From: Opitutales bacterium
GTDB lineage: Bacteria > Verrucomicrobiota > Verrucomicrobiia > Opitutales > UBA2995
Length of the DNA: 64,000 nt
Direction of reading: 5' to 3'
Assembly: GCA_022824405.1 (NCBI GenBank)
Contig: JAJDZZ010000021.1
Location: 1 to 64,000 of the forward strand
This document shows, piece by piece, positions 1 to 64,000 of this stretch; the first letter of the stretch is position 1; every line of letters starts with the position of its first letter. A program made the position numbers and the translations under genes. The notes under the pieces were generated by a model. It had not been told where the DNA came from. It searched no databases and saw nothing but the letters and a program-made list of their open reading frames with translations.

Positions 1-72
1 TGATCAGTGGCTAGCGGTCAGTGAAATATGTCTTTCGGTTAATGCTGGATGCTGGGTCCGTGACCTCAGTGC

Positions 73-102
73 AATCGCGGGATAAACCCGCTCCTACAGT
101 TT
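73..102 (-). repeat. REP-like hairpin repeat, copy 1
   Basis: This short palindromic unit contains the arms GCGGG and CCCGC around a short loop, followed by CTCCTACAGTTT. The same unit recurs at 5112-5140, 63679-63706 and 63729-63757 with compensatory changes in the stem (GCGGG, GCGGC, GGGGG). That pattern suggests the hairpin is conserved rather than the exact bases. It lies in a non-coding stretch upstream of a second repeat block. Confidence 0.7.
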
Positions 103-137
103 ATTTTGCCTTTATAATTCCATCTTCGCGTACCTCT

Positions 138-225
138 CGCCTCATTCCCCCACTCCACCATTCCATCATTCCATCTCTCCCCCATTCCTCATTCCTCATT
201 CCTCATTGGCACGCCTTAGCGCGCC
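138..225 (-). repeat. Right arm of a compound intergenic repeat
   Basis: This block holds a run of CCATTCCATCATTCC-type words (138-175), then ATTCCTC iterons (181-206), then a GC hairpin of the form GGCACGCC...GGCGCGCC ending at 225. The same order of iterons and hairpin forms the right arms of the elements at 2080-2323 and 63481-63825. The hairpin ends two bases from the stop codon of the sulfatase gene at 228. The left arm is not visible inside the window. Confidence 0.65.
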
Positions 226-227
226 TC

Positions 228-2033
228 TCATGGTGATCTGATGAACGGACCGGTGTAGGGGGGGCGCTCGAAACGGACCGGATTCTCTACTACGCGGGGA
301 TCGTTTTCGGCTACCAGGGTATCCATCAATTCCTGGCGGAGTTTCAATTTGATCTCTGCGTAGTCTTTCTGATCGGCCACGTTGGTGAGATAGTCGGGGT
401 CCTTGCGCAAGTCGTAGAGTTCTTCCTCGGGGCGTTTGGCTAGGGCATAGTCATAGAACCGACGATTTTCCGGCTCTTTGCGATGCTCGATAACCCACCT
501 CTTTGTTGGGCTGCCATCCAAGTCGCCAAAGCCTATGAAGGTGTTTTGCTCCAAAGCGTTGAGATCGGAAAATGAATCGTCCAGGACCACCCCTGGCGTT
601 CCCATGGGCCAGCGGTCCGGCTCAAAATTGCGGATATACAAAAATTCCCCGGTGCGGATGGCTCGCTGTGGATATGGTAAAAATCCTTCCCGAGCCGAAG
701 CGACGTGTCGCTCTCGCCCCAGTATCACAGAGTTGCGAGCCGGATCGATCCGACCCGATCCTTCAGCCAGAAAGAGGGGTATCAAATCGCGCTCAGCCAT
801 GCCTTCGGGAACAGGGGTTTGACCGGCTTTCAAAAAAGTCGGCGCCAATTCGCGCAGGTTGATAAAGTCACTCACTACCCTACCCGGCTCGATCTTTTCC
901 GGCCAACGAGCGGCCAAAGTTACTTCTGTGCCCAAATCATACAGATTGCATTTTGCCCGTGGTATGCCGGGAATGCCGTGATCCCCACTGATAACCACCA
1001 GGGTGTTATCCAGCTCACCCATTTCCTCCAACTTGTTTAAAATCAGGCCGATCCCGGCGTCCACGGCGAGACATTCTCCCAGATAGTCGTTTACGTCTTC
1101 CCGCACGTCGTGGACATCCGGAAGAAATTTTGGCAGCCGGCCCTTCAATTTATCGGGATCCAGGCCCCATATTGCTTGGCCCGAGCCCTTGGTCCACTTG
1201 CGATGGGTATTGGTCGGCCCCCACCAAAAGCAAAAAGGCTGTCCCTCTTCACGGTCGGCCATGAAGGCCTCGAAATTAGCCCTGACCTCATCGTATAATT
1301 CCTGCTTGGCGCCTTCGATTCCCAGCTTCGTAGCATTCCTACTGACGAATTGGGAGAAATTATTAAATTTGGTACCGCCCTGATGGTAGGCGGTCCTCTT
1401 TCCTCCGTAAGGCGCATGGGGAGGAGTACCCGGGGTCCAAACCTTGTAGGAGTATCCGATATGGTATCCTGCTTTTTCCAGCTCGAGAGGGAAAGAAGGT
1501 ATGTTCGGGTCCCAGACGGCGCCCTGCAAGATGGCTCCGCGTTCCGTATTCCAAAAATACCGGCCCGACAATAACGAGCTGCGACAGGGTGTGCAAGATG
1601 GAGCGGGAACGAAGGCGTTGGTAAATAAGACGCCTTCATTTGCGACTCGGTCGAAGTGAGGGGTGTCGATGAGAGCGCCGATCGACTGCGGCCCTTCCAC
1701 CTTTTCATAGGCGCTCGCATAACGGCCCCAGTCATCGGCGAAGAGAAAGACGATATTGGGGCGTCCATCGGCAAAAACCGAGCCTGTCGCCGCAACAAAG
1801 AGGATTAGCCCGAATATCTCACAAATCTTCTGCTGCGCTCCGGAATGACGGCGCTGGAGCGGATTTACCTGGATTTCCTGCCCGTGCTCCGCACAGATGC
1901 AGGCGGACTTTGCCGGGTGTCGACCCGGCTTCGCCCCCGAATCTGCACGAAACCCCCACCAGCACTCGACCTCCGTTCGCTCGCAACGAATTTTGTGAGA
2001 TATGCGGGATAGGAACGGTAAAATCGACTTCAT
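228..2033 (-). CDS. Sulfatase with a mobile-element insertion in its signal peptide
   Basis: This is a formylglycine-dependent sulfatase of the alkaline phosphatase superfamily, expected to remove sulfate esters from polysaccharides outside the cytoplasm. The metal-binding opening NIVFLFADDWG is followed by the modification motif CTPCR (C-X-P-C-R) and GRYFWNTERG. Later come SGDHGIPG and a C-terminal region that ends ELYDLRKDPDYL before the tail, all typical of the family. I chose ATG 2033 (601 aa) because it begins MKSILPFL, a plausible signal peptide start. A 201-bp inverted-repeat element (1809-2009) then adds 68 codons before the hydrophobic segment LILFVAATGSVFA resumes. Without the insert the N-terminus would be a textbook signal peptide. 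The frame is open through the insert, but export is probably impaired. No strong ribosome binding site is visible. Confidence 0.85.
   Translation of the reverse strand: MKSILPFLSRISHKIRCERTEVECWWGFRADSGAKPGRHPAKSACICAEHGQEIQVNPLQRRHSGAQQKICEIFGLILFVAATGSVFADGRPNIVFLFADDWGRYASAYEKVEGPQSIGALIDTPHFDRVANEGVLFTNAFVPAPSCTPCRSSLLSGRYFWNTERGAILQGAVWDPNIPSFPLELEKAGYHIGYSYKVWTPGTPPHAPYGGKRTAYHQGGTKFNNFSQFVSRNATKLGIEGAKQELYDEVRANFEAFMADREEGQPFCFWWGPTNTHRKWTKGSGQAIWGLDPDKLKGRLPKFLPDVHDVREDVNDYLGECLAVDAGIGLILNKLEEMGELDNTLVVISGDHGIPGIPRAKCNLYDLGTEVTLAARWPEKIEPGRVVSDFINLRELAPTFLKAGQTPVPEGMAERDLIPLFLAEGSGRIDPARNSVILGRERHVASAREGFLPYPQRAIRTGEFLYIRNFEPDRWPMGTPGVVLDDSFSDLNALEQNTFIGFGDLDGSPTKRWVIEHRKEPENRRFYDYALAKRPEEELYDLRKDPDYLTNVADQKDYAEIKLKLRQELMDTLVAENDPRVVENPVRFERPPYTGPFIRSP
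1809..2009. mobile_element. 201-bp inverted-repeat insertion element (MITE-like)
   Basis: The element is bounded by 17-base inverted repeats, CCCGAATATCTCACAAA at 1809-1825 and TTTGTGAGATATGCGGG at 1992-2008, matching at 16 of 17 positions. The trinucleotide TAG flanks it on both sides (1806-1808 and 2010-2012), consistent with a 3-bp target duplication. An internal palindrome GCCGGGTGTCGACCCGGC lies near 1909-1926. There is no transposase, so it would need an enzyme in trans. It is inserted in frame in the sulfatase signal peptide, adding 204 bp with the duplication and no stop codon. A sequence beginning CCCGAATATCTCGCAAA at 57002 resembles its end. Confidence 0.75.
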
Positions 2034-2079
2034 GGTTATCCCACAAGATAAAACAGAAATGCCCGAACGGCCAAGCATA

Positions 2080-2323
2080 GAGGCGCCCAAGGGCGCCAAT
2101 TAGGAATTAGGAATGGGGGAGAAAAGGATGAAGGCTGAAGGCTGAAAAGGGGAGAAGGGGAAAAACCACAGAGAACACAGAGAGGGAGAGGAGAGGGGAC
2201 TCTCGCAAAGATAGGCGCCATCGGCGCCTCTTCCCCCTTTGTGTCCTTGTGCCTTTGTGCCATCTCGCCCTGGCGAGATCCCATTCCTAATTCATAATTC
2301 CTCATTCGCGCGCCTTGGCGCGC
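2080..2323. repeat. Compound repeat element with inverted hairpin/iteron arms
   Basis: The left arm is the hairpin GGCGCCCAAGGGCGCC followed by AATTAGGAATTAGGAATGGGG. The right arm (2280-2323) is its inverted counterpart: CCATTCCTAATTCATAATTCC, then the hairpin GCGCGCCTTGGCGCGC. Between them are a CCACAGAGAACACAGAG module (about 2165), CTCTCGCAAAGAT (about 2201), a GGCGCC palindrome pair (about 2215-2230) and a CATCTCGCC/GGCGAGATC hairpin. All of these modules recur elsewhere in the window. The 244-bp size, inverted ends and lack of a gene suggest a non-autonomous mobile element. Open frames inside it are translations of repeats, not genes. Confidence 0.7.
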
Positions 2324-3501
2324 TTTCCCTCTTCATTGCCAATCAAACAGGCGGTCAAGGAGGGGGTCGGCTGGAAATCTCGAAGGACCCGGATCGTTTC
2401 CCCGTTTCGATGAAGGCGCACCTCGGGGACATTGATCTGCGGTGTTTTGTGGGGAGCGAAGAGAATATCGTCGTGGGTGGCGTTTTGTGCTTCCCGGAAC
2501 CGATCCGGGGTCAGGTGACCGCCCAGGTGATCGCTCCGGCCGGTAGCCACGTGCACGGTGCCGAGTATTTTTTCATCCTGAATGTCCCGATTGGAAACGG
2601 GGAGGACCTGGGTGCCGAAGCCGAGTTCGCCGATTTCGCCGGTGGCGGGATCGCTGACCATCTTGTCGTTGTGGGCATCGATCACCTTGGGGCTGCCTTC
2701 GAGCAGTTCGGCGGCCTGAATACGCCCATCGGAAACGTGCATGAGGCCGATGGTGCCGTCTTCATAAAGCAGGGGAAAACGGCCTTCCGCCCCGGTGGGG
2801 ACAAAATACACCTCACCGGCGGGGAGGTTGGCGATGTCGGGTTCTTTCCCCAGGCACAGGCCGTGGCTTTTCTGGGCCTCCTGTCCATCGAGCATCAGTT
2901 TGAGGGTGTGTTTTTGGCCCTTTACCTCAAAATCGATTTCCGCCCAATCGGAACGGGTCATGTGGAGGCGCAATTTCTCGGCTTGGGCGGATACTTCCCG
3001 GTAATCCACGGCCAGACCCGACCGCAGAATAGTGTCATTCATACCGTGCATGGTGGCGCCGCGGAAACCCCATTGCCTGGCCGAGGCGGTCAAAGGCGCG
3101 GTGGCAGATTCGGTGGAAATGCAGAGAATGAGATCGTACGGTTTATAGATGTGTTCGACCAGGCTGAGGCGGTTGCCTTGGGGGTCGCAACAATCTTCCG
3201 GCAGGTCGAGATTGGAGCCTCCGGTGCGCTTGTAGGCGTAGATTTGGCCTCCGTTCAGCCCCAACTCCCGCAGGACACCCTCCTTGAACCCAAGGTAGAA
3301 TTTGTCGTAAGCGTGGCGTTGAATGGTTAGGGACGCATCCTCGAGGAAGGCGAAGCCCTTCATCAGGGAAGGATCATCCAAGTCAATCAAGATACATATC
3401 TTTTCCCCGGGATCCGGTTGGAATACCGTTTTCAATAAGCGGCCCAGATTGAAGGGAGGGAAAGTCTTAAGCTCTTCTTCTGTGGTTTGAATGTCTATCA
3501 C
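2302..3501 (-). CDS. Aminopeptidase T (M29)-like metallopeptidase
   Basis: The 399-residue protein resembles the leucyl aminopeptidase/aminopeptidase T family (M29). These are cytoplasmic dinuclear metal exopeptidases that usually have about 370-410 residues. Supporting motifs are the central AGEVYFVPTGAEGRFP segment, then GELGFGTQ, then LGTVHVATGRSDHLGG and DDILFAPHKTP near the C-terminus, which place Glu, His and Asp residues where the family binds metal. No signal peptide is seen. It lies 34 bp after the cystathionine synthase gene on the same strand, so they may be co-transcribed. The last residues, KRAKARE, and the TGA stop are encoded by the right hairpin arm of the repeat element at 2080-2323, so the original C-terminus has probably been replaced. 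Confidence 0.75.
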   Translation of the reverse strand: MIDIQTTEEELKTFPPFNLGRLLKTVFQPDPGEKICILIDLDDPSLMKGFAFLEDASLTIQRHAYDKFYLGFKEGVLRELGLNGGQIYAYKRTGGSNLDLPEDCCDPQGNRLSLVEHIYKPYDLILCISTESATAPLTASARQWGFRGATMHGMNDTILRSGLAVDYREVSAQAEKLRLHMTRSDWAEIDFEVKGQKHTLKLMLDGQEAQKSHGLCLGKEPDIANLPAGEVYFVPTGAEGRFPLLYEDGTIGLMHVSDGRIQAAELLEGSPKVIDAHNDKMVSDPATGEIGELGFGTQVLPVSNRDIQDEKILGTVHVATGRSDHLGGHLTPDRFREAQNATHDDILFAPHKTPQINVPEVRLHRNGETIRVLRDFQPTPSLTACLIGNEEGKRAKARE

Positions 3502-3535
3502 GGCGAGTTAATGTGAGGGTTATGGCTGGTGATGA

Positions 3536-5104
3536 TCAAAGCGTCTCATCGAATGCGTCAATAATTTGCTCGATGGGCTCAACCCCGACGGAAATGCGAA
3601 CGAGGTCCGGATTGATACCATAATTCATTAATTCCATGCGACCGGCCGGGTCGGAGACAATGTCGTAATGGGCCATGTACATGTAGGGGCAAATGAGGGT
3701 CCGGACCATACCGAAACTCGGCCCCTTGCTGATACGGCAGGGATCGTAAACCCGGGCCAGGGGCTTAGCCAGGTCGATGGTAATCATGCAGCCCGGGGAT
3801 CGGTCGCCTCTCTCGATTTTTCGATACCGCTCCCTGTTGGTGTCACCGTAGGCCCAGTATACTTTTTTGACCCCGGGGTGTTGTTGCAGATACCGGGCCA
3901 GTTTGAGGGTGTTGGCATTGACGGTACGAGCCACGGTCTGACAATGGGGCAGTTGTTGGGCCACCCGTTCAACGTCGCGATAATAGGGCGGCTCCACGTA
4001 ATGAGGGACAATGGCTTTGAGTTCGGAGTGAAAGGGAGATTGGGGATTGAGGGCGAGGAGTCCCATCATCACATCCCCCTCGTGCGCGATGTATTTGGTC
4101 AAGCTGGTCACCAGAACATCGCAATAGGGCATGGTATCCACATTGAGAATGGAGCTCACGGTCGGATCGACCATCAGAACCACGCCGTGGAGGCGGGAAA
4201 GCTCGATCAAACGATCCGCATCGGGCGTTTGCAGCAAGGGATTGGTGGGAAATTCGGCGATTATTCCGGCCACTTCCTGGCCGCGCTCATCCAAAATTGA
4301 AGCCAACCGATCGAGATCGGTCGGGTCCGGGATGAGGATTTTCTTGTCCCCTTCCCCAGGAAACTTGTTGAGGATTTCGTAGGTATCGACGTAGAGCCAA
4401 CCCAATTGAATCCAGAGGGTCCGCGATTTGGCGGCCTGGAGATCCCGGATGGCGTTGAAGGCGGCAAAAACGGAACTCATGCCGGAGGCGGTTAGCCATA
4501 CATCTTCTTGGCGGACAGAGCCGACAGCCTCGCTTAACGCATCTCGAACGGTTGTGGAAGGTTGTAAGGAGGGCCGCTCCGGATTTGCTCCCGGGATCAA
4601 CCCGTTCCGGAGGAGCAGGTCTTCGGCTTCCCGTGAGGAAATGCGGACCCCGGTATGTTGCAAAAATTTCCGGGCCTTTTCCTCCGCCTCCCCGCCGCGG
4701 ACAACCGAAACGACGGCGCGGGATTCATCGGAAAAAAGCCTTACCCGGTCAATTCCGACATAGCGCTGCAAGGCTTTGGCGGCATGGAGGGAGCACAGGC
4801 AAAACACCACCCTGTCCCGCAATTGGAGGCGGGTCTGCAAATTGGCTTCCCATTGCAACACCCAATGATGGGAAACAAACCTCGGATAGGCCACCTTGAG
4901 ACGGGCAACCGCCTCGGGCAGCCTCTCCTCATATTGGACAACGTTCTCCATAGTCGGAAAACTACAGGATACCGCGTGCGGCAAATGGGGTATAGGCCGG
5001 GCAAAGGGTATCTGGACGGAAGGTATTTCCACGGAACGATTTTGGACGGGGAAGTTTGGAAGCCAACCAACCGGCCAGAGGAATTCAACCGTTTTCTCCG
5101 CCAT
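3536..5104 (-). CDS. Cystathionine gamma-synthase, fungal-type (PLP-dependent)
   Basis: This is a Cys/Met-metabolism PLP enzyme of fold type I that would join an activated homoserine with cysteine to make cystathionine. The C-terminal two thirds carry the family core, including the PLP lysine in LVTSLTKYIAHEGDVMMG and the closing RISVGVEPIEQIIDAF. The N-terminus carries RPIPHLPHAVSCSFP and NVVQYEE, which match the long N-terminal domain of STR2-type enzymes; the shorter bacterial MetB enzymes lack it. That match requires ATG 5104 (522 aa) rather than the internal ATG at 4951. The leader just before the start is a REP-like hairpin (5112-5140), leaving no clear ribosome binding site. MetA, which would supply the substrate, is encoded at the other end of the window. 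Confidence 0.8.
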   Translation of the reverse strand: MAEKTVEFLWPVGWLPNFPVQNRSVEIPSVQIPFARPIPHLPHAVSCSFPTMENVVQYEERLPEAVARLKVAYPRFVSHHWVLQWEANLQTRLQLRDRVVFCLCSLHAAKALQRYVGIDRVRLFSDESRAVVSVVRGGEAEEKARKFLQHTGVRISSREAEDLLLRNGLIPGANPERPSLQPSTTVRDALSEAVGSVRQEDVWLTASGMSSVFAAFNAIRDLQAAKSRTLWIQLGWLYVDTYEILNKFPGEGDKKILIPDPTDLDRLASILDERGQEVAGIIAEFPTNPLLQTPDADRLIELSRLHGVVLMVDPTVSSILNVDTMPYCDVLVTSLTKYIAHEGDVMMGLLALNPQSPFHSELKAIVPHYVEPPYYRDVERVAQQLPHCQTVARTVNANTLKLARYLQQHPGVKKVYWAYGDTNRERYRKIERGDRSPGCMITIDLAKPLARVYDPCRISKGPSFGMVRTLICPYMYMAHYDIVSDPAGRMELMNYGINPDLVRISVGVEPIEQIIDAFDETL

Positions 5105-5111
5105 GTTGGAG

Positions 5112-5140
5112 AATCGCGGCGCAAAGCCGCTCCTACAGTT
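5112..5140 (-). repeat. REP-like hairpin repeat, copy 2, in a gene leader
   Basis: GCGGC and GCCGC arms flank a short loop, followed by TCCTACAGTT. The unit sits 7 bases upstream of the ATG of the cystathionine gamma-synthase gene, read on the minus strand. A hairpin here would occupy the usual ribosome-binding position. Copies 1, 3 and 4 lie at 73-102, 63679-63706 and 63729-63757. Confidence 0.65.
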
Positions 5141-5175
5141 GAATAAAATGTATGCGCCAAGCGCAAAGGGGGAGA

Positions 5176-5251
5176 GGCGCCCAGGGACGCCAGTCGTGGT
5201 CAGTTCCTTGTTTTTTACAGGTCCCCATGTTGAAAATCCAGGACTGATCCC
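5176..5251. repeat. GGCGCC hairpin followed by a 54-bp imperfect palindrome
   Basis: A GGCGCCCAGGGACGCC hairpin (5176-5191) is followed by an imperfect palindrome from 5198 to 5251. Its arms read GGTCAGTTCCTTG and CCAGGACTGATCC, separated by a GTCCCC core. The same palindrome occurs in the opposite orientation at 50757-50814, and one arm occurs at 44547-44580. Its form recalls the long hairpins associated with REP-associated tyrosine transposases, but no such transposase is present here. Confidence 0.6.
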
Positions 5252-5295
5252 TTGCCGGATGCTCAGGGGATCCAATCGGGACTCCTTGGCGGATG

Positions 5296-5985
5296 CTAAA
5301 TGATCCTGTCCTTTGTCTTAAGGGCTTTGATTTCCGGGGAATGCCGGATGTCTTCACCTCGGAAGAGAGAGACCACTTGCTCGGCCAAGTTGCAGGCATG
5401 ATCGGCAATCCGCTCCAGGGATTTGGAGATGAACATGCTCTCCAGCGACTCCAAAGCGGTTTCCGGATCCCTCATGATCCGCCGGGTCAGATTGTGGAAA
5501 ATATTGTAGTTGAATTCATCGACCAGACGATCCCGCCGAATCAGTTCCTCAGCCAGTTCCACGTCGCCCTCCAAAAAAGATTGGATGGCGTCGTTCAGCA
5601 TACCGATGGTCAAAGTAATCATATCGGGAAATTCCTGATCCAGTTTGGGAGCCGCGATGCGGCTGATGCGAATAACCCGTTTGGCAATCCCGCATGCCTC
5701 GTCCCCTATCCTTTCGAGATCGTGGGTTACTTTGGTGCCGACCATGAGCAGGCGAAGGTCGTTGGCTACCGGAGCACGCAGGCTGATATAGCGAATGGCC
5801 TTGGTATCGATGGTTATTTCCAAATTATCGATTACATCATCCTCTTCAAGGACTTCTCGGGCCAGTTTGGGGTCCAAATCCAGGATGGCCTTGCAGGCCT
5901 TGCGGGTAACTTCGATAGCCTTCTGCCCCATCATGATGAGGTTGCTGTGGAAGTCTTCCAGTTCGCTGTGAAAAAACCGTTTCAT
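5296..5985 (-). CDS. phoU: Phosphate transport system regulator PhoU
   Basis: PhoU is a cytoplasmic all-alpha protein that couples the Pst phosphate transporter to the PhoR sensor and represses the Pho response. The 229-residue product has the family length and two repeats of the three-helix PhoU domain. It opens MKRFFHSELEDFHSNLIMMG and has the metal-contacting motifs ERIGDEACGIAKR in the first repeat and ERIADHACNLAEQV in the second. I used ATG 5985, not the upstream in-frame ATG, because the family starts here and an AGGGGG sequence lies just upstream. No pst or pho genes adjoin it in this window. Confidence 0.93.
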   Translation of the reverse strand: MKRFFHSELEDFHSNLIMMGQKAIEVTRKACKAILDLDPKLAREVLEEDDVIDNLEITIDTKAIRYISLRAPVANDLRLLMVGTKVTHDLERIGDEACGIAKRVIRISRIAAPKLDQEFPDMITLTIGMLNDAIQSFLEGDVELAEELIRRDRLVDEFNYNIFHNLTRRIMRDPETALESLESMFISKSLERIADHACNLAEQVVSLFRGEDIRHSPEIKALKTKDRII

Positions 5986-6184
5986 GTGCAAGCCCCCTGA
6001 CGGGCCGTCAAAAATCAGCGGCAATCATTTCACCTGACTTCCTGTCCAACCCCGTCACGAGGAAGGGGGAAAGAGATTGGATCAGGGATAAATGTGGCGC
6101 TTAATTGCTGAACAGTATCCCCCAGCGTAAAAGGTATGTAAACCCACTTTTTGTTCCGATTTGGTTACAAAGCAGCGTCCTTGG

Positions 6185-6340
6185 AGGCGCCCAGGGGCGC
6201 CAATTAGGAATTAGGAATTGGATCTCGCCAAGGCGAGATGGCAAAAAGGCACAGAGGCACAAAGGATTAATCGTGATCGAAAGGAAAGGAGGGAAGGAGT
6301 GGTGGAGTGATGGAGTGGTGGAATGTGGTGATGGGGGGGC
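6185..6340. repeat. Compound intergenic repeat block
   Basis: The block opens with the hairpin GGCGCCCAGGGGCGCC and AATTAGGAATTAGG iterons. A second hairpin, ATCTCGCCAAGGCGAGAT, follows, then GCACAGAGGCACAAAGG, ATTAATCGTGATCG, and a purine-rich run of GGAGTGATGGAGTGGTGG words. The same modules occur in the same or inverted order at 138-225, 2080-2323, 19861-19972 and 56933-57121. No inverted right arm is evident here, so this may be a truncated element. It fills most of the gap between phoU and the next gene. Confidence 0.65.
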
Positions 6341-6401
6341 CAAAGGTAATATTGGGAGGAATTGGGTTGAAAGGAGGCAAATTTTCCTGACCTTTTAAGT
6401 T

Positions 6402-7481
6402 ATGGGCATGCGTGAGGCAATGGCAGGAAACCGGGGGAGATTCTGTCTGCTGGTTTTGGCGCTGGTTTTCTTTTCCGTTTCCGCCCGAGGGCAGAAGGCC
6501 TTTTCCTATGGCGCGAATGAACTGATCGAGAACGCTTTCGGCTGGTTGGCCGGGCCGAATAATCCCGATCTCATCCACGTTTACAAACTCAGTTGTCCGA
6601 AGTGTATCGGGGAGATCAAGGAGGCCTTCAAGGGGAATCCCGACGGGCAGGGGTTGATATATTTTACAACCTTTCAGCAAAATGACCGCATCATAGCCCA
6701 GTCTCTGCTGGCCTCCACCCTGTCCCACAAGAATAAAAGCGAACGAACGGATACCTTTGGGGAACTCTTGAACCTGTTCGCGAATTCTCCCGAACATTTT
6801 CTGAGCAATCCGGAGGAGTGGAGATCCCTGGCGTTGAGTTTTTGGAATTTTGACCGGTATGCCCTGGAGGACCCGGAACCCTGGGCCGATGCATTGAACT
6901 GGATGGATCGACAAAACCGCACCCTTGCCCTCCTCAATAAAATGAGTTACCCGACAACGATTGTGCTCCGGGAACAAGTCTCCGTACCGGAGGTGGAGAA
7001 AAATTCCTATCGCGACCAATACCTTTTCGCAACCCTTGCCCTGCCCTGGTTGAAATATCCGGAAAAACTTCCCAGTCGGGAGAGGATGTCCGGGTTTCTG
7101 TTTCCGGAACTTCCCAAGATCACGATACAACCGGTGAGACAATACGGCTTTCTGGAATGGAACAACTTCGCGAAAACAGCCGTATCGGGAGCCTATTGGC
7201 AATTTTTTGGAGGGGCGGACGTAACCATGCACCCTCGATTGTTGGAGTTTCTCGCCTTGTTTCTGGAACTCCCTACGGACCGGGATCGTCAAACCGCATT
7301 TGCCGAGGCCATGCAAATAATTGCCGAAAACACTAGGCAGGGACGTCCCAGAAGCATACTGATCGCGCTGCCCCGGGTACAATTCGACCTCTCCATACCG
7401 GAAGAGCGTCGTGCCCGTAGAATGGAAGAGGCCCGCCAAATGATGGAGCAATTTCACATGTATGAGGAATTGCGGGGATAG
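6402..7481 (+). CDS. Secreted DsbA-like thiol oxidoreductase (putative)
   Basis: I recognise no named family. The 359-residue protein has an N-terminal signal peptide (hydrophobic CLLVLALVFFSVSA). Around residues 60-70 it has a CPKC dithiol motif (VYKLSCPKCIGEIKEAF) of the kind found at the active site of DsbA-like thioredoxin folds. Around residue 185 the segment SYPTTIVL looks like the cis-proline loop that pairs with such a site. The spacing of about 120 residues suggests a helical insertion, as in DsbA. The C-terminal 150 residues, ending in charged helices, are unassigned. The start is uncertain; an in-frame ATG at 6420 would give a more compact signal peptide. It precedes the isomerase gene by 46 bp. 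Confidence 0.6.
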   Translation: MGMREAMAGNRGRFCLLVLALVFFSVSARGQKAFSYGANELIENAFGWLAGPNNPDLIHVYKLSCPKCIGEIKEAFKGNPDGQGLIYFTTFQQNDRIIAQSLLASTLSHKNKSERTDTFGELLNLFANSPEHFLSNPEEWRSLALSFWNFDRYALEDPEPWADALNWMDRQNRTLALLNKMSYPTTIVLREQVSVPEVEKNSYRDQYLFATLALPWLKYPEKLPSRERMSGFLFPELPKITIQPVRQYGFLEWNNFAKTAVSGAYWQFFGGADVTMHPRLLEFLALFLELPTDRDRQTAFAEAMQIIAENTRQGRPRSILIALPRVQFDLSIPEERRARRMEEARQMMEQFHMYEELRG

Positions 7482-7527
7482 TGACGGCGGTTTGCCCCCG
7501 GCTAAATCCTCTCCTAACGATTTAAAT

Positions 7528-8478
7528 ATGGAACCCACCTCACGCAGAAAATTCATGGGAACCGCAACGGGGGCCGCCATTGGCGTCAACCTATTGAATG
7601 CGGCCGGCGGTTCCAACCCCGAAAGCAACTCCATGGACGCGACCGCCTTCAAGTATTGCCTCAATACCAGCACCATTCGCGGACAGAACCTGGGACTGAT
7701 CAAGGAGATAGAAGTCGCGGCGGAAGCGGGATACGACGCCCTTGAACTATGGACTCGCAACATTCGTGCCTACGTATCGGAGGGTGGAACTCTCAAGGAA
7801 CTGGATGCGAGGATCAAAGACCTGGGATTGACGGTGGAAAGCGGCATCGGGTTTGCTAAATGGATTGTGGATGATCCCCAGGAACGGGCGGCGGGCCTGG
7901 AAGAAGCCAGGAGGGACATGGAAATACTGAGGAAAATTGGCGGAAAGCGCATGGCCGCCCCTCCGGCGGGAGCGACCCGAAGGGAAGGGCTCGATCTCTT
8001 TCAAGCGGCCAAACGCTATCGGGCGCTGCTGGAACTCGGGGAGGAAATGGGTGTGACCCCGATGTTGGAGGTGTGGGGATTTTCCAAAAACCTTCACCGC
8101 TTGGGGGAGGCTGTGTTGGTGGCAATTGAAAGCGGACATCCGGACGCCTGTCTCTTGCCGGATGTCTATCACATTTATAAAGGGGGATCGGATTTCACCG
8201 GGCTGAAAATGCTTTCACAAACCAGCGTCCCGGCCTTCCACATGAATGACTATCCAGCCGATCCGCCCAGGGAAACCATAGCGGACAAGGATCGGGTTTA
8301 TCCAGGCGACGGGGTGGCGCCATTGGACCGGATATTGCAGGATTTGGCGGGAATCAATTCCGGGATGGTACTTTCCCTGGAACTCTTCAATCCAATCTAC
8401 TGGAAACAGGACGCTTTGGAAGTGGCCAAAACAGGTCTTTCAAAATTGAAAGGCGCCGTGGCATCGGCTTTAAGCTGA
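7528..8478 (+). CDS. Tat-exported sugar phosphate isomerase/epimerase-like TIM barrel protein
   Basis: This protein of 316 residues belongs to the xylose isomerase-like TIM barrel (AP endonuclease 2) superfamily, whose members isomerise or epimerise sugars using a divalent metal. I chose ATG 7528 because it opens with a twin-arginine signal, SRRKFMGT, followed by a hydrophobic AATGAAIGVNLL-type stretch; the longer frame overlaps the preceding gene. Barrel motifs include AAEAGYDALELWTRN, then MLEVWGFS, LLPDVYHIYKGGSDF, FHMNDYP, and VLSLELFNPIYW. The Glu, Asp, His and Glu residues in these match the metal-binding set. Periplasmic members are common in Verrucomicrobiota and Planctomycetota, and their substrates are usually unknown. 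A frameshift-free stop precedes a 210-bp gap with no gene. Confidence 0.85.
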   Translation: MEPTSRRKFMGTATGAAIGVNLLNAAGGSNPESNSMDATAFKYCLNTSTIRGQNLGLIKEIEVAAEAGYDALELWTRNIRAYVSEGGTLKELDARIKDLGLTVESGIGFAKWIVDDPQERAAGLEEARRDMEILRKIGGKRMAAPPAGATRREGLDLFQAAKRYRALLELGEEMGVTPMLEVWGFSKNLHRLGEAVLVAIESGHPDACLLPDVYHIYKGGSDFTGLKMLSQTSVPAFHMNDYPADPPRETIADKDRVYPGDGVAPLDRILQDLAGINSGMVLSLELFNPIYWKQDALEVAKTGLSKLKGAVASALS

Positions 8479-8688
8479 AGGGTTAGGCCTCTATAGTTTT
8501 CAGGTATTTCGAGGTGGCTTTCGCGCCTCCGTTTGGGCTTGCTCCAAGCCTATCCCAGGACTTATCTCTCCTTTCATGGTACAGCATCCTGTTTTGAGGT
8601 TTTCGGTTCCTGCGTTGGATCCTAATATTGTTTCACAGGAAAGCAGACCGTTTTCACTATTACCGGAACAATAATACAGCACATTTTT

Positions 8689-8928
8689 ATGAACGAATCT
8701 CAGGCAAACCCTTCCCCAAGCATCGCTTCCAAGCGTTTTTTATCGGACGACCAGGGAAACCCTTCCTCCATGCGATTGATGTCGTTGCTAGCTTTGGTCG
8801 TCGCGGCAATTCTGGCGACCGCGCAAGTTTTCGAATGGGGAGCAGACAGCGATAAGACCGAACTCGTTTTGTATTTCCTGTTGGCGGCGTTTGCGCCCAA
8901 AGCCATTCAGAAATTTGCTGAAAAATGA
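8689..8928 (+). CDS. Small two-helix membrane protein
   Basis: This 79-residue protein has no assigned function. After a polar N-terminus of about 28 residues it has two hydrophobic segments: MSLLALVVAAILATAQVF, and LVLYFLLAAFAPKAIQKF near the end. This suggests an inner membrane hairpin. The size and layout are holin-like, but no lysis or phage gene is nearby, so that is only a resemblance. It precedes the antiporter gene by 97 bp on the same strand. The ribosome binding site is weak. Confidence 0.65.
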   Translation: MNESQANPSPSIASKRFLSDDQGNPSSMRLMSLLALVVAAILATAQVFEWGADSDKTELVLYFLLAAFAPKAIQKFAEK

Positions 8929-9025
8929 GATTTTCGACAAAATGGGGCAACTTATTTTGTGAGAACGCTACTGCATTGCGGATGGGGATCGGCATTCGAG
9001 CCACCGCGATGAGCTCGATTTTCAC

Positions 9026-10648
9026 ATGATCCAGAATGCGCTGCTTTCAATCGGCCTGTTGGTCGTAGTTGCAAAATTGCTGGAGGGTCTGCTCCGGCGA
9101 TTCCGGATCAATGCCATCGTCGCCTATACGCTGACGGGGATCCTTCTGGGGCCGGTTGTGGGAATCATCGAGCCCACCAGCGAGATGCACGTCCTGTTGG
9201 GTATCGGCATCTTTCTCCTGTTCTTTCTCATCGGCCTGGACGAACTCGACATTTCCAGTTTCATGGCCGCCATCCGCGGCCGCTATTTCGTAGCCGCAAT
9301 CCTGTCCGTCCTCGTTCCCCTGCTCATTTCCATGGCGATTACCTCGGACGTTTTCTTTGACTTCGGGTTGGGTCTCGACTTCGGGGCGTCCATTGCCCTG
9401 GCCGGAATCCTTTCGCTTACCAGTTTGGGTGTCGTGGCCAAGATACTTGTCGACGAGGGGCACCTACGGGAACCCATTGGAATCAGAATCTTCATGACGG
9501 CGCTCATTGCCGAACTCCTCCTCCTGCTTATAGTGGGATTCACCATCGGCGAGCATGGAACAGAAATGAGCTGGATCGGGGTTCTCTTCCTGCTGGGCAA
9601 GATCGCCGCCTTTACAGTGGTGACATGGGTGCTGGCAAGCCGGGTGATTCCGCCCTTGATCATGATGCTGCAACGCATCCTCTACGTTCCGCAACTTTCC
9701 TTCGGTCTGATTTTGGGCGGGCTGTTCCTCACCGTGGTCGGCGCCGAAAAGATGGGATTGCACGGATCCCTCGGCGCGCTGTTGTTCGGCGCCGCCTTGT
9801 CGGGGATGCCCTACCAGGTAAGCCGGGACATCAGCCCCGGCATGCGCAGTACGGCAGAGGGTTTTTTCGTGCCCCTGTTCTTCGCCGCGGCCGGCTTGCA
9901 CTTGAGCCTGTCCTTCACCGAGTTGCCCGGGTTGACCATTGCCGCGCTCGTGCTCGTTCCCTTTGTCGGAAAGTTTACCGGGGCCCTCCTCGGCGCCCTC
10001 GTAGCCCGGCTGGAAACACCCTTTGCCCTTGCCACCGGGTTGATGGCCAAGGGCGTTGCCGAAGTGGCCCTGCTGCTCGTACTTTTTGAGACCGGTGTCA
10101 TTGGAGATGACATCTTTTCCCTGCTGGTATTGATCATGTTCGGGTATATTTTGTTGATGCCGCCGGCGATCAACGCGGTCATCCACCGGTCCAAAACATC
10201 GGCGGCAGAAGAGCTTCCGGATCGTTTGCCGCCGGTTCTGGCCCGCTTCGTTCTTCAGGACATCACGGTGGGGGAGATACTCGACCCCAAGCGCACCTTC
10301 GCCGATTCGGGGCTGACGGTGCGCGCCTTTGCCGACAGGTGGATAGTTCCCCACCAGCAGGACTATGTCGTTGTCAACAAAGGCGACCTCACCGGAATCG
10401 TATCCCTGGGCATGTTGCGCTACCTGCCCAAGGGTGCCTGGTCGACCACGAAGGTGCGAAAAATGGTACGCCGCAACCCCCCCCGCGCCCATCCCGACGA
10501 ACCGGTGGAGGACGTCCTTCAGCGCATGACGGAACGTTCGCTTACGGTGATGCCGGTCGTAGAACGCGAGTCGGACAAGTTTGTCGGGGCGGTTTCAAGC
10601 CGGGACATTCTGGATCTCATCATCGCGGAAGCACGAGGTAACGCCTGA
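9026..10648 (+). CDS. CPA2-family cation:proton antiporter with C-terminal CBS pair
   Basis: A 540-residue inner membrane antiporter of the monovalent cation:proton antiporter-2 (KefB/YbaL-like) family, which exchanges K+ or Na+ for protons. About twelve transmembrane segments occupy residues 1-390, beginning SIGLLVVVAKLLEGLLRR. They include the family element AYTLTGILLGPVVG and the LIGLDELD segment. After a short linker the last 130 residues contain two CBS-like motifs (TVGEILDPKRTFADSGLTVRAF and VRKMVRRNPPRAHPDEPVEDVLQRM). These would bind an adenine nucleotide and gate transport. There is no RCK/TrkA-N domain, unlike KefB. A long open frame on the opposite strand is an artefact of the hydrophobic codon usage. 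Confidence 0.88.
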   Translation: MIQNALLSIGLLVVVAKLLEGLLRRFRINAIVAYTLTGILLGPVVGIIEPTSEMHVLLGIGIFLLFFLIGLDELDISSFMAAIRGRYFVAAILSVLVPLLISMAITSDVFFDFGLGLDFGASIALAGILSLTSLGVVAKILVDEGHLREPIGIRIFMTALIAELLLLLIVGFTIGEHGTEMSWIGVLFLLGKIAAFTVVTWVLASRVIPPLIMMLQRILYVPQLSFGLILGGLFLTVVGAEKMGLHGSLGALLFGAALSGMPYQVSRDISPGMRSTAEGFFVPLFFAAAGLHLSLSFTELPGLTIAALVLVPFVGKFTGALLGALVARLETPFALATGLMAKGVAEVALLLVLFETGVIGDDIFSLLVLIMFGYILLMPPAINAVIHRSKTSAAEELPDRLPPVLARFVLQDITVGEILDPKRTFADSGLTVRAFADRWIVPHQQDYVVVNKGDLTGIVSLGMLRYLPKGAWSTTKVRKMVRRNPPRAHPDEPVEDVLQRMTERSLTVMPVVERESDKFVGAVSSRDILDLIIAEARGNA

Positions 10649-10708
10649 ACTTGGCGCAATATCGATTCCTCATCGTCAAAGGAGCTTTTCAGGACGAGGT
10701 ATCTATTA

Positions 10709-11269
10709 TTAAAGTAATTCGTAGCGCCTGAACAATTCCCCGACTTCCTCGAGAGGGAGCCCCATGATGTTGGAAAAGGAACCCTCCCATCGGTCGACCA
10801 CAAGTTCCCCACCCTCCTGTATCCCGTAGGAACCTGCCTTATCCAAGGGATTCACCATCTTGAAGTACTCCGAGATTGTGGCATCATCCAAGGACTTGAA
10901 GGTTACCCGGCTGGTCACGGTCAATAATTCCTCCGTTTTTCTCTCCGGGCTGACCAGGCTTACCGCCGTGTAAACCGTATGGGTGCGGGCGGCCAGGCGC
11001 TTCAACATCTCTCTGGCTTGGCCGAGATCCCGCGGCTTGCCCAAAATCTCGCGGCCCAGGGATACCGTCGTATCCGCCCCCAGGGTCCATTCGCCCGGAT
11101 ACCGCCGGGCCACCCAGCCGGATTTGATGCGGGCATTGGTTTCGACCAATTCCCGCGGGTCGGGGATGTGGTTCATCTCCTCGACCTGGGCCGGGAAAAT
11201 CCTGAAGGGGATTCCGATCGATTCCAGGAGGCGTTTTCGGCGGGGAGAGCCGGAGGCAAGTATCAACAT
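10709..11269 (-). CDS. maf: Maf-type nucleoside triphosphate pyrophosphatase
   Basis: Maf proteins hydrolyse dTTP, UTP or modified nucleotides to monophosphates and are thought to clean the nucleotide pool. The 186-residue length is normal. The hallmark opening LILASGSPRRKRLLESIG is complete, as are GADTTVSLGREILGKP with the catalytic aspartate, and RTHTVYTAVSLV. The C-terminal GSYGIQEGGELVVDRWEGSFSN segment matches the family. The gene is divergent from the NAD synthetase gene, with 82 bp between them. Confidence 0.93.
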   Translation of the reverse strand: MLILASGSPRRKRLLESIGIPFRIFPAQVEEMNHIPDPRELVETNARIKSGWVARRYPGEWTLGADTTVSLGREILGKPRDLGQAREMLKRLAARTHTVYTAVSLVSPERKTEELLTVTSRVTFKSLDDATISEYFKMVNPLDKAGSYGIQEGGELVVDRWEGSFSNIMGLPLEEVGELFRRYELL

Positions 11270-11351
11270 GGGGGCAGGATCGGGATAATGAACCCGGATT
11301 GCAAAGCATCATCTTGCCCGATTACCATTTGGCCTTCATCCTCCTTGGAAA

Positions 11352-12992
11352 ATGCGAATCGGCATCGCGCAGATCAACACCACCGTGGGTCATTTGGAAG
11401 GCAATCGGATCAAAATCATCCGAGCCTACAGACGATTGTGCGGAAAGGGGGCCGAACTGGTCCTGTTTCCGGAATTGGCCGTAACCGGATACCCGCCGAG
11501 GGACTTGTTGTTCAAAGGCAGGTTTGTTGCGGATAATGAAGATTCTCTTCGGCAGATTGCCCGCCGAGTCGGGAACGTTCCCCTGCTCATCGGTTTCGTG
11601 GAAGCAAATCCCATGGAAGAAGGCCGCGATTTTTTCAATGCGGCGGCCTGGTGCCACGATGGCCAGGTGGAAAAAAAATTTCACAAGACCCTTCTCCCTT
11701 CCTATGACGTGTTCGACGAGGACCGCTACTTCCATCCTGCAGAGGGACCCGGCGCCCTTTACTTCAAGGGCCTCAAGATAGGGGTAACGATTTGCGAGGA
11801 CATTTGGACTCATCCGGTGATTGCAGGCGGAAAACGGTATCCCCTGGATCCCTTGGAAATACTGGCGGAAGGCAAGGTCGATCTGGTCCTGAATCTCTCC
11901 GCAAGTCCCTGGCACAATGAAAAAAACGATTTACGCAAGGCCCTTCTCAGTGAAACTGCCCGGAAATGCGGTTGCCCGGTGGTTTACTGCAATGCGGTTG
12001 GCGGCAACGACGAATTGATCTTCGACGGCCGCAGCCTGGCGGCCGATGCCGAAGGCCGGATTATCGCCGGCCTCGAAGCATTCAGGGAAGACCTCAGGGT
12101 AGTGGATCTTCCGCACGGGCCGGAAAATTTCGCCCCGACCTTTGTCCAATCCGAAATGAACGATATCCACGATGCGCTCGTGTTGGGACTGAAGGATTAC
12201 GTGCGGAAGTGCGGATTCAAGCGGGTCCTGGTTGGCCTGAGCGGTGGAATCGATTCCGCCGTCACAGCCGCCATTGCCAGGGCCGCTCTGGGAGCCGAAA
12301 ATGTCATCGGCATCAGCCTTCCCTCGGAAATTTCCAGTCAACACAGCAGGGATGATGCCCGCGGTCTCGCCCAAAACCTGGGCATCGAATTTCACTACCT
12401 TCCCATAGCCGAAGTAGTGGCGGCGGCGGAGTCTGCCCTGGCCGACCTGTTTCGCGATCGAAAGCGGGACGTAACAGAAGAAAACATCCAGGCCCGTGCC
12501 CGCGGACTACTCCTCATGGCCCTTTCCAATAAATTCGGGGCCCTGTTGCTGACCACTGGAAACAAAAGCGAACTCGCCGTTGGGTATTGCACCCTCTACG
12601 GCGACATGTGCGGCGGGCTGGCGGTCATCTCGGATTTACCCAAAACCAAGGTTTACGAACTGGCGCGTCATATTAACCGGAAGGGTGAAATCATCCCTCG
12701 GTCGACTCTGACCAAGCCACCTTCCGCCGAGTTGCGGCCCGATCAGAAGGACGAAGACAGCTTGCCCCCTTACGACGTCCTGGATGCCATCCTCAAAGCC
12801 TACGTGGAAGAGGGACTATCCCGACGGGACATTGCCGGCATGGGTTACGATCCGAAAATGGTTTCCGACGTGGTTCGAATGGTGGACCTCAATGAATACA
12901 AGCGCAAACAAGCCGCTCCCGGCCTGAAGATAACCCCTTTGGCTTTCGGGGTGGGACGGCGTATTCCCATCGTGCAAAAGTATGTGAATTGA
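11352..12992 (+). CDS. nadE: Glutamine-dependent NAD+ synthetase
   Basis: This enzyme catalyses the last step of NAD biosynthesis, amidating deamido-NAD with glutamine nitrogen. The 546-residue protein fuses a nitrilase-like glutaminase domain (about 1-265) to the synthetase domain (about 270-546). The glutaminase triad is visible as Glu in [11 protein letters not shown], Lys in [15 protein letters not shown], and Cys in VTICEDIW. The synthetase P-loop is [15 protein letters not shown], and [20 protein letters not shown] and [16 protein letters not shown] follow as expected. The C-terminus is complete. The stop codon lies 10 bp from the convergent VOC gene. Confidence 0.95.
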
Positions 12993-13002
12993 GAAATGCG
13001 GG

Positions 13003-13365
13003 CTAAGGTTTAAACTCAGTCAACTCGATTACGTGCCCATCCGGATCGCACAAGAACAGTTGCAGGGGTCCATCGGGGCGGTGCTTGGGCCCCATATAGG
13101 CCACATCGAGGGCGTTGAGGTGGGCCTGAGCGGCGGACATATCGGCCACCCGGTAGGCGGTGTGACGATCGGGGGGAGTGGTATTGGCGGTAGGCGACAG
13201 GATAAGGTGGAGTTCCTGGCCGGGACCGGTTTGAAACCAGGCCCCATCGAATTCGAATTTGGGCCGCAGGATCCGCCTGAGCTTCAATACGTCCCGATAA
13301 AAGGCCACACTCCTATCCAGATTGGTTACATGGATAGCCGTATGATTCAGTTGATTGATCTCCAC
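13003..13365 (-). CDS. VOC-family (glyoxalase-like) protein
   Basis: A small vicinal oxygen chelate fold protein of 120 residues, a group that includes glyoxalase I, fosfomycin-resistance proteins and dioxygenases. The N-terminal strand INQLNHTAIHVTNLDRSVAFYRDVL is the classic first half-site with a metal-binding His. The C-terminal PLQLFLCDPDGHVIELTEF supplies the second half-site with a terminal Glu. I placed the start at GTG 13365 because no ATG lies in the conserved region and residues upstream of it look non-coding. That upstream sequence forms the 47-bp gap to the divergent phosphatase gene. The substrate cannot be deduced. Confidence 0.8.
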   Translation of the reverse strand: MEINQLNHTAIHVTNLDRSVAFYRDVLKLRRILRPKFEFDGAWFQTGPGQELHLILSPTANTTPPDRHTAYRVADMSAAQAHLNALDVAYMGPKHRPDGPLQLFLCDPDGHVIELTEFKP

Positions 13366-13412
13366 CGTCGTGCCAAGGTTACTAGGTTCTATTAAACCAT
13401 AAGATCCTGACC

Positions 13413-14468
13413 ATGCAAAGGCATTATTCCGCTGAGTTTCTTCTTTTACTATTATTGCCCCTCCTGCAGTCCTCTGTGTCGGCTTATTATCCCGAGGATC
13501 TGAGCCGTCCGTTGACCTCGATTGCTTTCGGATCATGCAACCGGGAGAACTTGCCGCAACCCATGTGGGGAGTAATTCTGGCGGCGAAACCCGACCTGTG
13601 GATCTGGGGCGGCGATAACGTCTATGGGGATAGCAAGGATGAAGCGGTCCTCCGCCAGACCTACGAAAAGCAACTCAGCCAAAATGACTATCGAATATTC
13701 AGGGATTCGTTGCCCATCATCGGCCTCTGGGACGACCATGATTACGGCCAAAACAATACGGGCAAGTGGTTCAAAACCAAAGCGGCTTCCCAACAACTGT
13801 TGTTAGATTTTCTGGATGAACCGAAGGACAGTCCCCGCCGGCGCCAGCAAGGCATTTACACGAATTACGATTTCGGGCCACCGGGTAAGCGAGTAAAAAT
13901 ACTGTTAATCGACAATCGTTATAACGCCGATCGTCCGGGTCCGGATGGCGACCTGCTGGGACAGGAGCAATGGCGTTGGCTGGAATCCGAACTTTCCGGC
14001 AGCCAAGCCCGGCTCAATCTGATCGTTTCCGGCATACAATTCCTATCGGAGGAACATCCTTACGAGAAATGGGCCAATTTTCCCAAGACGCGTAACCGGC
14101 TCCTGAACTTCATTCGTAACAAGAAAATTTCCGGAGTCCTGTTTCTCAGTGGCGATCGTCATTTCCACGAGATATCCAGGAAGGACGACGGGGATACTCC
14201 CTACCCTATTATAGATATTACCAGCAGCGGACTGACCCACCCGATGTTGTCATTTTCCGGTGAGCCAAACCGATACAGGGTCGGCCAAGTCTTCAACCAA
14301 AAAGGATTTGGGTTGATTAAAATCGATTGGAGAACGCCGGACCCGGAAATTCGACTGCAGATCAGGGACGAGGAGAACCGAGTCAGAAATGAGCTGAAAC
14401 TGACGGTGGGGGACCTGCAGCCAAGCCCGGAGGCGCCCATCCTCCTCCGGGGCGTTATGGAGCCGTAA
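13413..14468 (+). CDS. PhoD-like metallophosphatase, secreted
   Basis: A secreted metallophosphatase of the PhoD-like group, 351 residues, which would hydrolyse phosphomonoesters or diesters in the periplasm. A signal peptide (FLLLLLLPLLQSSVSA) precedes the core. Motifs include IAFGSCNREN with the conserved Cys, WIWGGDNVYGD, LWDDHDYGQNN, and FLSGDRHFHEIS. These supply the Asp, Asn and His metal ligands in the usual order. The protein lacks the N-terminal Fn3-like domain of classical Bacillus PhoD. The TAA stop falls in the first bases of a tandem repeat array (14462-14718), so the array abuts the coding end exactly. Confidence 0.85.
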   Translation: MQRHYSAEFLLLLLLPLLQSSVSAYYPEDLSRPLTSIAFGSCNRENLPQPMWGVILAAKPDLWIWGGDNVYGDSKDEAVLRQTYEKQLSQNDYRIFRDSLPIIGLWDDHDYGQNNTGKWFKTKAASQQLLLDFLDEPKDSPRRRQQGIYTNYDFGPPGKRVKILLIDNRYNADRPGPDGDLLGQEQWRWLESELSGSQARLNLIVSGIQFLSEEHPYEKWANFPKTRNRLLNFIRNKKISGVLFLSGDRHFHEISRKDDGDTPYPIIDITSSGLTHPMLSFSGEPNRYRVGQVFNQKGFGLIKIDWRTPDPEIRLQIRDEENRVRNELKLTVGDLQPSPEAPILLRGVMEP

Positions 14469-14718
14469 CTTGCGCCTTCGACACCCGGCGCGGCAAGGAT
14501 GCCGCCGCCCTACCACTTACGTTTTTAAATGGTAGGGCAATCGCGTCCCCGCGATGCCGCAACATACGCCTTCACACCCGGCGCGGCAAGGATGCCGCCG
14601 CCCTACCACTTACGTTTTGAAATGGTAGGGCAATCGCGTCCCCGCGATGCCGTAACTTGCGCCTTCGACACCCGGCGCGGCAAGGATGCCGCCGCCCTAC
14701 CGTTTACGTTTCGAAATG
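14462..14718 (+). repeat. Tandem array of a 93-94 bp hairpin repeat, about 2.7 copies
   Basis: The unit begins GCCGTAACTTGCGCCTTCGA and contains CACCCGGCGCGGCAAGG, then GCCGCCGCCCTACCA, a short AT-rich loop, TGGTAGGGCAATCGCG and CCCGCGATGCCG. Units start at about 14463, 14557 and 14650; the third is cut off before its TGGTAGGGC half. Within each complete unit, GCCCTACCA pairs with TGGTAGGGC as a strong stem. The copies differ at only a few bases, so the duplication is recent or homogenised. The first unit contains the stop codon of the phosphatase gene. Confidence 0.88.
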
Positions 14719-14743
14719 ACCCCAACGCATCCCTTCTTCGGTC

Positions 14744-16228
14744 TCAGGGAGAGTCCTGGGGAATGGGGTCGTTTTCACCGATGGGTGTACCTTCCCAGAC
14801 CGGGACACCCTGGTAATAGGTCAGCACCCGGTGGGAACTACCGGCGACCGGACCGTTATCGATTTTGGGCAGCCACTTTCGCATGGATTTCAAGACTCCT
14901 TCTTTTTGGGAAGCGAGGTTGGTCCATTCGTGCGGGTCATTGACTTGGTCGTAGAGTTCTTCAGCTCCGTCCACGTAGCGGATGTAGCGCCACTTTTCCG
15001 AAACGATGGAAAAATTCCCCTGGTTATGGGAGGTGATGGCGGGACGTTTACGCGAGGCGTTGGCATTGGTCAGTTGAGGAACCAGGCTGAGTCCTTCCAG
15101 GTGTTTGAGCTCGGGCAGGTCGCAGAGGTCGATCAAGGTGGGATATAGGTCCAGAAGTTCGGCCGGTCGGTTACAGCGTTGCCCGGCAGTGACGCCGGGG
15201 CCGGCAAAAATGAGCGGCACCCGGGTGGAGCGGGCCCAGAGCGTGTTTTTTCCCGTTATGAGTTTTTCACCGAGGTGGTAACCGTGGTCGCTCCAGACAA
15301 CCACGATGGTGTTGTCCTTGAATCCCGAACGTTCGAGGGCGTCGAGGATGCGGCCGATCTGGCTGTCGACAAAGCTGGTCGAGGCCAGGTAGGAACGGAC
15401 GAGATTGATAGCCTGGTCGTTTTCTTCGATCCACTTTTGCCGCGGCTCGGGCAAGCTCCAATGGATCCACCAGGATGACCGGGGGGTGTCTTCGCGGTCG
15501 TCCTTGGGCATTTCCGGTAGGATGGAGGCATCGTCGGGATAAAGATCGAACCACTTCTGGGTGGCATAACAGGGCACGTGGGGGAGGAAAAATCCTGCGG
15601 CGAGAAAGAAAGGCTTATCCTCAGGCATGTTCTCCAGCATGGCGATTGCCTGAGAAGCCACATCGTAGTCTCCCTTTTTCGAGTCGTCGTTGTCATCCGG
15701 CCAGACGCCCCAATCCATGAGAGGATGATTGCCGAAGGGGGTTTTGGGGATAAGTTTGGAAGGTGGCTTGGAACCGACGCCACCGGGTGAGCCCCAGTGT
15801 TGGAATTCGGGGTTGTCCATATCCGCCGGTTGAGAGCGAAGGCCGTGATAGATCTTCCCGTTGCTGTAGGTCTGGTAACCGTTGTTGGCAAAATGTTGGG
15901 GAAGCGAGACGAGATCGGCCCATTGCGGCACGTCGCGGAACCAGGGTCGAAGGCCATGGACTCCGGTGGTACTGGGGCGGAGGCCCACCATGAGACTGGT
16001 GCGTGAGGGATTGCACAAAGGGGACTGGATATGGGCGTTGGTAAATAAGGTGCCGCGGGCGGCCAACCTGTCCATGTGGGGCGTCTTCACCATGGGATGG
16101 GTATTCATGCAGCCAATCCAGTCGTTCTGGTCGTCGATGGCCAGGAAGAGGACATTGGGCTTGTGGGCGAAAAGCGACCCCATTGAAAATGTGAGAATAA
16201 GGGTGAGGTGAAAAACGAACCGTTTCAT
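14744..16228 (-). CDS. Sulfatase, iduronate-2-sulfatase-like
   Basis: A secreted type I sulfatase of 494 residues. The signal peptide is MKRFVFHLTLILTFSMGSLFA. The metal-binding opening NVLFLAIDDQNDWIG leads to the formylglycine site CNPSR in SPLCNPSRTSLMVG, followed by RPSTTGVHG. The aspartates of IDDQND and the WSDHGYHLGEK segment are characteristic of the choline/iduronate sulfatase branch. It lies directly downstream of the TonB-dependent receptor gene on the same strand, with 88 bp and a hairpin between them. The pair therefore looks like an uptake-and-desulfation unit for a sulfated glycan. No sulfatase-maturing enzyme gene is in the window. Confidence 0.92.
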   Translation of the reverse strand: MKRFVFHLTLILTFSMGSLFAHKPNVLFLAIDDQNDWIGCMNTHPMVKTPHMDRLAARGTLFTNAHIQSPLCNPSRTSLMVGLRPSTTGVHGLRPWFRDVPQWADLVSLPQHFANNGYQTYSNGKIYHGLRSQPADMDNPEFQHWGSPGGVGSKPPSKLIPKTPFGNHPLMDWGVWPDDNDDSKKGDYDVASQAIAMLENMPEDKPFFLAAGFFLPHVPCYATQKWFDLYPDDASILPEMPKDDREDTPRSSWWIHWSLPEPRQKWIEENDQAINLVRSYLASTSFVDSQIGRILDALERSGFKDNTIVVVWSDHGYHLGEKLITGKNTLWARSTRVPLIFAGPGVTAGQRCNRPAELLDLYPTLIDLCDLPELKHLEGLSLVPQLTNANASRKRPAITSHNQGNFSIVSEKWRYIRYVDGAEELYDQVNDPHEWTNLASQKEGVLKSMRKWLPKIDNGPVAGSSHRVLTYYQGVPVWEGTPIGENDPIPQDSP

Positions 16229-16261
16229 GGGAATGGAAATGAGAAGTGTTTTTGATTAAGA

Positions 16262-16293
16262 AGCCGGGAACTCCATCCTGTGAATTCCCGGCT
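16262..16293 (-). terminator. Intercistronic hairpin between receptor and sulfatase genes
   Basis: AGCCGGGAA at 16262-16270 pairs perfectly with TTCCCGGCT at 16285-16293 around a 14-base loop. There is no T-run on either side, so this is not a classical intrinsic terminator. It lies between two genes on the same strand, where such stems commonly reduce read-through or protect the upstream message. Confidence 0.5.
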
Positions 16294-16316
16294 CGTTGCA
16301 AAGGTTATGATTCAGA

Positions 16317-19300
16317 TTAGTAACTGAGCGATCCACTCAATTCGAACCTGCGTTCCGCCGGGATGCGTACCACCGGAATGGTTTCATCCGGGTTGGCAAC
16401 TACGGGGATAAGTTCGTCCTCGTCCAGAAGGTTTCGGATATTCAGTTGAACTTTGAGGAGCGTGTTCTGCCCCAGGATGAGGCCGAGGTCCTTCTTCCAG
16501 CCAATCCAGGCGTCCACCTGAGTTTCGGAAGGTCCGAAAATAGGATTTGCCAAGTCGGGAATGAACCCGAGTTCGGGATGGTTGATAATAGGACGACCGA
16601 TTCCGATCTTATCCTGCCAACGTACTGCCCCGCCCACATTAAAGCCCCTCAACCTTTCGCCGTCGAATTCGTAGTTGGTGATGAGGTTCCAGCGCCACTC
16701 GCGGATTTCGTTGGTTTTAATTCCCCCATCCTCGGAGATCTTGATTTTGGACTGGAGGAGCCCGAAACGTTCGGTGAAACTTCGAATCGTCTCAAACTGA
16801 CCGGCGTTGGTTGGGAAATGGCCAAATCGGTCAAGGGTAGGATCGACGTCCTCACGGATGAATCTGCCCAGGATAGGAGCGGTGTTGGTGGAAACCACCT
16901 CCTGCTGGGAGATATTGAGCAGGAGCCTCCAATTGCTGGTGATGTTGGCAACGGCTTCAATTTCCAAACCTTCGGACAACAGGTCAGTCGGGAACACCAA
17001 TCCGGGAGGAGTGCTTCGCTGGACGGTTTCGCCATCAGGGCTGATCATGATATTCAAGGTATCGATCACGTAGGGAGCGTTTTGCAGCGCTGTATACCCG
17101 GCCAGATCCTGAATGTCAGCCTGTTGCAATAGATCGGTATCTATGTTCAGCTGCCGGGCTACGGGTGCATAACTGCTCAGATAAGGTCCGAGGAACCCGT
17201 TAAAATTAGTTGTCAATCCAGAGTCCTCCCCGATCTGCAGGGTTTTATACTGATTCACCCGGATGCTGAATTTTTTGTCGGCAAAGCTTATGGTAAATCC
17301 ACTTTCTTCGGTTTCACCGCTTACGGGACCGAGGTTCATGCCGAGGAGGTTGCTGCGTTCCTGTCCGATTTGAGCGTTATCGGATTGGGAGAAGTGGAAG
17401 CTTAAACCCACACCTTTAAACATGGATTCGATCCATTCATCGGGCGTGTGCAAAACGACCCCCCAACTGGTGGAATCGGACTTGGAAGTAAAGGAGGGCG
17501 AATCGGGCAGGGCAAAGGAGTCTGGGCTGATATCCCGGCGATTGTTAGGCATCCTGGGAGGATTCCCATTCGACCAGACTTTCACGTCATCCTCACGATA
17601 ACCATAAGTGGCAACCATATGGTCATCCAGAAATTTGCTATGTAGAATAAAGGCCCTGCTATCGATATTGTTCTTGGACAGGACCCCTCCGGAAGGCTGG
17701 TCGGCAACGGTAGTGAATGTGCCGGTGGTATGCAACTGCGTCTCCCTGTCAAAATAACTCATGGTGTATTGCGGTTGAAACTCGAGCTTGGCTTTCAGGT
17801 TGGAGGCGTTGGCTCCGGCCGAACTGGACTGATTTGCAATACTGTCACTGATATAAATCAGGCTACCCACTGCTGTCGCGTTATTCGGATTGGGAGGTGT
17901 GCCCATGGTCCGGAAGTCATCACCCCAGTCGTAGTTGGACAGGGTGAAATTGCGGGAATCTCTCCGGGCATATTCCTCCAGAACCGTAAAGGTGTGATCT
18001 CCGAGAAGTTCTCCGAGGAAACCACCTACCCTTTCGGTGAGATCGAATTTGTAAAAACCGGTAAAACGATGGTTATCCAGATCCAGATTCCTAAGACGGG
18101 TAATTCCACCCCTGCCACCGGCGGACAGGAAAAGGCGACCGAAGTTCGGATTGGGGTCGCCGTTTGGCAAGACAGTGTTTACATCGACCGCGATGGCCTG
18201 GAAACGGGAACCGTCGTCCAATACCTGCATGAAGTCGCTGGAATACTCCTCCTTGTTGAAGAAGTATGCCAAACCTGCATTACCCTCGAAGAAGGTTTGC
18301 TCCAGAGAGCCGGACATTACGTCAAAATCCTCCCTCTCCCGTTTGTTCGGACCATCGACGAGCAGGTTACGAAAATCAAACAGGCTGGTGTCCTGAATGT
18401 GCTCGTTGACGTAGAAATTGCGGGTCACCGATTTTGAATTGCCGTTCTGATCCGTCGGCATACCCAGCATTTCAGAGTATAGCTGATTGACGCCACGCAT
18501 GGTGACAAAAGATTGAAAACTGATGCCTCCCGAACCATCGGGATTCACGGTAGAGAGGTCGACGCCATACCGGGGATGAATAATGGGAACAAATGCCTGC
18601 GTCCCATTGGGGAAAACGCCTCCTCCAACCGCTTGGTTGGCGTCGGCATACCCGACAGCCGCTTCAAAGGTGAATCCGATCGGGCCAAAATAGAGTCTGT
18701 CGGCGACATCCCCCGGTGTATTTCCCGTATAGTCGACGTCGTCGCCATCCCGGTAGATAAAGAGCTGGAAATGATTGTGGGCATCGTGAACGGGCTTGGC
18801 TCTTCCCTGAGGGGTGCCATTGGGAGCCGGATCGAACCAGCGTGTTACCATATCTTGTGGGGGTAAGGAGCGAGGACGATTAGCGGTGATCGAACCCGTT
18901 TCGTAGGCTAGCTTGAAGGTGGTATTTTCCCAGGGCCGGAATTCAAAGATACCGTGAACGCGCTGATCGCGTTCGTAGGCCGGATCCTGTTGGTACTTGA
19001 TATCCTCATGCAATGCCGCAACCCGGAAAGACAACTTATCCTCTACCAGCACTTTTTCCACATCGATCTCTGAGCGGATGGTGCCATAGCTACCGGCCAT
19101 AAAAGAGACCTCGCCTGAATTTTGGAAAATCGGAGCAATGGTTTGATTGTTGATAATACCTGCCGGGCTGCCCAGGCCGAAAAGGATGGCATTCGCCCCG
19201 CGGTTGATAACCACCCGACTCGTATTGTAGGAATCCATTGCTACGGCGGTGGGAAAATAATTCCGCGTCAGGTCAGCCGCGGCCAAGCCCCGAACCCGGG

Positions 19301-19700
19301 TGTTCTGGGTGGGGCGCGTGAATTGCGAATCCTGAATGGCCCCAACTACAATGGACTCATTTGGGTTGGCGAAGTTACCCCCGATACCGAGCACTTCCGT
19401 ATTGGAAGTGTAGACCAGGAGTTCCTGCAGATCGGTCGAACCGGTATCCTCCATGAATTCCTCGGTGACAACACTGATGGTGGCGGCAATGTCGCTCAGC
19501 GGCGTGTTCAAACGGGTTCCGGCCAGCGAGGACCGGGCCAAGTAACCGACAGTATCTTCTTCGCTGACATCGAAAGGACTCAGGGTATAAACTTCTTCCT
19601 CGTCTTCTTCCTGGGCCAATAGCGGAGTTTGCACGGCCACAATTCCAAGGATCAGAGCTGCGAGGATTGGGTGGGAGAACCATTTGATTTTTTCAGTCAT
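16317..19700 (-). CDS. TonB-dependent receptor, Opitutae-type
   Basis: An outer membrane, TonB-energised transporter of 1127 residues, much longer than siderophore receptors and typical of the verrucomicrobial receptors linked to glycan use. The signal peptide ends near LLAQ. It is followed by the acidic EEDEEEVYTLSPFDVSEE segment, which resembles a TonB-box region. A plug domain follows, with SLAGTRLNTPLSDIAATISVVTEEFMEDTGSTDLQELL and YNTSRVVINRGANAILFGLGSPAGIIN. The remainder is a beta-barrel ending in ERRFELSGSLSY with a C-terminal aromatic residue. The genes downstream and nearby (a sulfatase and a PL8 lyase) suggest the ligand is a sulfated oligosaccharide, but the sequence does not prove this. 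Confidence 0.93.
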   Translation of the reverse strand: MTEKIKWFSHPILAALILGIVAVQTPLLAQEEDEEEVYTLSPFDVSEEDTVGYLARSSLAGTRLNTPLSDIAATISVVTEEFMEDTGSTDLQELLVYTSNTEVLGIGGNFANPNESIVVGAIQDSQFTRPTQNTRVRGLAAADLTRNYFPTAVAMDSYNTSRVVINRGANAILFGLGSPAGIINNQTIAPIFQNSGEVSFMAGSYGTIRSEIDVEKVLVEDKLSFRVAALHEDIKYQQDPAYERDQRVHGIFEFRPWENTTFKLAYETGSITANRPRSLPPQDMVTRWFDPAPNGTPQGRAKPVHDAHNHFQLFIYRDGDDVDYTGNTPGDVADRLYFGPIGFTFEAAVGYADANQAVGGGVFPNGTQAFVPIIHPRYGVDLSTVNPDGSGGISFQSFVTMRGVNQLYSEMLGMPTDQNGNSKSVTRNFYVNEHIQDTSLFDFRNLLVDGPNKREREDFDVMSGSLEQTFFEGNAGLAYFFNKEEYSSDFMQVLDDGSRFQAIAVDVNTVLPNGDPNPNFGRLFLSAGGRGGITRLRNLDLDNHRFTGFYKFDLTERVGGFLGELLGDHTFTVLEEYARRDSRNFTLSNYDWGDDFRTMGTPPNPNNATAVGSLIYISDSIANQSSSAGANASNLKAKLEFQPQYTMSYFDRETQLHTTGTFTTVADQPSGGVLSKNNIDSRAFILHSKFLDDHMVATYGYREDDVKVWSNGNPPRMPNNRRDISPDSFALPDSPSFTSKSDSTSWGVVLHTPDEWIESMFKGVGLSFHFSQSDNAQIGQERSNLLGMNLGPVSGETEESGFTISFADKKFSIRVNQYKTLQIGEDSGLTTNFNGFLGPYLSSYAPVARQLNIDTDLLQQADIQDLAGYTALQNAPYVIDTLNIMISPDGETVQRSTPPGLVFPTDLLSEGLEIEAVANITSNWRLLLNISQQEVVSTNTAPILGRFIREDVDPTLDRFGHFPTNAGQFETIRSFTERFGLLQSKIKISEDGGIKTNEIREWRWNLITNYEFDGERLRGFNVGGAVRWQDKIGIGRPIINHPELGFIPDLANPIFGPSETQVDAWIGWKKDLGLILGQNTLLKVQLNIRNLLDEDELIPVVANPDETIPVVRIPAERRFELSGSLSY

Positions 19701-19860
19701 TTTGGAACGGTGTGTGAGAGATTAGTGTAAGAACTCCGTTACGTCATTGAGGTCGAGAGCCCGGTATGAATGCGACCAATGCCAAATTGCGCGGCAAATT
19801 CAAAAGCAAGCCTGAAGGTTAGGTTATTTGCGCTCCCAATTCAAATTTTTTTTAATATTG

Positions 19861-19972
19861 GGGGGAGTGATGGAATGTGGGGAGGGGGGACTCTCGCAAA
19901 GAGCGCAAAAGGACGCAAAGAGGGGGAGAGACGCACCTCTCTGTGACCTCTGTGTTCTCTGTGGTGGTTTAT
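19861..19972. repeat. Compound intergenic repeat block
   Basis: In order this block carries GGAGTGATGGAATG, then CTCTCGCAAAGAGCGCAAAAGG, then CGCAAAGAGGG, and CTCTGTGTTCTCTGTGGTGG. The last is the reverse complement of the CCACAGAG module at 2165 and 63515. It occupies the space between the TonB receptor leader (19701-19860) and the terminator at 20024. Apart from these modules and the receptor leader I see no gene in the 380-bp gap. Confidence 0.65.
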
Positions 19973-20023
19973 TTTTAGGATTCCACACTAGCGGGAATAG
20001 GGTTTCGAGATCGGGAACGGGCA

Positions 20024-20057
20024 AAAAAAACCGCTAAAGCGGAAGCTTCAGCGGTTT
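20024..20057 (-). terminator. Rho-independent terminator
   Basis: On the minus strand AAACCGCTGAAGC pairs with GCTTTAGCGGTTT around a 4-base loop and is followed directly by more T residues (the A-run at 20023-20030 on the plus strand). It sits 24 bp after the stop codon of the small secreted protein gene at 20081 and should end that transcript. Confidence 0.88.
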
Positions 20058-20080
20058 AGATTTGGAAAAATTAGGCTGGT

Positions 20081-20407
20081 TCAGCTCTTATCGGCCAGAG
20101 TGATGACGTAATCGATTTTTCCGTGTTCACTCAGCACAGATATTCTTTTGCCCACAACATCGGCGATGTTGACGGAGTCAACCTGACCGCCGTGGACGAT
20201 AGTGCTGTCCGGCGTCATGGTCAACTGGGCCGATTTTGCCTCCAGTTGCTTGGCGTTGCTGGATAGCTGGACCACGAGGGTGATCTTTTTAGTATCTGCA
20301 TCCCAGCTTTTAAGTTTGCCGATGCTGCTAACTTTTTTGTTGCAACCGGCCCATGCGGAACCGGCGCCAATGGCCAGAGCCACTAAGATAGTAATAATGT
20401 ATTTCAT
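20081..20407 (-). CDS. Small secreted protein of unknown function
   Basis: I do not recognise this 108-residue protein. It has a clear signal peptide, MKYIITILVALAIGAGSAWA, followed by a mature part of about 88 residues with a single cysteine close to the cleavage site (AGCNKK). The rest alternates beta-prone segments: KSWDADTKKITLVVQL, TMTPDSTIVHGG, and KRISVLSEHGKIDYVITLA. This suggests a small all-beta fold, reminiscent of DUF5666-type or copper-tolerance periplasmic domains. A strong intrinsic terminator follows, so it is probably monocistronic. It is divergent from the secreted protein gene at 20503. Confidence 0.7.
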   Translation of the reverse strand: MKYIITILVALAIGAGSAWAGCNKKVSSIGKLKSWDADTKKITLVVQLSSNAKQLEAKSAQLTMTPDSTIVHGGQVDSVNIADVVGKRISVLSEHGKIDYVITLADKS

Positions 20408-20502
20408 GAAGACCTTTCTGTTGATTAATAGAGATTCCGATTGAAAAAGACAGATTGCAATTGAATACCTTCATCGGCAATTTTAAGCAACTATTTTTTT
20501 CA

Positions 20503-21078
20503 ATGTCGAAATTATCCCTTAGCGCCTTACAAATGCGGGTGGTCCTGGTGGCGACACTCCTCATACCTCTCAGAGCTTTTGCTCATCCCGTCCCCGATAT
20601 TCCGGTTCGATCCTTCTTTGCCAGCGATGGTACTGCGACGATTCAGGTTGAAGTCGATCCGCGGTGTTTTGCCCCGGATCCCCTGCACGAGCCTTACCTG
20701 ATGGTGGCCGCTTTAGAGACCATGGACAAGGCGGAAAAGGCCCAACTCTTGTCCCGAGCGAAGGGGTTCATAGCCAAATTAATCACCTTGCGCGCCAAAC
20801 CCGGAGGGCCTTTGCAACCGGCATTCGACCTGCGCTTCACCGCTTTTGGCGACGAGGAACTGACGGAGAGTTCTCGCTTCGACACGACAGTGGTCATTAC
20901 GGGGGAGTGGAAAATCGATGCTTCGGATTGGGAAGAATACCAAGTTTCATCCGCCGAGGAAATGCCCTTCAGCGTGCAAGTCATCAACGTAGTCAAAGGG
21001 GAGCGCCAACCCTTGAACGTTCTATTTCCCGGGGAGGATAGCCGGGTCCTGGACTTGCGGGGCAAGTCGAAAAAGTAA
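20503..21078 (+). CDS. Secreted protein of unknown function
   Basis: This protein of about 191 residues has no family I can name. I chose ATG 20503 over the longer frame because it gives a normal signal peptide, with hydrophobic VVLVATLLIPLRAFA before the mature start HPVPDIPVRSFFASDG. The HPVPD start recalls the N-termini of HupE/UreJ-like and related periplasmic domains. The mature part contains FAPDPLHEPYLM and a beta-rich C-terminal half. It converges on the DUF1501 gene with only 8 bp between the two stops, so a shared bidirectional terminator would be expected but is not obvious. Confidence 0.65.
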   Translation: MSKLSLSALQMRVVLVATLLIPLRAFAHPVPDIPVRSFFASDGTATIQVEVDPRCFAPDPLHEPYLMVAALETMDKAEKAQLLSRAKGFIAKLITLRAKPGGPLQPAFDLRFTAFGDEELTESSRFDTTVVITGEWKIDASDWEEYQVSSAEEMPFSVQVINVVKGERQPLNVLFPGEDSRVLDLRGKSKK

Positions 21079-21086
21079 GGGGTTGT

Positions 21087-22520
21087 TTACCCGATCATGG
21101 CATTGAGAATGCGCCCGTGCACGTCGGTCAGACGGCGATCGATGCCATTGTGTCGCACGGTGAGTTGTTTGTGATCGATTCCCAACTGATGGAGTATGGT
21201 GGCATGAATATCGTATACGGTTGAATAGTTGCTCCGATCCCGGGGCTTGAATCCCCACTCATCGCTTTCCCCGTAGGTGCCCGGTTTCAATCCGCCGCCG
21301 CACATCCAGTTCGTGAAGGCAAAGGGATTGTGGTCCCGGCCTGAACTACCCTGCGAGCAGGGCATGCGGCCGAACTCCGTGGTCCATAAAATGATAGTGT
21401 CATCCAGCATACCGCGTTGTTTCAGGTCTTTGATCAAGGCGGCTGATCCATGGGCCATGCCGAGCGCCAATGGCTCGTGATCTCGCTTGAGGTTCTCATG
21501 GCTGTCCCAATTGCGCCGGGGGAAGCCATTGTCATTCCCACTCCAGATCTGGATAAAGCGCACCCCTCGCTCGAGCAAGCGACGGGCTACCAGGCATTTG
21601 CGGCCAAAGAATTCCGTCTCCGCCTTGACGTTCATCACACTGTCGTCCACACCCGGGCCTTCGGGAGCAAGCCCGTACATGTCCTTGATATATTGCGGCT
21701 CATTGGAAAGGTCCAGTGCATCGGTGGCGCTCAGTTGCATGGCCCCGGCCAATTCATAAGCACGGACCCGGGCCGTCAATCGGTTATCCCCTTCCCGCTC
21801 CGCCGCATGGGAAGCATTCAATCGGTTCAGCAGATGGAGTCCGGCCCTATCGCTATGGGGGGTAATAAAACTACTCTCAGGCGGGCGCAAATCGGCGATG
21901 GGTTTTTCATTACCCGGACGAATGATGGTACCTTGGTGCAGGGCGGGGAGAAAGGCTGTTCCCCAATTCTTTGCTCCGTTCGAAGCGAAACCGCGGTGGT
22001 CGGGCAAAACCACAAAGGTGGGGAGATCGTCGTTTTCACTGCCGAGAGCATAGGACACCCAGGACCCGGCGCTGGGAAACCCGGGAAAATTAAATCCGGT
22101 GGTTTGTAGCAAGGTGGCCTGGCTATGCACGCCGGTCTTTCCCACCACATTATGAAGGAAGGCCAGGTCATCCACTACCTCCCCGAGGGGCGCAACGATG
22201 TCGCTCATCATTTTTCCGCTCCGGCCATAGGGTTTGAAAGCCCACGGACTGGCAAATGTGGCGCCGGGCCTGCTTTGAAACAGCTCGACCTCTTCGCCAG
22301 GATCCCAAGGTTGGCCGTCTTTCTTTTGCAGAAGCGGTTTGTAATCAAAAGTATCCACCTGGCTTGCCGCACCGGCCATGAACAGCTGAACAACCCGTTT
22401 GGCTCGAGGTTTGTGGTGCAGGGACTGAACGATGCCTGGAGCGCCCAGCAAACCATCGCGGCTGAACAGGCTACCGAGAGCCATGCCACCCATTGTGCTT
22501 ATGAAGGATCTTCGATTCAT
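21087..22520 (-). CDS. DUF1501 family protein with twin-arginine-like signal
   Basis: A 477-residue protein of the DUF1501 family, related to the alkaline phosphatase/sulfatase fold and very abundant in Planctomycetota and Verrucomicrobiota. Its biochemical role is unknown. The N-terminus MNRRSFISTMGGMALG is a Tat-type signal. The core includes KRVVQLFMAGAASQVDTFDYKP, GVRFIQIWSGNDNG, DTIILWTTEFGRMP, and GRDHNPFAFTNWMCGGGLKPG; the histidine and aspartate residues in the last two are invariant in the family. It starts one base after the stop of the DUF1553 gene, so the two are translationally coupled. I moved the start from an upstream ATG inside the neighbouring gene to 22520. Confidence 0.93.
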   Translation of the reverse strand: MNRRSFISTMGGMALGSLFSRDGLLGAPGIVQSLHHKPRAKRVVQLFMAGAASQVDTFDYKPLLQKKDGQPWDPGEEVELFQSRPGATFASPWAFKPYGRSGKMMSDIVAPLGEVVDDLAFLHNVVGKTGVHSQATLLQTTGFNFPGFPSAGSWVSYALGSENDDLPTFVVLPDHRGFASNGAKNWGTAFLPALHQGTIIRPGNEKPIADLRPPESSFITPHSDRAGLHLLNRLNASHAAEREGDNRLTARVRAYELAGAMQLSATDALDLSNEPQYIKDMYGLAPEGPGVDDSVMNVKAETEFFGRKCLVARRLLERGVRFIQIWSGNDNGFPRRNWDSHENLKRDHEPLALGMAHGSAALIKDLKQRGMLDDTIILWTTEFGRMPCSQGSSGRDHNPFAFTNWMCGGGLKPGTYGESDEWGFKPRDRSNYSTVYDIHATILHQLGIDHKQLTVRHNGIDRRLTDVHGRILNAMIG

Positions 22521-22521
22521 T

Positions 22522-25494
22522 TCAATCGAGGTAGATGAAATCATTGAGGTTGAACAGGACACGGGCCATACTGGCGGAACCGTATTTCCGAGAGTGAGAG
22601 CCAAGTAATTCACGTTCCCGGGCATTGGGAGGTCGGCCCAGGGCCAGAAGAAAAGCTCTTTTCACAAGGTCATCCGGAGCTTCCTCGGAAAGCCGTTGAC
22701 CGAATCGACGCGCCATGGCCTCGACCAATACGTGATTCCACTGAGTCAGCGCTTGCAGAGGGGAAGTGGATTCGTCCCGAATGGGCACACTAATGGAAGG
22801 GTCGGCGCAATCGAGCGTGGTCAACATGGGTTGGGGCTGGGAGCGGACGACAAAACGGTAGATGGTGCGCCGATGGGACTTGGGATCGTCCGGATCGTGC
22901 AGGTGGTATTCGTAGTGCGGTGAATGCCGAGGCTTCCGTATGACAAAGTCGTAAAAGCTCGGGCCGCCCCGTTCGTCCGGATTGAGGGCGCCGCTGACGG
23001 CCAGGAGCGAATCCCGAAATTCTTCCGCCGTGAGCCTGCGACGATCGGCCCGCCACCAGTATTGGTTACCGGAATCGATCCTGGCATTGGCTTCATCGTG
23101 ACGGCTGGACCGTCGGTAGGTTTGACTGGTCACCAGCAGACGGATCATCCTCTTGATAGATTGTTGGGGGTCATCGCGTAGCCGGGCGGCCAGGTATTCA
23201 AGTAATTCAGGGTGGGAAGGGAGTATTCCCATGCGGCCGAAATCGTTGGGGGTCCCAGCCAGGGGTTTGCCAAAGGTCCACTGCCAGAGGCGGTTGGCAA
23301 TCGAGCGCCAGATGAGCGGATTGTCCCTTCGGGTCAGGTAACGGGCCAGCTCCGCGCGAGCTTCCCCCTCCTCCCAATTATCGGATTCGAAAAAAGTTTC
23401 CCCTACGCCATCCCAAAGCGGCAGGGCACCCGGACGCATGGCTTTTCCGGGAGAACGCAAATCGCCCCGATGGAGCAGGTGAATGGGTCTTGGATCCCCA
23501 TTGGTAGACATGAAGCGGCTTCCGTTCACCCAGTTGGCGTTGGCCGCATAGACCAGGGACTCGGACTGGTATGGCTTCAGTTGCTCCCGAAGCGCTTTCT
23601 GTTGGGCAACTATCTCCTCCTGGCGAGCCAGGATTTCAGGAGAGCGTATCTCGGCCTGAATCCGCTCCATCTCGGCTTCAAGGGCTTTTAATTCCTCAAA
23701 AGGAGCCCCTTCCGAATTCGCCCTGAAGTAAATCCCATCGACGAGATGCGAGGTTTGCCAATTGTCTTCCAGTTCCAAACTGTCCAAGGCTGTAACTGCT
23801 TTGTTGAGGGCATAGTTTGTTCGACCCCGAGCATCGATGGCTTGGAGTTCACCCAAGGCAAACAGGTAGTTGGTATCATAACGGGCAAGCCGGGTGGCAG
23901 TAACCCGGACATACCGAATGGCGGGTTCCCCAACATCCATCGATACCGTTTTCGATCCGGGATTCGGTTGATCCTCTGAAGTGGCGTCCCAGATCAGGCG
24001 AACGTCTTTCCTGAACTCCGGATCGTTGGATCCTTCCACCCGGTAGCGTAGCGGAAAGCCGTAGCCCTCCCCATTGCCATCCCGGGGATGGTAGGCGGAA
24101 ATGAGGAAAACCTGGGTGGGTTCTATCGACGCACCCAAATCGACCTGCACCCATTTCTCCGTATCGGGAATGGATGCCATTTGGGAGTGATATCCATACT
24201 GCGGTTCCTCACTGGTCCCATAGGTTTCCTTGATCTCGGCTATGCGGCGCTCGATACCGGAAATCCTGGCTTCCACCTCCCGGTCCAGTTGAACCAGAAT
24301 TTTATCTTGTTCCACACTCAGTTCATTGAGTTGACGAACGATGACCTTACGGCGTTCCCGTTGCTCATTGGTAAGACCATGGTAAATGCGGTCGGCACGG
24401 TCCACCGCGGCAAAGACGGCGTGCAGGCGGTAGTAATCCTCCATCAGGATGGGGTCGAACTTGTGGTGGTGGCATTGGGCGCACTGCACCGTGGTGCTTT
24501 GAAAGACGTTGAATACGGCTGAGATCATTTCGTCGCGGTCGAGGTGCTTGGCAATACGACCATCGAGCTTGTCCTCGCCTACTTCCCAATGACCGACGTA
24601 GTCCCAGGGTCCGGCGGCCAGAAAACCCAGACCAAGGATGCCATCCGGTTGACCAGGATAGAGGACATCGCCAGCGACCTGTTCCTGAACGAACCGGGCA
24701 TAGGGTTTGTCCTCGTTGAAGCTGCGTATGACATAATCCCGGTATGGCCAGGCGTTGGGGCGCAGCTTGTCCTTGTCGTAACCGTGAGTCTCAGCGAACC
24801 GAGCCAGGTCGAGCCAGTGTTGAGCCCACTTTTCCCCAAACTCCGGAGCATCCAGGTAGCGGTCGACCCATTCTTCCCAAACGGCTGCCCGCGTGGTCAT
24901 TGAAGAGGCCGGATCGTAGGCATCGACAAAGCCTTCCGCCTGCTCAGGGGTTGGTGGCAGACCGGTCAGATCGTAACTCAACCGACGAATCAGGATCCGA
25001 GGATCGGCCTCCTTCACCGGTTTCAGCTGTTTCCGCCGCAGGTTGGCATGGATAAAGGCATCGACCGGATGTAGGACATCGTTCTGCGGAACAGGGGCTC
25101 CTGCCAAAGGTTTGAGCGACCACCAATCGAGATCTCGAGGCCGCTTGTCGACGAGAATACGATCCTCTGGCCAGTCGGCCCCGGCATCGATCCATTGTCG
25201 GATTTTGGAAACTTCGTCATGAGTCAGGGGATCCCCATCCTCCGGCATTTCCGGAAGCGTCCCGCCGATCATTTGGACCAGGTAACTCTGAGAAGCTTCA
25301 CCCGGGACTATGGCATCCGGATGGCCAAAGGCCGCGGCCCGCGTTTCCAGGTTGAAGTCACCTTCCGCGTCGGCCCGGTTATGACAGAACAAACACCTCG
25401 CCTCAAATACCGGAGCCACGTCCCGCTCGAAATCTATTTCCGCAGAAACACTCGACAGGAACAGACCGGGCCACATCCAAAGCCAATTCGGCAT
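22522..25494 (-). CDS. DUF1549/DUF1553 cytochrome-type protein with discoidin-like insert
   Basis: A planctomycete-type (PSCyt1-PSD1) protein of 990 residues. After a signal peptide it has a PSCyt1 domain with the haem-binding motif CLFCH at residues 34-38. The DUF1549 region follows, with RRLSYDLTGLPPTPEQ, and a second CXXCH in CAQCHHHKFDPI. A segment at roughly residues 430-600 (WVQVDLGASIEPTQVFLISA to YVRVTATRL) looks like an F5/8 type C discoidin domain, often carbohydrate-binding. The C-terminal DUF1553 contains NPLIWRSIANRLWQWTFGKPL and GIDSGNQYWWRADRRR-like sequence. I set the start at ATG 25494, where a signal peptide begins; upstream codons look non-coding. A role as a redox protein acting on glycans is only inferred. 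Confidence 0.9.
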   Translation of the reverse strand: MPNWLWMWPGLFLSSVSAEIDFERDVAPVFEARCLFCHNRADAEGDFNLETRAAAFGHPDAIVPGEASQSYLVQMIGGTLPEMPEDGDPLTHDEVSKIRQWIDAGADWPEDRILVDKRPRDLDWWSLKPLAGAPVPQNDVLHPVDAFIHANLRRKQLKPVKEADPRILIRRLSYDLTGLPPTPEQAEGFVDAYDPASSMTTRAAVWEEWVDRYLDAPEFGEKWAQHWLDLARFAETHGYDKDKLRPNAWPYRDYVIRSFNEDKPYARFVQEQVAGDVLYPGQPDGILGLGFLAAGPWDYVGHWEVGEDKLDGRIAKHLDRDEMISAVFNVFQSTTVQCAQCHHHKFDPILMEDYYRLHAVFAAVDRADRIYHGLTNEQRERRKVIVRQLNELSVEQDKILVQLDREVEARISGIERRIAEIKETYGTSEEPQYGYHSQMASIPDTEKWVQVDLGASIEPTQVFLISAYHPRDGNGEGYGFPLRYRVEGSNDPEFRKDVRLIWDATSEDQPNPGSKTVSMDVGEPAIRYVRVTATRLARYDTNYLFALGELQAIDARGRTNYALNKAVTALDSLELEDNWQTSHLVDGIYFRANSEGAPFEELKALEAEMERIQAEIRSPEILARQEEIVAQQKALREQLKPYQSESLVYAANANWVNGSRFMSTNGDPRPIHLLHRGDLRSPGKAMRPGALPLWDGVGETFFESDNWEEGEARAELARYLTRRDNPLIWRSIANRLWQWTFGKPLAGTPNDFGRMGILPSHPELLEYLAARLRDDPQQSIKRMIRLLVTSQTYRRSSRHDEANARIDSGNQYWWRADRRRLTAEEFRDSLLAVSGALNPDERGGPSFYDFVIRKPRHSPHYEYHLHDPDDPKSHRRTIYRFVVRSQPQPMLTTLDCADPSISVPIRDESTSPLQALTQWNHVLVEAMARRFGQRLSEEAPDDLVKRAFLLALGRPPNARERELLGSHSRKYGSASMARVLFNLNDFIYLD

Positions 25495-25806
25495 AAGGTG
25501 TCTTCGCTTCTTCACAAAGCAATATGCTATTTCAAGCAAGTGAACTGTCCAGGCAGATTTCCCCTCCCTCGGGGTCATGCCTGAATTGGTCCGACTGACC
25601 AAAGAAGACGCGAAAGCGAATCGACATAGTTGGTAAAGTGGAAGCGCCCGCAGCCCCAAGCGGGGCATCCGTTTTGTCCGGTAAGCCAATATCCGGCATA
25701 AAGGAGACCTCAACAATTTGAGAATAAATTTGCCTATTCACTCGGGAACAAATACCAAATTATCGAATCGTTTTTCCAGCGAAGGGAACCTCCCAATATC
25801 CTTACA
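25495..25806. promoter_or_regulatory. Divergent promoter region between DUF1553 and PL8 genes
   Basis: These 312 bp separate two divergently transcribed catabolic genes, so both promoters should lie here. The stretch nearest the lyase gene (about 25720-25800) is AT-rich. I find no inverted operator, riboswitch or repeat module that I can defend. A frame open on the minus strand through 25716 encodes arginine-rich sequence with no family resemblance, and I treat it as non-coding. Confidence 0.4.
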
Positions 25807-28800
25807 GTGAAGAGGGACATTATTATTTCCTTGTCATGGTCTGTATTTTTTCAGTTTGGGAATCAGGTCAATGCGCAATCGACTATGCAGGAATGGGTGG
25901 AATTCCTGGAGCAGAAAATGATCGAACGGCAGGTAGGAGGCGGTTTCTACGAGATTTCTCCTGAGGAAACGGGGTACGACGATTACCAGTCAGCCTTGGA
26001 TTCGGCCCAGGAATTTGCCAACAGGGGCCTGGAACGGTACGAGGAATACAATATCGAATTGAATGAAGGAGGCGCCGTTGTCGGTGGGGAAGCGTTGGGG
26101 GGATTCGGAAGACTGATGGGGACCTTTTACGGATTGGGTCTAGCCCTGCATCTGTCTCCCGGACCGGAGAACGAGGAAAGAGCCCGCAATTTCATCAAAT
26201 GGCTCCGGTGGGCGGGCCTGGACGAAGACAAAATTGAAGAGGAGGAAAATTATCGAGGGATTCTGGGTCGGGCAGCCTTCCTGACGCGTTCGGTGATGGA
26301 TGCGGGGGATTTGGCCCATTTCCGCACTCTGATATTTGGAAGCTTACCCCTCCAGGCCGACAACTCGCAGGGGGGGATTGAAAAGAACCTTTATATAACC
26401 GAAAACGGTATAGGCCAATTCGATCGTGCGACCGGGTTTCGCCAGGCCGATGTCTTGCGCCAACATAGCGGGTCCTTATTGCCGGGAATTCTGATGCTTC
26501 CCCACGAAACGGAGGAGGAACTTGAAATCAAGCTGGAGTACCTCGACCGGGCCAAGGCCACCATCATTTTTGGGGCTACTCCGGTTTCGGGCGTTCGCGC
26601 TTTTCTAAAACCCGACTACACGGGAAACCACCATAAGTACCACTATACCTCGGCCTACGTGCCCCAGGCCGCCGGCGCTTTGGCGGGAATGACGGAATTC
26701 CTCCAGGGAACTCCCTGGCAATTATCGGAAGAAGAACTGGATGCAATAAAGGGATATAGCCGGGAGTTGTTTTTCTATGCCCATTACGACCGTGTTCCCG
26801 ACGGCTTGAGCGGCCGGGGCAGACCGGATATTGGAATGGTGGGGGAATGTTACTTTTTATTACCCTTGGCCGCGATGTCGGGTGAGTTGCCCGATGAGGA
26901 GTTGTTGCAGGTTATGGCTAACACTTATCAACCCGGATTTGCCACTACCTACATGCCTGACAATCGCCTGAATCAAAGAGGGTTTCCGGGTTATGTGGCG
27001 ACTATGGCGCGGGCGCGGCAGGAAATCGAAAAGCGGAATATTGAACCGCGCATCATCAGCGGCGTTCGTTCCTATCCTTACAGTCCGGCCATGGCCATGA
27101 AGCGCGACAACTGGACTGCTTTTGCCAAGGGCATGAGCAAGTGGTGGTGGTCTTATGAAGGAGGCATCACGGCGAGCAATCCCCAAGGGATTTACGGTAT
27201 CTACAAGAGCCACGGAGCCCTGGAAATCCGTTACAACGATCCTTTAAACCCCACCGGAGGAGCCACTCGGAATCCGATGACGACTCAAGGGAAGGACATG
27301 TCCCACCGCGATGGTTCCACCACCCCCGCCCGCACGGACGTTGATATGGTCGATGACGTCATTACTTCCAGGATGAGAATCGACTCAACCTCCGTGGGCG
27401 GGGTTGAACTGAATAAGGAACACGGAATTTTCATGTTTGACCTGAAAAATACCCCATCGGACATGAAGGACCCGGGCCTGGAGGCACGCAAGAGCTACTT
27501 TTTTTTGGGCGATCGCATCATAATGCTGGGTGACAACATCCGTTCCCAATCGCCCAAAAACTACCCGGTCCACACTACCCTCTTCCAGAATTACCTGAAT
27601 CAGGAAAACCGGGAAAACAGCCCGATTTTCATAAACAGCGCTACGGCCGTCACGGCGGATACCTATACCTACGATCGGCCCCAACTGGCGGACAGCCATG
27701 CGCTGTTGGATTCCTATGGAACTGGTTACTACGTGCCGCCGGGGCAACATTTGCACGTCGAGCGCAAGATTAGCGAATGGCGGCTGAGGTTTACTCTGGA
27801 TAAAAGCGGGAGTACGGAAGAGCGGCAGCAAGAGGCCTTGGCCGCACCCAATACCCAGGCTTACCGTTCTTTGGCGTGGTTGGACCATGGCATAAACCCG
27901 CAAGGGGATGACTACGAATACGTGGTGTTGCCGGGAAAGGACTTCAACGCGGTGGACAGTTTCCGGCGGAAACAGGATCTGGGACAGGTCTACGAAATAA
28001 GGGAAAAAAGCGCCCGGGCCCATATCGTTCACGATCTGGAAAACGACCTCTGGGCCTATGCCCTCTATGACGACTACGACTCCCGGGAAAACGGACCGCT
28101 GAAGGCGGTGAATATCGATAAGGTTCTTCCCCACCGACACGAAACGGTGGAGGCCAATCCCGGATACGCGGTATTGATCGACAGTAGCGCTTCCAATGCC
28201 TTGAATTTAGCCGTCAGCTACCTGGACCTCCGGATGGCAGGCGATTACAACCCGCGTTACACCTTCAGGAATTTGGGTCCCAATGGAATCCGGGAACACT
28301 ACGGCAGCGCCCCGGTGGAACTGAATGTGGTTGTGCAGGGAATTTGGCAGGTTGTCGACCAACAAGCCGATCTCCTGAATTTCCAAATCCAAGGTAACAC
28401 GACGATGTTGTCGGTTTATTGTATCGATGGTCGAAGTGTTAATTTAAAGCTGGTGGAATTTAAGGATACTGACCAGGACGGCTTGGACGATTGGTGGGAG
28501 TCCCATTATTTCGGAAATCCCATCGATGTTCGGGCCGGTTATAACCAGGACCCCGATGGGGATGGTCAAAATAACCTAATCGAGTACGCCATCGGTGGAA
28601 ATCCAACGGATGCCAGCGATGCCTTACATTTCCGGCCCATCATCGACCTTTCGGACGACTCCGTGGTGAATCTCATTTTCCGCCGGCGCTCGGACTATGA
28701 GAAACGCGGTCTAAAATATATGGTTGAACGGAGCGATAATCTGGAGGCCGATTCCTGGACGACCATGGAGGTGATTGAAACAAGAGTTGAGCCTTTGAAG

Positions 28801-28887
28801 TATGGTTTCGAAAGGGTAATCAACTCAATTCAATCCAGTTCCAATATCCGCACGTTTGCCCGGCTCAGGATTGTTTTCCCCGATTAA
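25807..28887 (+). CDS. Polysaccharide lyase family 8 (chondroitin lyase-like)
   Basis: A secreted lyase of 1026 residues that should cleave uronic-acid-containing glycans such as chondroitin or hyaluronan by beta-elimination. A signal peptide ends at QVNAQ. The alpha/alpha toroid carries TGNHHKYHYTSAYVPQAAG (about 272-290), the position of the catalytic His and Tyr in PL8. The beta-sandwich portion contains WWWSYEGGITASNP, YKSHGALEIRYNDPLNPTGG, and GDRIIMLGDNIRS followed by HTTLFQN, all typical of chondroitin lyases. The last 140 residues start with DTDQDGLDDWWE, a calcium-binding thrombospondin-type-3-like repeat. The start codon is GTG. Exact substrate is unknown; the nearby sulfatases favour a sulfated one. 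Confidence 0.88.
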   Translation: MKRDIIISLSWSVFFQFGNQVNAQSTMQEWVEFLEQKMIERQVGGGFYEISPEETGYDDYQSALDSAQEFANRGLERYEEYNIELNEGGAVVGGEALGGFGRLMGTFYGLGLALHLSPGPENEERARNFIKWLRWAGLDEDKIEEEENYRGILGRAAFLTRSVMDAGDLAHFRTLIFGSLPLQADNSQGGIEKNLYITENGIGQFDRATGFRQADVLRQHSGSLLPGILMLPHETEEELEIKLEYLDRAKATIIFGATPVSGVRAFLKPDYTGNHHKYHYTSAYVPQAAGALAGMTEFLQGTPWQLSEEELDAIKGYSRELFFYAHYDRVPDGLSGRGRPDIGMVGECYFLLPLAAMSGELPDEELLQVMANTYQPGFATTYMPDNRLNQRGFPGYVATMARARQEIEKRNIEPRIISGVRSYPYSPAMAMKRDNWTAFAKGMSKWWWSYEGGITASNPQGIYGIYKSHGALEIRYNDPLNPTGGATRNPMTTQGKDMSHRDGSTTPARTDVDMVDDVITSRMRIDSTSVGGVELNKEHGIFMFDLKNTPSDMKDPGLEARKSYFFLGDRIIMLGDNIRSQSPKNYPVHTTLFQNYLNQENRENSPIFINSATAVTADTYTYDRPQLADSHALLDSYGTGYYVPPGQHLHVERKISEWRLRFTLDKSGSTEERQQEALAAPNTQAYRSLAWLDHGINPQGDDYEYVVLPGKDFNAVDSFRRKQDLGQVYEIREKSARAHIVHDLENDLWAYALYDDYDSRENGPLKAVNIDKVLPHRHETVEANPGYAVLIDSSASNALNLAVSYLDLRMAGDYNPRYTFRNLGPNGIREHYGSAPVELNVVVQGIWQVVDQQADLLNFQIQGNTTMLSVYCIDGRSVNLKLVEFKDTDQDGLDDWWESHYFGNPIDVRAGYNQDPDGDGQNNLIEYAIGGNPTDASDALHFRPIIDLSDDSVVNLIFRRRSDYEKRGLKYMVERSDNLEADSWTTMEVIETRVEPLKYGFERVINSIQSSSNIRTFARLRIVFPD

Positions 28888-29037
28888 TCCATGGGTGGCT
28901 CCATTGATCTCGATCCGGGAAAGGCCGGCTTTTGCCGGATCAATGGCAAAGGTGGACCAGTAGTTTTCCGGTTACTTGCTTGCGGTGGAGCGGGTATGTT
29001 TGAAGATCGTAGCATGGTTTTGCGCAAAACGGTTTTT

Positions 29038-29484
29038 ATGAATCAAAACATTCCCCTTTTCGTCTTTGCCTTGTTTTTGGCAAGCAACGCTTTTGGCGGG
29101 GTTTCTCCGGTTAACAAGTCCGTCCTGAGCAAGGTCGCCGTCAAAGGCTATGACCCGGTTGCCTATTTTACCTCGGGAAAACCGGTCAAGGGGGACAGGC
29201 AGTTCACGTTGGAGCACCTCGGGGCCAAATGGAGGTTTTCCAGCAAGGAGAATTTAGACCTTTTTCAAGCAGACCCGGAAAAATACGCCCCCCGTTATGG
29301 CGGCTATTGCGCTTGGGCCGTATCGCGTGGCTATACCGCAAACATAGACCCGGAGGCCTGGAAAATAGTCGATGGCAGGTTGTACCTGAATTATAGCAAA
29401 GCGGTTCAGTCGCGGTGGGAAGAAGAGATTCCGGCCAATATTGAAAAAGCGGATGCCAACTGGCCCAAGTTGTTGGAAGAATAG
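29038..29484 (+). CDS. Secreted YHS-domain protein
   Basis: A 148-residue exported protein with a YHS domain, a small fold found in proteins that handle copper or other heavy metals. I chose ATG 29038, which gives the signal peptide NIPLFVFALFLASNAFG. The domain reads VAVKGYDPVAYFTSGKPVKGD, WRFSSKENLDLFQADPEKYAPRYGGYCAWAVSRG, and ends DGRLYLNYSKAVQSRWEE. The Tyr-Gly-Gly-Tyr-Cys segment is usual for the family. The preceding 150 bp contain a GATCCGG/CCGGATC stem close to the PL8 stop, possibly a weak terminator. It is followed 13 bp later by the convergent ABC permease gene. Confidence 0.85.
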   Translation: MNQNIPLFVFALFLASNAFGGVSPVNKSVLSKVAVKGYDPVAYFTSGKPVKGDRQFTLEHLGAKWRFSSKENLDLFQADPEKYAPRYGGYCAWAVSRGYTANIDPEAWKIVDGRLYLNYSKAVQSRWEEEIPANIEKADANWPKLLEE

Positions 29485-29497
29485 GGCATAATTCTTT

Positions 29498-30295
29498 CTA
29501 TCTGTTTTCGAACCGCTCGAAGTGGGGACGGGCCCGTTTATCGAACAGGTTGGATGCGGTAAGGTAGATGGCGGCTATCATACCAAAACCGGTTCCGGCG
29601 GCAATCATCACCCAGATCATGATCTGATATTTTACCGCTTCGGTGGGAGGAGCCCCCGCCAGAATTTGTCCGGTCATCATTCCGGGAAGGCTTACGATAC
29701 CCGCCGTGGCCATGGAGTTGATGACGGGAATCATGCCGCCCCGCAAGGCATCGCGGATAAGACCTCCGAGGCTCTCCCAAATTGTCTCACCGAGCATGAG
29801 ACGCTGTTCCACGATTTGGCGGTTTTGAAACAGGCTGGTGGTCAGTCGATCCATCCCCACGCTGATGCCGGTCATGGTGTTGCTCAACACCATTCCGAAT
29901 AAGGGAATGGCGTATTGGGGAAGGTACCAGGGATCCGGTCGAATGACCAAGGTCAGCCCAAAAAGAGTGAGAGCGAAGGAAGAAATCATCAAAGTAGCGG
30001 TCCCCACCCGCAAGGTCCCCCACCCTTTCAAGCGGTATTTTTGCCTGGCCATGATTTCAAAACTGGCGACCCCCAACATGATGAAACTAATAGAGGCAAT
30101 GAGCCAGGGACTGCTTTGGCCGAAAACAAACTTGAGGACCAACCCGACCAGACTGAGCTGCAACACGAGCCGCACCACTGCAATGACGAGGGGTTTGGTC
30201 AGTTGCAGTCGTTGCAGGCGCAAGACGACGGCCAGTAGGGCCACCGGAATCAAGGCGATGGCCACGTCGATATAGGACAGGGGAATGGTGGTCAT
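29498..30295 (-). CDS. FetB-like ABC transporter permease
   Basis: An inner membrane permease of 265 residues from the UPF0014/FetB (YbbM) family. In E. coli FetAB exports iron and relieves oxidative stress. The sequence starts with YIDVAIALIPVALLAVVLRLQRLQL, followed by VVRLVLQLSLVGLVLKFVF. The signature QKYRLKGWG and GMVLSNTMTGISVGMDR region follow, then FQNRQIVEQRLMLGETIWE and the family-typical PGMMTGQILAGAPP. Six or seven transmembrane helices are apparent. The start codon overlaps the ATP-binding gene by 4 bp, so the two form one operon. Substrate assignment rests on homology only. Confidence 0.88.
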   Translation of the reverse strand: MTTIPLSYIDVAIALIPVALLAVVLRLQRLQLTKPLVIAVVRLVLQLSLVGLVLKFVFGQSSPWLIASISFIMLGVASFEIMARQKYRLKGWGTLRVGTATLMISSFALTLFGLTLVIRPDPWYLPQYAIPLFGMVLSNTMTGISVGMDRLTTSLFQNRQIVEQRLMLGETIWESLGGLIRDALRGGMIPVINSMATAGIVSLPGMMTGQILAGAPPTEAVKYQIMIWVMIAAGTGFGMIAAIYLTASNLFDKRARPHFERFENR

Positions 30296-30900
30296 TGCGG
30301 TGTCATTTCCTTACCTAGTTGTTTCCGCTCCATGACCGCCCTGCGGTTTGCCACCCTTTCCAATTGTTCCCCGCTATGGGAAACCCAAATGGCCGTTCCC
30401 TTCATCTCCTTGAGGTACTGCAAAACGACACCCTCCAATCGCAACGCGTTTTCCCGATCCAGGTTGGCGGTCGGTTCGTCCAGCAACAAAACACGGGGCT
30501 TGCGGGTAATGGCCCTGGCCAGGCAGAGACGTTGTTTCTCACCGGAAGACAATTGGGAAACGGACCAGGAGGCGACTTCCTTCTTCAGGCCGTATTGGGC
30601 CCAATCCACGGCATTGGCCTCAACCGCGAAATGTTGACCGACCGTTTCGTGCCACCACTGGGCTTCGGACGGGACCAGCATGACCTGCTTTCTCCAATCG
30701 GGTCCCGAGTGACGGTCGCGGGGAACGCCGTTCAGAAGAACCTGGCCGGATGATTCGATCAAATCGGCCACCGCCTTCAAAAAGAGGGTTTTACCGGAAC
30801 CGGATTCCCCCCGGATACCGAACACCTCACCCGATTCCAGACGCAGATGAAATGGACCGTAATCGAGGAAGGAGAGGCCCTTTATTTCCAACTTTGGCAT
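30292..30900 (-). CDS. FetA-like ABC transporter ATP-binding protein
   Basis: A compact ABC ATPase of 202 residues, the usual size for FetA/YbbL partners. Walker A is GESGSGKT near residue 33. The signature is LSSGEKQRLCLARA and Walker B is VLLLDEPTANLD. The H-loop His is in IWVSHSGEQ. It is encoded directly upstream of the FetB-like permease with a 4-bp overlap and has no other partner, so it should energise that permease. Upstream lies a repeat-rich gap of 163 bp, which also separates it from the divergent sulfatase gene. Confidence 0.9.
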   Translation of the reverse strand: MPKLEIKGLSFLDYGPFHLRLESGEVFGIRGESGSGKTLFLKAVADLIESSGQVLLNGVPRDRHSGPDWRKQVMLVPSEAQWWHETVGQHFAVEANAVDWAQYGLKKEVASWSVSQLSSGEKQRLCLARAITRKPRVLLLDEPTANLDRENALRLEGVVLQYLKEMKGTAIWVSHSGEQLERVANRRAVMERKQLGKEMTPQ

Positions 30901-30940
30901 GACGAACCAGTCCCTAGAATCCGTACGGCTCTAACCATCC

Positions 30941-31020
30941 GGATCGTGATTGAGATCGAGTGAGGATCATGATCGGGATTATGGAGGAGAGATCAAGATC
31001 ACGATCACGATGGAGATTAA
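30941..31020. repeat. GATCACGAT-type repeat cluster
   Basis: The stretch contains at least eight overlapping GATC words in variants of GATCGTGAT, GATCATGATCGGGATTA and GATCACGATCACGATGGAGATTA. The same word, often as ATTAATCGTGATC, appears at 6267-6280, 40243-40262, 44588-44603, 50697-50712, 50823-50841 and 56960-56982. It lies in the divergent gap between the FetA-like and sulfatase genes. A protein-binding function is possible, but the word mostly travels with other repeat modules. Confidence 0.55.
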
Positions 31021-31063
31021 GGGAGCGCTGGACAGCTCATTCCGATTCGTTCAACAATAAACC

Positions 31064-32557
31064 ATGGCAAAGAAAGTAAGTATTTTTCCGATAATTTACC
31101 TGTTTGCCCTCCCGCTTTGGCTGGCAGGCAACACGTCGCCCAACATCGTTCTCCTAATGGGGGACGATCACGGTTGGGAGGAGACGGCCTATAACGGCCA
31201 CCCCTATTTGCATACCCCGATCCTGGATGAGATGGCAGCTTCCGGTCTGCGTCTGGATCGCTTTTTTTCCGCATCGCCGGTTTGTTCGCCCACCCGGGGT
31301 AGCGTCATTACCGGGCGGCATCCCAACCGCTACGGGACCTTCACCCCGAACTGGTCGATTCGCCCGGAGGAGATAGGCATCGCCCAAATAACAAAAGCTG
31401 CCGGTTATCGGTCCGGGCACTTTGGAAAATGGCACGTGGGTCCGGTAAAATCCGACTCGCCGACCAATCCCGGGGCCATGGGGTTCGACGAATGGCTCTC
31501 CCACGACAATTTCTTTGAAATGGATCCCTATCTCTCGCGCAATGGCGGACCTCCGGAGCGGTTCAAAGGGGAAAGTTCGGAGATTTTGATTGAGGAAACC
31601 ATTCGGTTCATCGGTGAAGCCAAACGTGATGACACTCCTTTTTTGGCGGTGGTCTGGTTCGGTTCTCCTCACGAACCCTATATTGGATTAAAAAAAGATT
31701 TGGACCTCTACACCGATTTGCCCGCCCATTACGGGGAAAGGTCGGTCAAGTTGACCAGCCTTGAAACGGGGCGTTCGACCCAGAGGCCTTTTGACGAAGT
31801 CTTGCAGGAACGATATGCTGAGATTACGGCGATGGATCGAGCCATCGGGCAGTTGCGCGATTATTTGGCGGAAGAGGGATTGCGGGAAAATACCCTGGTC
31901 TGGTACTGCGGAGACAATGGGATTCCGACCAGTGGCAATATCGACACTCCCTTTCGCGGGCAGAAGGGGAATGTTTACGATGGCGGCATTCGCGTGCCCG
32001 GCATCATAGAATGGCCTCAACGCATAAAAGCTCCGCGCCAGAGCAACCTGATCTCAGTGACCAGCGACATTTTTCCCACAGTTTGCCAACTGGTGGGTCA
32101 ATCCCTACCCAATCGTCCCATCGATGGCCTCAGTTTACTTCCATTGATCGAGGGTGAATGGTCCGAACGTCCCGCCCCGATCTTCTTCTGGAATTTTACA
32201 AGAAATTTTGAGGAAGGCGCGGAGCCCTACATCGATCCGGAACTTCAGAAGGGCACCACACCATTGGTTAAACAGATGAATGGAATCTACACGCGGGTCT
32301 TTCGCAATTTCCACTACCGGGAGATCGAAGAGAAAGATTTCGAAGGTCCGCGCGCGGCTTTGGGCAATCGATACAAGCTGGTCATCCATGAAAAGAAGGA
32401 TGGTGAAATGCTTCGGGAGTTGTTCGATGTGATACTCGATCCGGTAGAGGAGCGTGATCTTTCGGGGGATTTGCCAGCGCTTGTCAGTACAATGGAAAGC
32501 CAGCTTCTCGATTGGCAACGCTCAACCCTCAACAGCCTGACCGGGGCCGATTACTGA
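31064..32557 (+). CDS. Sulfatase, arylsulfatase-like
   Basis: A third secreted type I sulfatase, 497 residues. The signal peptide is MAKKVSIFPIIYLFALPLWLAG. The metal-binding motif NIVLLMGDDHGWEETAYNG leads to the modification site CSPTR in PVCSPTRGSVITGRHPNRYG. GKWHVGP and CGDNGIPTSGN follow as expected in arylsulfatases. The C-terminal portion has LFDVILDPVEERDL, the usual end of the family. It lies 5 bp before the ProA-like gene and may be transcribed with it. It differs from the other two sulfatases in having Thr rather than Cys or Ser at the fourth motif position. Confidence 0.92.
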   Translation: MAKKVSIFPIIYLFALPLWLAGNTSPNIVLLMGDDHGWEETAYNGHPYLHTPILDEMAASGLRLDRFFSASPVCSPTRGSVITGRHPNRYGTFTPNWSIRPEEIGIAQITKAAGYRSGHFGKWHVGPVKSDSPTNPGAMGFDEWLSHDNFFEMDPYLSRNGGPPERFKGESSEILIEETIRFIGEAKRDDTPFLAVVWFGSPHEPYIGLKKDLDLYTDLPAHYGERSVKLTSLETGRSTQRPFDEVLQERYAEITAMDRAIGQLRDYLAEEGLRENTLVWYCGDNGIPTSGNIDTPFRGQKGNVYDGGIRVPGIIEWPQRIKAPRQSNLISVTSDIFPTVCQLVGQSLPNRPIDGLSLLPLIEGEWSERPAPIFFWNFTRNFEEGAEPYIDPELQKGTTPLVKQMNGIYTRVFRNFHYREIEEKDFEGPRAALGNRYKLVIHEKKDGEMLRELFDVILDPVEERDLSGDLPALVSTMESQLLDWQRSTLNSLTGADY

Positions 32558-32562
32558 GTGTT

Positions 32563-34053
32563 ATGAACAAGATTGAAACGGTAAACCATTTGGAAGCGGG
32601 AACGAGCGTCCTTTTCGGCGGGGACAAACGCGTCCGCATCGACGCCGGATTGGCGGCCAGATTCCAACCCGGCGACAGTCTGGAAATCGCCCCGAAGACG
32701 GGCGAACTCTTGTATATTCCAGCCCGGGAAAAAGCCATTGCCCGAGGGGCGGTTTCCCGCGCGCTCAAGGCATTTGAAAGCATGCGATCCGTTTCGGACC
32801 GGGCCATAGAGGGTTTTTTCGGCGCTTTTGCCGAGGGGTTGGCCGACGATAGGGTGTGGGATCGAGTGGTTGAGGTGAACCGGGCCGACGTAGCCGATGC
32901 CAAGGCCCGGGGTCGTTCCACCGTTCGGCTGGAGGCCAATGAGAAAATGCGCCTCGGTATGATCGAGGGCCTGAGGGGATGGATTGAAGCGCCCTCCCGA
33001 CGAGGCCAGATCCTGGAGACGGTGAAGCATGAAGGATTTCGAGTGGAGTTGATCGGAGCCGCTCTGGGAGTGGTGGCATTTATTTTTGAAGGGAGGCCAA
33101 ACGTATTGGCGGATGCCTGTGGGGTGATTCGCGGGGGCAATACGGTGGTTTTTCGCATTGGAAGGGATGCCCTGAAAACGGCCAAAGCTATCATGGATCT
33201 GGCCTTGAACCCCGCCTTGGAGAAAGCCGGGCTGCCCTCGGGCGCAGCCACCCTGGTGGAGAGTTCCTCGCACGCCTCGGGTTGGGCCATGTTTTGCGAT
33301 GGGCGCCTGTCCCTGGCAGTGGCGCGCGGGTCCGGCCATGCGGTGGAAACGCTCGGGTCCCTGGCCCGCCAGGCCGGGGTGGCCACCAGTCTGCACGGGA
33401 CGGGCGGGGCTTGGATCATCGCCTCGGAAAAGGCCGATGCCCAGACCTTCGGAGAAGCCGTTTACCGCTCGCTCGACCGAAAGGTCTGCAACACCTTGAA
33501 CACCGTATGCCTGACCCGTGCCGTTGCGGGTGAATTGTTTCCGGTATTGTGTAAAAACCTGCAGAAGGCGGCCGACCGGCGCGGGCATCCCTGGAAGATG
33601 CACCTCTCCAGGCATGACCGAGGTCTTGTCGAGCCGGAGGACCTCGGTCGCGTTGTCGGGATCGCCCGGGCCGAGGGTATCGTTCAGGAACACCAGATCG
33701 AACTCATCGACCTCGAGGATATCGGGAAAGAGTGGGAGTGGGAAGGTTCTCCCGAGATCGCACTGACCCTGGTCGATTCGGTGGATGAGGCGGTGTCCCT
33801 GTGCAATCGATACAGCCCTCAGTTCGTGGGTTCGCTCATCAGTGAGGACGCAACGGAACAGAAGCATTTTTACGAGTCCCTGAACGCGCCGTTCGTGGGC
33901 GACTCCTTTACCCGTTGGGTAGATGGACAATACGCCTTGAGAAAGCCCGAACTCGGCCTATCCAACTGGCAGAACGGGAGATTGTTCGGGCGCGGCTCCA
34001 TCCTCAGCGGCGACAGTGTATTCACCGTCCGAACCCGCTACATACGGGAATAA
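32563..34053 (+). CDS. ProA-like gamma-glutamyl phosphate reductase with N-terminal extension
   Basis: An aldehyde dehydrogenase-superfamily protein of 496 residues resembling glutamate-5-semialdehyde dehydrogenase (ProA), which reduces gamma-glutamyl phosphate in proline synthesis. Conserved elements are LGVVAFIFEGRPNVLADACGVIRGGNTVVFR, VARGSGHAVETLG, and the catalytic cysteine in RKVCNTLNTVCL. ProA is normally about 415-430 residues. Here about 70 extra residues at the N-terminus contain VLFGGDKRVRIDAGLAARFQPGDSLEI, a beta-rich segment. The protein may therefore be a ProA paralogue with a different acyl phosphate substrate. No proB is adjacent. I took ATG 32563, which leaves 5 bp after the sulfatase stop. 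Confidence 0.75.
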   Translation: MNKIETVNHLEAGTSVLFGGDKRVRIDAGLAARFQPGDSLEIAPKTGELLYIPAREKAIARGAVSRALKAFESMRSVSDRAIEGFFGAFAEGLADDRVWDRVVEVNRADVADAKARGRSTVRLEANEKMRLGMIEGLRGWIEAPSRRGQILETVKHEGFRVELIGAALGVVAFIFEGRPNVLADACGVIRGGNTVVFRIGRDALKTAKAIMDLALNPALEKAGLPSGAATLVESSSHASGWAMFCDGRLSLAVARGSGHAVETLGSLARQAGVATSLHGTGGAWIIASEKADAQTFGEAVYRSLDRKVCNTLNTVCLTRAVAGELFPVLCKNLQKAADRRGHPWKMHLSRHDRGLVEPEDLGRVVGIARAEGIVQEHQIELIDLEDIGKEWEWEGSPEIALTLVDSVDEAVSLCNRYSPQFVGSLISEDATEQKHFYESLNAPFVGDSFTRWVDGQYALRKPELGLSNWQNGRLFGRGSILSGDSVFTVRTRYIRE

Positions 34054-34093
34054 AACGATATTGCGGCCCGGTTGGGCGGGGGGAAGAGTTGGT

Positions 34094-35260
34094 TCAATCC
34101 TCCCGGTTGATATACCAGACGGCGTTGTCGGATTGGCGACCGGCCAGAAGAATGTCGAGGCGGTCATCCTTATTCAGGTCCACCGCCTTCAGGTCATAGG
34201 CTTCCTGTCCCGTGCCGACGTCGATATCGTAACCCCGAAACCTGCCTTCCCCCTGATTTTCGTACCAACGGACGATTTTCTCTGAAAAAGAGGCCGTGGC
34301 GACGTCAAGGTCACCGTCGGAATCGAAATCTCCCACGTCCAGGGCATGGCAATCGGAAATGGCCCCATCGATAGTGTTAAGGTTCCAATAAGGTCCTTTG
34401 AACCAGTGCAAACCGGTTCCATGCCCGTTACTGCTCACCACATCCCACCTGCCATCGCCATCGATATCGGCGATCCGAGCATTGGTCACACCCTCCTGTT
34501 CCGCGATGAGGTTATCGTTCCATTTGCGGTATAGGGAAGGCGGGTTCTTGTACCAGGAAAGCTCATTTCCCCGTGAATGCCCCACCACTACGTCGGGTTT
34601 GCCATCGTAGTCGAGATCACCGATGTCCATGTAATGGGGGCGGACGGCTGCGGTGCCGCTGGCGATCATATGGCGAACGAATTTTCCCTCAAAATTCTCG
34701 TACCAGGCCACGGAGTCCTTGAAGTTTCCCTGAAAGCTGTTTCCCACCACGTCGAGCAGGCCGTCGCGGTTCAGGTCGCCCAAGGCCAGGCCGTGACAAC
34801 CGTGCAAATCCAAGTCGATGGGATGCCAATTCAACTTCCGGCCCAGTTCACCGTTATTTTCAATCCAGGCTACGGAAAAATCGACAACCCCTTTCGGTTT
34901 CCTGGCCTTTTCGCGGCGGGCCCGTTTTTCTCGGTAATCCGTCCAGGGGGAGATTCCCCGGGCCACCACGAAATCGAGGTCGCCATCCCTGTCCATGTCC
35001 CCGGAAACCGCATAGAGCAGGGCCCCTCCCCCGGTATCCCAAAGTACCTGGGCCCGTTGGTTTTCCATGGGGTTTAAAACGATGAAAACGTTGACCTCTC
35101 CGGTCGCCAGAATGTCGAGATTTCCATCGCCATCGAAGTCTGCGGCATCTATTCCCCGCGTTTGTTCACCCAGGGCCGCCTGGTATTTTTGCCAGGAAAT
35201 ATCTCCCTTGAGCGCGGCGGCGGACAACAGAAGAACGGAGACCAAAAGAGTTCGGACCAT
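34094..35260 (-). CDS. Secreted FG-GAP/VCBS repeat protein
   Basis: An exported protein of 388 residues made almost entirely of FG-GAP repeats that should fold as a seven-bladed beta-propeller. The signal peptide is MVRTLLVSVLLLSAAALKG. Seven calcium-binding loops of the type DxDxDGxxD are visible: DFDGDGNLD, DMDRDGDLD, DLNRDGLLD, DLDYDGKPD, DIDGDGRWD, DFDSDGDLD and DLNKDDRLD. The last lacks one glycine. Such proteins often bind surfaces or glycans, but no function is known for this one. It lies downstream of the efflux operon, 59 bp after the MacB permease stop, and could be co-transcribed with it. Confidence 0.88.
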   Translation of the reverse strand: MVRTLLVSVLLLSAAALKGDISWQKYQAALGEQTRGIDAADFDGDGNLDILATGEVNVFIVLNPMENQRAQVLWDTGGGALLYAVSGDMDRDGDLDFVVARGISPWTDYREKRARREKARKPKGVVDFSVAWIENNGELGRKLNWHPIDLDLHGCHGLALGDLNRDGLLDVVGNSFQGNFKDSVAWYENFEGKFVRHMIASGTAAVRPHYMDIGDLDYDGKPDVVVGHSRGNELSWYKNPPSLYRKWNDNLIAEQEGVTNARIADIDGDGRWDVVSSNGHGTGLHWFKGPYWNLNTIDGAISDCHALDVGDFDSDGDLDVATASFSEKIVRWYENQGEGRFRGYDIDVGTGQEAYDLKAVDLNKDDRLDILLAGRQSDNAVWYINRED

Positions 35261-35319
35261 TGTTTTGATTGAATGGTAAGGTAAGGGAGCAAAAAGGAAG
35301 AGTGGAGTCAACCCCGTTC

Positions 35320-36540
35320 CTATTCGTGCCTCAAAGCGTCGATGGGGTCGAGTTGGGAAGCTTTTCGGGCGGGAAAGAGGCCGAAAACAACCCCTATGAC
35401 CACGGATACCCCAAGGGATATTGCGACAATCTCCGGTTTAATGATCGTGGTCATACCCCGGTATTCCTGCAGGAAATAGCAGATGCCGTAGGCGCTGGCA
35501 ATTCCCAGCACTCCACCCATGACGCTCAGGACGACGGCCTCGATCAGAAATTGGGTCAACACGTCTATGCTCCGGGCCCCCACTGCCACCCGGATCCCGA
35601 TTTCGCGGGTTCGCTCGGTTACGGATACCAACATGATGTTCATGATCCCGACCCCTCCCACGACCAGGGAAACGGCGGCAATGAACATGAGAAGGACCGT
35701 CAATTGTTGGGTGGTGGCGGAAAAGGCCTCGGTAATTTCGGTTTGGGTGCGCACGGTGAAGTCATCCTCCTGGCCATCGATCAGTTTGTGGGACAGGCGA
35801 AGGGTTTGGGCGACCTCCTCCTGGGCTGCTTCCATGACATCCGCGCTCAAAGCGCTGACGTATATCTGGCTGACGTATTGTGAATCGCCCCGCAAACGGA
35901 AGGCGGCGGTGGTAAGGGGAACAAGTATGATATCATCCTGATCCTGGCCGAAGGAGCTTTGTCCCTTGGCTTTCAACACCCCGATCACCTTGAAGGGGGT
36001 TTGCCGGATGCGAATCGATTGTCCGATGGGAACCTGGCCTGAAAACATGTTTTCAACTACGGAGGATCCCAGGACGGCCACCTTGGTTCTGGCCCGGATG
36101 TCGCGCTCGGTAAAAAAAGTCCCTTCTTCCAGATCCCAACTCTTTATGGTGAGGAATTCCGGAGAAACCCCCTGGATCTGGGTAAACCAATTGGTGCCCC
36201 CGCCGATGACCTGGTCGTTAGTGCTGACAATCCCCGAAACGGCCGCGATCAGCCTGCACTGCTCCTTGAGAATACCGGGATCCTTCAGGGTCAACGTTCT
36301 CGAACTCCCCGCCCCGCGGCGCACGCCTCCAAAGGTATTGGAGGAGGATCGGACCATTATGAGGTTCGTCCCCAAGGTCTTGATGCGGTCTTCGATATTC
36401 TTTTGCGCCCCGTCGCCAATGGCCCTCATGACAATGACCGCCCCTACCCCTATGACGATACCCAACATGGTCAGCAGACTCCGTAACCGGTTTTTCAGCA
36501 GACTGCTTCGGGCGACATCGACAAGCTTCAGAATTTTCAT
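35320..36540 (-). CDS. MacB-like ABC transporter permease
   Basis: A permease of 406 residues with the MacB topology. It has one N-terminal helix (LRSLLTMLGIVIGVGAVIVMRAIGDGA), a large periplasmic MacB_PCD domain of about 230 residues, and three C-terminal helices in the FtsX domain. The domain includes LLMFIAAVSLVVGGVGIMNIMLVSVTERTREIGIRVAVGA. In MacAB-TolC systems this subunit transmits ATP hydrolysis to periplasmic movement and exports macrolides, peptides or lipoproteins. Here the ATPase is a separate protein, and the two genes overlap by 4 bp. The DPIDALRHE C-terminus is typical. Confidence 0.92.
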   Translation of the reverse strand: MKILKLVDVARSSLLKNRLRSLLTMLGIVIGVGAVIVMRAIGDGAQKNIEDRIKTLGTNLIMVRSSSNTFGGVRRGAGSSRTLTLKDPGILKEQCRLIAAVSGIVSTNDQVIGGGTNWFTQIQGVSPEFLTIKSWDLEEGTFFTERDIRARTKVAVLGSSVVENMFSGQVPIGQSIRIRQTPFKVIGVLKAKGQSSFGQDQDDIILVPLTTAAFRLRGDSQYVSQIYVSALSADVMEAAQEEVAQTLRLSHKLIDGQEDDFTVRTQTEITEAFSATTQQLTVLLMFIAAVSLVVGGVGIMNIMLVSVTERTREIGIRVAVGARSIDVLTQFLIEAVVLSVMGGVLGIASAYGICYFLQEYRGMTTIIKPEIVAISLGVSVVIGVVFGLFPARKASQLDPIDALRHE

Positions 36541-37298
36541 TGGGGCGTCAGGTCTCCTTCTTGGGTGGGATCCCCGGTCCTATTAAGGGAGTCCTGACGA
36601 GCGTCGATTTTGTCCTCGATCGGTTCGTCCTGGATGATGAGGCCATCCCTCATATTGACGCGGCGGTTGGTATGTCGGGCGATTTCCAGCTCGTGGGTGA
36701 CCAGGACAATGGTTATACCTTGATCGTTCAGGTCCTGAAAAAGTCCCATCAGGTCCCGGGAGGTGCCCGTATCAAGGTTGCCGGTGGGTTCGTCGGCCAG
36801 GATGAGGGATGGATCGTTGACCAGGGCCCGAGCAATGGCCACGCGTTGTTGTTGCCCGCCGGATAGCTGTTGCGTCTGGTGATGCGAGCGATCGGCCAGA
36901 CCTACCCGGTCCAGGCACTCGGCCGCCTTTCTCTTGGGTTTAACGGAGGATTTCCGCCGTTGGTAGACCAAAGGCAATTCCACGTTTTCCAAGGCCGTGG
37001 TGCGGGGAAGGAGGTTGAATCCCTGAAAAACGAACCCGATTTTTTCATTGCGGATATCGGCCAGTTCATTGCGGGACAGCTTGCCGACCGCCACACCGTC
37101 CAAGCGGTATGCCCCGGAGGTGGGTCGATCGAGACAGCCGAGGATATTCATGAAAGTCGATTTTCCCGAACCGGAAGCGCCCATGATACTGACAAATTCC
37201 CCCGGTTCGATAGTAAGGTCCACCCCACGCAGGGCATGGACCGGTTGGGCCAATTCATAGGTTTTTTTCAGTTCGAAGGTCTGGATGACTTTGTCCAT
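36537..37298 (-). CDS. MacB/LolD-like ABC transporter ATP-binding protein
   Basis: An ABC ATPase of 253 residues. Walker A is GASGSGKS in the [24 protein letters not shown] context shared by MacB and LolD. The signature is [16 protein letters not shown], Walker B is [12 protein letters not shown], and the H-loop is in VTHELE. A C-terminal extension of about 25 residues after MRDGLI is not part of the fold. The gene sits between the fusion protein and permease genes, so it powers the same exporter. Confidence 0.93.
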
Positions 37299-37316
37299 TT
37301 GGGAAAGAAATCCGGA

Positions 37317-38744
37317 TTAGAATCCAAGGCGTCCCAGTCCACCTCTTCCTCGTCCTCTGTCGCCGCCCGGGCCACCCCGAGGAGCGGTGGTGTCCTGAGT
37401 CGTGGAGGGGGAAAGGACCTGGGAGATGATTTCCAGACCGAGGGGCAATTCTTCCTCGCGAAGGGGCATAATCTCGGTGGTAATGCCGTCACTGACTCCC
37501 GTCCTTACGGGGAGGAGTTGGAGTTGTCCTCCTTCGTCGACATACCAAAGGGTGGCCATGCTTCGGGGGCCGCCACGGCCTCCCGAACCTCCGGCTCCGC
37601 CTGATTGAAGGCTCCTTCCCTGGGCCAAACGTCCTCTGCCCGCTTCACCCCCAAAAGGCTCTCCCCGGGCAAAACGTCCTCCCCCGGGCCCTCCCTGGCC
37701 GCCGGGTTGAGGTCTGGTATCCCCTTCCGTTACGCCTTCTCCGCGCGGGCTCCTTCCCCCACCGGCGCTTTGACGACGCTGCCTCATTTGTTCGCGCCGT
37801 TCCTGCATAAAGGCCAACATTTCGTCGTTCATTTTCAGGTTCAGGGCGGAGGCTGGAACTGCGAGGCCGTCTTTCACCTCATCGACAACAAAATCCAGGG
37901 TTGCGGTCATGCCGGGCAAGAGCAAGTTGCGGGGGTTTTCCGTTTCAACGACCACGGTGTAGTTCACCACGTTCTGAATTACGGTCGGTTGCAAACGGAT
38001 TTCCACGACTTTTCCCACAAAATCGAGGTCGGGATAGGCCGCCACGGTGAACCGGGCCTCCTGATCTTTTTTTATCTGACCGATGTCGCTCTCGTCCACA
38101 TTGGCCAGAATCTCCATGAGGGCCAGGTCTTCGGCGATAATGAACAGCCTGGGGGTATTGAAACTTGCCGCCACGGTCTGCCCACGCTCTACATTGCGGT
38201 TGATTATGACACCGCTGATGGGGGCTCTTATTTCGGCGAAGGCGCGGTTTCGCCGTACCCGTTCCAGGGAGGCTTCCGCACTCAGGACGTTGGCTTGGGC
38301 GGTTTGCTGGGCGATTTCATAGGGCAGAAAATCGTTTCCCGACAAGAACCCTTTTTCGTGCAAGGGTTTAAATCGCTCGTATTCGATCTGGGCCCGTTTG
38401 AAGGTGGCTTTGTGGCGGAGAAGGTCGGCCTCGGAGCTTTTGACTTGCGCGTCGAGTACGGAAGTATCGATAAGGGCAACCAACTCACCCGCCTCCACCG
38501 GTTGATTGAAGTCCTTATAGACATCGGCGATGGTGCCGGACACCTGGGTGCCGACTTCCACCAACTCGCGGGCGCTCAAAGTTCCCGTTGCCGAAACCAT
38601 ATTCAAAATGTTCTTTCGCTCGATCTTGGCAAAATTGTATTGAGGGCCGGTCGCGGAAGTTTCTTCAGCGGCCATGAAATGATTATAACCCCACCAGCCC
38701 AATCCGGCCAACAGGAGGAAGAGAATCGTCAGTTTTACTTTCAC
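37317..38744 (-). CDS. MacA-like membrane fusion protein with Gly/Arg-rich insert
   Basis: A periplasmic adaptor of 475 residues in the HlyD/RND-MFP class that connects MacB to the outer membrane channel. One N-terminal helix (LTILFLLLAGLGWWGYNHF) anchors it. It carries the biotinyl-lipoyl halves (SGTIADVYKDFNQPVEAGELVALID and AEIRAPISGVIINRNVERGQTVAA) around an alpha-hairpin, then a beta-barrel segment (LLLPGMTATLDFVVDE). About 70 residues of Gly/Arg/Gln-rich low-complexity sequence then precede the final domain (TLWYVDEGGQLQLLPVRTG). The C-terminus is again RGG-rich. Standard MacA lacks both. It lies 6 bp after the TolC-like gene. Confidence 0.9.
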   Translation of the reverse strand: MKVKLTILFLLLAGLGWWGYNHFMAAEETSATGPQYNFAKIERKNILNMVSATGTLSARELVEVGTQVSGTIADVYKDFNQPVEAGELVALIDTSVLDAQVKSSEADLLRHKATFKRAQIEYERFKPLHEKGFLSGNDFLPYEIAQQTAQANVLSAEASLERVRRNRAFAEIRAPISGVIINRNVERGQTVAASFNTPRLFIIAEDLALMEILANVDESDIGQIKKDQEARFTVAAYPDLDFVGKVVEIRLQPTVIQNVVNYTVVVETENPRNLLLPGMTATLDFVVDEVKDGLAVPASALNLKMNDEMLAFMQERREQMRQRRQSAGGGRSPRGEGVTEGDTRPQPGGQGGPGGGRFARGEPFGGEAGRGRLAQGRSLQSGGAGGSGGRGGPRSMATLWYVDEGGQLQLLPVRTGVSDGITTEIMPLREEELPLGLEIISQVLSPSTTQDTTAPRGGPGGDRGRGRGGLGRLGF

Positions 38745-38750
38745 TTTTTT

Positions 38751-40130
38751 TTACTCCAATTCGGGAATGCTCGTTTCCAACTGCGAGAGGAGGAAGTATT
38801 CAATGGTTCCATCCTGGAAGGCAATGTCCATGCGGCTGGTAAAGAGGTTGAACCAAGCCTCCTCCACCGCAACCGCGGCGTCGAGGCGGGTGGAGCGCAG
38901 ACTGTTTACATCCAGCAAGGTTGCCGCCCCGGCATCGTAACGGGCCTGTTCCGCCTGAAGCGCTTCCTCCGAGGAACGGAGTTGGTCCTGGGAAAATGAC
39001 AACTGGGCCATGGCGGTACGGAAGTCGAGCAATGCCCTGCGAAGATCGGTTTGAGCGGCCTGTTGCAAATCGATCAGGTCGATTTCTTCCTGCCTGCGCT
39101 GCAGCACTGCCCGCGCCAGGTTCGTTCGGGTGCGCCGGCGATCGAAAATGGGCAAGGAAAACGCGAATCCCCCGATAAGGTCGGGCTGATTTCTGAAATA
39201 CTGGGTGGCGAAGGAAGCGTTGGGCTTAACACTCGTATAGCTGGTGCGGAGACTGGCCGATGCGGTCAAGGTGGGCAATCCTCCCGCCCTGGCCACACGA
39301 ATCCCCTGATCGGCCGCTTCCAGTCGATGTTGCTGGGCTATGAGATCGGGTCGTTGCACGATGCGGTTCAGGGAATCTTCCATGAGAGGTTCCGGCAAAC
39401 TATCCGGATCTCCCCAGCGGATATTTTCCAAATTAAAGGCAATTTGGGTCTGGGGTGGCAGGAGCAGCAGATCCTTAAGAATGTAAAGACTGGTTTCATG
39501 GGCCTGCTGGGCCTGGACCAGGCGCCGTTCGCTGTCGGCCACCAGGGCCCTTTGCCGCAAAACGTCGGCCAAAATGCGTATTTCGTTTTCGTAGCCCACC
39601 TCAATCCTCTCCAGGTTCTCCTTCCGGATACCCAACTCCTCGGATTGGATGTCTATTTCCTTCAATCGTAGCACGGCTTCCAAATAGCGAATTACGGACT
39701 GGAACAGAATAAATTGCTTGGACCGGTCGTATTCTCTCATGCTGGCCTCGAGGCTGGACCGAGCCTGTTCGATGGCTGCGGCACGTTCCCCTCCGTTATA
39801 AAGAACCAGGGAGGAACTCAGACTTCCGGAGGCGGTGTCGGTCAAATCGCCGCTATTCCAAAATGCCTCCCGACCGTCTCCCGAGTAGCGCAACTGGGCT
39901 CCCATGGAAGCGTTGAGATTGGCCTGGGAATCGGCTTCCCGGAAGCGGGCGTCGTTTTCCCTGAGTTCCACCAGCACCTGGGAGCGCTGCAGGGCCAAGT
40001 TGCGTTCCAGAGCCAGAGAGATGACCTCGGGCAGAGAGAGCGTACGGTTGAGAGGCATCTCCAATTCCTGGCCGGAGAGAGGAAGGGCCGCAAAAACAGG
40101 TGCGATGAAAAAGGTGAGGATTCGAAGCAT
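38751..40130 (-). CDS. TolC-like outer membrane efflux protein
   Basis: An outer membrane factor of 459 residues that would trimerise into a channel-tunnel. It begins with a signal peptide (ILTFFIAPVFAALPLSG), then LSLPEVISLALERNLALQRSQ, the standard opening of the first OEP repeat. The second repeat contains DLIAQQHRLEAADQGIRVARAGGLPTLTASASL. Coiled-coil helices make up most of the rest. It is the first gene of the four-gene efflux operon on this strand, with gaps of 6 bp, 18 bp and a 4-bp overlap downstream. Confidence 0.92.
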   Translation of the reverse strand: MLRILTFFIAPVFAALPLSGQELEMPLNRTLSLPEVISLALERNLALQRSQVLVELRENDARFREADSQANLNASMGAQLRYSGDGREAFWNSGDLTDTASGSLSSSLVLYNGGERAAAIEQARSSLEASMREYDRSKQFILFQSVIRYLEAVLRLKEIDIQSEELGIRKENLERIEVGYENEIRILADVLRQRALVADSERRLVQAQQAHETSLYILKDLLLLPPQTQIAFNLENIRWGDPDSLPEPLMEDSLNRIVQRPDLIAQQHRLEAADQGIRVARAGGLPTLTASASLRTSYTSVKPNASFATQYFRNQPDLIGGFAFSLPIFDRRRTRTNLARAVLQRRQEEIDLIDLQQAAQTDLRRALLDFRTAMAQLSFSQDQLRSSEEALQAEQARYDAGAATLLDVNSLRSTRLDAAVAVEEAWFNLFTSRMDIAFQDGTIEYFLLSQLETSIPELE

Positions 40131-40213
40131 AAAATTAAACCATGGATAAAATCGGACCTCCAGAATAACGCCGCCAAGGTCGAAAAGGTTTCATTGGTTT
40201 AAAGATTCTTTCT

Positions 40214-40300
40214 TGAAGGAGTTAACAGCAAAGGACGCAGAGGTTAATCGTGATCCCGATTATTATCAGCGCCTTCTTCCTTCTTCCTTCATCCTTCCTC
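40214..40300. repeat. Repeat-module remnant in the efflux/GntP gap
   Basis: This stretch has GAAGGAGTTAACAGC, then AAAGGACGCAGAGG, TTAATCGTGATCCCGATTA and a CTTCTTCCTTC run. All are variants of modules in other intergenic blocks, here reduced and out of their usual order. The 295-bp gap between the TolC-like and GntP genes (40131-40425) contains nothing else I can identify and must hold both divergent promoters. Confidence 0.5.
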
Positions 40301-40425
40301 TTGAGGGGGAGGACGGGCAATTTCGGGTTGCGCCAGGGGAGATGGGGAATCAGTTTGGGGCATGAAATTCACGGGGCGGCGGACCACCCGCCCTATCTCT
40401 CCGTTCATCCATTTTTACTTCTCTC

Positions 40426-41865
40426 ATGATCTTATCTCCGGCGCCGGTTTTGGCCGCATCCATGGTTTGGCCGTTCTTCGTATTGGCCATCGGGATATTG
40501 TTCATCATTCTGGCCATCGCGGTATTGCGTTTTCATCCCTTCATTGCCCTGATGCTGGCCGCCATCCTGGTAGGGGTGCTGGCAGTCTCCCTTCCGGGGG
40601 AGGAAGGCGGTAACCACGCGGTCGCCGCCATTGAATTGTCCATGGTCGAATTTGGTTCGACGGCGGGAAAAATCGCCTGGGTCATCGGATTGGCGGCCAT
40701 TATCGGGCTCTGTTTGATGGAAAGCGGAGCGGCCGACCGGATCGTGCGCGGCCTGGTCAGAACCCTGGGGGAAAAGCGGGCCGGATGGGCCATGATGTTG
40801 GCCGCTTTCTTCCTGTCGATTCCGGTTTTTTTCGACACAGTGTTCTTTCTCATCATACCCCTCGCCCAAGCCTTGGCCTTCCGTCTGGGCAAGCGTTACC
40901 TCTACTTCGTCATGTGCGTATGCGGAGGAGGGGTTCTCACTCACGGACTGGTTCCCCCGACCCCGGGTCCGCTGATAATGGTGGATACTTTGCAATTGGA
41001 CCTGGGTTTGGCCATGATGGTGGGGATAGCCTTGGGTTTGCCGGCCGGGGCATTTGGCATATGGGTCGCCGCCAGGATGGATCGGAAACTGAACCTCGGT
41101 TTGCGGGAGAGTCCCATCGTAAAAATTGCCGACCTGGAAGAGATTGTCGGCAAAGACGACGGGGAACTGCCTTCCTTCTTCCTTTCCATCATGCCGGTAT
41201 TTCTTCCGGTTTTCCTCATTGCCCTGGCCTCTATCGTCAAAGCCTTTGCAAATTTGGAAACAGGCGCCCTCGGGGCGGCAATCGAGGTATTGGGAAACAA
41301 GAACCTGGCCATGGCCTTGGGGGCGGCGATCGCCATATATTTGATGGCCACCCAGCGGAAGATCAAGTTGGGCCCCCTATGGAAGGAAATGGAAGGGCCC
41401 ATTGCCACGGCCGGGACCATCATATTGATTACTTCCGCAGGCGGCGCCTTTGGGGCCATGATTCGCCACGCCGGGGTGGGTGACGCGGTGAAGGCGGCTA
41501 CCGAGGGGACCGGGATTTCCCTGATTCTGCTGTCCTGGATCATCGCCTCGGTCCTTAAAATTGCCCAGGGCTCGGGCACCGTGTCCATGATCACCACTTC
41601 CGGGATAATGGCGGCTATCATTGGAGTGGGCGGAGGGCCCGAGGGCATCGCCCTACCCTATCATCCCGTTTACCTCTTTGCCGCCATCGCCTTCGGTTCG
41701 GGGGTCGGCTCCTGGATGAATGACAGCGGTTTCTGGGTGGTTTGCAAATTGAGTGGATTTACCGAAGTCGAGACACTCAAGACCTGGACCGTAATGCTCG
41801 CGGCCCTGGGCGTGTTCGGACTGGTTGAAGTTTTGATTTTCGCCAGGATTTTTCCGTTGATTTAA
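40426..41865 (+). CDS. GntP-family gluconate:H+ symporter
   Basis: An inner membrane transporter of 479 residues in the GntP family, which import gluconate, idonate, glycerate or related acids with protons. About 12-14 hydrophobic segments are present, including the start VWPFFVLAIGILFIILAIAVLRFHPF. Family motifs are FFLSIPVFFDTVFFLIIPLAQAL, then HGLVPPTPGPL and KIAQGSGTVSMITTSGIMAAI, and the end GSWMNDSGFWVVCKLSGF. The dehydratase gene begins 78 bp downstream, suggesting a sugar-acid uptake and catabolism pair. An alternative start lies 30 bp downstream at the ATG preceding VWPFF. Confidence 0.92.
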   Translation: MILSPAPVLAASMVWPFFVLAIGILFIILAIAVLRFHPFIALMLAAILVGVLAVSLPGEEGGNHAVAAIELSMVEFGSTAGKIAWVIGLAAIIGLCLMESGAADRIVRGLVRTLGEKRAGWAMMLAAFFLSIPVFFDTVFFLIIPLAQALAFRLGKRYLYFVMCVCGGGVLTHGLVPPTPGPLIMVDTLQLDLGLAMMVGIALGLPAGAFGIWVAARMDRKLNLGLRESPIVKIADLEEIVGKDDGELPSFFLSIMPVFLPVFLIALASIVKAFANLETGALGAAIEVLGNKNLAMALGAAIAIYLMATQRKIKLGPLWKEMEGPIATAGTIILITSAGGAFGAMIRHAGVGDAVKAATEGTGISLILLSWIIASVLKIAQGSGTVSMITTSGIMAAIIGVGGGPEGIALPYHPVYLFAAIAFGSGVGSWMNDSGFWVVCKLSGFTEVETLKTWTVMLAALGVFGLVEVLIFARIFPLI

Positions 41866-41943
41866 AATGGTCCGGGAATTCCCGTGCGGTTTCCCAGGGC
41901 GGCGCTCGACACTCCCCTGCCCTTCCCTTCATATTCTCATGCC

Positions 41944-43626
41944 ATGAGCGAGGAAAGACTCAACTGGAGAAGTCGGGAGTTGACCGATGGGGACAATGTG
42001 GCCATTCGCGCCTTCTATTATGGGCTGGGCTGGAAGGGGGATGATTTTAAAAAACCCCAGATCGGAATCGGAACCCCTTTACACGAGATCAACTTGTGCA
42101 ATATGCACTGTCATGCTATCGGGGGTTCGATCAAAACGGGCCTGGATGAGGCTGGCATGCTGGGATACCGATTCGGGGTGCCCTCGGTCAGCGACAACAT
42201 CACCCAGGCGCACAGCGGTGGAAATGCCTCCCTCCCCTCCCGCAACCTCATCGCCGACAGCGCCGAAATGGTGATTACGTCGCACCGTTTCGACGGGATG
42301 ATCGGTTTGCACCACTGCGACAAGAATGGGCCCGGATTCGCCCTGGCCCTCATGCGGAGCAACGTGCCGGGATTTATTCTGAGCGGGGGGACGATTCGTC
42401 CGGGACGCCTGGATGGTAAGGACCTGACCATTCAGGACATATACGACGTGCAAGCGGAGGTCGAGTTGGGAAAGTCCACCCCAGGGCAACTCCTCGAAAT
42501 TGCGAAAAATGCCTGTCCCGGTGCGGGAGGTTGCGGAATCGCCGCTTCTTTCAACACCTGGGGCCTGGCCATGGAAACCATCGGCCTCATGCCGCCTTAC
42601 AGTTCTTCCAATCCGGCCGTAGGGGAGGCGAAGCTGGAAGAATGCCGGAGAGCGGGTCGATGGATGCGGGAAATTTTGCAATCGGGCCGTCGCCCTCGCG
42701 ACGTCATCACGGTGGAATCCCTCGGTAATGCAACCGCCATGGTTGGAGCCAGCGGAGGCTCAACCAACGGTATTCTGCACCTGCTGGCCCTGGCTGCGGA
42801 GGCGGGAACGGACTTTGGATTGCGGGACGTGCAGGCGATATTGCGGAGAACCCCGGTATATTGTAACTTTGCCCCCCGAGGGAGGGGTACCATGATCGAC
42901 CTCTACCGAATGGGAGGTACCCCGATGTTGATCAAGCACCTGATTGAGGTGGGTGTATTGGATGGATCCCAACCGACCCTGTTTGCCGATTCCCTGGCCG
43001 ATCAGGTTGCCCATGCTCCGGCCATTCCGCCTGGCAACGACCTGATCGCACCGGCAGACAAGCCCTACAAACCCTTTGCCGATATGCAGATTTGTTTTGG
43101 TAACCTGGCTCCGGACGGCATCGTATTCAAAGTCTCCAGCCGCCAGGACCCGACTTTTCAGGGTCGGGCAATCTGCTTCGGCAATGTCGAGTCCCTGGTC
43201 GATGCGGTGACTCAAGGACGGATAAGGGCCGGACACGTGGTGGTGCTCCGCGGATGGGGCCCGGTGGCAAGGGGCATGCCGGAAGTCCTGGTGGCCACCT
43301 CGGCCTTATCCACTCCGGATCTGGATGGAAAAGTCGCGTTTGTCTCCGACACCCGCGTATCCGGGGTATCCCATGGCGCCATTGGGGTGCATTGCGCCCC
43401 GGAAGCGGCCGTTGGCGGACCCATCGGGTTCGTCCGGGACGGAGATACGATTTCCATCGATTTGTTAAAAGGCAAGATCGACTGGGAATCGTCCCGCCGA
43501 AAATCGATGGAAAACGGCTTCAAACCGTATGCCGGCGGCAGGGTTTACCTGCGCGAATTCACCAACCGGGTATCCCAGGCGGACAAGGGATGTGTGGACA
43601 AGACGTCGATCGGGCTCCGGAATTAA
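41944..43626 (+). CDS. IlvD/Edd-family sugar-acid dehydratase
   Basis: An iron-sulfur dehydratase of 560 residues from the dihydroxy-acid/phosphogluconate dehydratase family, which removes water from a 2,3-dihydroxy acid to give a 2-keto acid. Candidate cluster cysteines are in LCNMHC (52 and 56), HHCDKNGPG (near 125) and ACPGAGGCGIAAS (near 190 and 196). GASGGSTNGILHLLALA and the C-terminal SDTRVSGVSHGAIGVHCAPEA also fit. Position next to a GntP permease favours a sugar acid such as gluconate, galactonate or arabonate rather than valine/isoleucine synthesis; the exact substrate is not determined. I used ATG 41944, where homology begins. Confidence 0.88.
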   Translation: MSEERLNWRSRELTDGDNVAIRAFYYGLGWKGDDFKKPQIGIGTPLHEINLCNMHCHAIGGSIKTGLDEAGMLGYRFGVPSVSDNITQAHSGGNASLPSRNLIADSAEMVITSHRFDGMIGLHHCDKNGPGFALALMRSNVPGFILSGGTIRPGRLDGKDLTIQDIYDVQAEVELGKSTPGQLLEIAKNACPGAGGCGIAASFNTWGLAMETIGLMPPYSSSNPAVGEAKLEECRRAGRWMREILQSGRRPRDVITVESLGNATAMVGASGGSTNGILHLLALAAEAGTDFGLRDVQAILRRTPVYCNFAPRGRGTMIDLYRMGGTPMLIKHLIEVGVLDGSQPTLFADSLADQVAHAPAIPPGNDLIAPADKPYKPFADMQICFGNLAPDGIVFKVSSRQDPTFQGRAICFGNVESLVDAVTQGRIRAGHVVVLRGWGPVARGMPEVLVATSALSTPDLDGKVAFVSDTRVSGVSHGAIGVHCAPEAAVGGPIGFVRDGDTISIDLLKGKIDWESSRRKSMENGFKPYAGGRVYLREFTNRVSQADKGCVDKTSIGLRN

Positions 43627-43647
43627 GCTGGGAAGCAGCCGGAAGGA

Positions 43648-43971
43648 TCAACGCCAACGGTTCCGGTGTCCTTTTCTACCTCTATCCCCGCCGTAGCTGT
43701 CCCTTCCACCACGGTGGCGGGGTCGGTCCTGACGAGGAGTAGCCTCGACGGCGTTAATTTTACGCCCCATAAAATCCCTATTATTTAAAGCCTCAATTGC
43801 GCTTCTGGCTTCGGCATTGTCATTCATGGTAACAAATCCGAAACCACGGGATCTTCCCGTATCGCGATCTTTGATTATTTTGGCAGATGCCACATTGCCA
43901 TGGGCGGCAAAAGCATCGAACAGGTCTTGATCTTCAGCAGACCAAGGCAGATTTCCCACATATATTTCCAT
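43648..43971 (-). CDS. RRM-type RNA-binding protein
   Basis: A single RNA recognition motif protein of 107 residues, as found in cyanobacteria and many environmental bacteria, often cold-induced. RNP2 is MEIYVGNLPW at the start and RNP1 is RSRGFGFVTM near residue 50. The last 30 residues are rich in Arg, Gly and Asp (RPRHRGGRDSYGGDRGRKGH), an RGG-like tail. I chose ATG 43971, which starts directly at the first strand. Its 5-prime region is long and contains an intrinsic terminator at 44201, so expression could be attenuated. It converges on the dehydratase gene with 21 bp between. Confidence 0.9.
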   Translation of the reverse strand: MEIYVGNLPWSAEDQDLFDAFAAHGNVASAKIIKDRDTGRSRGFGFVTMNDNAEARSAIEALNNRDFMGRKINAVEATPRQDRPRHRGGRDSYGGDRGRKGHRNRWR

Positions 43972-44200
43972 TTGATTCAAGTGTGCGCCATAATTTAAAA
44001 TCAGAACCGATAAACGACGCAATAAACCGACTTCTGCCAAAGGAACACGGAGTTCTTTCAGTTTGCAAGAAGCTATCCATAGACTACTGGAAGAAGCGGG
44101 CAAGCCTAATCAGGCAGTTTATTGAGGCGGTCTTTTCGCCAGGTAAGGCAAAAGCCTCAGCGGCTTCGCGCCCGATTGAAATCGGATGGCGGAAGGGATC

Positions 44201-44224
44201 AAAAAAAATGCCCCCGAAGGGGCA
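44201..44224 (-). terminator. Intrinsic terminator with UUCG loop
   Basis: On the minus strand TGCCCC pairs with GGGGCA around a UUCG tetraloop closed by C-G, followed directly by eight T residues. The plus-strand side lacks a downstream T-run, so the direction is clear. It ends a transcript starting somewhere above 44224 on the minus strand, where no protein gene is visible. Confidence 0.85.
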
Positions 44225-44352
44225 AAAAAGAACCCGCTATTGTGCCGTATGCTCATTTGTTCTCCACCTTAAGAGGCGAGGTGGGCGCTTTCCTACGAAC
44301 TTTTGCCTTCCGATTTACGGCCTGACAGCCATTCGTCGGGGTCAAGCTCCCT
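44201..44352 (-). ncRNA. Candidate structured small RNA (about 150 nt)
   Basis: The minus-strand sequence from about 44352 to the terminator has no convincing ORF but can fold into one long rod. GACCCCG near the 5-prime end can pair with CGGGTTC near the 3-prime end. GCTGT pairs with ATAGC, and GCCGTA pairs perfectly with TACGGC. A large internal bubble then leads to the hairpin CCACCT...AGGTGG. This closing stem, bubble and apical hairpin layout resembles 6S RNA, but I do not recognise specific 6S sequence. It might instead be an attenuator leader of the RRM protein gene at 43971. Upstream is AT-rich (TTACTTTAAT), compatible with a promoter. Confidence 0.45.
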
Positions 44353-44482
44353 TAATATTGGATTAAAGTAAAAGAACGATTTTTCACACCTCGAACACAG
44401 CAGGTTTTGAGAAGGCATCATAGGTTGGGCGGGGGGGGCGTCAACCGAGAAGATCTTTTTTCTTTGGGTGGTGGAGAGGAAT
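44353..44482. other. Non-coding gap between candidate RNA and repeat block
   Basis: This part of the 700-bp gap between the RRM protein gene and the next gene has a G-run (GGGCGGGGGGGGCGTC around 44427) and a T-rich patch, and no open frame with family resemblance. The other side of the candidate RNA (43972-44200) is the presumed leader of the RRM gene. It holds short stems such as CCGATTGAAATCGG (44172-44185) but nothing I can assign. Confidence 0.5.
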
Positions 44483-44640
44483 GACTCTCGCCAAGATCGC
44501 TAAGAACGCAAAGGAGTCCGGCTGCGCCGGAACAGGAGTTAACGGAGGGGGGACATGTCAAAAATCAAGGAACTGACCCCTTCCTTTCGATCACGATCAC
44601 GATTATTCATCCTTCAGCCTTTTTTATCTCTGTGGTTTAT
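44483..44640 (+). repeat. Compound intergenic repeat block
   Basis: In order: CTCTCGCCAAGATCGCTAAG, AACGCAAAGGAG, the hairpin TCCGGCTGCGCCGGA, GGAGTTAACGGAGGGGGGACA, GTCAAAAATCAAGGAACTGACCCC split across two words, TCGATCACGATCACGATTA, CCTTCAGCC, and CTCTGTGGTTTA. Every module occurs in at least one other gap of this window. The ACATGTCAAAAATCAAGG portion is one arm of the palindrome at 50757-50814. The block sits just upstream of the short membrane protein gene. Confidence 0.7.
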
Positions 44641-44670
44641 TTTATTGATCTGTTTTGCGGCCGGCCCTTA

Positions 44671-44823
44671 ATGGCGTCCACGGTGAGAGCAAAACCTCAA
44701 CCCCCTGATAAACAGAAAGAAACCAAGCGGCCCCAACTGCGCAGGAAGGTCTGGCCCTTGCGATGGATTGTGCTTTTCATCCTGATTTACATCGTCATAT
44801 ACACCTATTGGAGACTGAAATGA
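44671..44823 (+). CDS. Short membrane protein upstream of argA
   Basis: A possible 50-residue protein with no recognisable family. It has a strongly basic N-terminal half (KPQPPDKQKETKRPQLRRKVW) and one hydrophobic helix, WIVLFILIYIVIYTYW, ending RLK. This would be a single-pass membrane protein with the basic part in the cytoplasm. The stop lies 6 bp before the ArgA start, suggesting co-transcription. It is too short for strong coding statistics and lies immediately after a repeat block, so it might be spurious. Confidence 0.5.
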   Translation: MASTVRAKPQPPDKQKETKRPQLRRKVWPLRWIVLFILIYIVIYTYWRLK

Positions 44824-44829
44824 TTTTCG

Positions 44830-46137
44830 ATGTTCCCCGATCCACAGCACATTACGGAAATCAAACCGGCGGATTTGCGGGGCATTCTGAAGTACGTTCC
44901 CAAATTCCAGAATCACCTTTTTGTCATAGCAGTAGACGGCCGGGTCATTGAAGATCCGGTCTTCAACGGTATTTTATTGGATATTGCCGTATTGAGAAAC
45001 CTGCAAATCAGGGTAATCCTGGTATTCGGAATCGGCCTACAGTTGCGCAACCTGGCCCGTGAACTGGAAACGGGCTATTCCGACCTCTACGGGACCGGGG
45101 CGGTAGATGCGAAAACCCTTTCGATGGCGACAGGGGCGGCCTCCAAAGTATCGCACCTCATCATGAAAGGATTGAGTAAATTGGCCATAAAGTGTGCCAC
45201 CACCAACTCGATCCGGGCCACCCAGGTAGGGGTGATAGATGGCCAAGACCAGCAATTTCGGGGCAAAGTAGACCGGGTGGACAGCGACAATTTAAAGCAA
45301 CTGCTGGACAACCAAATAGTCCCGGTTATCGGCCCGATCGCCTTCGACAGGGAGGGAGAAAGCCTGAGATTGAATACGGACCACCTGGCCGCGGAGGTGG
45401 CGATCGCCAGCGCCGCTTCCAAGATTCTCTTTCTCACTTCCCACTTGGGGCTCATCTCGGCGGGCCGGTTTCACCGGGCGCTGGAGACGGAGGCGTTGGA
45501 GCGCCTCTACCGGGACCGAAAGGAGGCCTTGGAACCGGCGCTGCAAGGCAAATGCCGTTACGCCTTGCACGCGCTGAAAAACGGCACTTCCAGGGTTCAT
45601 ATACTGAACGGACTGGAAGCTGAAAGTCTCCTCAAGGAATTGTTTTCCTCGGTGGGGGTGGGAACCTTGTTTTATAACAATGAATACCAGAAGATTCGCT
45701 GGGCCCGACCGGCCGATGCCCAGGCGCTTTTCGACCTCACTCGCGGGGCAACCGAATCGGAGGAATTGGCCCGGAGGTCGCTGCGTGAGATCGAAGAAGG
45801 GATCGGAAGGTATTTCCTGTATGAGATCGACGGCTATATCCTGGCCTGCGGTTGCCTCATCGGTTATCCGGAGAGCAGAACCTTCGAGGTGGCGTCCCTA
45901 ACTGTAAAACCGGGCCAGACCGGCAAGGGATTGGGCACCAAGTTGGTGAAATTTGCCGAGGAAACCGCGGCCAAAAGGGGTGGCAAGCGCCTCATCGCAC
46001 TTTCCACCCAGACCTTTCCGTTTTTTACCCAAAAATGCGGGTTCGGAAAGGGTTCGATTGACGACCTTCCGCTAGAACGGGCCGAGATTCTGTTGTCCAG
46101 CCGGCGCAATTCAAAAGTGCTGATCAAAGACCTTTGA
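44830..46137 (+). CDS. argA: Amino-acid N-acetyltransferase (N-acetylglutamate synthase)
   Basis: This enzyme acetylates glutamate with acetyl-CoA, the first step of arginine synthesis, and is usually inhibited by arginine. The 435-residue protein has the classic two-domain layout. An amino-acid-kinase-like domain (about 1-285) contains VIAVDGRVIEDPVFNGILLDIAVLRNLQIRVILVFG and SDNLKQLLDNQIVPVIGPIAFDREGE. A GNAT domain (about 295-435) contains YILACGCLIGYPESRTFEVASLTVKPGQTGKGLGTKLV, with the acetyl-CoA-binding loop. FFTQKCGFGKGS near the end is typical. Its stop overlaps the convergent mpl gene by 14 bp. Confidence 0.92.
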   Translation: MFPDPQHITEIKPADLRGILKYVPKFQNHLFVIAVDGRVIEDPVFNGILLDIAVLRNLQIRVILVFGIGLQLRNLARELETGYSDLYGTGAVDAKTLSMATGAASKVSHLIMKGLSKLAIKCATTNSIRATQVGVIDGQDQQFRGKVDRVDSDNLKQLLDNQIVPVIGPIAFDREGESLRLNTDHLAAEVAIASAASKILFLTSHLGLISAGRFHRALETEALERLYRDRKEALEPALQGKCRYALHALKNGTSRVHILNGLEAESLLKELFSSVGVGTLFYNNEYQKIRWARPADAQALFDLTRGATESEELARRSLREIEEGIGRYFLYEIDGYILACGCLIGYPESRTFEVASLTVKPGQTGKGLGTKLVKFAEETAAKRGGKRLIALSTQTFPFFTQKCGFGKGSIDDLPLERAEILLSSRRNSKVLIKDL

Positions 46138-47533
46138 GGAAATCTTTCAGGGGTTGGCCGAAGGATCCGTTGGTGAACAGTAGAATGACCCGGGGTTGGC
46201 CGTTGACCGAACCGGCCAAGTCCCGGAACAAATCCTCTTTCGAGGCATAGGCCCGGGCCCGCTTCCCCACCCTGCCGATGCATTTTGCCATCTGAATGGG
46301 ATCAATGCGTATTTCATCGGGATAAACCTCGGCGCGATGGACCGGAGCAATGAAAACCGAGTCGGCCAAGGAGAGACTGTGGGTGAATTTGTCCTCCAGC
46401 AGGTTAGTGGCGGAAGTATTGCTGCGGGGCTCGAAAACGGAAGTAATTTCGGATTCCGGGTAGCAATTGCGGAAGGATTCGATACAGGCCGCGATGGCGG
46501 TGGGATGATGGGCAAAATCCTCCACAACCTTTAAACGATCCGACTCCCAGAGAACATCCTGGCGACGGCGTACACCCTGAAAATCCCGCAGGGTCGCGTT
46601 CTGCAAAAAGGCGGTACGCTGCGCCTCCTGAAGGGATTGAGCAGCGGATAAAAATGCCATGGCGGCGTTCCTGGCGTTGTATAGGCCGGTAGTTTTCCAG
46701 GCAAATTTACGGTGGAAACCGGACGGACCCGTCAGCGTAAAAGAGCTTCCCTTCGGACCCTCGGAAAAATCTCCGATCACATAGTCGCTCGATTCCTCTA
46801 TTCCGACAAAACGGGTGGGAGCCCAATCGACCGGAAGCAATTCCCGCAAGGCCGGATCGTCGCCGTTGGCCAGGATCAACCCGTGAGATGGCACGATGCG
46901 GATGAGGTGTTGAAAGGTCCGCTTCACATCGGTCAGATCGCGAAAGATATCGACGTGATCGAACTCGAGGTTGTTGATGGCCAGCACATCGGGCCAGTAG
47001 TGAATAAATTTGCTGCGTTTGTCGAAAAAGGCGCAATCGTATTCGTCGCCCTCGAGGACAAAAGGGCTTTGGGAATGTCCCAACTCGGTGCCGGAGGAAA
47101 GACAACCCGGGACCCCGCCGATCAACCATCCGGGCCGGACACCCGCCTCCTGGAGGAGCCAGGCGGCAATGGCGGTGGTGGTGGTCTTTCCGTGGGTTCC
47201 GGTGACCACGATCCGCTTGCGGCTGCCCAACAGTTTTCGGTCGATTAAGGCCGGCAAACTGGTAAACCGGCAGGGGCGTGAGGCGAGGAGAAACTCCACC
47301 TCGGGATTTCCCCTGGTTACGGCGTTGCCCACTACCACCAGGTCCGGCCCAAAGGAAGTAATGTTTTCCGGATGCCAACCCGGATACACCTCGATATCCG
47401 CATCGGCCAGAACATCGCTCATGGGTGGGTAGATTCCGCGATCGGACCCCGCAACGGCATGTCCCAAACCCTTCATCAAGGAGGCGACATTTCCCATGGC
47501 GGTTCCACAAATGCCAATGAAATAGAGCCTCAT
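46124..47533 (-). CDS. mpl: Murein peptide ligase (UDP-MurNAc:tripeptide ligase)
   Basis: Mpl attaches the recycled tripeptide L-Ala-D-Glu-mesoDAP to UDP-MurNAc in cell wall recycling. The 469-residue length is normal. The N-terminal nucleotide motif is LYFIGICGTAMGNVASL, close to MurC but with the Mpl-specific GICGTAMG. The ATP-binding P-loop is VTGTHGKTTTTAI, and EGDEYDCAFFDKRSKFIHYWPD and NLEFDHVDIF follow. DFAHHPTAI marks the C-terminal domain. I moved the start to ATG 47533 because the upstream extension has no family match. It is divergent from the hydroxylase gene. Confidence 0.93.
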   Translation of the reverse strand: MRLYFIGICGTAMGNVASLMKGLGHAVAGSDRGIYPPMSDVLADADIEVYPGWHPENITSFGPDLVVVGNAVTRGNPEVEFLLASRPCRFTSLPALIDRKLLGSRKRIVVTGTHGKTTTTAIAAWLLQEAGVRPGWLIGGVPGCLSSGTELGHSQSPFVLEGDEYDCAFFDKRSKFIHYWPDVLAINNLEFDHVDIFRDLTDVKRTFQHLIRIVPSHGLILANGDDPALRELLPVDWAPTRFVGIEESSDYVIGDFSEGPKGSSFTLTGPSGFHRKFAWKTTGLYNARNAAMAFLSAAQSLQEAQRTAFLQNATLRDFQGVRRRQDVLWESDRLKVVEDFAHHPTAIAACIESFRNCYPESEITSVFEPRSNTSATNLLEDKFTHSLSLADSVFIAPVHRAEVYPDEIRIDPIQMAKCIGRVGKRARAYASKEDLFRDLAGSVNGQPRVILLFTNGSFGQPLKDFLKGL

Positions 47534-47639
47534 TTGGGCCTGAAGGGAAAGGTATCGATTCCTGGCAAGCAAGGGAATTCGGAGGTGACAGGCCGGGAGC
47601 GACTGCCATAAAGTCACCCTGCCCTTCCGGACTAATTTC

Positions 47640-48437
47640 ATGCCCGTTTATCTGCAGTATTATTTTTGGCTCATCCTAGCTTCCCTTTTCTGTTTTTTAT
47701 TGGAGAGGATTCATCCCTGGCGAAAAAAGCAAAAGGTTTTGCGCCAAGGTATTTGGCAGGACGTGTTCTGGCTTCTCTTCAACGGGCACTATTTCGGACT
47801 CCTGCTGGCTCTGTTCACCGGAAACCTGATTCGCATGACCAACACGTTCCTGCACCAACAGGAATGGCCGGTCCCACAGGATATTGCCCTGCTCTCCGAT
47901 TCCCCCCTTTGGCTACAGTTCATGGTATTCCTGCTCTTGAAGGATTTTTTGGAATGGAACGTCCACCGGTTATTGCACAATGTGCCCTGGCTATGGGAGT
48001 TTCACAAATTGCACCACAGCATCGAGGAATTGGACTGGATCGGAAATTTCCGGTTTCACTGGGGAGAAATCCTGGTCTACAAGACCGTCACCTACCTGCC
48101 CCTGGTCATATTGGGCATCGATGAAATTGTTCTCCTGTCGATTGCCATTGTCTGGACCGTTCTGCTGGATTTGAACCATTCCAACTTCAGGTTCAGTTGG
48201 GGGCCGCTACGCTACGTTCTCAATTCTTCCGCCATGCACGTCTGGCACCACGACAAGGAACTTCACGGCAAGGGAGGCCAGAATTTCGGCCAGGTCCTGA
48301 GCATCTGGGACTGGTTGTTCGGCACCGCTTATTGGCCGAAAGAAAGCGACCAACCCCGACAATTGGGATTCGAGGGGATGAGGAAGTACCCCAAAAATGT
48401 TCTGAAACGCCTCATTTATCCCTTTTGGAAACCTTGA
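47640..48437 (+). CDS. Sterol desaturase/fatty acid hydroxylase family membrane enzyme
   Basis: A di-iron membrane enzyme of 265 residues from the fatty acid hydroxylase (sterol desaturase) superfamily. The family histidine boxes are HRLLH (HX3H), HKLHHS (HX2HH) and HVWHHDK (HX3HH), with NHSN between the second and third. Four transmembrane helices surround them, the first being YYFWLILASLFCFLLERI. Related bacterial proteins modify sterols, carotenoids, hopanoids or ether lipids; the substrate cannot be inferred here. The LMW-PTP gene follows 69 bp downstream. Confidence 0.9.
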   Translation: MPVYLQYYFWLILASLFCFLLERIHPWRKKQKVLRQGIWQDVFWLLFNGHYFGLLLALFTGNLIRMTNTFLHQQEWPVPQDIALLSDSPLWLQFMVFLLLKDFLEWNVHRLLHNVPWLWEFHKLHHSIEELDWIGNFRFHWGEILVYKTVTYLPLVILGIDEIVLLSIAIVWTVLLDLNHSNFRFSWGPLRYVLNSSAMHVWHHDKELHGKGGQNFGQVLSIWDWLFGTAYWPKESDQPRQLGFEGMRKYPKNVLKRLIYPFWKP

Positions 48438-48506
48438 ATTTTGGGCTGACAGCATCAGCCAGCATGCTTGGAATGTGATCCTGGGTTTGAGGAATTAAAC
48501 GAAACG

Positions 48507-48992
48507 ATGCCGAAACGAGTACTTTTTATCTGCACAGGAAACATCTGCCGGAGCCCTATGGCGGAGCGATTACTGCGATTTGCCCTGGAAGGAGAGGAAT
48601 ACCCTTACAATCGGATCGAAGTCCGCTCAGCGGGTATAGCCGCGGGTGACGGTTACCCAGCCTCATCCAATGCGGTAGCGGCTTTGAAAAAAGTGGGCAT
48701 AGACCTGGAAGACCATGTCTCCAGAAGAGTCACCATGGACGATCTCCTGGCTACCGATTATGTCTTTGCCATGACAAACGGGCATATGGCCTCCCTGAGC
48801 AACTTGTTGGGAGAAAGAAGTGTAGACAGCCTTTTTCTGATGCGGGAATTTCTCCAAGATACGGACGAAACCGAGATTCCGGACCCCTATGGATTGAGTT
48901 TCTTTCATTACGAAAATGCCCGCGATTCCATGGTGGAAGCCATTCCCAGCATCGTCAGGTTCCTCAAATCGAATTGGACGGGTTCCCGCTGA
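48507..48992 (+). CDS. Low molecular weight protein tyrosine phosphatase
   Basis: A cytoplasmic phosphatase of 161 residues. The catalytic P-loop CTGNICRSP lies at the N-terminus within RVLFICTGNICRSPMAERLL. The general acid is the Asp of IPDPYG near residue 130. SAGIAAGDGYPASSNAV is the usual second conserved block. The family also includes arsenate reductases, but the DP motif and spacing fit tyrosine phosphatase. ATG 48507 is preferred because the P-loop normally lies within the first 20 residues. It is alone, with no tyrosine kinase or capsule genes near. Confidence 0.9.
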   Translation: MPKRVLFICTGNICRSPMAERLLRFALEGEEYPYNRIEVRSAGIAAGDGYPASSNAVAALKKVGIDLEDHVSRRVTMDDLLATDYVFAMTNGHMASLSNLLGERSVDSLFLMREFLQDTDETEIPDPYGLSFFHYENARDSMVEAIPSIVRFLKSNWTGSR

Positions 48993-49045
48993 AAATTGCA
49001 TGGGACCTCCGAGAAAGAGGGAAAAAACCGCTCCAACCTCGGGAT

Positions 49046-49064
49046 GCCCGGAATAAATCCGGGC
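49046..49064. terminator. Hairpin after the LMW-PTP gene
   Basis: GCCCGGA at 49046-49052 pairs perfectly with TCCGGGC at 49058-49064 around a 5-base AT loop. No T-run follows on the plus strand, so terminator function is uncertain. The stem lies 54 bp after the phosphatase stop and 80 bp before the pseudopilin gene. Its AATAAATCC loop also recalls the REP-like unit at 73-102. Confidence 0.45.
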
Positions 49065-49143
49065 TGGGGCAAGGAAGTGTTGCCGAAAATAGGCCAAGGC
49101 AATTTATTCCTCGATTATTTTTCAACCAGCCTACCCTTTATCT

Positions 49144-49914
49144 ATGAAATCCAAGTTCCGTTACTCCAGCCTCGACAGCGAAGGCTTTACCCTGATCGAA
49201 ATGATCACGGTAATCGCCATCATCTTATTGCTCGGCGCTCTCTTGTTTCCCACCGTAACCAGTTTCCTGAAAAGAGGCCAACAAGCCCAATCCCTCAACA
49301 ATATCCGGCAAATTGCCAATGCCTACATCCAATACCGCTCGGACAATATCGGCAGAAATCTGCCCCTGAGGATCAGCAAAAATCCATCTACCGGACAGAA
49401 TGCCGGTTTCGAAATCGCCAACCCCTATCATATCGCTTATGAATTTGCCTGGCGCGAATACCTCAACGAAGGCGCCATCTATCAAATTCCGACCGACTTG
49501 CACGTGGAACAACAAGGTGTCTTTCCCCAATCGGTGGCGGTGCGCAATGCGGCAGACTCCCCCTGGGTCCTTTCCAATACCTTTAACAATTCCCCCATCA
49601 GTTTCGATCTGGTAGCGGGACTTTCGTCCAATGCCCCTCCCTCCACCCCGGTGGCCATTACCCGGGGATTGAATCCGGAAACGGGAAGATGGGATGAGGA
49701 CGAAACCGTTTCCCCTTTCGGGGCGGAAGGCGGGCACATCGCCTTTCTGGACGGTCACGTGGATTGGCACGAAAATGTCACCGATAGATTGACCAACCCG
49801 AAAACGAGGCAACCGGTCGATAATATCCTCCGGGCAATTTCCCAAGGAGCCAAATTTTTCGGCGACCCACAAAAAAGTCTCCTCCACAACAAAGAAGGAA
49901 TCCCGGCCGATTAA
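49144..49914 (+). CDS. Type II pseudopilin-like protein
   Basis: A prepilin-type protein of 256 residues, the sort that is abundant in Planctomycetota and Verrucomicrobiota. The processing site is GFTLIEMITVIAIILLLGALLFP: a Gly before Phe, Glu at position 5, and a long hydrophobic helix. The helix continues into LKRGQQAQSLNNIRQIANAY, as in type II secretion pseudopilins. The C-terminal domain includes GGHIAFLDGHVDWHENV, the DGHV motif seen in DUF1559-like and related proteins. No other secretion genes accompany it, so its machine must be encoded elsewhere. Confidence 0.88.
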   Translation: MKSKFRYSSLDSEGFTLIEMITVIAIILLLGALLFPTVTSFLKRGQQAQSLNNIRQIANAYIQYRSDNIGRNLPLRISKNPSTGQNAGFEIANPYHIAYEFAWREYLNEGAIYQIPTDLHVEQQGVFPQSVAVRNAADSPWVLSNTFNNSPISFDLVAGLSSNAPPSTPVAITRGLNPETGRWDEDETVSPFGAEGGHIAFLDGHVDWHENVTDRLTNPKTRQPVDNILRAISQGAKFFGDPQKSLLHNKEGIPAD

Positions 49915-49960
49915 TCCCCCTGAAACGGGAGAGAGGAATCTCGCAAATATCGCGATTAAT

Positions 49961-50350
49961 CTAATCCCACAGAGTCGGGACGACCCCGGACCTGATTATA
50001 GCACGATCTTTGGTAATAAGGGTAAGCCGGTGCGTGCGAGCAGTAGCGGTAATAACCCTGTCAAAGGGATCTTTCTGCTTCCAAGTAAGATTGGCCGCAT
50101 CGGCAGCGATTCCAGCTGTTATGGGCAAAATGATGAATTGCTCGGCAATGCTCCGCAAGCCTAGCTCGATATCGGGTTTTAGATTTACCACCCTCCTACC
50201 TGCCAGCATGGCTATTTCCAGCAGTGATATGTCCGAGAGCGCTACCGAACCTCCAGGCTCAAGGCCGATCGCCTCGCGGGCCGCAACACCCAATCGCGTG
50301 TTCCCTTCAAGCAACCATATCGCCGCGTGCGTGTCCAACAAGTAGGTCAT
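49961..50350 (-). CDS. vapC: PIN-domain toxin (VapC family)
   Basis: A PIN-domain ribonuclease of 129 residues, the toxin of a type II toxin-antitoxin pair. The first acidic residue lies in TYLLDTHAAIWLLEG, the second in DISLLEIAML, and the third and fourth in DPFDRVITATA. All four catalytic acids are thus present and it is likely active. It starts with a 4-bp ATGA overlap on the antitoxin stop, the usual arrangement. The target RNA is unknown; relatives cut tRNA or 23S rRNA. Confidence 0.92.
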   Translation of the reverse strand: MTYLLDTHAAIWLLEGNTRLGVAAREAIGLEPGGSVALSDISLLEIAMLAGRRVVNLKPDIELGLRSIAEQFIILPITAGIAADAANLTWKQKDPFDRVITATARTHRLTLITKDRAIIRSGVVPTLWD

Positions 50351-50574
50351 AGTCGAGCTTCCCAATCGGTGGGTGAAGCGCCTGAATCTTCAGGTTTCAA
50401 TCCCATTGATTGTATGCTCTCCCGCAAGGCTCCGAAAAGGCTATCCCCGGCCGGCTTCTGCGCTGTCAATACGAGATTCCCCTCCCGCGTCTTGATGACA
50501 ACTCGGTCGCCGGCCAAGGCGGCGCGTTTGATTCGGGGAAACTCCCGCAATAAACCGCTCACGTTCGTTTGCAT
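50347..50574 (-). CDS. vapB: Antitoxin of the VapBC pair (Phd/YefM-like)
   Basis: A 75-residue protein that should neutralise the toxin encoded just downstream and repress the operon. It reads MQTNVSGLLREFPRIKRAALAGDRVVIKTREGNLVLTAQ, which fits the Phd/YefM-type N-terminal DNA-binding domain. The C-terminal 30 residues are flexible and acidic with Trp, as expected for a toxin-wrapping tail. The gene begins at the edge of a repeat block. Confidence 0.82.
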   Translation of the reverse strand: MQTNVSGLLREFPRIKRAALAGDRVVIKTREGNLVLTAQKPAGDSLFGALRESIQSMGLKPEDSGASPTDWEARL

Positions 50575-50640
50575 GTCAAGTAATTTGTCTGATCATTTCA
50601 TGGGAGTCAATGCCATATCTTTGTCCATCCGCGGTCAATT

Positions 50641-50877
50641 CTCTCCCTCTCTGTGCTCTCTGTGTCCTCGGTGGTTAATCCCTCCCCATTCCTTTCGATC
50701 ACGATCACGATAAAACTTCAGCCTTCCCCCCCTTTTTCCCTATTCTACATGCGCCAGGGGGTCAGTCCTGGATTTTCAACATGGGGACACGTCAAAAATC
50801 AAGGAGCTGACCCCTTCCTCCGGATCACGGTTACGATTAATCACAGCACCTTCAGCCTTCCTGCTAAGGGCTGAAGG
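50641..50877. repeat. Compound repeat block with 58-bp palindrome
   Basis: The block contains CTCTGTGCTCTCTGTGTCC and GGTGGTTAATC (a CCACAGAG module inverted), TCGATCACGATCACGATAA, CTTCAGCC, and then a palindrome at 50757-50814. The palindrome arms are GGGGTCAGTCCTGGATTTTC and AATCAAGGAGCTGACCCC, with GGGGACACGTC in the centre. It is followed by GGATCACGGTTACGATTAATC and the stem CCTTCAGCC/GGCTGAAGG (50849-50877), which spans the glgA stop codon. It fills the 289-bp gap between the antitoxin and glgA genes. Confidence 0.7.
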
Positions 50878-52333
50878 TTTGGGAATCGCCGAACATCAAT
50901 TCGGTGTAGAGGTTTTCGTAATCCCGGGCGGAAAGTTTCCAGGAAAAGTCGCGGGCCATGGCGTTTCGCTGGATTTTGCGGTAGCGTTTTGTGTCGGCGT
51001 ATAATTCGAAGGATTGCTCCAGCCCTTTTCCGAGCCCTTTTTCGTCGGGGCTGAAGACGATTCCCGTGCCCGATTGCGGATTCTCGAGGGCATCGACAAC
51101 GGTATCGGCGAGGCCACCCACGCGGCTGACGAGGGGCAATGTTCCGTAGCGTTGACTGTACATCTGATTGAGGCCGCAGGGCTCAAACCGCGATGGAATG
51201 AGGAAAAAATCGGCCCCGGCCTGAATGAGATGACTCAGTGCTTCATCGTGGTCGAAGCAGGCATGCACTTTGTCGGGCAATTTTTTCCCAAGTCTTTTCA
51301 ATCCCTGTTCCAGCTTGGCATCCCCTTTCCCCAAGGCCACAAATTGAACGTTTTTCTTCGCCCAGAATTTTCCCTGTTTAAGAATAAAATCGATGCCTTT
51401 CTGGTCGGTCAAACGGGACACCAGCCCATAGAGGGGAGCGCCGGGCTTTTTCGGTAAATTTACCTTTTTCAACAAGGCCTCTTTATTTTCCCGCTTACGA
51501 TCGAGGTTTCTGACGGTGTAATTTGCGGGGATGTGAATATCGGTCTTGGGATTCCAGGCATTGATATCGATACCGTTTAAAATGGCGTGGAGTTCGTTTT
51601 GGCGTTGTTGCAGAACGCCTTCCAATCCGCAGCCGAATTCGGGAAGGAGGATTTCCCTGGCATAGTTGGGGCTCACCGTGGTTACGCCATCGGCAAAGAG
51701 TATGCCACATTTCAGAAAATTGACCTGTCCGTAATACTCCAGGCCATCGATGCTGAAGAAAGCTGAGGGCAGGTTGGTCAAATCGAAGGCCCGGTCGGGA
51801 AAAACCCCTTGAAAAGCCAGGTTATGGATAGTGAGCAAACTTCGCATACCTACCTGCAAGCCTTTGTAGGCCTCCTCCACGCGAGCGAAAATGGGCACCA
51901 GGGCGCTTTGCCAGTCGTGGCAATGAAGGATATCGGCGTGGATATTTTCCCGGATGAGGGTATCCACTACGGCCTTGCAATAGAAAATGAACCGGGCATC
52001 GTTATCGCTGTAATCCCTGGCCTTGGTACCGTAAGGATAGCTGCGGTCGAAGAACTCATCGCGGCCGATCAGGTATAATTCAAGGCGCCTGCCCAATTTC
52101 AAACGATAAACTTCCCCCTCGTAAGCCTCATCGCCCAACTGTATGAAAATCGAATGTCGCCTTTGAGCTTTGGCGAACCATTCCGATTCGCGAATCGTGC
52201 GATAAAGCGGTAAAAAGCTGATAACCTCATGACCCTGTTTAGCCGTATGCCTGGACAATGATTCCACTACATCAGCCAGTCCCCCCGTCTTGATAAAGGG
52301 ATGCTGCTCACTGCTTACGTGAACGATTTTCAT
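50864..52333 (-). CDS. glgA: Glycogen synthase (ADP-glucose)
   Basis: This GT5 enzyme extends alpha-1,4-glucan from ADP-glucose in glycogen synthesis. The 489 residues are normal. The substrate-binding KTGGLADVV is at the N-terminus (IVHVSSEQHPFIKTGGLADVVESL), with HCHDWQSALV further in. The C-terminal Rossmann domain contains GLVSRLTDQKGIDF and PSRFEPCGLNQMYSQRYGTLPLVSRVGGLADTV, including the catalytic Glu. I used ATG 52333, where the family begins. The last codons and the TAG stop sit within a repeat-derived stem (50849-50877), so the C-terminal GDSQTFSP may be repeat sequence. It is divergent from rnr. Confidence 0.93.
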   Translation of the reverse strand: MKIVHVSSEQHPFIKTGGLADVVESLSRHTAKQGHEVISFLPLYRTIRESEWFAKAQRRHSIFIQLGDEAYEGEVYRLKLGRRLELYLIGRDEFFDRSYPYGTKARDYSDNDARFIFYCKAVVDTLIRENIHADILHCHDWQSALVPIFARVEEAYKGLQVGMRSLLTIHNLAFQGVFPDRAFDLTNLPSAFFSIDGLEYYGQVNFLKCGILFADGVTTVSPNYAREILLPEFGCGLEGVLQQRQNELHAILNGIDINAWNPKTDIHIPANYTVRNLDRKRENKEALLKKVNLPKKPGAPLYGLVSRLTDQKGIDFILKQGKFWAKKNVQFVALGKGDAKLEQGLKRLGKKLPDKVHACFDHDEALSHLIQAGADFFLIPSRFEPCGLNQMYSQRYGTLPLVSRVGGLADTVVDALENPQSGTGIVFSPDEKGLGKGLEQSFELYADTKRYRKIQRNAMARDFSWKLSARDYENLYTELMFGDSQTFSP

Positions 52334-52406
52334 CCGGTCAAAATGGGTATAAAAACCTGTCGAGCAAAGAAAAAGCGCAAAAAAATTCCAATTAATCCGC
52401 ACCATA

Positions 52407-54710
52407 ATGAAATTTAAAAAACCCATTTTGGATCTCCTCGGATCCAAGCGATACATTCCCTTGGGGGCTCATGGCATTGGAACAGCCCTGGGCATAACCA
52501 AGAATTCCCACCAACAAATTTTAAACCGGGAGTTGGGACAATTACTGTCCCAAGGCCAGATCGTAAAGATCAAGAAGGGACGCTTCGTCATCCCCAAGGA
52601 CGCGAACCTGGTAAGCGGCACCATTCGTTTTCGCCAAAGTGGAAATGCGATCCTCCTGGCCGATCCTCTCCCCGACGGTACGATGCCCGATCCCCTGCCC
52701 ATCCGGGCTGCCGATACCGGGACTGCTCTCCATCAGGACAAGGTAGTGGCGAGGCGGTTTAATCGGCAGCGTCGGCTCTACGGACGGGGACGGCGGGGGC
52801 ACCGCCTTTCCAAACGCCACGATACCTACGGCCGTGTAATCCGAATTCTCGAACGCAAGAACCGGTGTATCGTCGGCACTCTGAAAAAAGCCCGCTACCA
52901 TTACTACATTGTGCCGGATAACCCGTCCATTCACGTGGACGTGGTGGCCCTGTCACCGGAAAAGAGCGGCCTGCGCCCCTTGCCCAAAATTGGTGACAAG
53001 GTAGTGGTTGAAATGGAGGATTGGAATCAGCCCCACATGAACCCGGAAGGGAAAATCGTCGAGGTTTTGGGCAAGACCTTCACCCCCGGGGCGGAATACA
53101 AGGGTGTGCTGCGAAAGTTTGGATTGGAGCCTCAATTTCCCCCGGCGGTTATGAAGGAGATGAAGCGATTGCCCGATTCGATCCCGGGGAGAGCCCTGGC
53201 GGGCCGGAGAGACCTGTCCCAGGTTTTGACCTTTACCATCGACCCCGAGGACGCCAAAGATTTCGACGACGCCTTATCGGTGGAATACCTGGACAATGGA
53301 AACATACGGATCGGGATCCATATTGCGGACGTTGCAGCCTTCGTTAAACCGGGAAGCGCCTTGGACCGGGAAGCGCTCAAGCGTGGAAACTCCACCTACC
53401 TGGTCGGAACCGTTATACCCATGCTTCCGGAAGGGTTGAGCAACGGTTTGTGCAGCCTGAAGGAAAACGAAATCCGTCTCACCAAGTCCGTCATTTTCAC
53501 CTTTTCCCCGGAAGGCAAGATACGAAAGGTGGATTATGCCAACACCTTCATCAAAAGCCGCAAAAGGCTGACCTATGGACAGGCCCTGACCTTATTGAAG
53601 GAAGACGACTTGGAAGCGGCGAGGAATCTGCCCTTGCCCCCCAAGCACCAGACCGCTTCCACCGGCCGTCCCCTGCGCAATATGAGCGATGGAGAACTGG
53701 CCGAGTTGCAAACGGGGATCCGCGCCTGCTGGGGCATCGCGTCCATTTTGAGACAAAAACGTTTCGCCCGGGGGAGCCTGGACCTGGACATGCCGGAGGT
53801 GAAGATTCATGTCGACGAAGAGGGTTACGCCTCTGAAATGAAGGCGGTAGAAAGCGATGAAAGCCATCAACTGATCGAGGAATTCATGCTGGCTGCGAAC
53901 GAGGGTGTGGCCCGCCAGTTGAGAAAACACAAGTTACCGGCCATCTACCGGGTCCACCAGAAACCGGATGAACAGAAGCTGTTCGAACTACGCGAAACCA
54001 TGCTCACCTACGGCCTGCGGACCGGGGATCTGAACAGCAAGCGGGAAGTTGTCAAATTGCTGGCGGCCATCAAATCCCACATCTGTGGCTACACGCTGCG
54101 CATACAGTTTCTCCGGTCCCTACGCCAGGCTTGCTACAGGGCGAAACCAGAGGGGCATTACGGACTGCACAAAGCCAATTACACCCATTTCACCTCTCCC
54201 ATCCGGCGCTACGCCGATCTGATCGTCCACCGCATCTTCGATAATTTTCTGGTTCAGGTAAAAAACCGGAAACCCCTTCCGGGAAAACAAACATTCTATA
54301 AACCGTCCCGGCTGGAGGAATTTGCCCAACAGGTCAGCTCGACCGAACAAAACAGCACCCAGGCGGAACGGGAATCGGTCAAAATCAAACAACTCGAGTA
54401 TTTTGAACGGGAGCTGAAAAAACCCGAAAAAACCGTCTATAATGCCGCCATTCTCGATATCAGGAATCATGGGCTCTTCGTGGAATTAAAGGAATCCCTC
54501 GTCTTCGGGCTGCTGCCCATGTCTAGTTTGAAAGACGATCTTTACCGGGTATCGGAGGACGGCAATCAGCTCTACGGCCGCCGTACCGGAAAGACGATGA
54601 GGGAGGGTGAGACCATCCAGGTGGTGGTGGCCAAAGTCGATCGATTCAAACGGCAAATCGATTTTGATCTGGCCAATCCAAGAAAATTGCAAAAACCTGT
54701 GGCCCGTTAA
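52407..54710 (+). CDS. rnr: Ribonuclease R
   Basis: A processive 3-prime to 5-prime exoribonuclease of the RNB family that degrades structured RNA. The 767 residues show a winged-helix N-terminus (ILDLLGSKRYIPLGAHGIGTALG), two cold-shock domains, and the RNB catalytic core. The core has the metal-binding TIDPEDAKDFDDALSVEYL and LPEGLSNGLCSL, and HYGLHKANYTHFTSPIRRYADLIVHRI. The C-terminal S1 domain (LDIRNHGLFVELKESLVFGLLPM) is present. It lacks the lysine-rich tail of E. coli RNase R, as many bacterial homologues do. The start lies 73 bp from glgA, which is transcribed away from it. Confidence 0.94.
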   Translation: MKFKKPILDLLGSKRYIPLGAHGIGTALGITKNSHQQILNRELGQLLSQGQIVKIKKGRFVIPKDANLVSGTIRFRQSGNAILLADPLPDGTMPDPLPIRAADTGTALHQDKVVARRFNRQRRLYGRGRRGHRLSKRHDTYGRVIRILERKNRCIVGTLKKARYHYYIVPDNPSIHVDVVALSPEKSGLRPLPKIGDKVVVEMEDWNQPHMNPEGKIVEVLGKTFTPGAEYKGVLRKFGLEPQFPPAVMKEMKRLPDSIPGRALAGRRDLSQVLTFTIDPEDAKDFDDALSVEYLDNGNIRIGIHIADVAAFVKPGSALDREALKRGNSTYLVGTVIPMLPEGLSNGLCSLKENEIRLTKSVIFTFSPEGKIRKVDYANTFIKSRKRLTYGQALTLLKEDDLEAARNLPLPPKHQTASTGRPLRNMSDGELAELQTGIRACWGIASILRQKRFARGSLDLDMPEVKIHVDEEGYASEMKAVESDESHQLIEEFMLAANEGVARQLRKHKLPAIYRVHQKPDEQKLFELRETMLTYGLRTGDLNSKREVVKLLAAIKSHICGYTLRIQFLRSLRQACYRAKPEGHYGLHKANYTHFTSPIRRYADLIVHRIFDNFLVQVKNRKPLPGKQTFYKPSRLEEFAQQVSSTEQNSTQAERESVKIKQLEYFERELKKPEKTVYNAAILDIRNHGLFVELKESLVFGLLPMSSLKDDLYRVSEDGNQLYGRRTGKTMREGETIQVVVAKVDRFKRQIDFDLANPRKLQKPVAR

Positions 54711-54747
54711 GGTGCAAGCGGAATTCCACAATGGAACAGCGAACAGA

Positions 54748-55290
54748 ATGAATCATTACGACTACCACACCCGACTAAAGGCGCTTTGGGAAAAAGGCGT
54801 GGAGGATTATAATCAGGGAGGGCGGTCGCCCAGAGCCTACCTGACGAAGGAAGATCAGGCCTTTTTGTCTGAAATCGGGGCCAATGAGCAAGATCTCTAC
54901 GACTTTGTCGATGATAGTATCCGCTACGGGGAACCCGACTTCGAGGTGTTTTGGGCGGTACAGTCCATGCGGTTCAACTATTTCAAGATGATCATGCAAA
55001 ACCGATCGGGGGACTACATAGCGCCGATGGAAGCATATTCCCCCAAGAACGCGGAGATCAACGGCATCCCCTGGCTCCCCAGGATCATCCAAAAAGGCAA
55101 ACGCAAGCTGCGAGGGGAACTCAATACCGATATCATGTACGGATGTGGAGGGGACCGGCAATTCTGCAAAACCCACAACCTTCATCTGGCCGAGTTTTTG
55201 CAATTGGTCTGGACCCATTGGGATGACCATCAAGCTATTGCTTCCTACATCGAAGCCAACTCCCCCGCCCTGCAAAAACAAGAGGCTTGA
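54748..55290 (+). CDS. DUF5069-like protein
   Basis: A protein of 180 residues without a known function. The C-terminal half (WLPRIIQKGKRKLRGELNTDIMYGCGGDRQFCKTHNLHLAEFLQLVWTHWDD...) resembles DUF5069 domains, which have a LPR-I-K-R-L-G pattern followed by a helical segment. The N-terminal half, MNHYDYHTRLKALWEKGVEDY, is helical. I chose ATG 54748, 37 bp after rnr. The assignment rests on pattern resemblance alone and could be wrong. Confidence 0.65.
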   Translation: MNHYDYHTRLKALWEKGVEDYNQGGRSPRAYLTKEDQAFLSEIGANEQDLYDFVDDSIRYGEPDFEVFWAVQSMRFNYFKMIMQNRSGDYIAPMEAYSPKNAEINGIPWLPRIIQKGKRKLRGELNTDIMYGCGGDRQFCKTHNLHLAEFLQLVWTHWDDHQAIASYIEANSPALQKQEA

Positions 55291-55382
55291 ACGGATCGGG
55301 CTCCTTCCGACCCTTCTTATTTTCCCTCTTCATCCACATATGGAACTTGCCCACCCGCTTTGGGTGTTTTTTAGTCAAGGCT

Positions 55383-55853
55383 ATGGACAAGGGGATAACA
55401 CCCGTTACTATCAAAGGCTTGGTCCCTACAAGTACGGGCATGGCGGTATTTTTGGGAACCGAGTTAAAGACATTTGTCATCTATATCGATCCGAATGTGG
55501 GCCATGCCCTTTCCCTGGCCATCAATGGGGTAAAAAAAAGCCGGCCCCTCACCCACGACCTCATTTCCCACCTTCTCCTGGGTCTGGATGCAAAACTGGA
55601 CCGGGTCATCATTAACGATGTCGATTGGGACAAATTTTTCGCCCGCATGATCATCGTCATGGAAAATGAACTGGGCAAAAAGATCATCGAAATCGATTCG
55701 CGGCCCAGCGATTCCCTGGTCATCGCGATTCAAAAAAAACGGCCCATATACGTTGCGGACAAAGTTCTCGAATCCGTCGATGACGTGACGGAGGTGTTTA
55801 ACGACATCAAGTACCAATCGGGGGAAGGCGAAGGCAAAGGACCCCATCCTTGA
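55383..55853 (+). CDS. Bifunctional nuclease family (DUF151) protein
   Basis: A BFN-domain protein of 156 residues. Family members in plants and bacteria have DNase and RNase activity or act in stress responses. The core DNVGHALSLAI-like segment reads YIDPNVGHALSLAINGVKKSRPLTHDLISHLLLGL, and LDRVIINDVDWDKFFARMIIV and EIDSRPSDSLVIAIQKKRPIYV follow. All are diagnostic. ATG 55383 is the start that aligns with the domain. It is followed 18 bp later by the dus gene, so these two are probably in one operon. Confidence 0.9.
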   Translation: MDKGITPVTIKGLVPTSTGMAVFLGTELKTFVIYIDPNVGHALSLAINGVKKSRPLTHDLISHLLLGLDAKLDRVIINDVDWDKFFARMIIVMENELGKKIIEIDSRPSDSLVIAIQKKRPIYVADKVLESVDDVTEVFNDIKYQSGEGEGKGPHP

Positions 55854-55871
55854 AGCCCGCCGAGACCGCCC

Positions 55872-56963
55872 ATGCGAAAGGCTTTGCCGGATCCCATAAT
55901 TGAGGGCCAGGCTCCCACGGCCTTGGCTCCCATGCAGGATGTCACGACCTGGGAATTCATGAAAGTGGTGGACCATTTCGGATCGCCGGACTACTATTTC
56001 ACCGAGTACTTCCGGGTGCACCGGACCAGTGTCCTGGACAAGCACATTTTGTACTCCATCACCCACAATCCGACGGGACGACCCGTATTCGCTCAACTCC
56101 TGGGAGAAAACCTCGAGTATCTCAAGCGCGCGGCAGGGGAACTCGGTTCCCACCCCATCGCCGGCGTCGATCTCAACTTGGGTTGCCCCGCCCCCAAGGT
56201 TTACAAAAAGAACGTAGGGGGAGGGCTCTTGAGGAACCTGGACCAGGTCGACAAAATATTTGGAGTATTGCGCGAGTTTTCTCCCCACCGCTTCGTGGTA
56301 AAGGCCCGCATCGGTTTTGACAATACGGTCCCGTTCGAAGGTTTATTGGAACTGATCCGAAAACACGAAGTGGATTTACTCAGCTTGCACGGAAGAACGG
56401 TAAGGGAACTTTACTGGGCGGACGTTCACTACGATTACATTAAACACGCCGTAGACGCCCTCCCCTGTCCGGTTTTGGCCAACGGAAACATAACCAGCTA
56501 CAGGAAAGCTGCTCAGGTGCTCGAGGAAACCGGTTGTCACGGTATCATGATCGGCCGTTCGGCCATTCGCAACCCCTGGATTTTCCGGCAGATTCGTCAG
56601 CATCTGAGCGGCGAAGCGGTATTCCAACCGTCGTTGGGCGACGTTCACACCTACATACAGCTACTGCAGGAAACTTTCGCCAAGCCCGACGTGCCCGAGC
56701 GCGCCTGGGTAAATCGTTTGAAGAAATTCTTCAACTTCATCGGGTTGAGTGTCGATCCCAAGGGGGAGTTTCTATATGAAATCAGGCGGGTGAAATCGAT
56801 CGAGGAAATGAACGATGTGCTGGACAGACACCTGTTGCGGGAACCGGAGCGGCCTTTTTCCGTAGAGCCTTATCCCGGACTGGTGGCCCGTCCGAACCGC
56901 GAAAGCCCGGTAAAACCACTGGCCCAAGCCATCTCGCCAATGCGAGATGGCACAAAGGATTAA
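55872..56963 (+). CDS. dus: tRNA-dihydrouridine synthase
   Basis: A flavin enzyme that reduces uridine to dihydrouridine in tRNA. The 363-residue protein starts with the FMN-binding ALAPMQDVTTWEFM. The catalytic Cys is in LNLGCPAPKVYKKNVGGGLL, and VVKARIGFDN, LLSLHGRTVRELYWADVHYD, VLANGNI and HGIMIGRSAIRNPWIF follow. The C-terminal helical domain is present. The last ten residues (ISPMRDGTKD) and the TAA stop are encoded by the CATCTCGCC...GCGAGATGG hairpin module of the adjacent repeat block (56933-57121), indicating the end of the gene was replaced or extended by the repeat. Confidence 0.93.
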   Translation: MRKALPDPIIEGQAPTALAPMQDVTTWEFMKVVDHFGSPDYYFTEYFRVHRTSVLDKHILYSITHNPTGRPVFAQLLGENLEYLKRAAGELGSHPIAGVDLNLGCPAPKVYKKNVGGGLLRNLDQVDKIFGVLREFSPHRFVVKARIGFDNTVPFEGLLELIRKHEVDLLSLHGRTVRELYWADVHYDYIKHAVDALPCPVLANGNITSYRKAAQVLEETGCHGIMIGRSAIRNPWIFRQIRQHLSGEAVFQPSLGDVHTYIQLLQETFAKPDVPERAWVNRLKKFFNFIGLSVDPKGEFLYEIRRVKSIEEMNDVLDRHLLREPERPFSVEPYPGLVARPNRESPVKPLAQAISPMRDGTKD

Positions 56964-57121
56964 TCGTGATCATGATCGTTATCCAAAAGAACGGGATTAA
57001 CCCGAATATCTCGCAAAGCTCGCTAAGAGGGGGACGGGAATGTCCCCCCTCCGTTAACTCCTGATCCGGCGAAGCCGGAACCCTTTGCGTCCTTCGCGAT
57101 CTTGGCGAGAGCCTTTTCCGG
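56933..57121. repeat. Compound intergenic repeat block with inverted CGCAAAG arms
   Basis: It begins with CCATCTCGCCAATGCGAGATGG, here split as CCATCTCGCC and GCGAGATGG around AAT. It continues with ATTAATCGTGATC, then CCCGAATATCTCGCAAAGC, GACGGGAATGTCCCCCC, GTTAACTCCTGATCC, the hairpin CCGGCGAAGCCGG, TTTGCGTCC, and CGATCTTGGCGAGAG. The CTCGCAAAG and CTTGGCGAGAG words at either end are inverted, so this block is itself a large imperfect palindrome. It separates dus from the convergent pseudouridine synthase gene and could act as a bidirectional terminator. Confidence 0.7.
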
Positions 57122-57122
57122 G

Positions 57123-57893
57123 TTAAAATTTCACCTTCAATATGGCGTCGAATTCCGGTGGCGTGGGGGAGCGGGCCTGGAAATGTTGTTTTCTTCCCTT
57201 CCAAGTCCAATGGATGTGTATGGAGGAGGCATGCAGAAACAGACGGTCGGGTTTGATGTTCTTCCGCATCCTGCGGTTGAAGTGGAAATCGCCGTAGGTC
57301 CTGTCCCCGACGATGGGGAGTTTTCGCTGGGCGCACTGCACGCGCAGTTGATGGGTGCGGCCCGTCAGGGGTCTTAGATTCAAGAGGCTCAGTCGGGGCG
57401 AAGAAATTTTTGTCAAAAGGGTTTCAACCTGGGATTCGGCCAAGCGGCCGCCCGCACCGCCGATTTCCGAACGGATGCTCAAGCCCGTCCTTCTCCGACG
57501 CATGAAGTCTTTCCAATGGTAATGCTTCTCCCGGGATAAACCCGCCACAACGGCCAGGTAGGATTTGGACACCCTTCGGCTGGAAAACTGTTTTCTCAGG
57601 ATTTCCGTCATGGGGGAGTTTACGCAACCCAGGATGACTCCGGAGGTAGGGGAATCGAGTCGGTGCAGCAGGTGAAATTGAAACGTCTCGTCCCCCCGCT
57701 TCCAAAGGTAACGCTCCCGTTGCCTGCTCCAATGACAAGTCAGAAGACTTCTGATCCTTTCCTCCTTGGAATTAGGGTGAGACAAGATGCGAACGGGTTT
57801 TTCCAAGGCAACTAATCCTTCGGGATGGGTCTCGATTACGGAAACCCCGCGGCCCAGGGGAATATGTTCAATAATCCTGGCCAGGTCTGTCAC
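57123..57893 (-). CDS. RluA-family pseudouridine synthase
   Basis: A 256-residue RNA pseudouridine synthase of the RluA/RsuA-like fold. The catalytic aspartate is in LLHRLDSPTSGVILG, the standard motif II. LNLRPLTGRTHQLRVQCAQRKLPIVGDRTYGD and the KPDRLFLHASSIHIHW terminal strand are also family motifs. There is no N-terminal S4 domain, as in RluA proper and TruC-like members. The RNA target is unknown. The stop is three bases from a repeat block. Confidence 0.9.
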   Translation of the reverse strand: MTDLARIIEHIPLGRGVSVIETHPEGLVALEKPVRILSHPNSKEERIRSLLTCHWSRQRERYLWKRGDETFQFHLLHRLDSPTSGVILGCVNSPMTEILRKQFSSRRVSKSYLAVVAGLSREKHYHWKDFMRRRRTGLSIRSEIGGAGGRLAESQVETLLTKISSPRLSLLNLRPLTGRTHQLRVQCAQRKLPIVGDRTYGDFHFNRRMRKNIKPDRLFLHASSIHIHWTWKGRKQHFQARSPTPPEFDAILKVKF

Positions 57894-57950
57894 CGTGCAA
57901 TGTCCATTTATATGTGGGAGAAATGAAGGGGATGGCTTGGGCCCGCAAAA

Positions 57951-59117
57951 CTAAAAAAAGATGAAATTTACCACTATCCGTTCCGGGTTTTTCAAGGTGC
58001 TTCTCATTTCATCCGTCCATTCTCCATAGGGGGCGCGGTTGTTGACGGCGGCGGCGCAAATTACCTGGGCTTGAAGCGATGAGGTGGCCCCGAGGATTTC
58101 ATAGTCCACGATTTCGCCGTCCTCATTCAACAAATAGGCCACCGATACCCGGGATCGCCTTTCGGTCAAGCGTTGTTGGAAAATCAGGTTGTGCCATTCC
58201 AATTCAATCGTTTCGAACATGCGGTCCAAGTATTCGCCGAACTCGCTGAATTGGGCCGAATAATTGGCAAAATTGGCCAGACGCGAGACCCCCGACAAGT
58301 GACGCTTGAGAGGCCCGGAATGGGAATACTTGACCCTGGGTTGAGGAAGTCTTTCAGGCCTGTCTTCGGGGTTGGGTTCGGGACTGGGAGGCACAGGGGG
58401 AAGGAAAGGGGTTTCCTGCTGCACCACCTCGAAGCGGTTCCTGGTCGTATCTTCCTCGTCATCTCTTTCGCTCTCAACAAATTCATCCTCCTCCTCATCC
58501 TTCATTTCTTCGGGAACTTCCAGGAGGGAGCGGGGCCCTTCCTCTTCCAAGGCTTCTTCCTCGAAAGCAACCGGAGCAGTGGACCTTTGCCGGTCCAACT
58601 CCTCACGCGTCATGGGCCGGATGATCTGAATTTTCGGTTGGGACGGATCCTGTTGTTGGCGCGGTTCCGCATTGCTGGCCACGGAAGGGGGAACCGGGGG
58701 TGAAGGAGGCACCTGGATCGGGTCGCCCCGAACCACATTATTGAATTCTTCCGATTCCCCCTCAACAAACGGGGTGGTTTCGTTGAGGTCATCCACCAAT
58801 TTCTCATTGGCGGCCTGGGTATTTTGGGATCCAAAAAAATCCGTCTCATCCGGTTCGTTGTCGAAATCCTCCCTGTTGACCGGAACATACTGCTTCGTGT
58901 CATCCGGCACTTCCTCTTCATTGAGGATGATATCGAATTCCTGCCAGGGAAGATCGGGCTCGGCCGCGGCCATGACCAGAAGCGTTTCGGGAACGAGGAG
59001 AAAGAGAATGATGTGCGACAGAACGGTCCCGAGCAGGCCCCACAGGACTACCGGCCAGCGGGGAGCTTCATCGCTCCCGAATTCATTTTGAACACGACTG
59101 GATGAGATTTGGGCCAA
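57951..59117 (-). CDS. TonB-family-like transmembrane protein with acidic linker
   Basis: A single-pass protein whose layout suggests a TonB-like energy transducer. A transmembrane helix (WPVVLWGLLGTVLSHIILFLLVPE) is followed by about 240 residues of acidic and proline-rich linker (EEDEFVESERDDEEDT, PPSPPVPPSV). A C-terminal globular part follows, with SRVSVAYLLNEDGEIVDYEILGATSS and ERIVVNFIFF. The Tyr-Leu-Leu-Asn-Glu-Asp-Gly-Glu strand resembles TonB C-terminal sequence. The start is unclear: the ORF runs to 59267, leaving only 23 bp before the divergent gene, so I prefer TTG 59117 (388 aa), which leaves a short cytoplasmic tail. No exbBD genes are present here. Confidence 0.65.
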   Translation of the reverse strand: MAQISSSRVQNEFGSDEAPRWPVVLWGLLGTVLSHIILFLLVPETLLVMAAAEPDLPWQEFDIILNEEEVPDDTKQYVPVNREDFDNEPDETDFFGSQNTQAANEKLVDDLNETTPFVEGESEEFNNVVRGDPIQVPPSPPVPPSVASNAEPRQQQDPSQPKIQIIRPMTREELDRQRSTAPVAFEEEALEEEGPRSLLEVPEEMKDEEEDEFVESERDDEEDTTRNRFEVVQQETPFLPPVPPSPEPNPEDRPERLPQPRVKYSHSGPLKRHLSGVSRLANFANYSAQFSEFGEYLDRMFETIELEWHNLIFQQRLTERRSRVSVAYLLNEDGEIVDYEILGATSSLQAQVICAAAVNNRAPYGEWTDEMRSTLKNPERIVVNFIFF

Positions 59118-59290
59118 AATCAGGATATTCGGTTCGCATTGATGGCTGTCTGGCAATATGGGGGACCCACCTTGAACCCTCAAGCCTACAATGGAAGTTC
59201 CCTGATATGGTAAGGATACAACCCGACAAGATCCCGGAAGATCGCCATAAATTCTTGTTAGGGGCAAAAAAATCCATCAAAACGGATCCC

Positions 59291-59590
59291 ATGTTGGTAC
59301 ATTCCGTCTATTTTTTTCTGAAAGAAACCGTTTCGGACTCTGAAATAATTGAATTTGGCAAATCGGTAGAAGCATTGGCCGATATTGAAACGGTCCACGG
59401 CTTTTACCTGGGAACCCCGGCGGCAACCCCGGACAGACCCATTATCGAAAAGGGATACGCCTTTGCCATGACCATTCTGTTTCAAACCATGGAAGATCAC
59501 AACATTTACCAGGAACACCCCCTCCACCAAGCCTTCATCCGGAATAACAAGCGTCTTTGGGAAAAAGTTGTCATATACGACGCCGATTAG
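59291..59590 (+). CDS. Stress-responsive Dabb family protein
   Basis: A small ferredoxin-like alpha/beta-barrel protein (Dabb domain) of 99 residues that usually forms dimers. The start MLVHSVYFFLKETVSDSEIIEFGKSVEAL is typical, with the conserved HSVYFFLK strand. The GFYLGTPAATPDRPIIEKGYAFAMTILFQT region and YQEHPLHQAFI complete the domain. I picked ATG 59291 rather than the long upstream extension, which spans the divergent promoter region. The deoxyribosyltransferase-like gene follows 27 bp later, so the two may be co-transcribed with upp. Confidence 0.88.
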   Translation: MLVHSVYFFLKETVSDSEIIEFGKSVEALADIETVHGFYLGTPAATPDRPIIEKGYAFAMTILFQTMEDHNIYQEHPLHQAFIRNNKRLWEKVVIYDAD

Positions 59591-59617
59591 GAGGTGGAAG
59601 ATCCAAGCGCTTTCCTG

Positions 59618-60307
59618 ATGACCGATAACCAAACCTTCACCTTTTATTTCGCCGGAGAACTCTTCAGCCACAAGCACCTGTTGGGAAATGCATGCCTTGC
59701 CCGGGAAATTTATCGGGTATCCCAGGGTAAATTTGTCGCCATTCTTCCGCAGGATCTGGAATTGCGCGACCAGCATCCCCAGAGCATACGGGATCAGGAT
59801 ATCCTCGGGTTGCTGCGCTGCGATCTGGGGCTTTTCAATTACGATGGACCGGAGCTGGATTCGGGAACCGTGGTCGAGTTCATGATCGCCAAGTTTGCCG
59901 ACATACCCGCCGTTTTGTTGAGGACGGATTTCCGCTATGGAGGAGACCAGAAGGGCGATCCCTGGAATCTGATGAGCAGCTTTTACCCGCGGACCGAGGT
60001 CGTGGTAATCCCCTCCATGCCGCTGGCCAAAACCCGCTCCTTCCAAAATGTGTTGCACGATCACTCCAATGTCACGGACACCGGTTTCAATGTGAAAGCC
60101 CAGGAAGCGGCCCTGGAAGAAATCGCCCGGAAAACCATAGCGGCCATGGAAAATGTGTTGCGACAGGGTCCGGTATTGGAAGGAAAAGACGTCGAGGCCA
60201 TTTACCGCTACCTGGCCAAAATGCCGGGATTTCGAAGAAACCCCGAAGCAGTCGTCCGTATAATCGAGAGCGCTCTCCACCGTAAAAAGACCAAAGGCCT
60301 CCTCTAA
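59618..60307 (+). CDS. Nucleoside 2-deoxyribosyltransferase-like protein
   Basis: A Rossmann-like protein of 229 residues related to nucleoside 2-deoxyribosyltransferase, which swaps bases on deoxynucleosides. The opening FTFYFAGELFSHKHLLGNACLAREI has the tyrosine and glycine of the family site, and LRCDLGLFNYDGPELDSGTVVEFMIAKFADIPAVLLRTDFR carries the conserved D-G-x-x-D-S-G-T and E. It lies 3 bp before upp, supporting pyrimidine salvage. A GTG at 59594 would add 8 residues; ATG 59618 is my choice. Confidence 0.82.
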   Translation: MTDNQTFTFYFAGELFSHKHLLGNACLAREIYRVSQGKFVAILPQDLELRDQHPQSIRDQDILGLLRCDLGLFNYDGPELDSGTVVEFMIAKFADIPAVLLRTDFRYGGDQKGDPWNLMSSFYPRTEVVVIPSMPLAKTRSFQNVLHDHSNVTDTGFNVKAQEAALEEIARKTIAAMENVLRQGPVLEGKDVEAIYRYLAKMPGFRRNPEAVVRIIESALHRKKTKGLL

Positions 60308-60310
60308 GAC

Positions 60311-60931
60311 ATGCCGTTAACCCTGATCGATCATCCCCTGGCCGATGTCCTGATAACCCAGTTGAGAAATAAGGACACAACCCAAGCCTCTTTTCGCGAC
60401 TGTTGCGAGAAACTCACCTATCTTTTGATCATCGAAGCCACGCGATCGTTTGGCACGGAGAACATTCGGGTAACCACACCCTTGGAAGTTACGGACGGGG
60501 TAAGGTGGCAACGGGAAATGACCATCGTATCCATATTGCGGGCCGGTATCGGTATGGTGGACCCCATCCACAAATTCTTTCCCCATGCCTCCGTCGGCTA
60601 CGTCGGTCTGGAACGAGACGAAGCAACCGCCATTGCCCACCGCTATTATTGCAAGTTGCCAAGCCTGGAAAATCGTCACGTATTGATCGTGGACCCCATG
60701 TTGGGCACGGCGGGATCCGCCCTTCAGACCATTGAAATATGTCGTCGACACGGGGCCACTGACATCGGGCTGATCATCATGTTCGCCGCCCCGGAAGGGA
60801 TTGAGGCGCTGAAGGTAAAGTATCCCACCCTCCCCGTCTATGCTGCCGTATTGGATCGCGAATTGAACGCCCAAAAATTTCTTCTTCCCGGGCTGGGAGA
60901 CTTCGGTGACCGATTGTTCGACACCTCGTAG
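60311..60931 (+). CDS. upp: Uracil phosphoribosyltransferase
   Basis: A salvage enzyme of 206 residues that converts uracil and PRPP to UMP. The ILRAGIGMVD motif, the PRPP loop VDPMLGTAGSAL and the uracil-binding C-terminus LDRELNAQKFLLPGLGDFGDRLFDT are all intact. The start MPLTLIDHPLADVLITQLRNKDT is standard. It is adjacent to the deoxyribosyltransferase-like gene, and both fit pyrimidine salvage. Confidence 0.95.
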   Translation: MPLTLIDHPLADVLITQLRNKDTTQASFRDCCEKLTYLLIIEATRSFGTENIRVTTPLEVTDGVRWQREMTIVSILRAGIGMVDPIHKFFPHASVGYVGLERDEATAIAHRYYCKLPSLENRHVLIVDPMLGTAGSALQTIEICRRHGATDIGLIIMFAAPEGIEALKVKYPTLPVYAAVLDRELNAQKFLLPGLGDFGDRLFDTS

Positions 60932-61008
60932 GCCCATGCCATCCCCGGATAAAACGATGGAAATTCGATCCATCCAAACAGCCTTTTCCTTCCCGCCCGA
61001 ATAACCCG

Positions 61009-62532
61009 ATGTCCCAGGACGCTTGCGAGGAGTTTCTCAAAGTCGCCCCCCAGTTCAAACTCGGGAAATTGGTTACCGAACGACCCCACCCTGACACCAC
61101 GGATCTTTCCCTTCTGGCCAGGGAAGATTTGCCGGGAGCCATTGCCTGCTTAAAAGCGGTGGACGACAAAGCCTTGTCCCAAATGCGCGGTTACGCCGGA
61201 AAAATTGCCCGATTGGGCTCCGATATTCAAACCGTCCTGAGGCGGGGAAACCGCGTATTTCTGTGTGGTTGCGGAGCAACCGGGAGGCTGTCCATTGCCC
61301 TCGAGGTATTTTGCCGCGAAGGGATGATGGGGGAGGCCTCCCAGGATCGGGTCGTTGGATTCATGGCGGGGGGCGATGCCGCCCTGATCAAGTCGATCGA
61401 GAATTTCGAGGATCGGCCTTCCTTCGGAAAGCGGCAATTGTTGGAGTTGGGGTTTTCAGAGGACGATTTGTTTATCGGTATTACGGAGGGAGGGGAAACG
61501 CCCTACGTCATCGGGGCCACGGAAGCGGCGGCGAAATATTCCAATCGCAAACCCTGGTTTCTTTATTGTAATCCCGACGACCGACTCATCCGGCTGGTGG
61601 AAAGGTCCGCGTCAGTCCTCGGCAATAATGGAATTAGCAAATTGAACCTGCAGGTGGGTTCCATGGCGCTTTCCGGCAGCACCCGAATGCAGGCCAGCAC
61701 CGTGCAAATGGCGGCGGTCGGTTGGGCCCTCATCCACGGGCACGACAGGGAGAAAATTTTATCCGGCCTGGTTCGGTTAAGGGAATTCTGGGATGGGCTG
61801 GAAATCGCTCCTTTGGCCGATTTCACCAATTTGGAAGCCCGTATGTACCGGGATAAGGAATACGTTCTCTACCAAACCGAATCCTGCGGAGTAACCGTAT
61901 TGACTGATACGACGGAACGATCCCCCACCTTCAGCTTGAGTCCGTTTGAAAATAATCTTCTGCCCGGGGACAGTCCTTCCCTAAGTTATTTGACCCTTCC
62001 CCAAGCCCACGACCCGGCCTCGGCTTGGCGAGAACTGCTGAAACGTTCTCCCCGGTGCCTGGAATGGCCTGAAGTAGCAGCTTTCACGGGAGAAGAATTT
62101 TTCTACGGTTTCAACTTGGACTCGAATTGCGAGAAACGGCGGCGTCAAAAAACGGGGTCGCCCCATCACCACCGGTTCATCGTTGAATCGACCGACGAGG
62201 GGATACGGTGGAACCTGGGTCCGACCGATTGGGATATGGCAACCGGCACATTTGGCATTTTGGAAAAAAACCTGATCCTCAAAATGCTCTTGAATATCCA
62301 TTCAACCCTGGTCATGGGAAAACTCGGACGATACGAAAGCAATTTGATGACCTACGTAAAACCCAGCAATTTCAAGCTAATCGACCGAAGTATCCGCTAC
62401 GTAAGGTTGTTGGCGAGGCATCGGAATATCGAACCTCCGAGCTACCCGGAGGTGGCCCGCCTCTTGTTTGAAGTGAAAGATACCATTGGCCCCGAAGATC
62501 CCATTGTATTGAAGGTATTGGAAAAATTGTGA
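61009..62532 (+). CDS. MurQ/GCKR-like SIS-domain protein
   Basis: A protein of 507 residues with a SIS (sugar isomerase) domain related to N-acetylmuramate-6-phosphate etherase and glucokinase regulator. Motifs are [57 protein letters not shown] and [19 protein letters not shown], the last matching the MurQ GSTRM segment. MurQ is normally about 300 residues; this has a further 200-residue C-terminal domain resembling a second SIS-like unit. The glutamate of MurQ in IENFED is present, but another catalytic Glu is not clearly aligned. Etherase activity is therefore unproven. It lies 29 bp before metA. Confidence 0.78.
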
Positions 62533-62561
62533 TACAGTGGCCCTTTCCCGAATTTCCCACC

Positions 62562-63479
62562 ATGCCTATAAAGATTCCCGATAATCTCCCGGCAAGGAGC
62601 GCCCTGGAAGCCGAAAACATCTTCGTTATGACCGAAGACAGGGCCATCCATCAGGATATCCGCGCCCTCGAAGTGGCGGTGCTCAACCTGATGCCCAATA
62701 AAATCGAGACAGAAACCCAATTGTTGCGGTTACTCGGAAACACCCCCCTCCAGGTCAATATCACATTTCTGACGACCGACACCTACAAATCAAGGAATAC
62801 GAGTAAAGATCACCTTTCGGCCTTTTATCAGACCTGGAATGAGGTAAAGGCCTATAAATTCGATGGCCTCATCATTACCGGAGCCCCCATCGAACGACTG
62901 GATTGGAAAGCCGTCGCCTACTGGAAGGAGCTGACCGCAATCCTGGATTGGAGTCGGACCCACGTGTGGTCCTGCTTTTTCATTTGCTGGGGAGCCCAAG
63001 CAGCCCTTCAGCACTTCTACGGCATCCCCAAATACGAGTTGTCCGAAAAATTGTTCGGTCTCTTCACCCATAAGAAAATAAAACGAGACTCGATCCTGTT
63101 GAGGGGCTTTGACGAAGAATTTACCGTTCCCGTAAGCCGCCACACGGAGGTGCGCCGCCACGATATCGAAAAGGTGAACGACTTGGATATCCTGTCCGAA
63201 TCCGATGAATCGGGGCTCTATATCGTTCGGGACAAATCCACCCGTCGGCTCTACGTCTTCAATCATTCGGAATACGAGGCCGATACCCTCAAACGCGAAT
63301 ACGAACGCGACCTGGAGAAAAACCTGCCCATTTCCAAGCCCCGGAACTACTTTCCAAACGACGATCCCAGCCAAAAACCCATCCTGTGTTGGAGGGCCCA
63401 TTCAAACCTCCTCTACAATAACTGGCTCAATTACTACGTTTACCAGAGCACCCCCTACGACATCAACCAGATCGATTGA
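62562..63479 (+). CDS. metA: Homoserine O-acyltransferase MetA
   Basis: MetA acylates homoserine at the first committed step of methionine synthesis. The 305-residue protein shows [23 protein letters not shown], the catalytic Cys in [10 protein letters not shown], and the His/Glu pair in [16 protein letters not shown], all family hallmarks. At the position controlling acyl choice the sequence is [10 protein letters not shown], with Glu where succinyl-CoA-specific enzymes such as E. coli have Gly. This predicts O-acetylhomoserine. I used ATG 62562. Its natural partner, the cystathionine synthase, lies at 3536. The stop abuts a compound repeat. Confidence 0.93.
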
Positions 63480-63480
63480 A

Positions 63481-63825
63481 GCGCCAATCAGGAATGAGAG
63501 AGAAGGGAAAAAACCACAGAGGACACAGAGATAAAAAAGGATGAAGAAATGACTCTCGCAAAGATCGCAAAGGGCGCAAAGGTATCCGGCTTCGCCGGAA
63601 GAAGATTTAACGGAGGGGGGACATTCCTGTCCCCCGCCATGCCGGATACCTCTGGGCATGGCCCAGACACTATTTCTCAACTGTAGGAGCGGCTTTACGC
63701 CGCGATCCCAATAAACGTCCTCACCCCAATCGGGGGATAAACCCCCTCCTACAGTTTATAATGCCTCTTCTCCCCAATTCCTCATTCCTCATTCCTAATT
63801 CCTAATTGGCGCGCCTCAGCGCGCC
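63481..63825. repeat. Compound repeat element with inverted arms, second example
   Basis: The left arm begins GCGCCAATCAGGAATGAG right after the metA stop. The right arm (63772-63825) is its inverse: ATTCCTC iterons, ATTCCTAATTGG, then the hairpin GGCGCGCTGAGGCGCGCC on the minus strand. Inside, in order: CCACAGAGGACACAGAG, CTCTCGCAAAGATCGC, AAAGGGCGCAAAGG, the hairpin TCCGGCTTCGCCGGA, TTTAACGGAGGGGGGAC, a GGGGGGACATTCCTGTCCCCC-type stem split by CATTCC, then two facing REP units. This is the most complete copy of the compound element in the window. Confidence 0.75.
63679..63757. repeat. Two REP units in inverted orientation (REPIN-like)
   Basis: AACTGTAGGAGCGGC...GCCGCGAT at 63679-63706 faces ATCGGGGG...CTCCTACAGTTT at 63729-63757, with a 22-bp spacer. 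The two copies have different stems (GCGGC/GCCGC and GGGGG/CCCCC) but identical flanks, so the pairing is maintained in each. Facing pairs of REPs form REPINs, which can move using a RAYT transposase encoded elsewhere. Single units lie at 73-102 and 5112-5140. Confidence 0.7.
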
Positions 63826-64000
63826 TTTGTGTTCTTCAACTCCAACAAACCCTCCAATCGGTCCAACCGACTCAAGCGATCCCGAACCTTTCGGGCCCCT
63901 TTGAATTCCTTGAAGAAAACGACGAGGCGTGGCTTCAATTTGCCCAGCAAAGCGCGGGGAGGCAGGTGGGCATAGTGCCGTCTCATGATACCTGCGTAAC
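63816..64000 (-). CDS. C-terminal end of an unidentified protein (partial)
   Basis: A frame open from the window edge to a TGA at 63816-63818. The visible residues include YAGIMRRHYAHLPPRALLGKLK, VVFFKEFKGARKVRDRLSRLDRLEGLLELKN and the end TKAR. The content is basic and helical; a glycosyltransferase C-terminus is possible but not demonstrated. The last codons and the stop come from the GGCGCGC hairpin arm of the compound repeat 63481-63825, as in the M29-like gene at 2302. An internal ATG lies at 63986, so the frame may start there or continue beyond the window. Confidence 0.55.
   Translation of the reverse strand, partial: YAGIMRRHYAHLPPRALLGKLKPRLVVFFKEFKGARKVRDRLSRLDRLEGLLELKNTKAR

Follow-up and report, generated by a model that had tools for sequence, protein, structure and literature searches.

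The window (the whole stretch of 64,000 nucleotides that was analysed) contains a sulfatase gene whose minus-strand reading frame, from an ATG at position 2033 to a stop codon at 228–230, is open across a palindromic insert that lies within the signal peptide. Its product matches PF00884 (E 1.8e-28), the 523-residue frame is undamaged, as is the catalytic motif, and relatives are present in 25 of the 36 genomes searched. The two ends of the insert are complementary at 16 of 17 positions, as the initial annotation of this DNA had noted; the same annotation described a 201-bp element flanked by TAG, and an inserted repeat is indeed present, but the element is 200 bp long and the flanking duplication 4 bp (TTAG/ATAG). 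Together with one copy of the duplication it forms a net insert of 204 bp, or 68 codons without a stop, just as first described. Its RNA is predicted to fold into one hairpin of -102.8 kcal/mol (z -6.45), a stability equalled by 0 of 200 shuffled sequences, and an Rfam search of window positions 1–4000 gave no match. The features are collected in Table 1, in which G000 is the window's own genome (contigs are C-numbered), G001 is a second, congeneric species, and G002 through G005 belong to a sister genus.

Table 1. The interrupted sulfatase gene (window coordinates) and the other genes with in-frame copies (genome and contig)
Feature	Position	Strand	Site in gene	Basis
Sulfatase gene with in-frame insertion	228..2033	-		Open frame, Pfam Sulfatase match, intact catalytic CTPCR motif
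Palindromic MITE, 200 bp, CCCG...CGGG	1809..2008			45 own-genome matches; missing at orthologous G001 site; one long hairpin
Target-site duplication, left copy TTAG	1805..1808			Family-wide 4-bp YTAR duplication
Target-site duplication, right copy ATAG (one mismatch)	2009..2012			Family-wide 4-bp YTAR duplication
Left terminal inverted repeat CCCGAATATCTCACAAA	1809..1825	+		Complementarity to right end
Right terminal inverted repeat TTTGTGAGATATGCGGG	1992..2008	-		Complementarity to left end
Original start codon and first half of signal peptide, MKSILPFL	2010..2033	-		Aligns with G001 KSIFPLL, protein and DNA
Second half of signal peptide, LILFVAATGSVFAD, element-encoded CEIFG now before it	1767..1808	-		Alignment to G001
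PSCyt1/2-domain protein	G000 C17		Directly after signal peptide	Empty in G001 (DSAQAGLPHARQ)
AraC-family regulator	G000 C88		N-terminal half	Empty in G003
ThiE-like protein	G000 C51		Near C-terminus	Empty in G001
YidD	G000 and G001, shared insertion			Without element in G002, G003, G004
DnaE2-like DNA polymerase III alpha	G001		Between NTPase and finger domains	CTAG both sides; uninterrupted in G000, G002, G003, G004
GH39	G001		C-terminal region	More distant homologues align across site

The sulfatase orthologue of G001 is 91% identical to the window protein and lacks exactly the 68 residues, which is the gap that the initial annotation had proposed to look for. Its empty site reads KSIFPLLSLFATAAGSLFAD, where G000 has KSILPFL, the 68 residues and then ILFVAATGSVFAD; in the N-terminal alignment the same junction is KSIFPLLSLFATAAGSLFADERPN in G001 and KSILPFL, the 68 residues and ILFVAATGSVFADGRPN in the window gene. 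The orthologues of G002 through G005 have ordinary short signal peptides. Because the orthologues are uninterrupted, the two flanks belong to one gene, and an assembly chimera is a very unlikely origin for the insert; since the sister-species orthologue is without these 68 residues, the insert is a lineage-specific MITE insertion, most likely made after the split of the genus's two species. The G001 gene lies at a contig end (last 50 bases, C319:17040-17089), where no in-frame ATG, GTG or TTG is found before the signal peptide and an in-frame TGA precedes it; either the contig end is in error here or the start has been lost, and the N-terminus of that protein is uncertain.

Other copies of the element abound, and with the empty G001 site they bear out the early suggestion of a MITE-like mobile element in the signal peptide region; orthologues sharing the 68 residues, or an element without further copies, were the two outcomes at odds with it, and neither was encountered. 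The copy census was built from sequence searches and individually retrieved stretches. A BLAST search of the own genome with the element found at least 45 copies; terminal-repeat sites with at most 3 mismatches number 134 there, against 15 for a reversed control pattern, and those with at most 2 mismatches number 300 in G001, against 0 in the control. A profile of the element peptide gave 45 matches in G000 and 163 in G001, some elements being counted piecewise. The G000 copy number is a lower bound, because several contigs (C83, C82, C56 and C68) end within element copies. The other 34 relatives gave just one short match (G003, E 2.9e-4), and the family thus seems to be confined in the main to this uncultured Opitutales genus. 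Its ends have the form CCCGNATNTCTCAC, and net lengths of 177 bp are the most frequent, with further forms of 204 (+27), 201 (+24), 228 (+51) and 168 bp and with many shorter copies of about 130–140 bp in G001. Several copies (among L007, L010, L013, L023 and L006) have a 24-bp module of the TTACCGAGCGAATGCGACATCTCC type near one end, and several of the same set have a 27-bp internal module; both lengths are multiples of 3. With the 27-bp module left out, the window copy is 94–95% identical to its nearest own-genome relatives. Twenty 177-bp copies gave a consensus structure of 41 pairs, of which 5 show compensated changes.

Of 70 paired copies, 39 have the same 4 bp on both sides, 14.8 being expected after shuffling of partners, and the consensus of these flanks is YTAR. 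Where the left flank is not itself palindromic (31 copies), there are 10 direct matches and 0 reverse-complement matches; the palindrome does not simply run on into the flanks, and YTAR is a genuine duplication, since they match directly and never as the reverse complement. The 4-bp consensus of these 70 copies rules out a 3-bp TAG duplication, and the one-base mismatch in the window's own duplication is a point against the explanation given below. A short element with terminal inverted repeats (200 bp and 16/17 at the window), a direct duplication of fixed length (4 bp) and numerous scattered copies that have no transposase gene are the marks of a MITE. YTAR is also the duplication motif of IS5 (PMC10359306), and the family shares it with the IS5 group, from which it differs in having no transposase gene and in terminal repeats that match no IS examined. 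Among the DDE_Tnp_1 genes of the two draft genomes, which are incomplete, none was found with element-matching ends. A complete IS5-family transposase gene (DUF772 plus DDE_Tnp_1) lies about 660 bp from a MITE copy on G000 C49 (L140 1468-2475); its candidate ends differ from those of the element, and it was rejected as the parent. The duplication motif points to a putative IS5-like DDE transposase, acting in trans, as the mobiliser.

Besides the sulfatase, at least six unrelated genes hold in-frame copies (Table 1). Most other copies examined are intergenic, and inspection of the joined-site ORFs of the 70 paired copies yielded no convincing gene disruption; among the candidates, L029 (which sits between MacA-like and ABC-transporter genes), L109 and L134 turned out to be intergenic or antisense, and L094 a relic. 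In all seven intragenic insertions that were verified, the reading enters the element in a single phase, that of the YTA codon. Of the possible combinations of copy and orientation, those that preserve an ORF make up 44% in G000 and 23% in G001 in this phase (phase A, YTA R), as against 2% in phase B and 0% in phase C. YTAR cannot occur in a gene with TAR as a codon, because TAR is a stop, and the element nearly always supplies a stop codon when read in the phase xYT ARx. As all seven insertions are in the YTA R phase, special frame-keeping machinery is unnecessary, and the main mechanism of in-frame residence is target-phase arithmetic with survivorship. From the lack of disrupted genes we infer that wrong-phase insertions break genes and are lost. 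The family repeatedly generates in-frame fusions.

We are thus highly confident that the element is a non-autonomous MITE with YTAR duplications, moved by a putative IS5-like DDE transposase, and that it entered the sulfatase gene after the species split and persists there in frame. In this account a MITE mobilised in trans inserted, with its 4-bp duplication, at a YTA codon for leucine in the signal-peptide part of the sulfatase gene, and it persists because the net insert of 68 codons, read via YTA|R, is free of stops. Of the three possible phases, the TAR phase is excluded within genes, the second stops in the element and the third stays open for between a quarter and almost half of the combinations of copy and orientation, gene-killing insertions being lost.

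The hydrophobic core of the sulfatase signal peptide is broken in two by the element. The initial annotation saw either a loss of export or an element selected to insert without breaking frames in a protein that tolerates it; loss of export is not the sole alternative, because the element's last codons (CEIFGL) adjoin ILFVAATGSVFA and rebuild a hydrophobic stretch beside the old cleavage site. The best 9-residue hydropathy is 3.09 (IFGLILFVA), compared with 3.18 for the original ILPFLILFV, so export may survive. In a structure model the insert has pLDDT values of 23–30 and the catalytic domain is well folded; the insert is accordingly modelled as a probably disordered segment ahead of an intact catalytic domain, and it is possible that the sulfatase is still made and exported with such an N-terminal extension. 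The -103 kcal/mol hairpin, about 20 nt past the start codon, may depress its translation or expression. A stronger effect, which we think somewhat improbable but take seriously, is that the insertion inactivates the sulfatase, either because export is abolished or because the hairpin blocks expression, and that the gene is an early pseudogene. The split signal peptide with its positively charged start 68 residues away, the strength of the hairpin so close to the start, and the lack of any in-frame ATG, GTG or TTG within the element are in keeping with inactivation, whereas the undamaged frame and catalytic motif and the rebuilt hydrophobic core speak for a working gene, as does YidD, whose core, with a like insert, has been under purifying selection throughout the divergence of the species (dN 0.07–0.08, dS 0.25–0.30, dN/dS 0.30).

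No selection on the peptide that the MITE encodes is visible in either a six-frame tree test or the YidD dN/dS values. When changes were placed by parsimony on a tree of 41 copies, those of the nonsense, missense and synonymous classes all came close to the neutral expectation, whichever of the six frames was read; in the one frame that had seemed short of stops there are 4 nonsense changes, about 7 being expected, and 326 missense changes against 311–323. The YidD insert, shared by the two species, has dN 0.14–0.15 and dS 0.10–0.12 (dN/dS about 1.2–1.4), so that YidD looks constrained and its insert unconstrained, which suggests an insert that is tolerated and not selected. The initial annotation had offered the contrary as one of its two alternatives, an element selected to keep frames open, which would make this an ORF-preserving family that colonises genes safely by remaining open in one frame. 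Such a history is improbable: the main lengths (177, 204, 201, 228 and 168 bp) are all multiples of 3, the seven verified insertions share their codon phase, and one frame has 4 stops where 15.8 are expected if copies are treated as independent, but this apparent deficit vanished once the tree accounted for relatedness, many copies of 130–140 bp and many intergenic copies have lengths that are not multiples of 3, and dN/dS of the YidD insert is above 1.

On G000 C76 (8407-9285; L078 1507-2386) a RAYT-like (HUH, REP-associated) gene lies between two family ends about 880 bp apart; it bears its own GTAG-type palindromes, and the arrangement is perhaps a nested insertion. That the family is a REP-like repeat mobilised by a RAYT (HUH) transposase, and not a DDE MITE, is very improbable, for although the elements are palindromic and multi-copy and this one RAYT-like gene sits between two of their terminal repeats, direct 4-bp duplications are unexpected under HUH transposition, an element of about 200 bp exceeds the 20–40 bp of REP palindromes (which have no duplication), G000 and G001 each have only one close RAYT match, and the C76 gene, with GTAG repeats of its own, was rejected as mobiliser.

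An ORF-preserving MITE, which the initial annotation called unusual, is so, but there are precedents in Rickettsia, Wolbachia and the enterobacterial ERIC/RU repeats (PMC10969869, PMC3767692, PMC2759123). The RPE of Rickettsia are palindromic repeats of ~100–150 bp found in frame within unrelated genes, and RPE and Wolbachia palindromic element inserts appear to be tolerated and solvent-exposed (PMC10969869, PMC3767692). Compared by description, the present elements are like them in being short palindromes in frame within unrelated genes (seven here), and unlike RPE in their host (uncultured Opitutales, not Rickettsiales), their size of 173–224 bp, their clear 4-bp YTAR duplications, the intergenic position of most examined copies and the neutral evolution of the peptide. 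ERIC/RU are MITE-like repeats of 103–168 bp that are fused in frame to genes, among them a case with a predicted signal peptide (Y. pestis YPO1552; PMC2759123); the likeness is again one of description, and the present family differs in its documented target duplications and its orthologues with empty sites. A literature search, with most subscription journals outside its coverage, found no such family described in Verrucomicrobiota. We regard it as a separate IS5-like MITE family of a verrucomicrobial genus, apart from the Rickettsia elements. Our opinion is evenly divided on whether it is a verrucomicrobial coding palindrome in the Rickettsia style, in which YTAR and the terminal sequence lock genic insertions into one translatable phase and so add neutral peptides. 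If it is, working proteins, among them exported enzymes and a DNA polymerase, are steadily gaining neutral peptides of ~44–76 residues from a selfish element. Hitherto, in-frame palindromic inserts have been seen as peculiar to Rickettsiales apart from some cases in enterobacteria, and a 2024 review considered it conceivable that MITEs modified proteins likewise in other prokaryotes (PMC10969869). For uncultured Verrucomicrobiota, the empty sites, the target duplications and the test for neutral evolution reported here document this process and make the question of selection versus tolerance directly testable.

In a PBP_like_2 (phosphate-binding-type) gene of G001 (C13; L262 1501-1680) an element copy lies at the extreme N-terminus, where it supplies the ATG and first residues, MKCGI, of an apparent signal peptide. 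Elsewhere in the window, single terminal-repeat-like sites with 2 mismatches each at 12986-13005 and 56998-57017 are possibly relics of the element.
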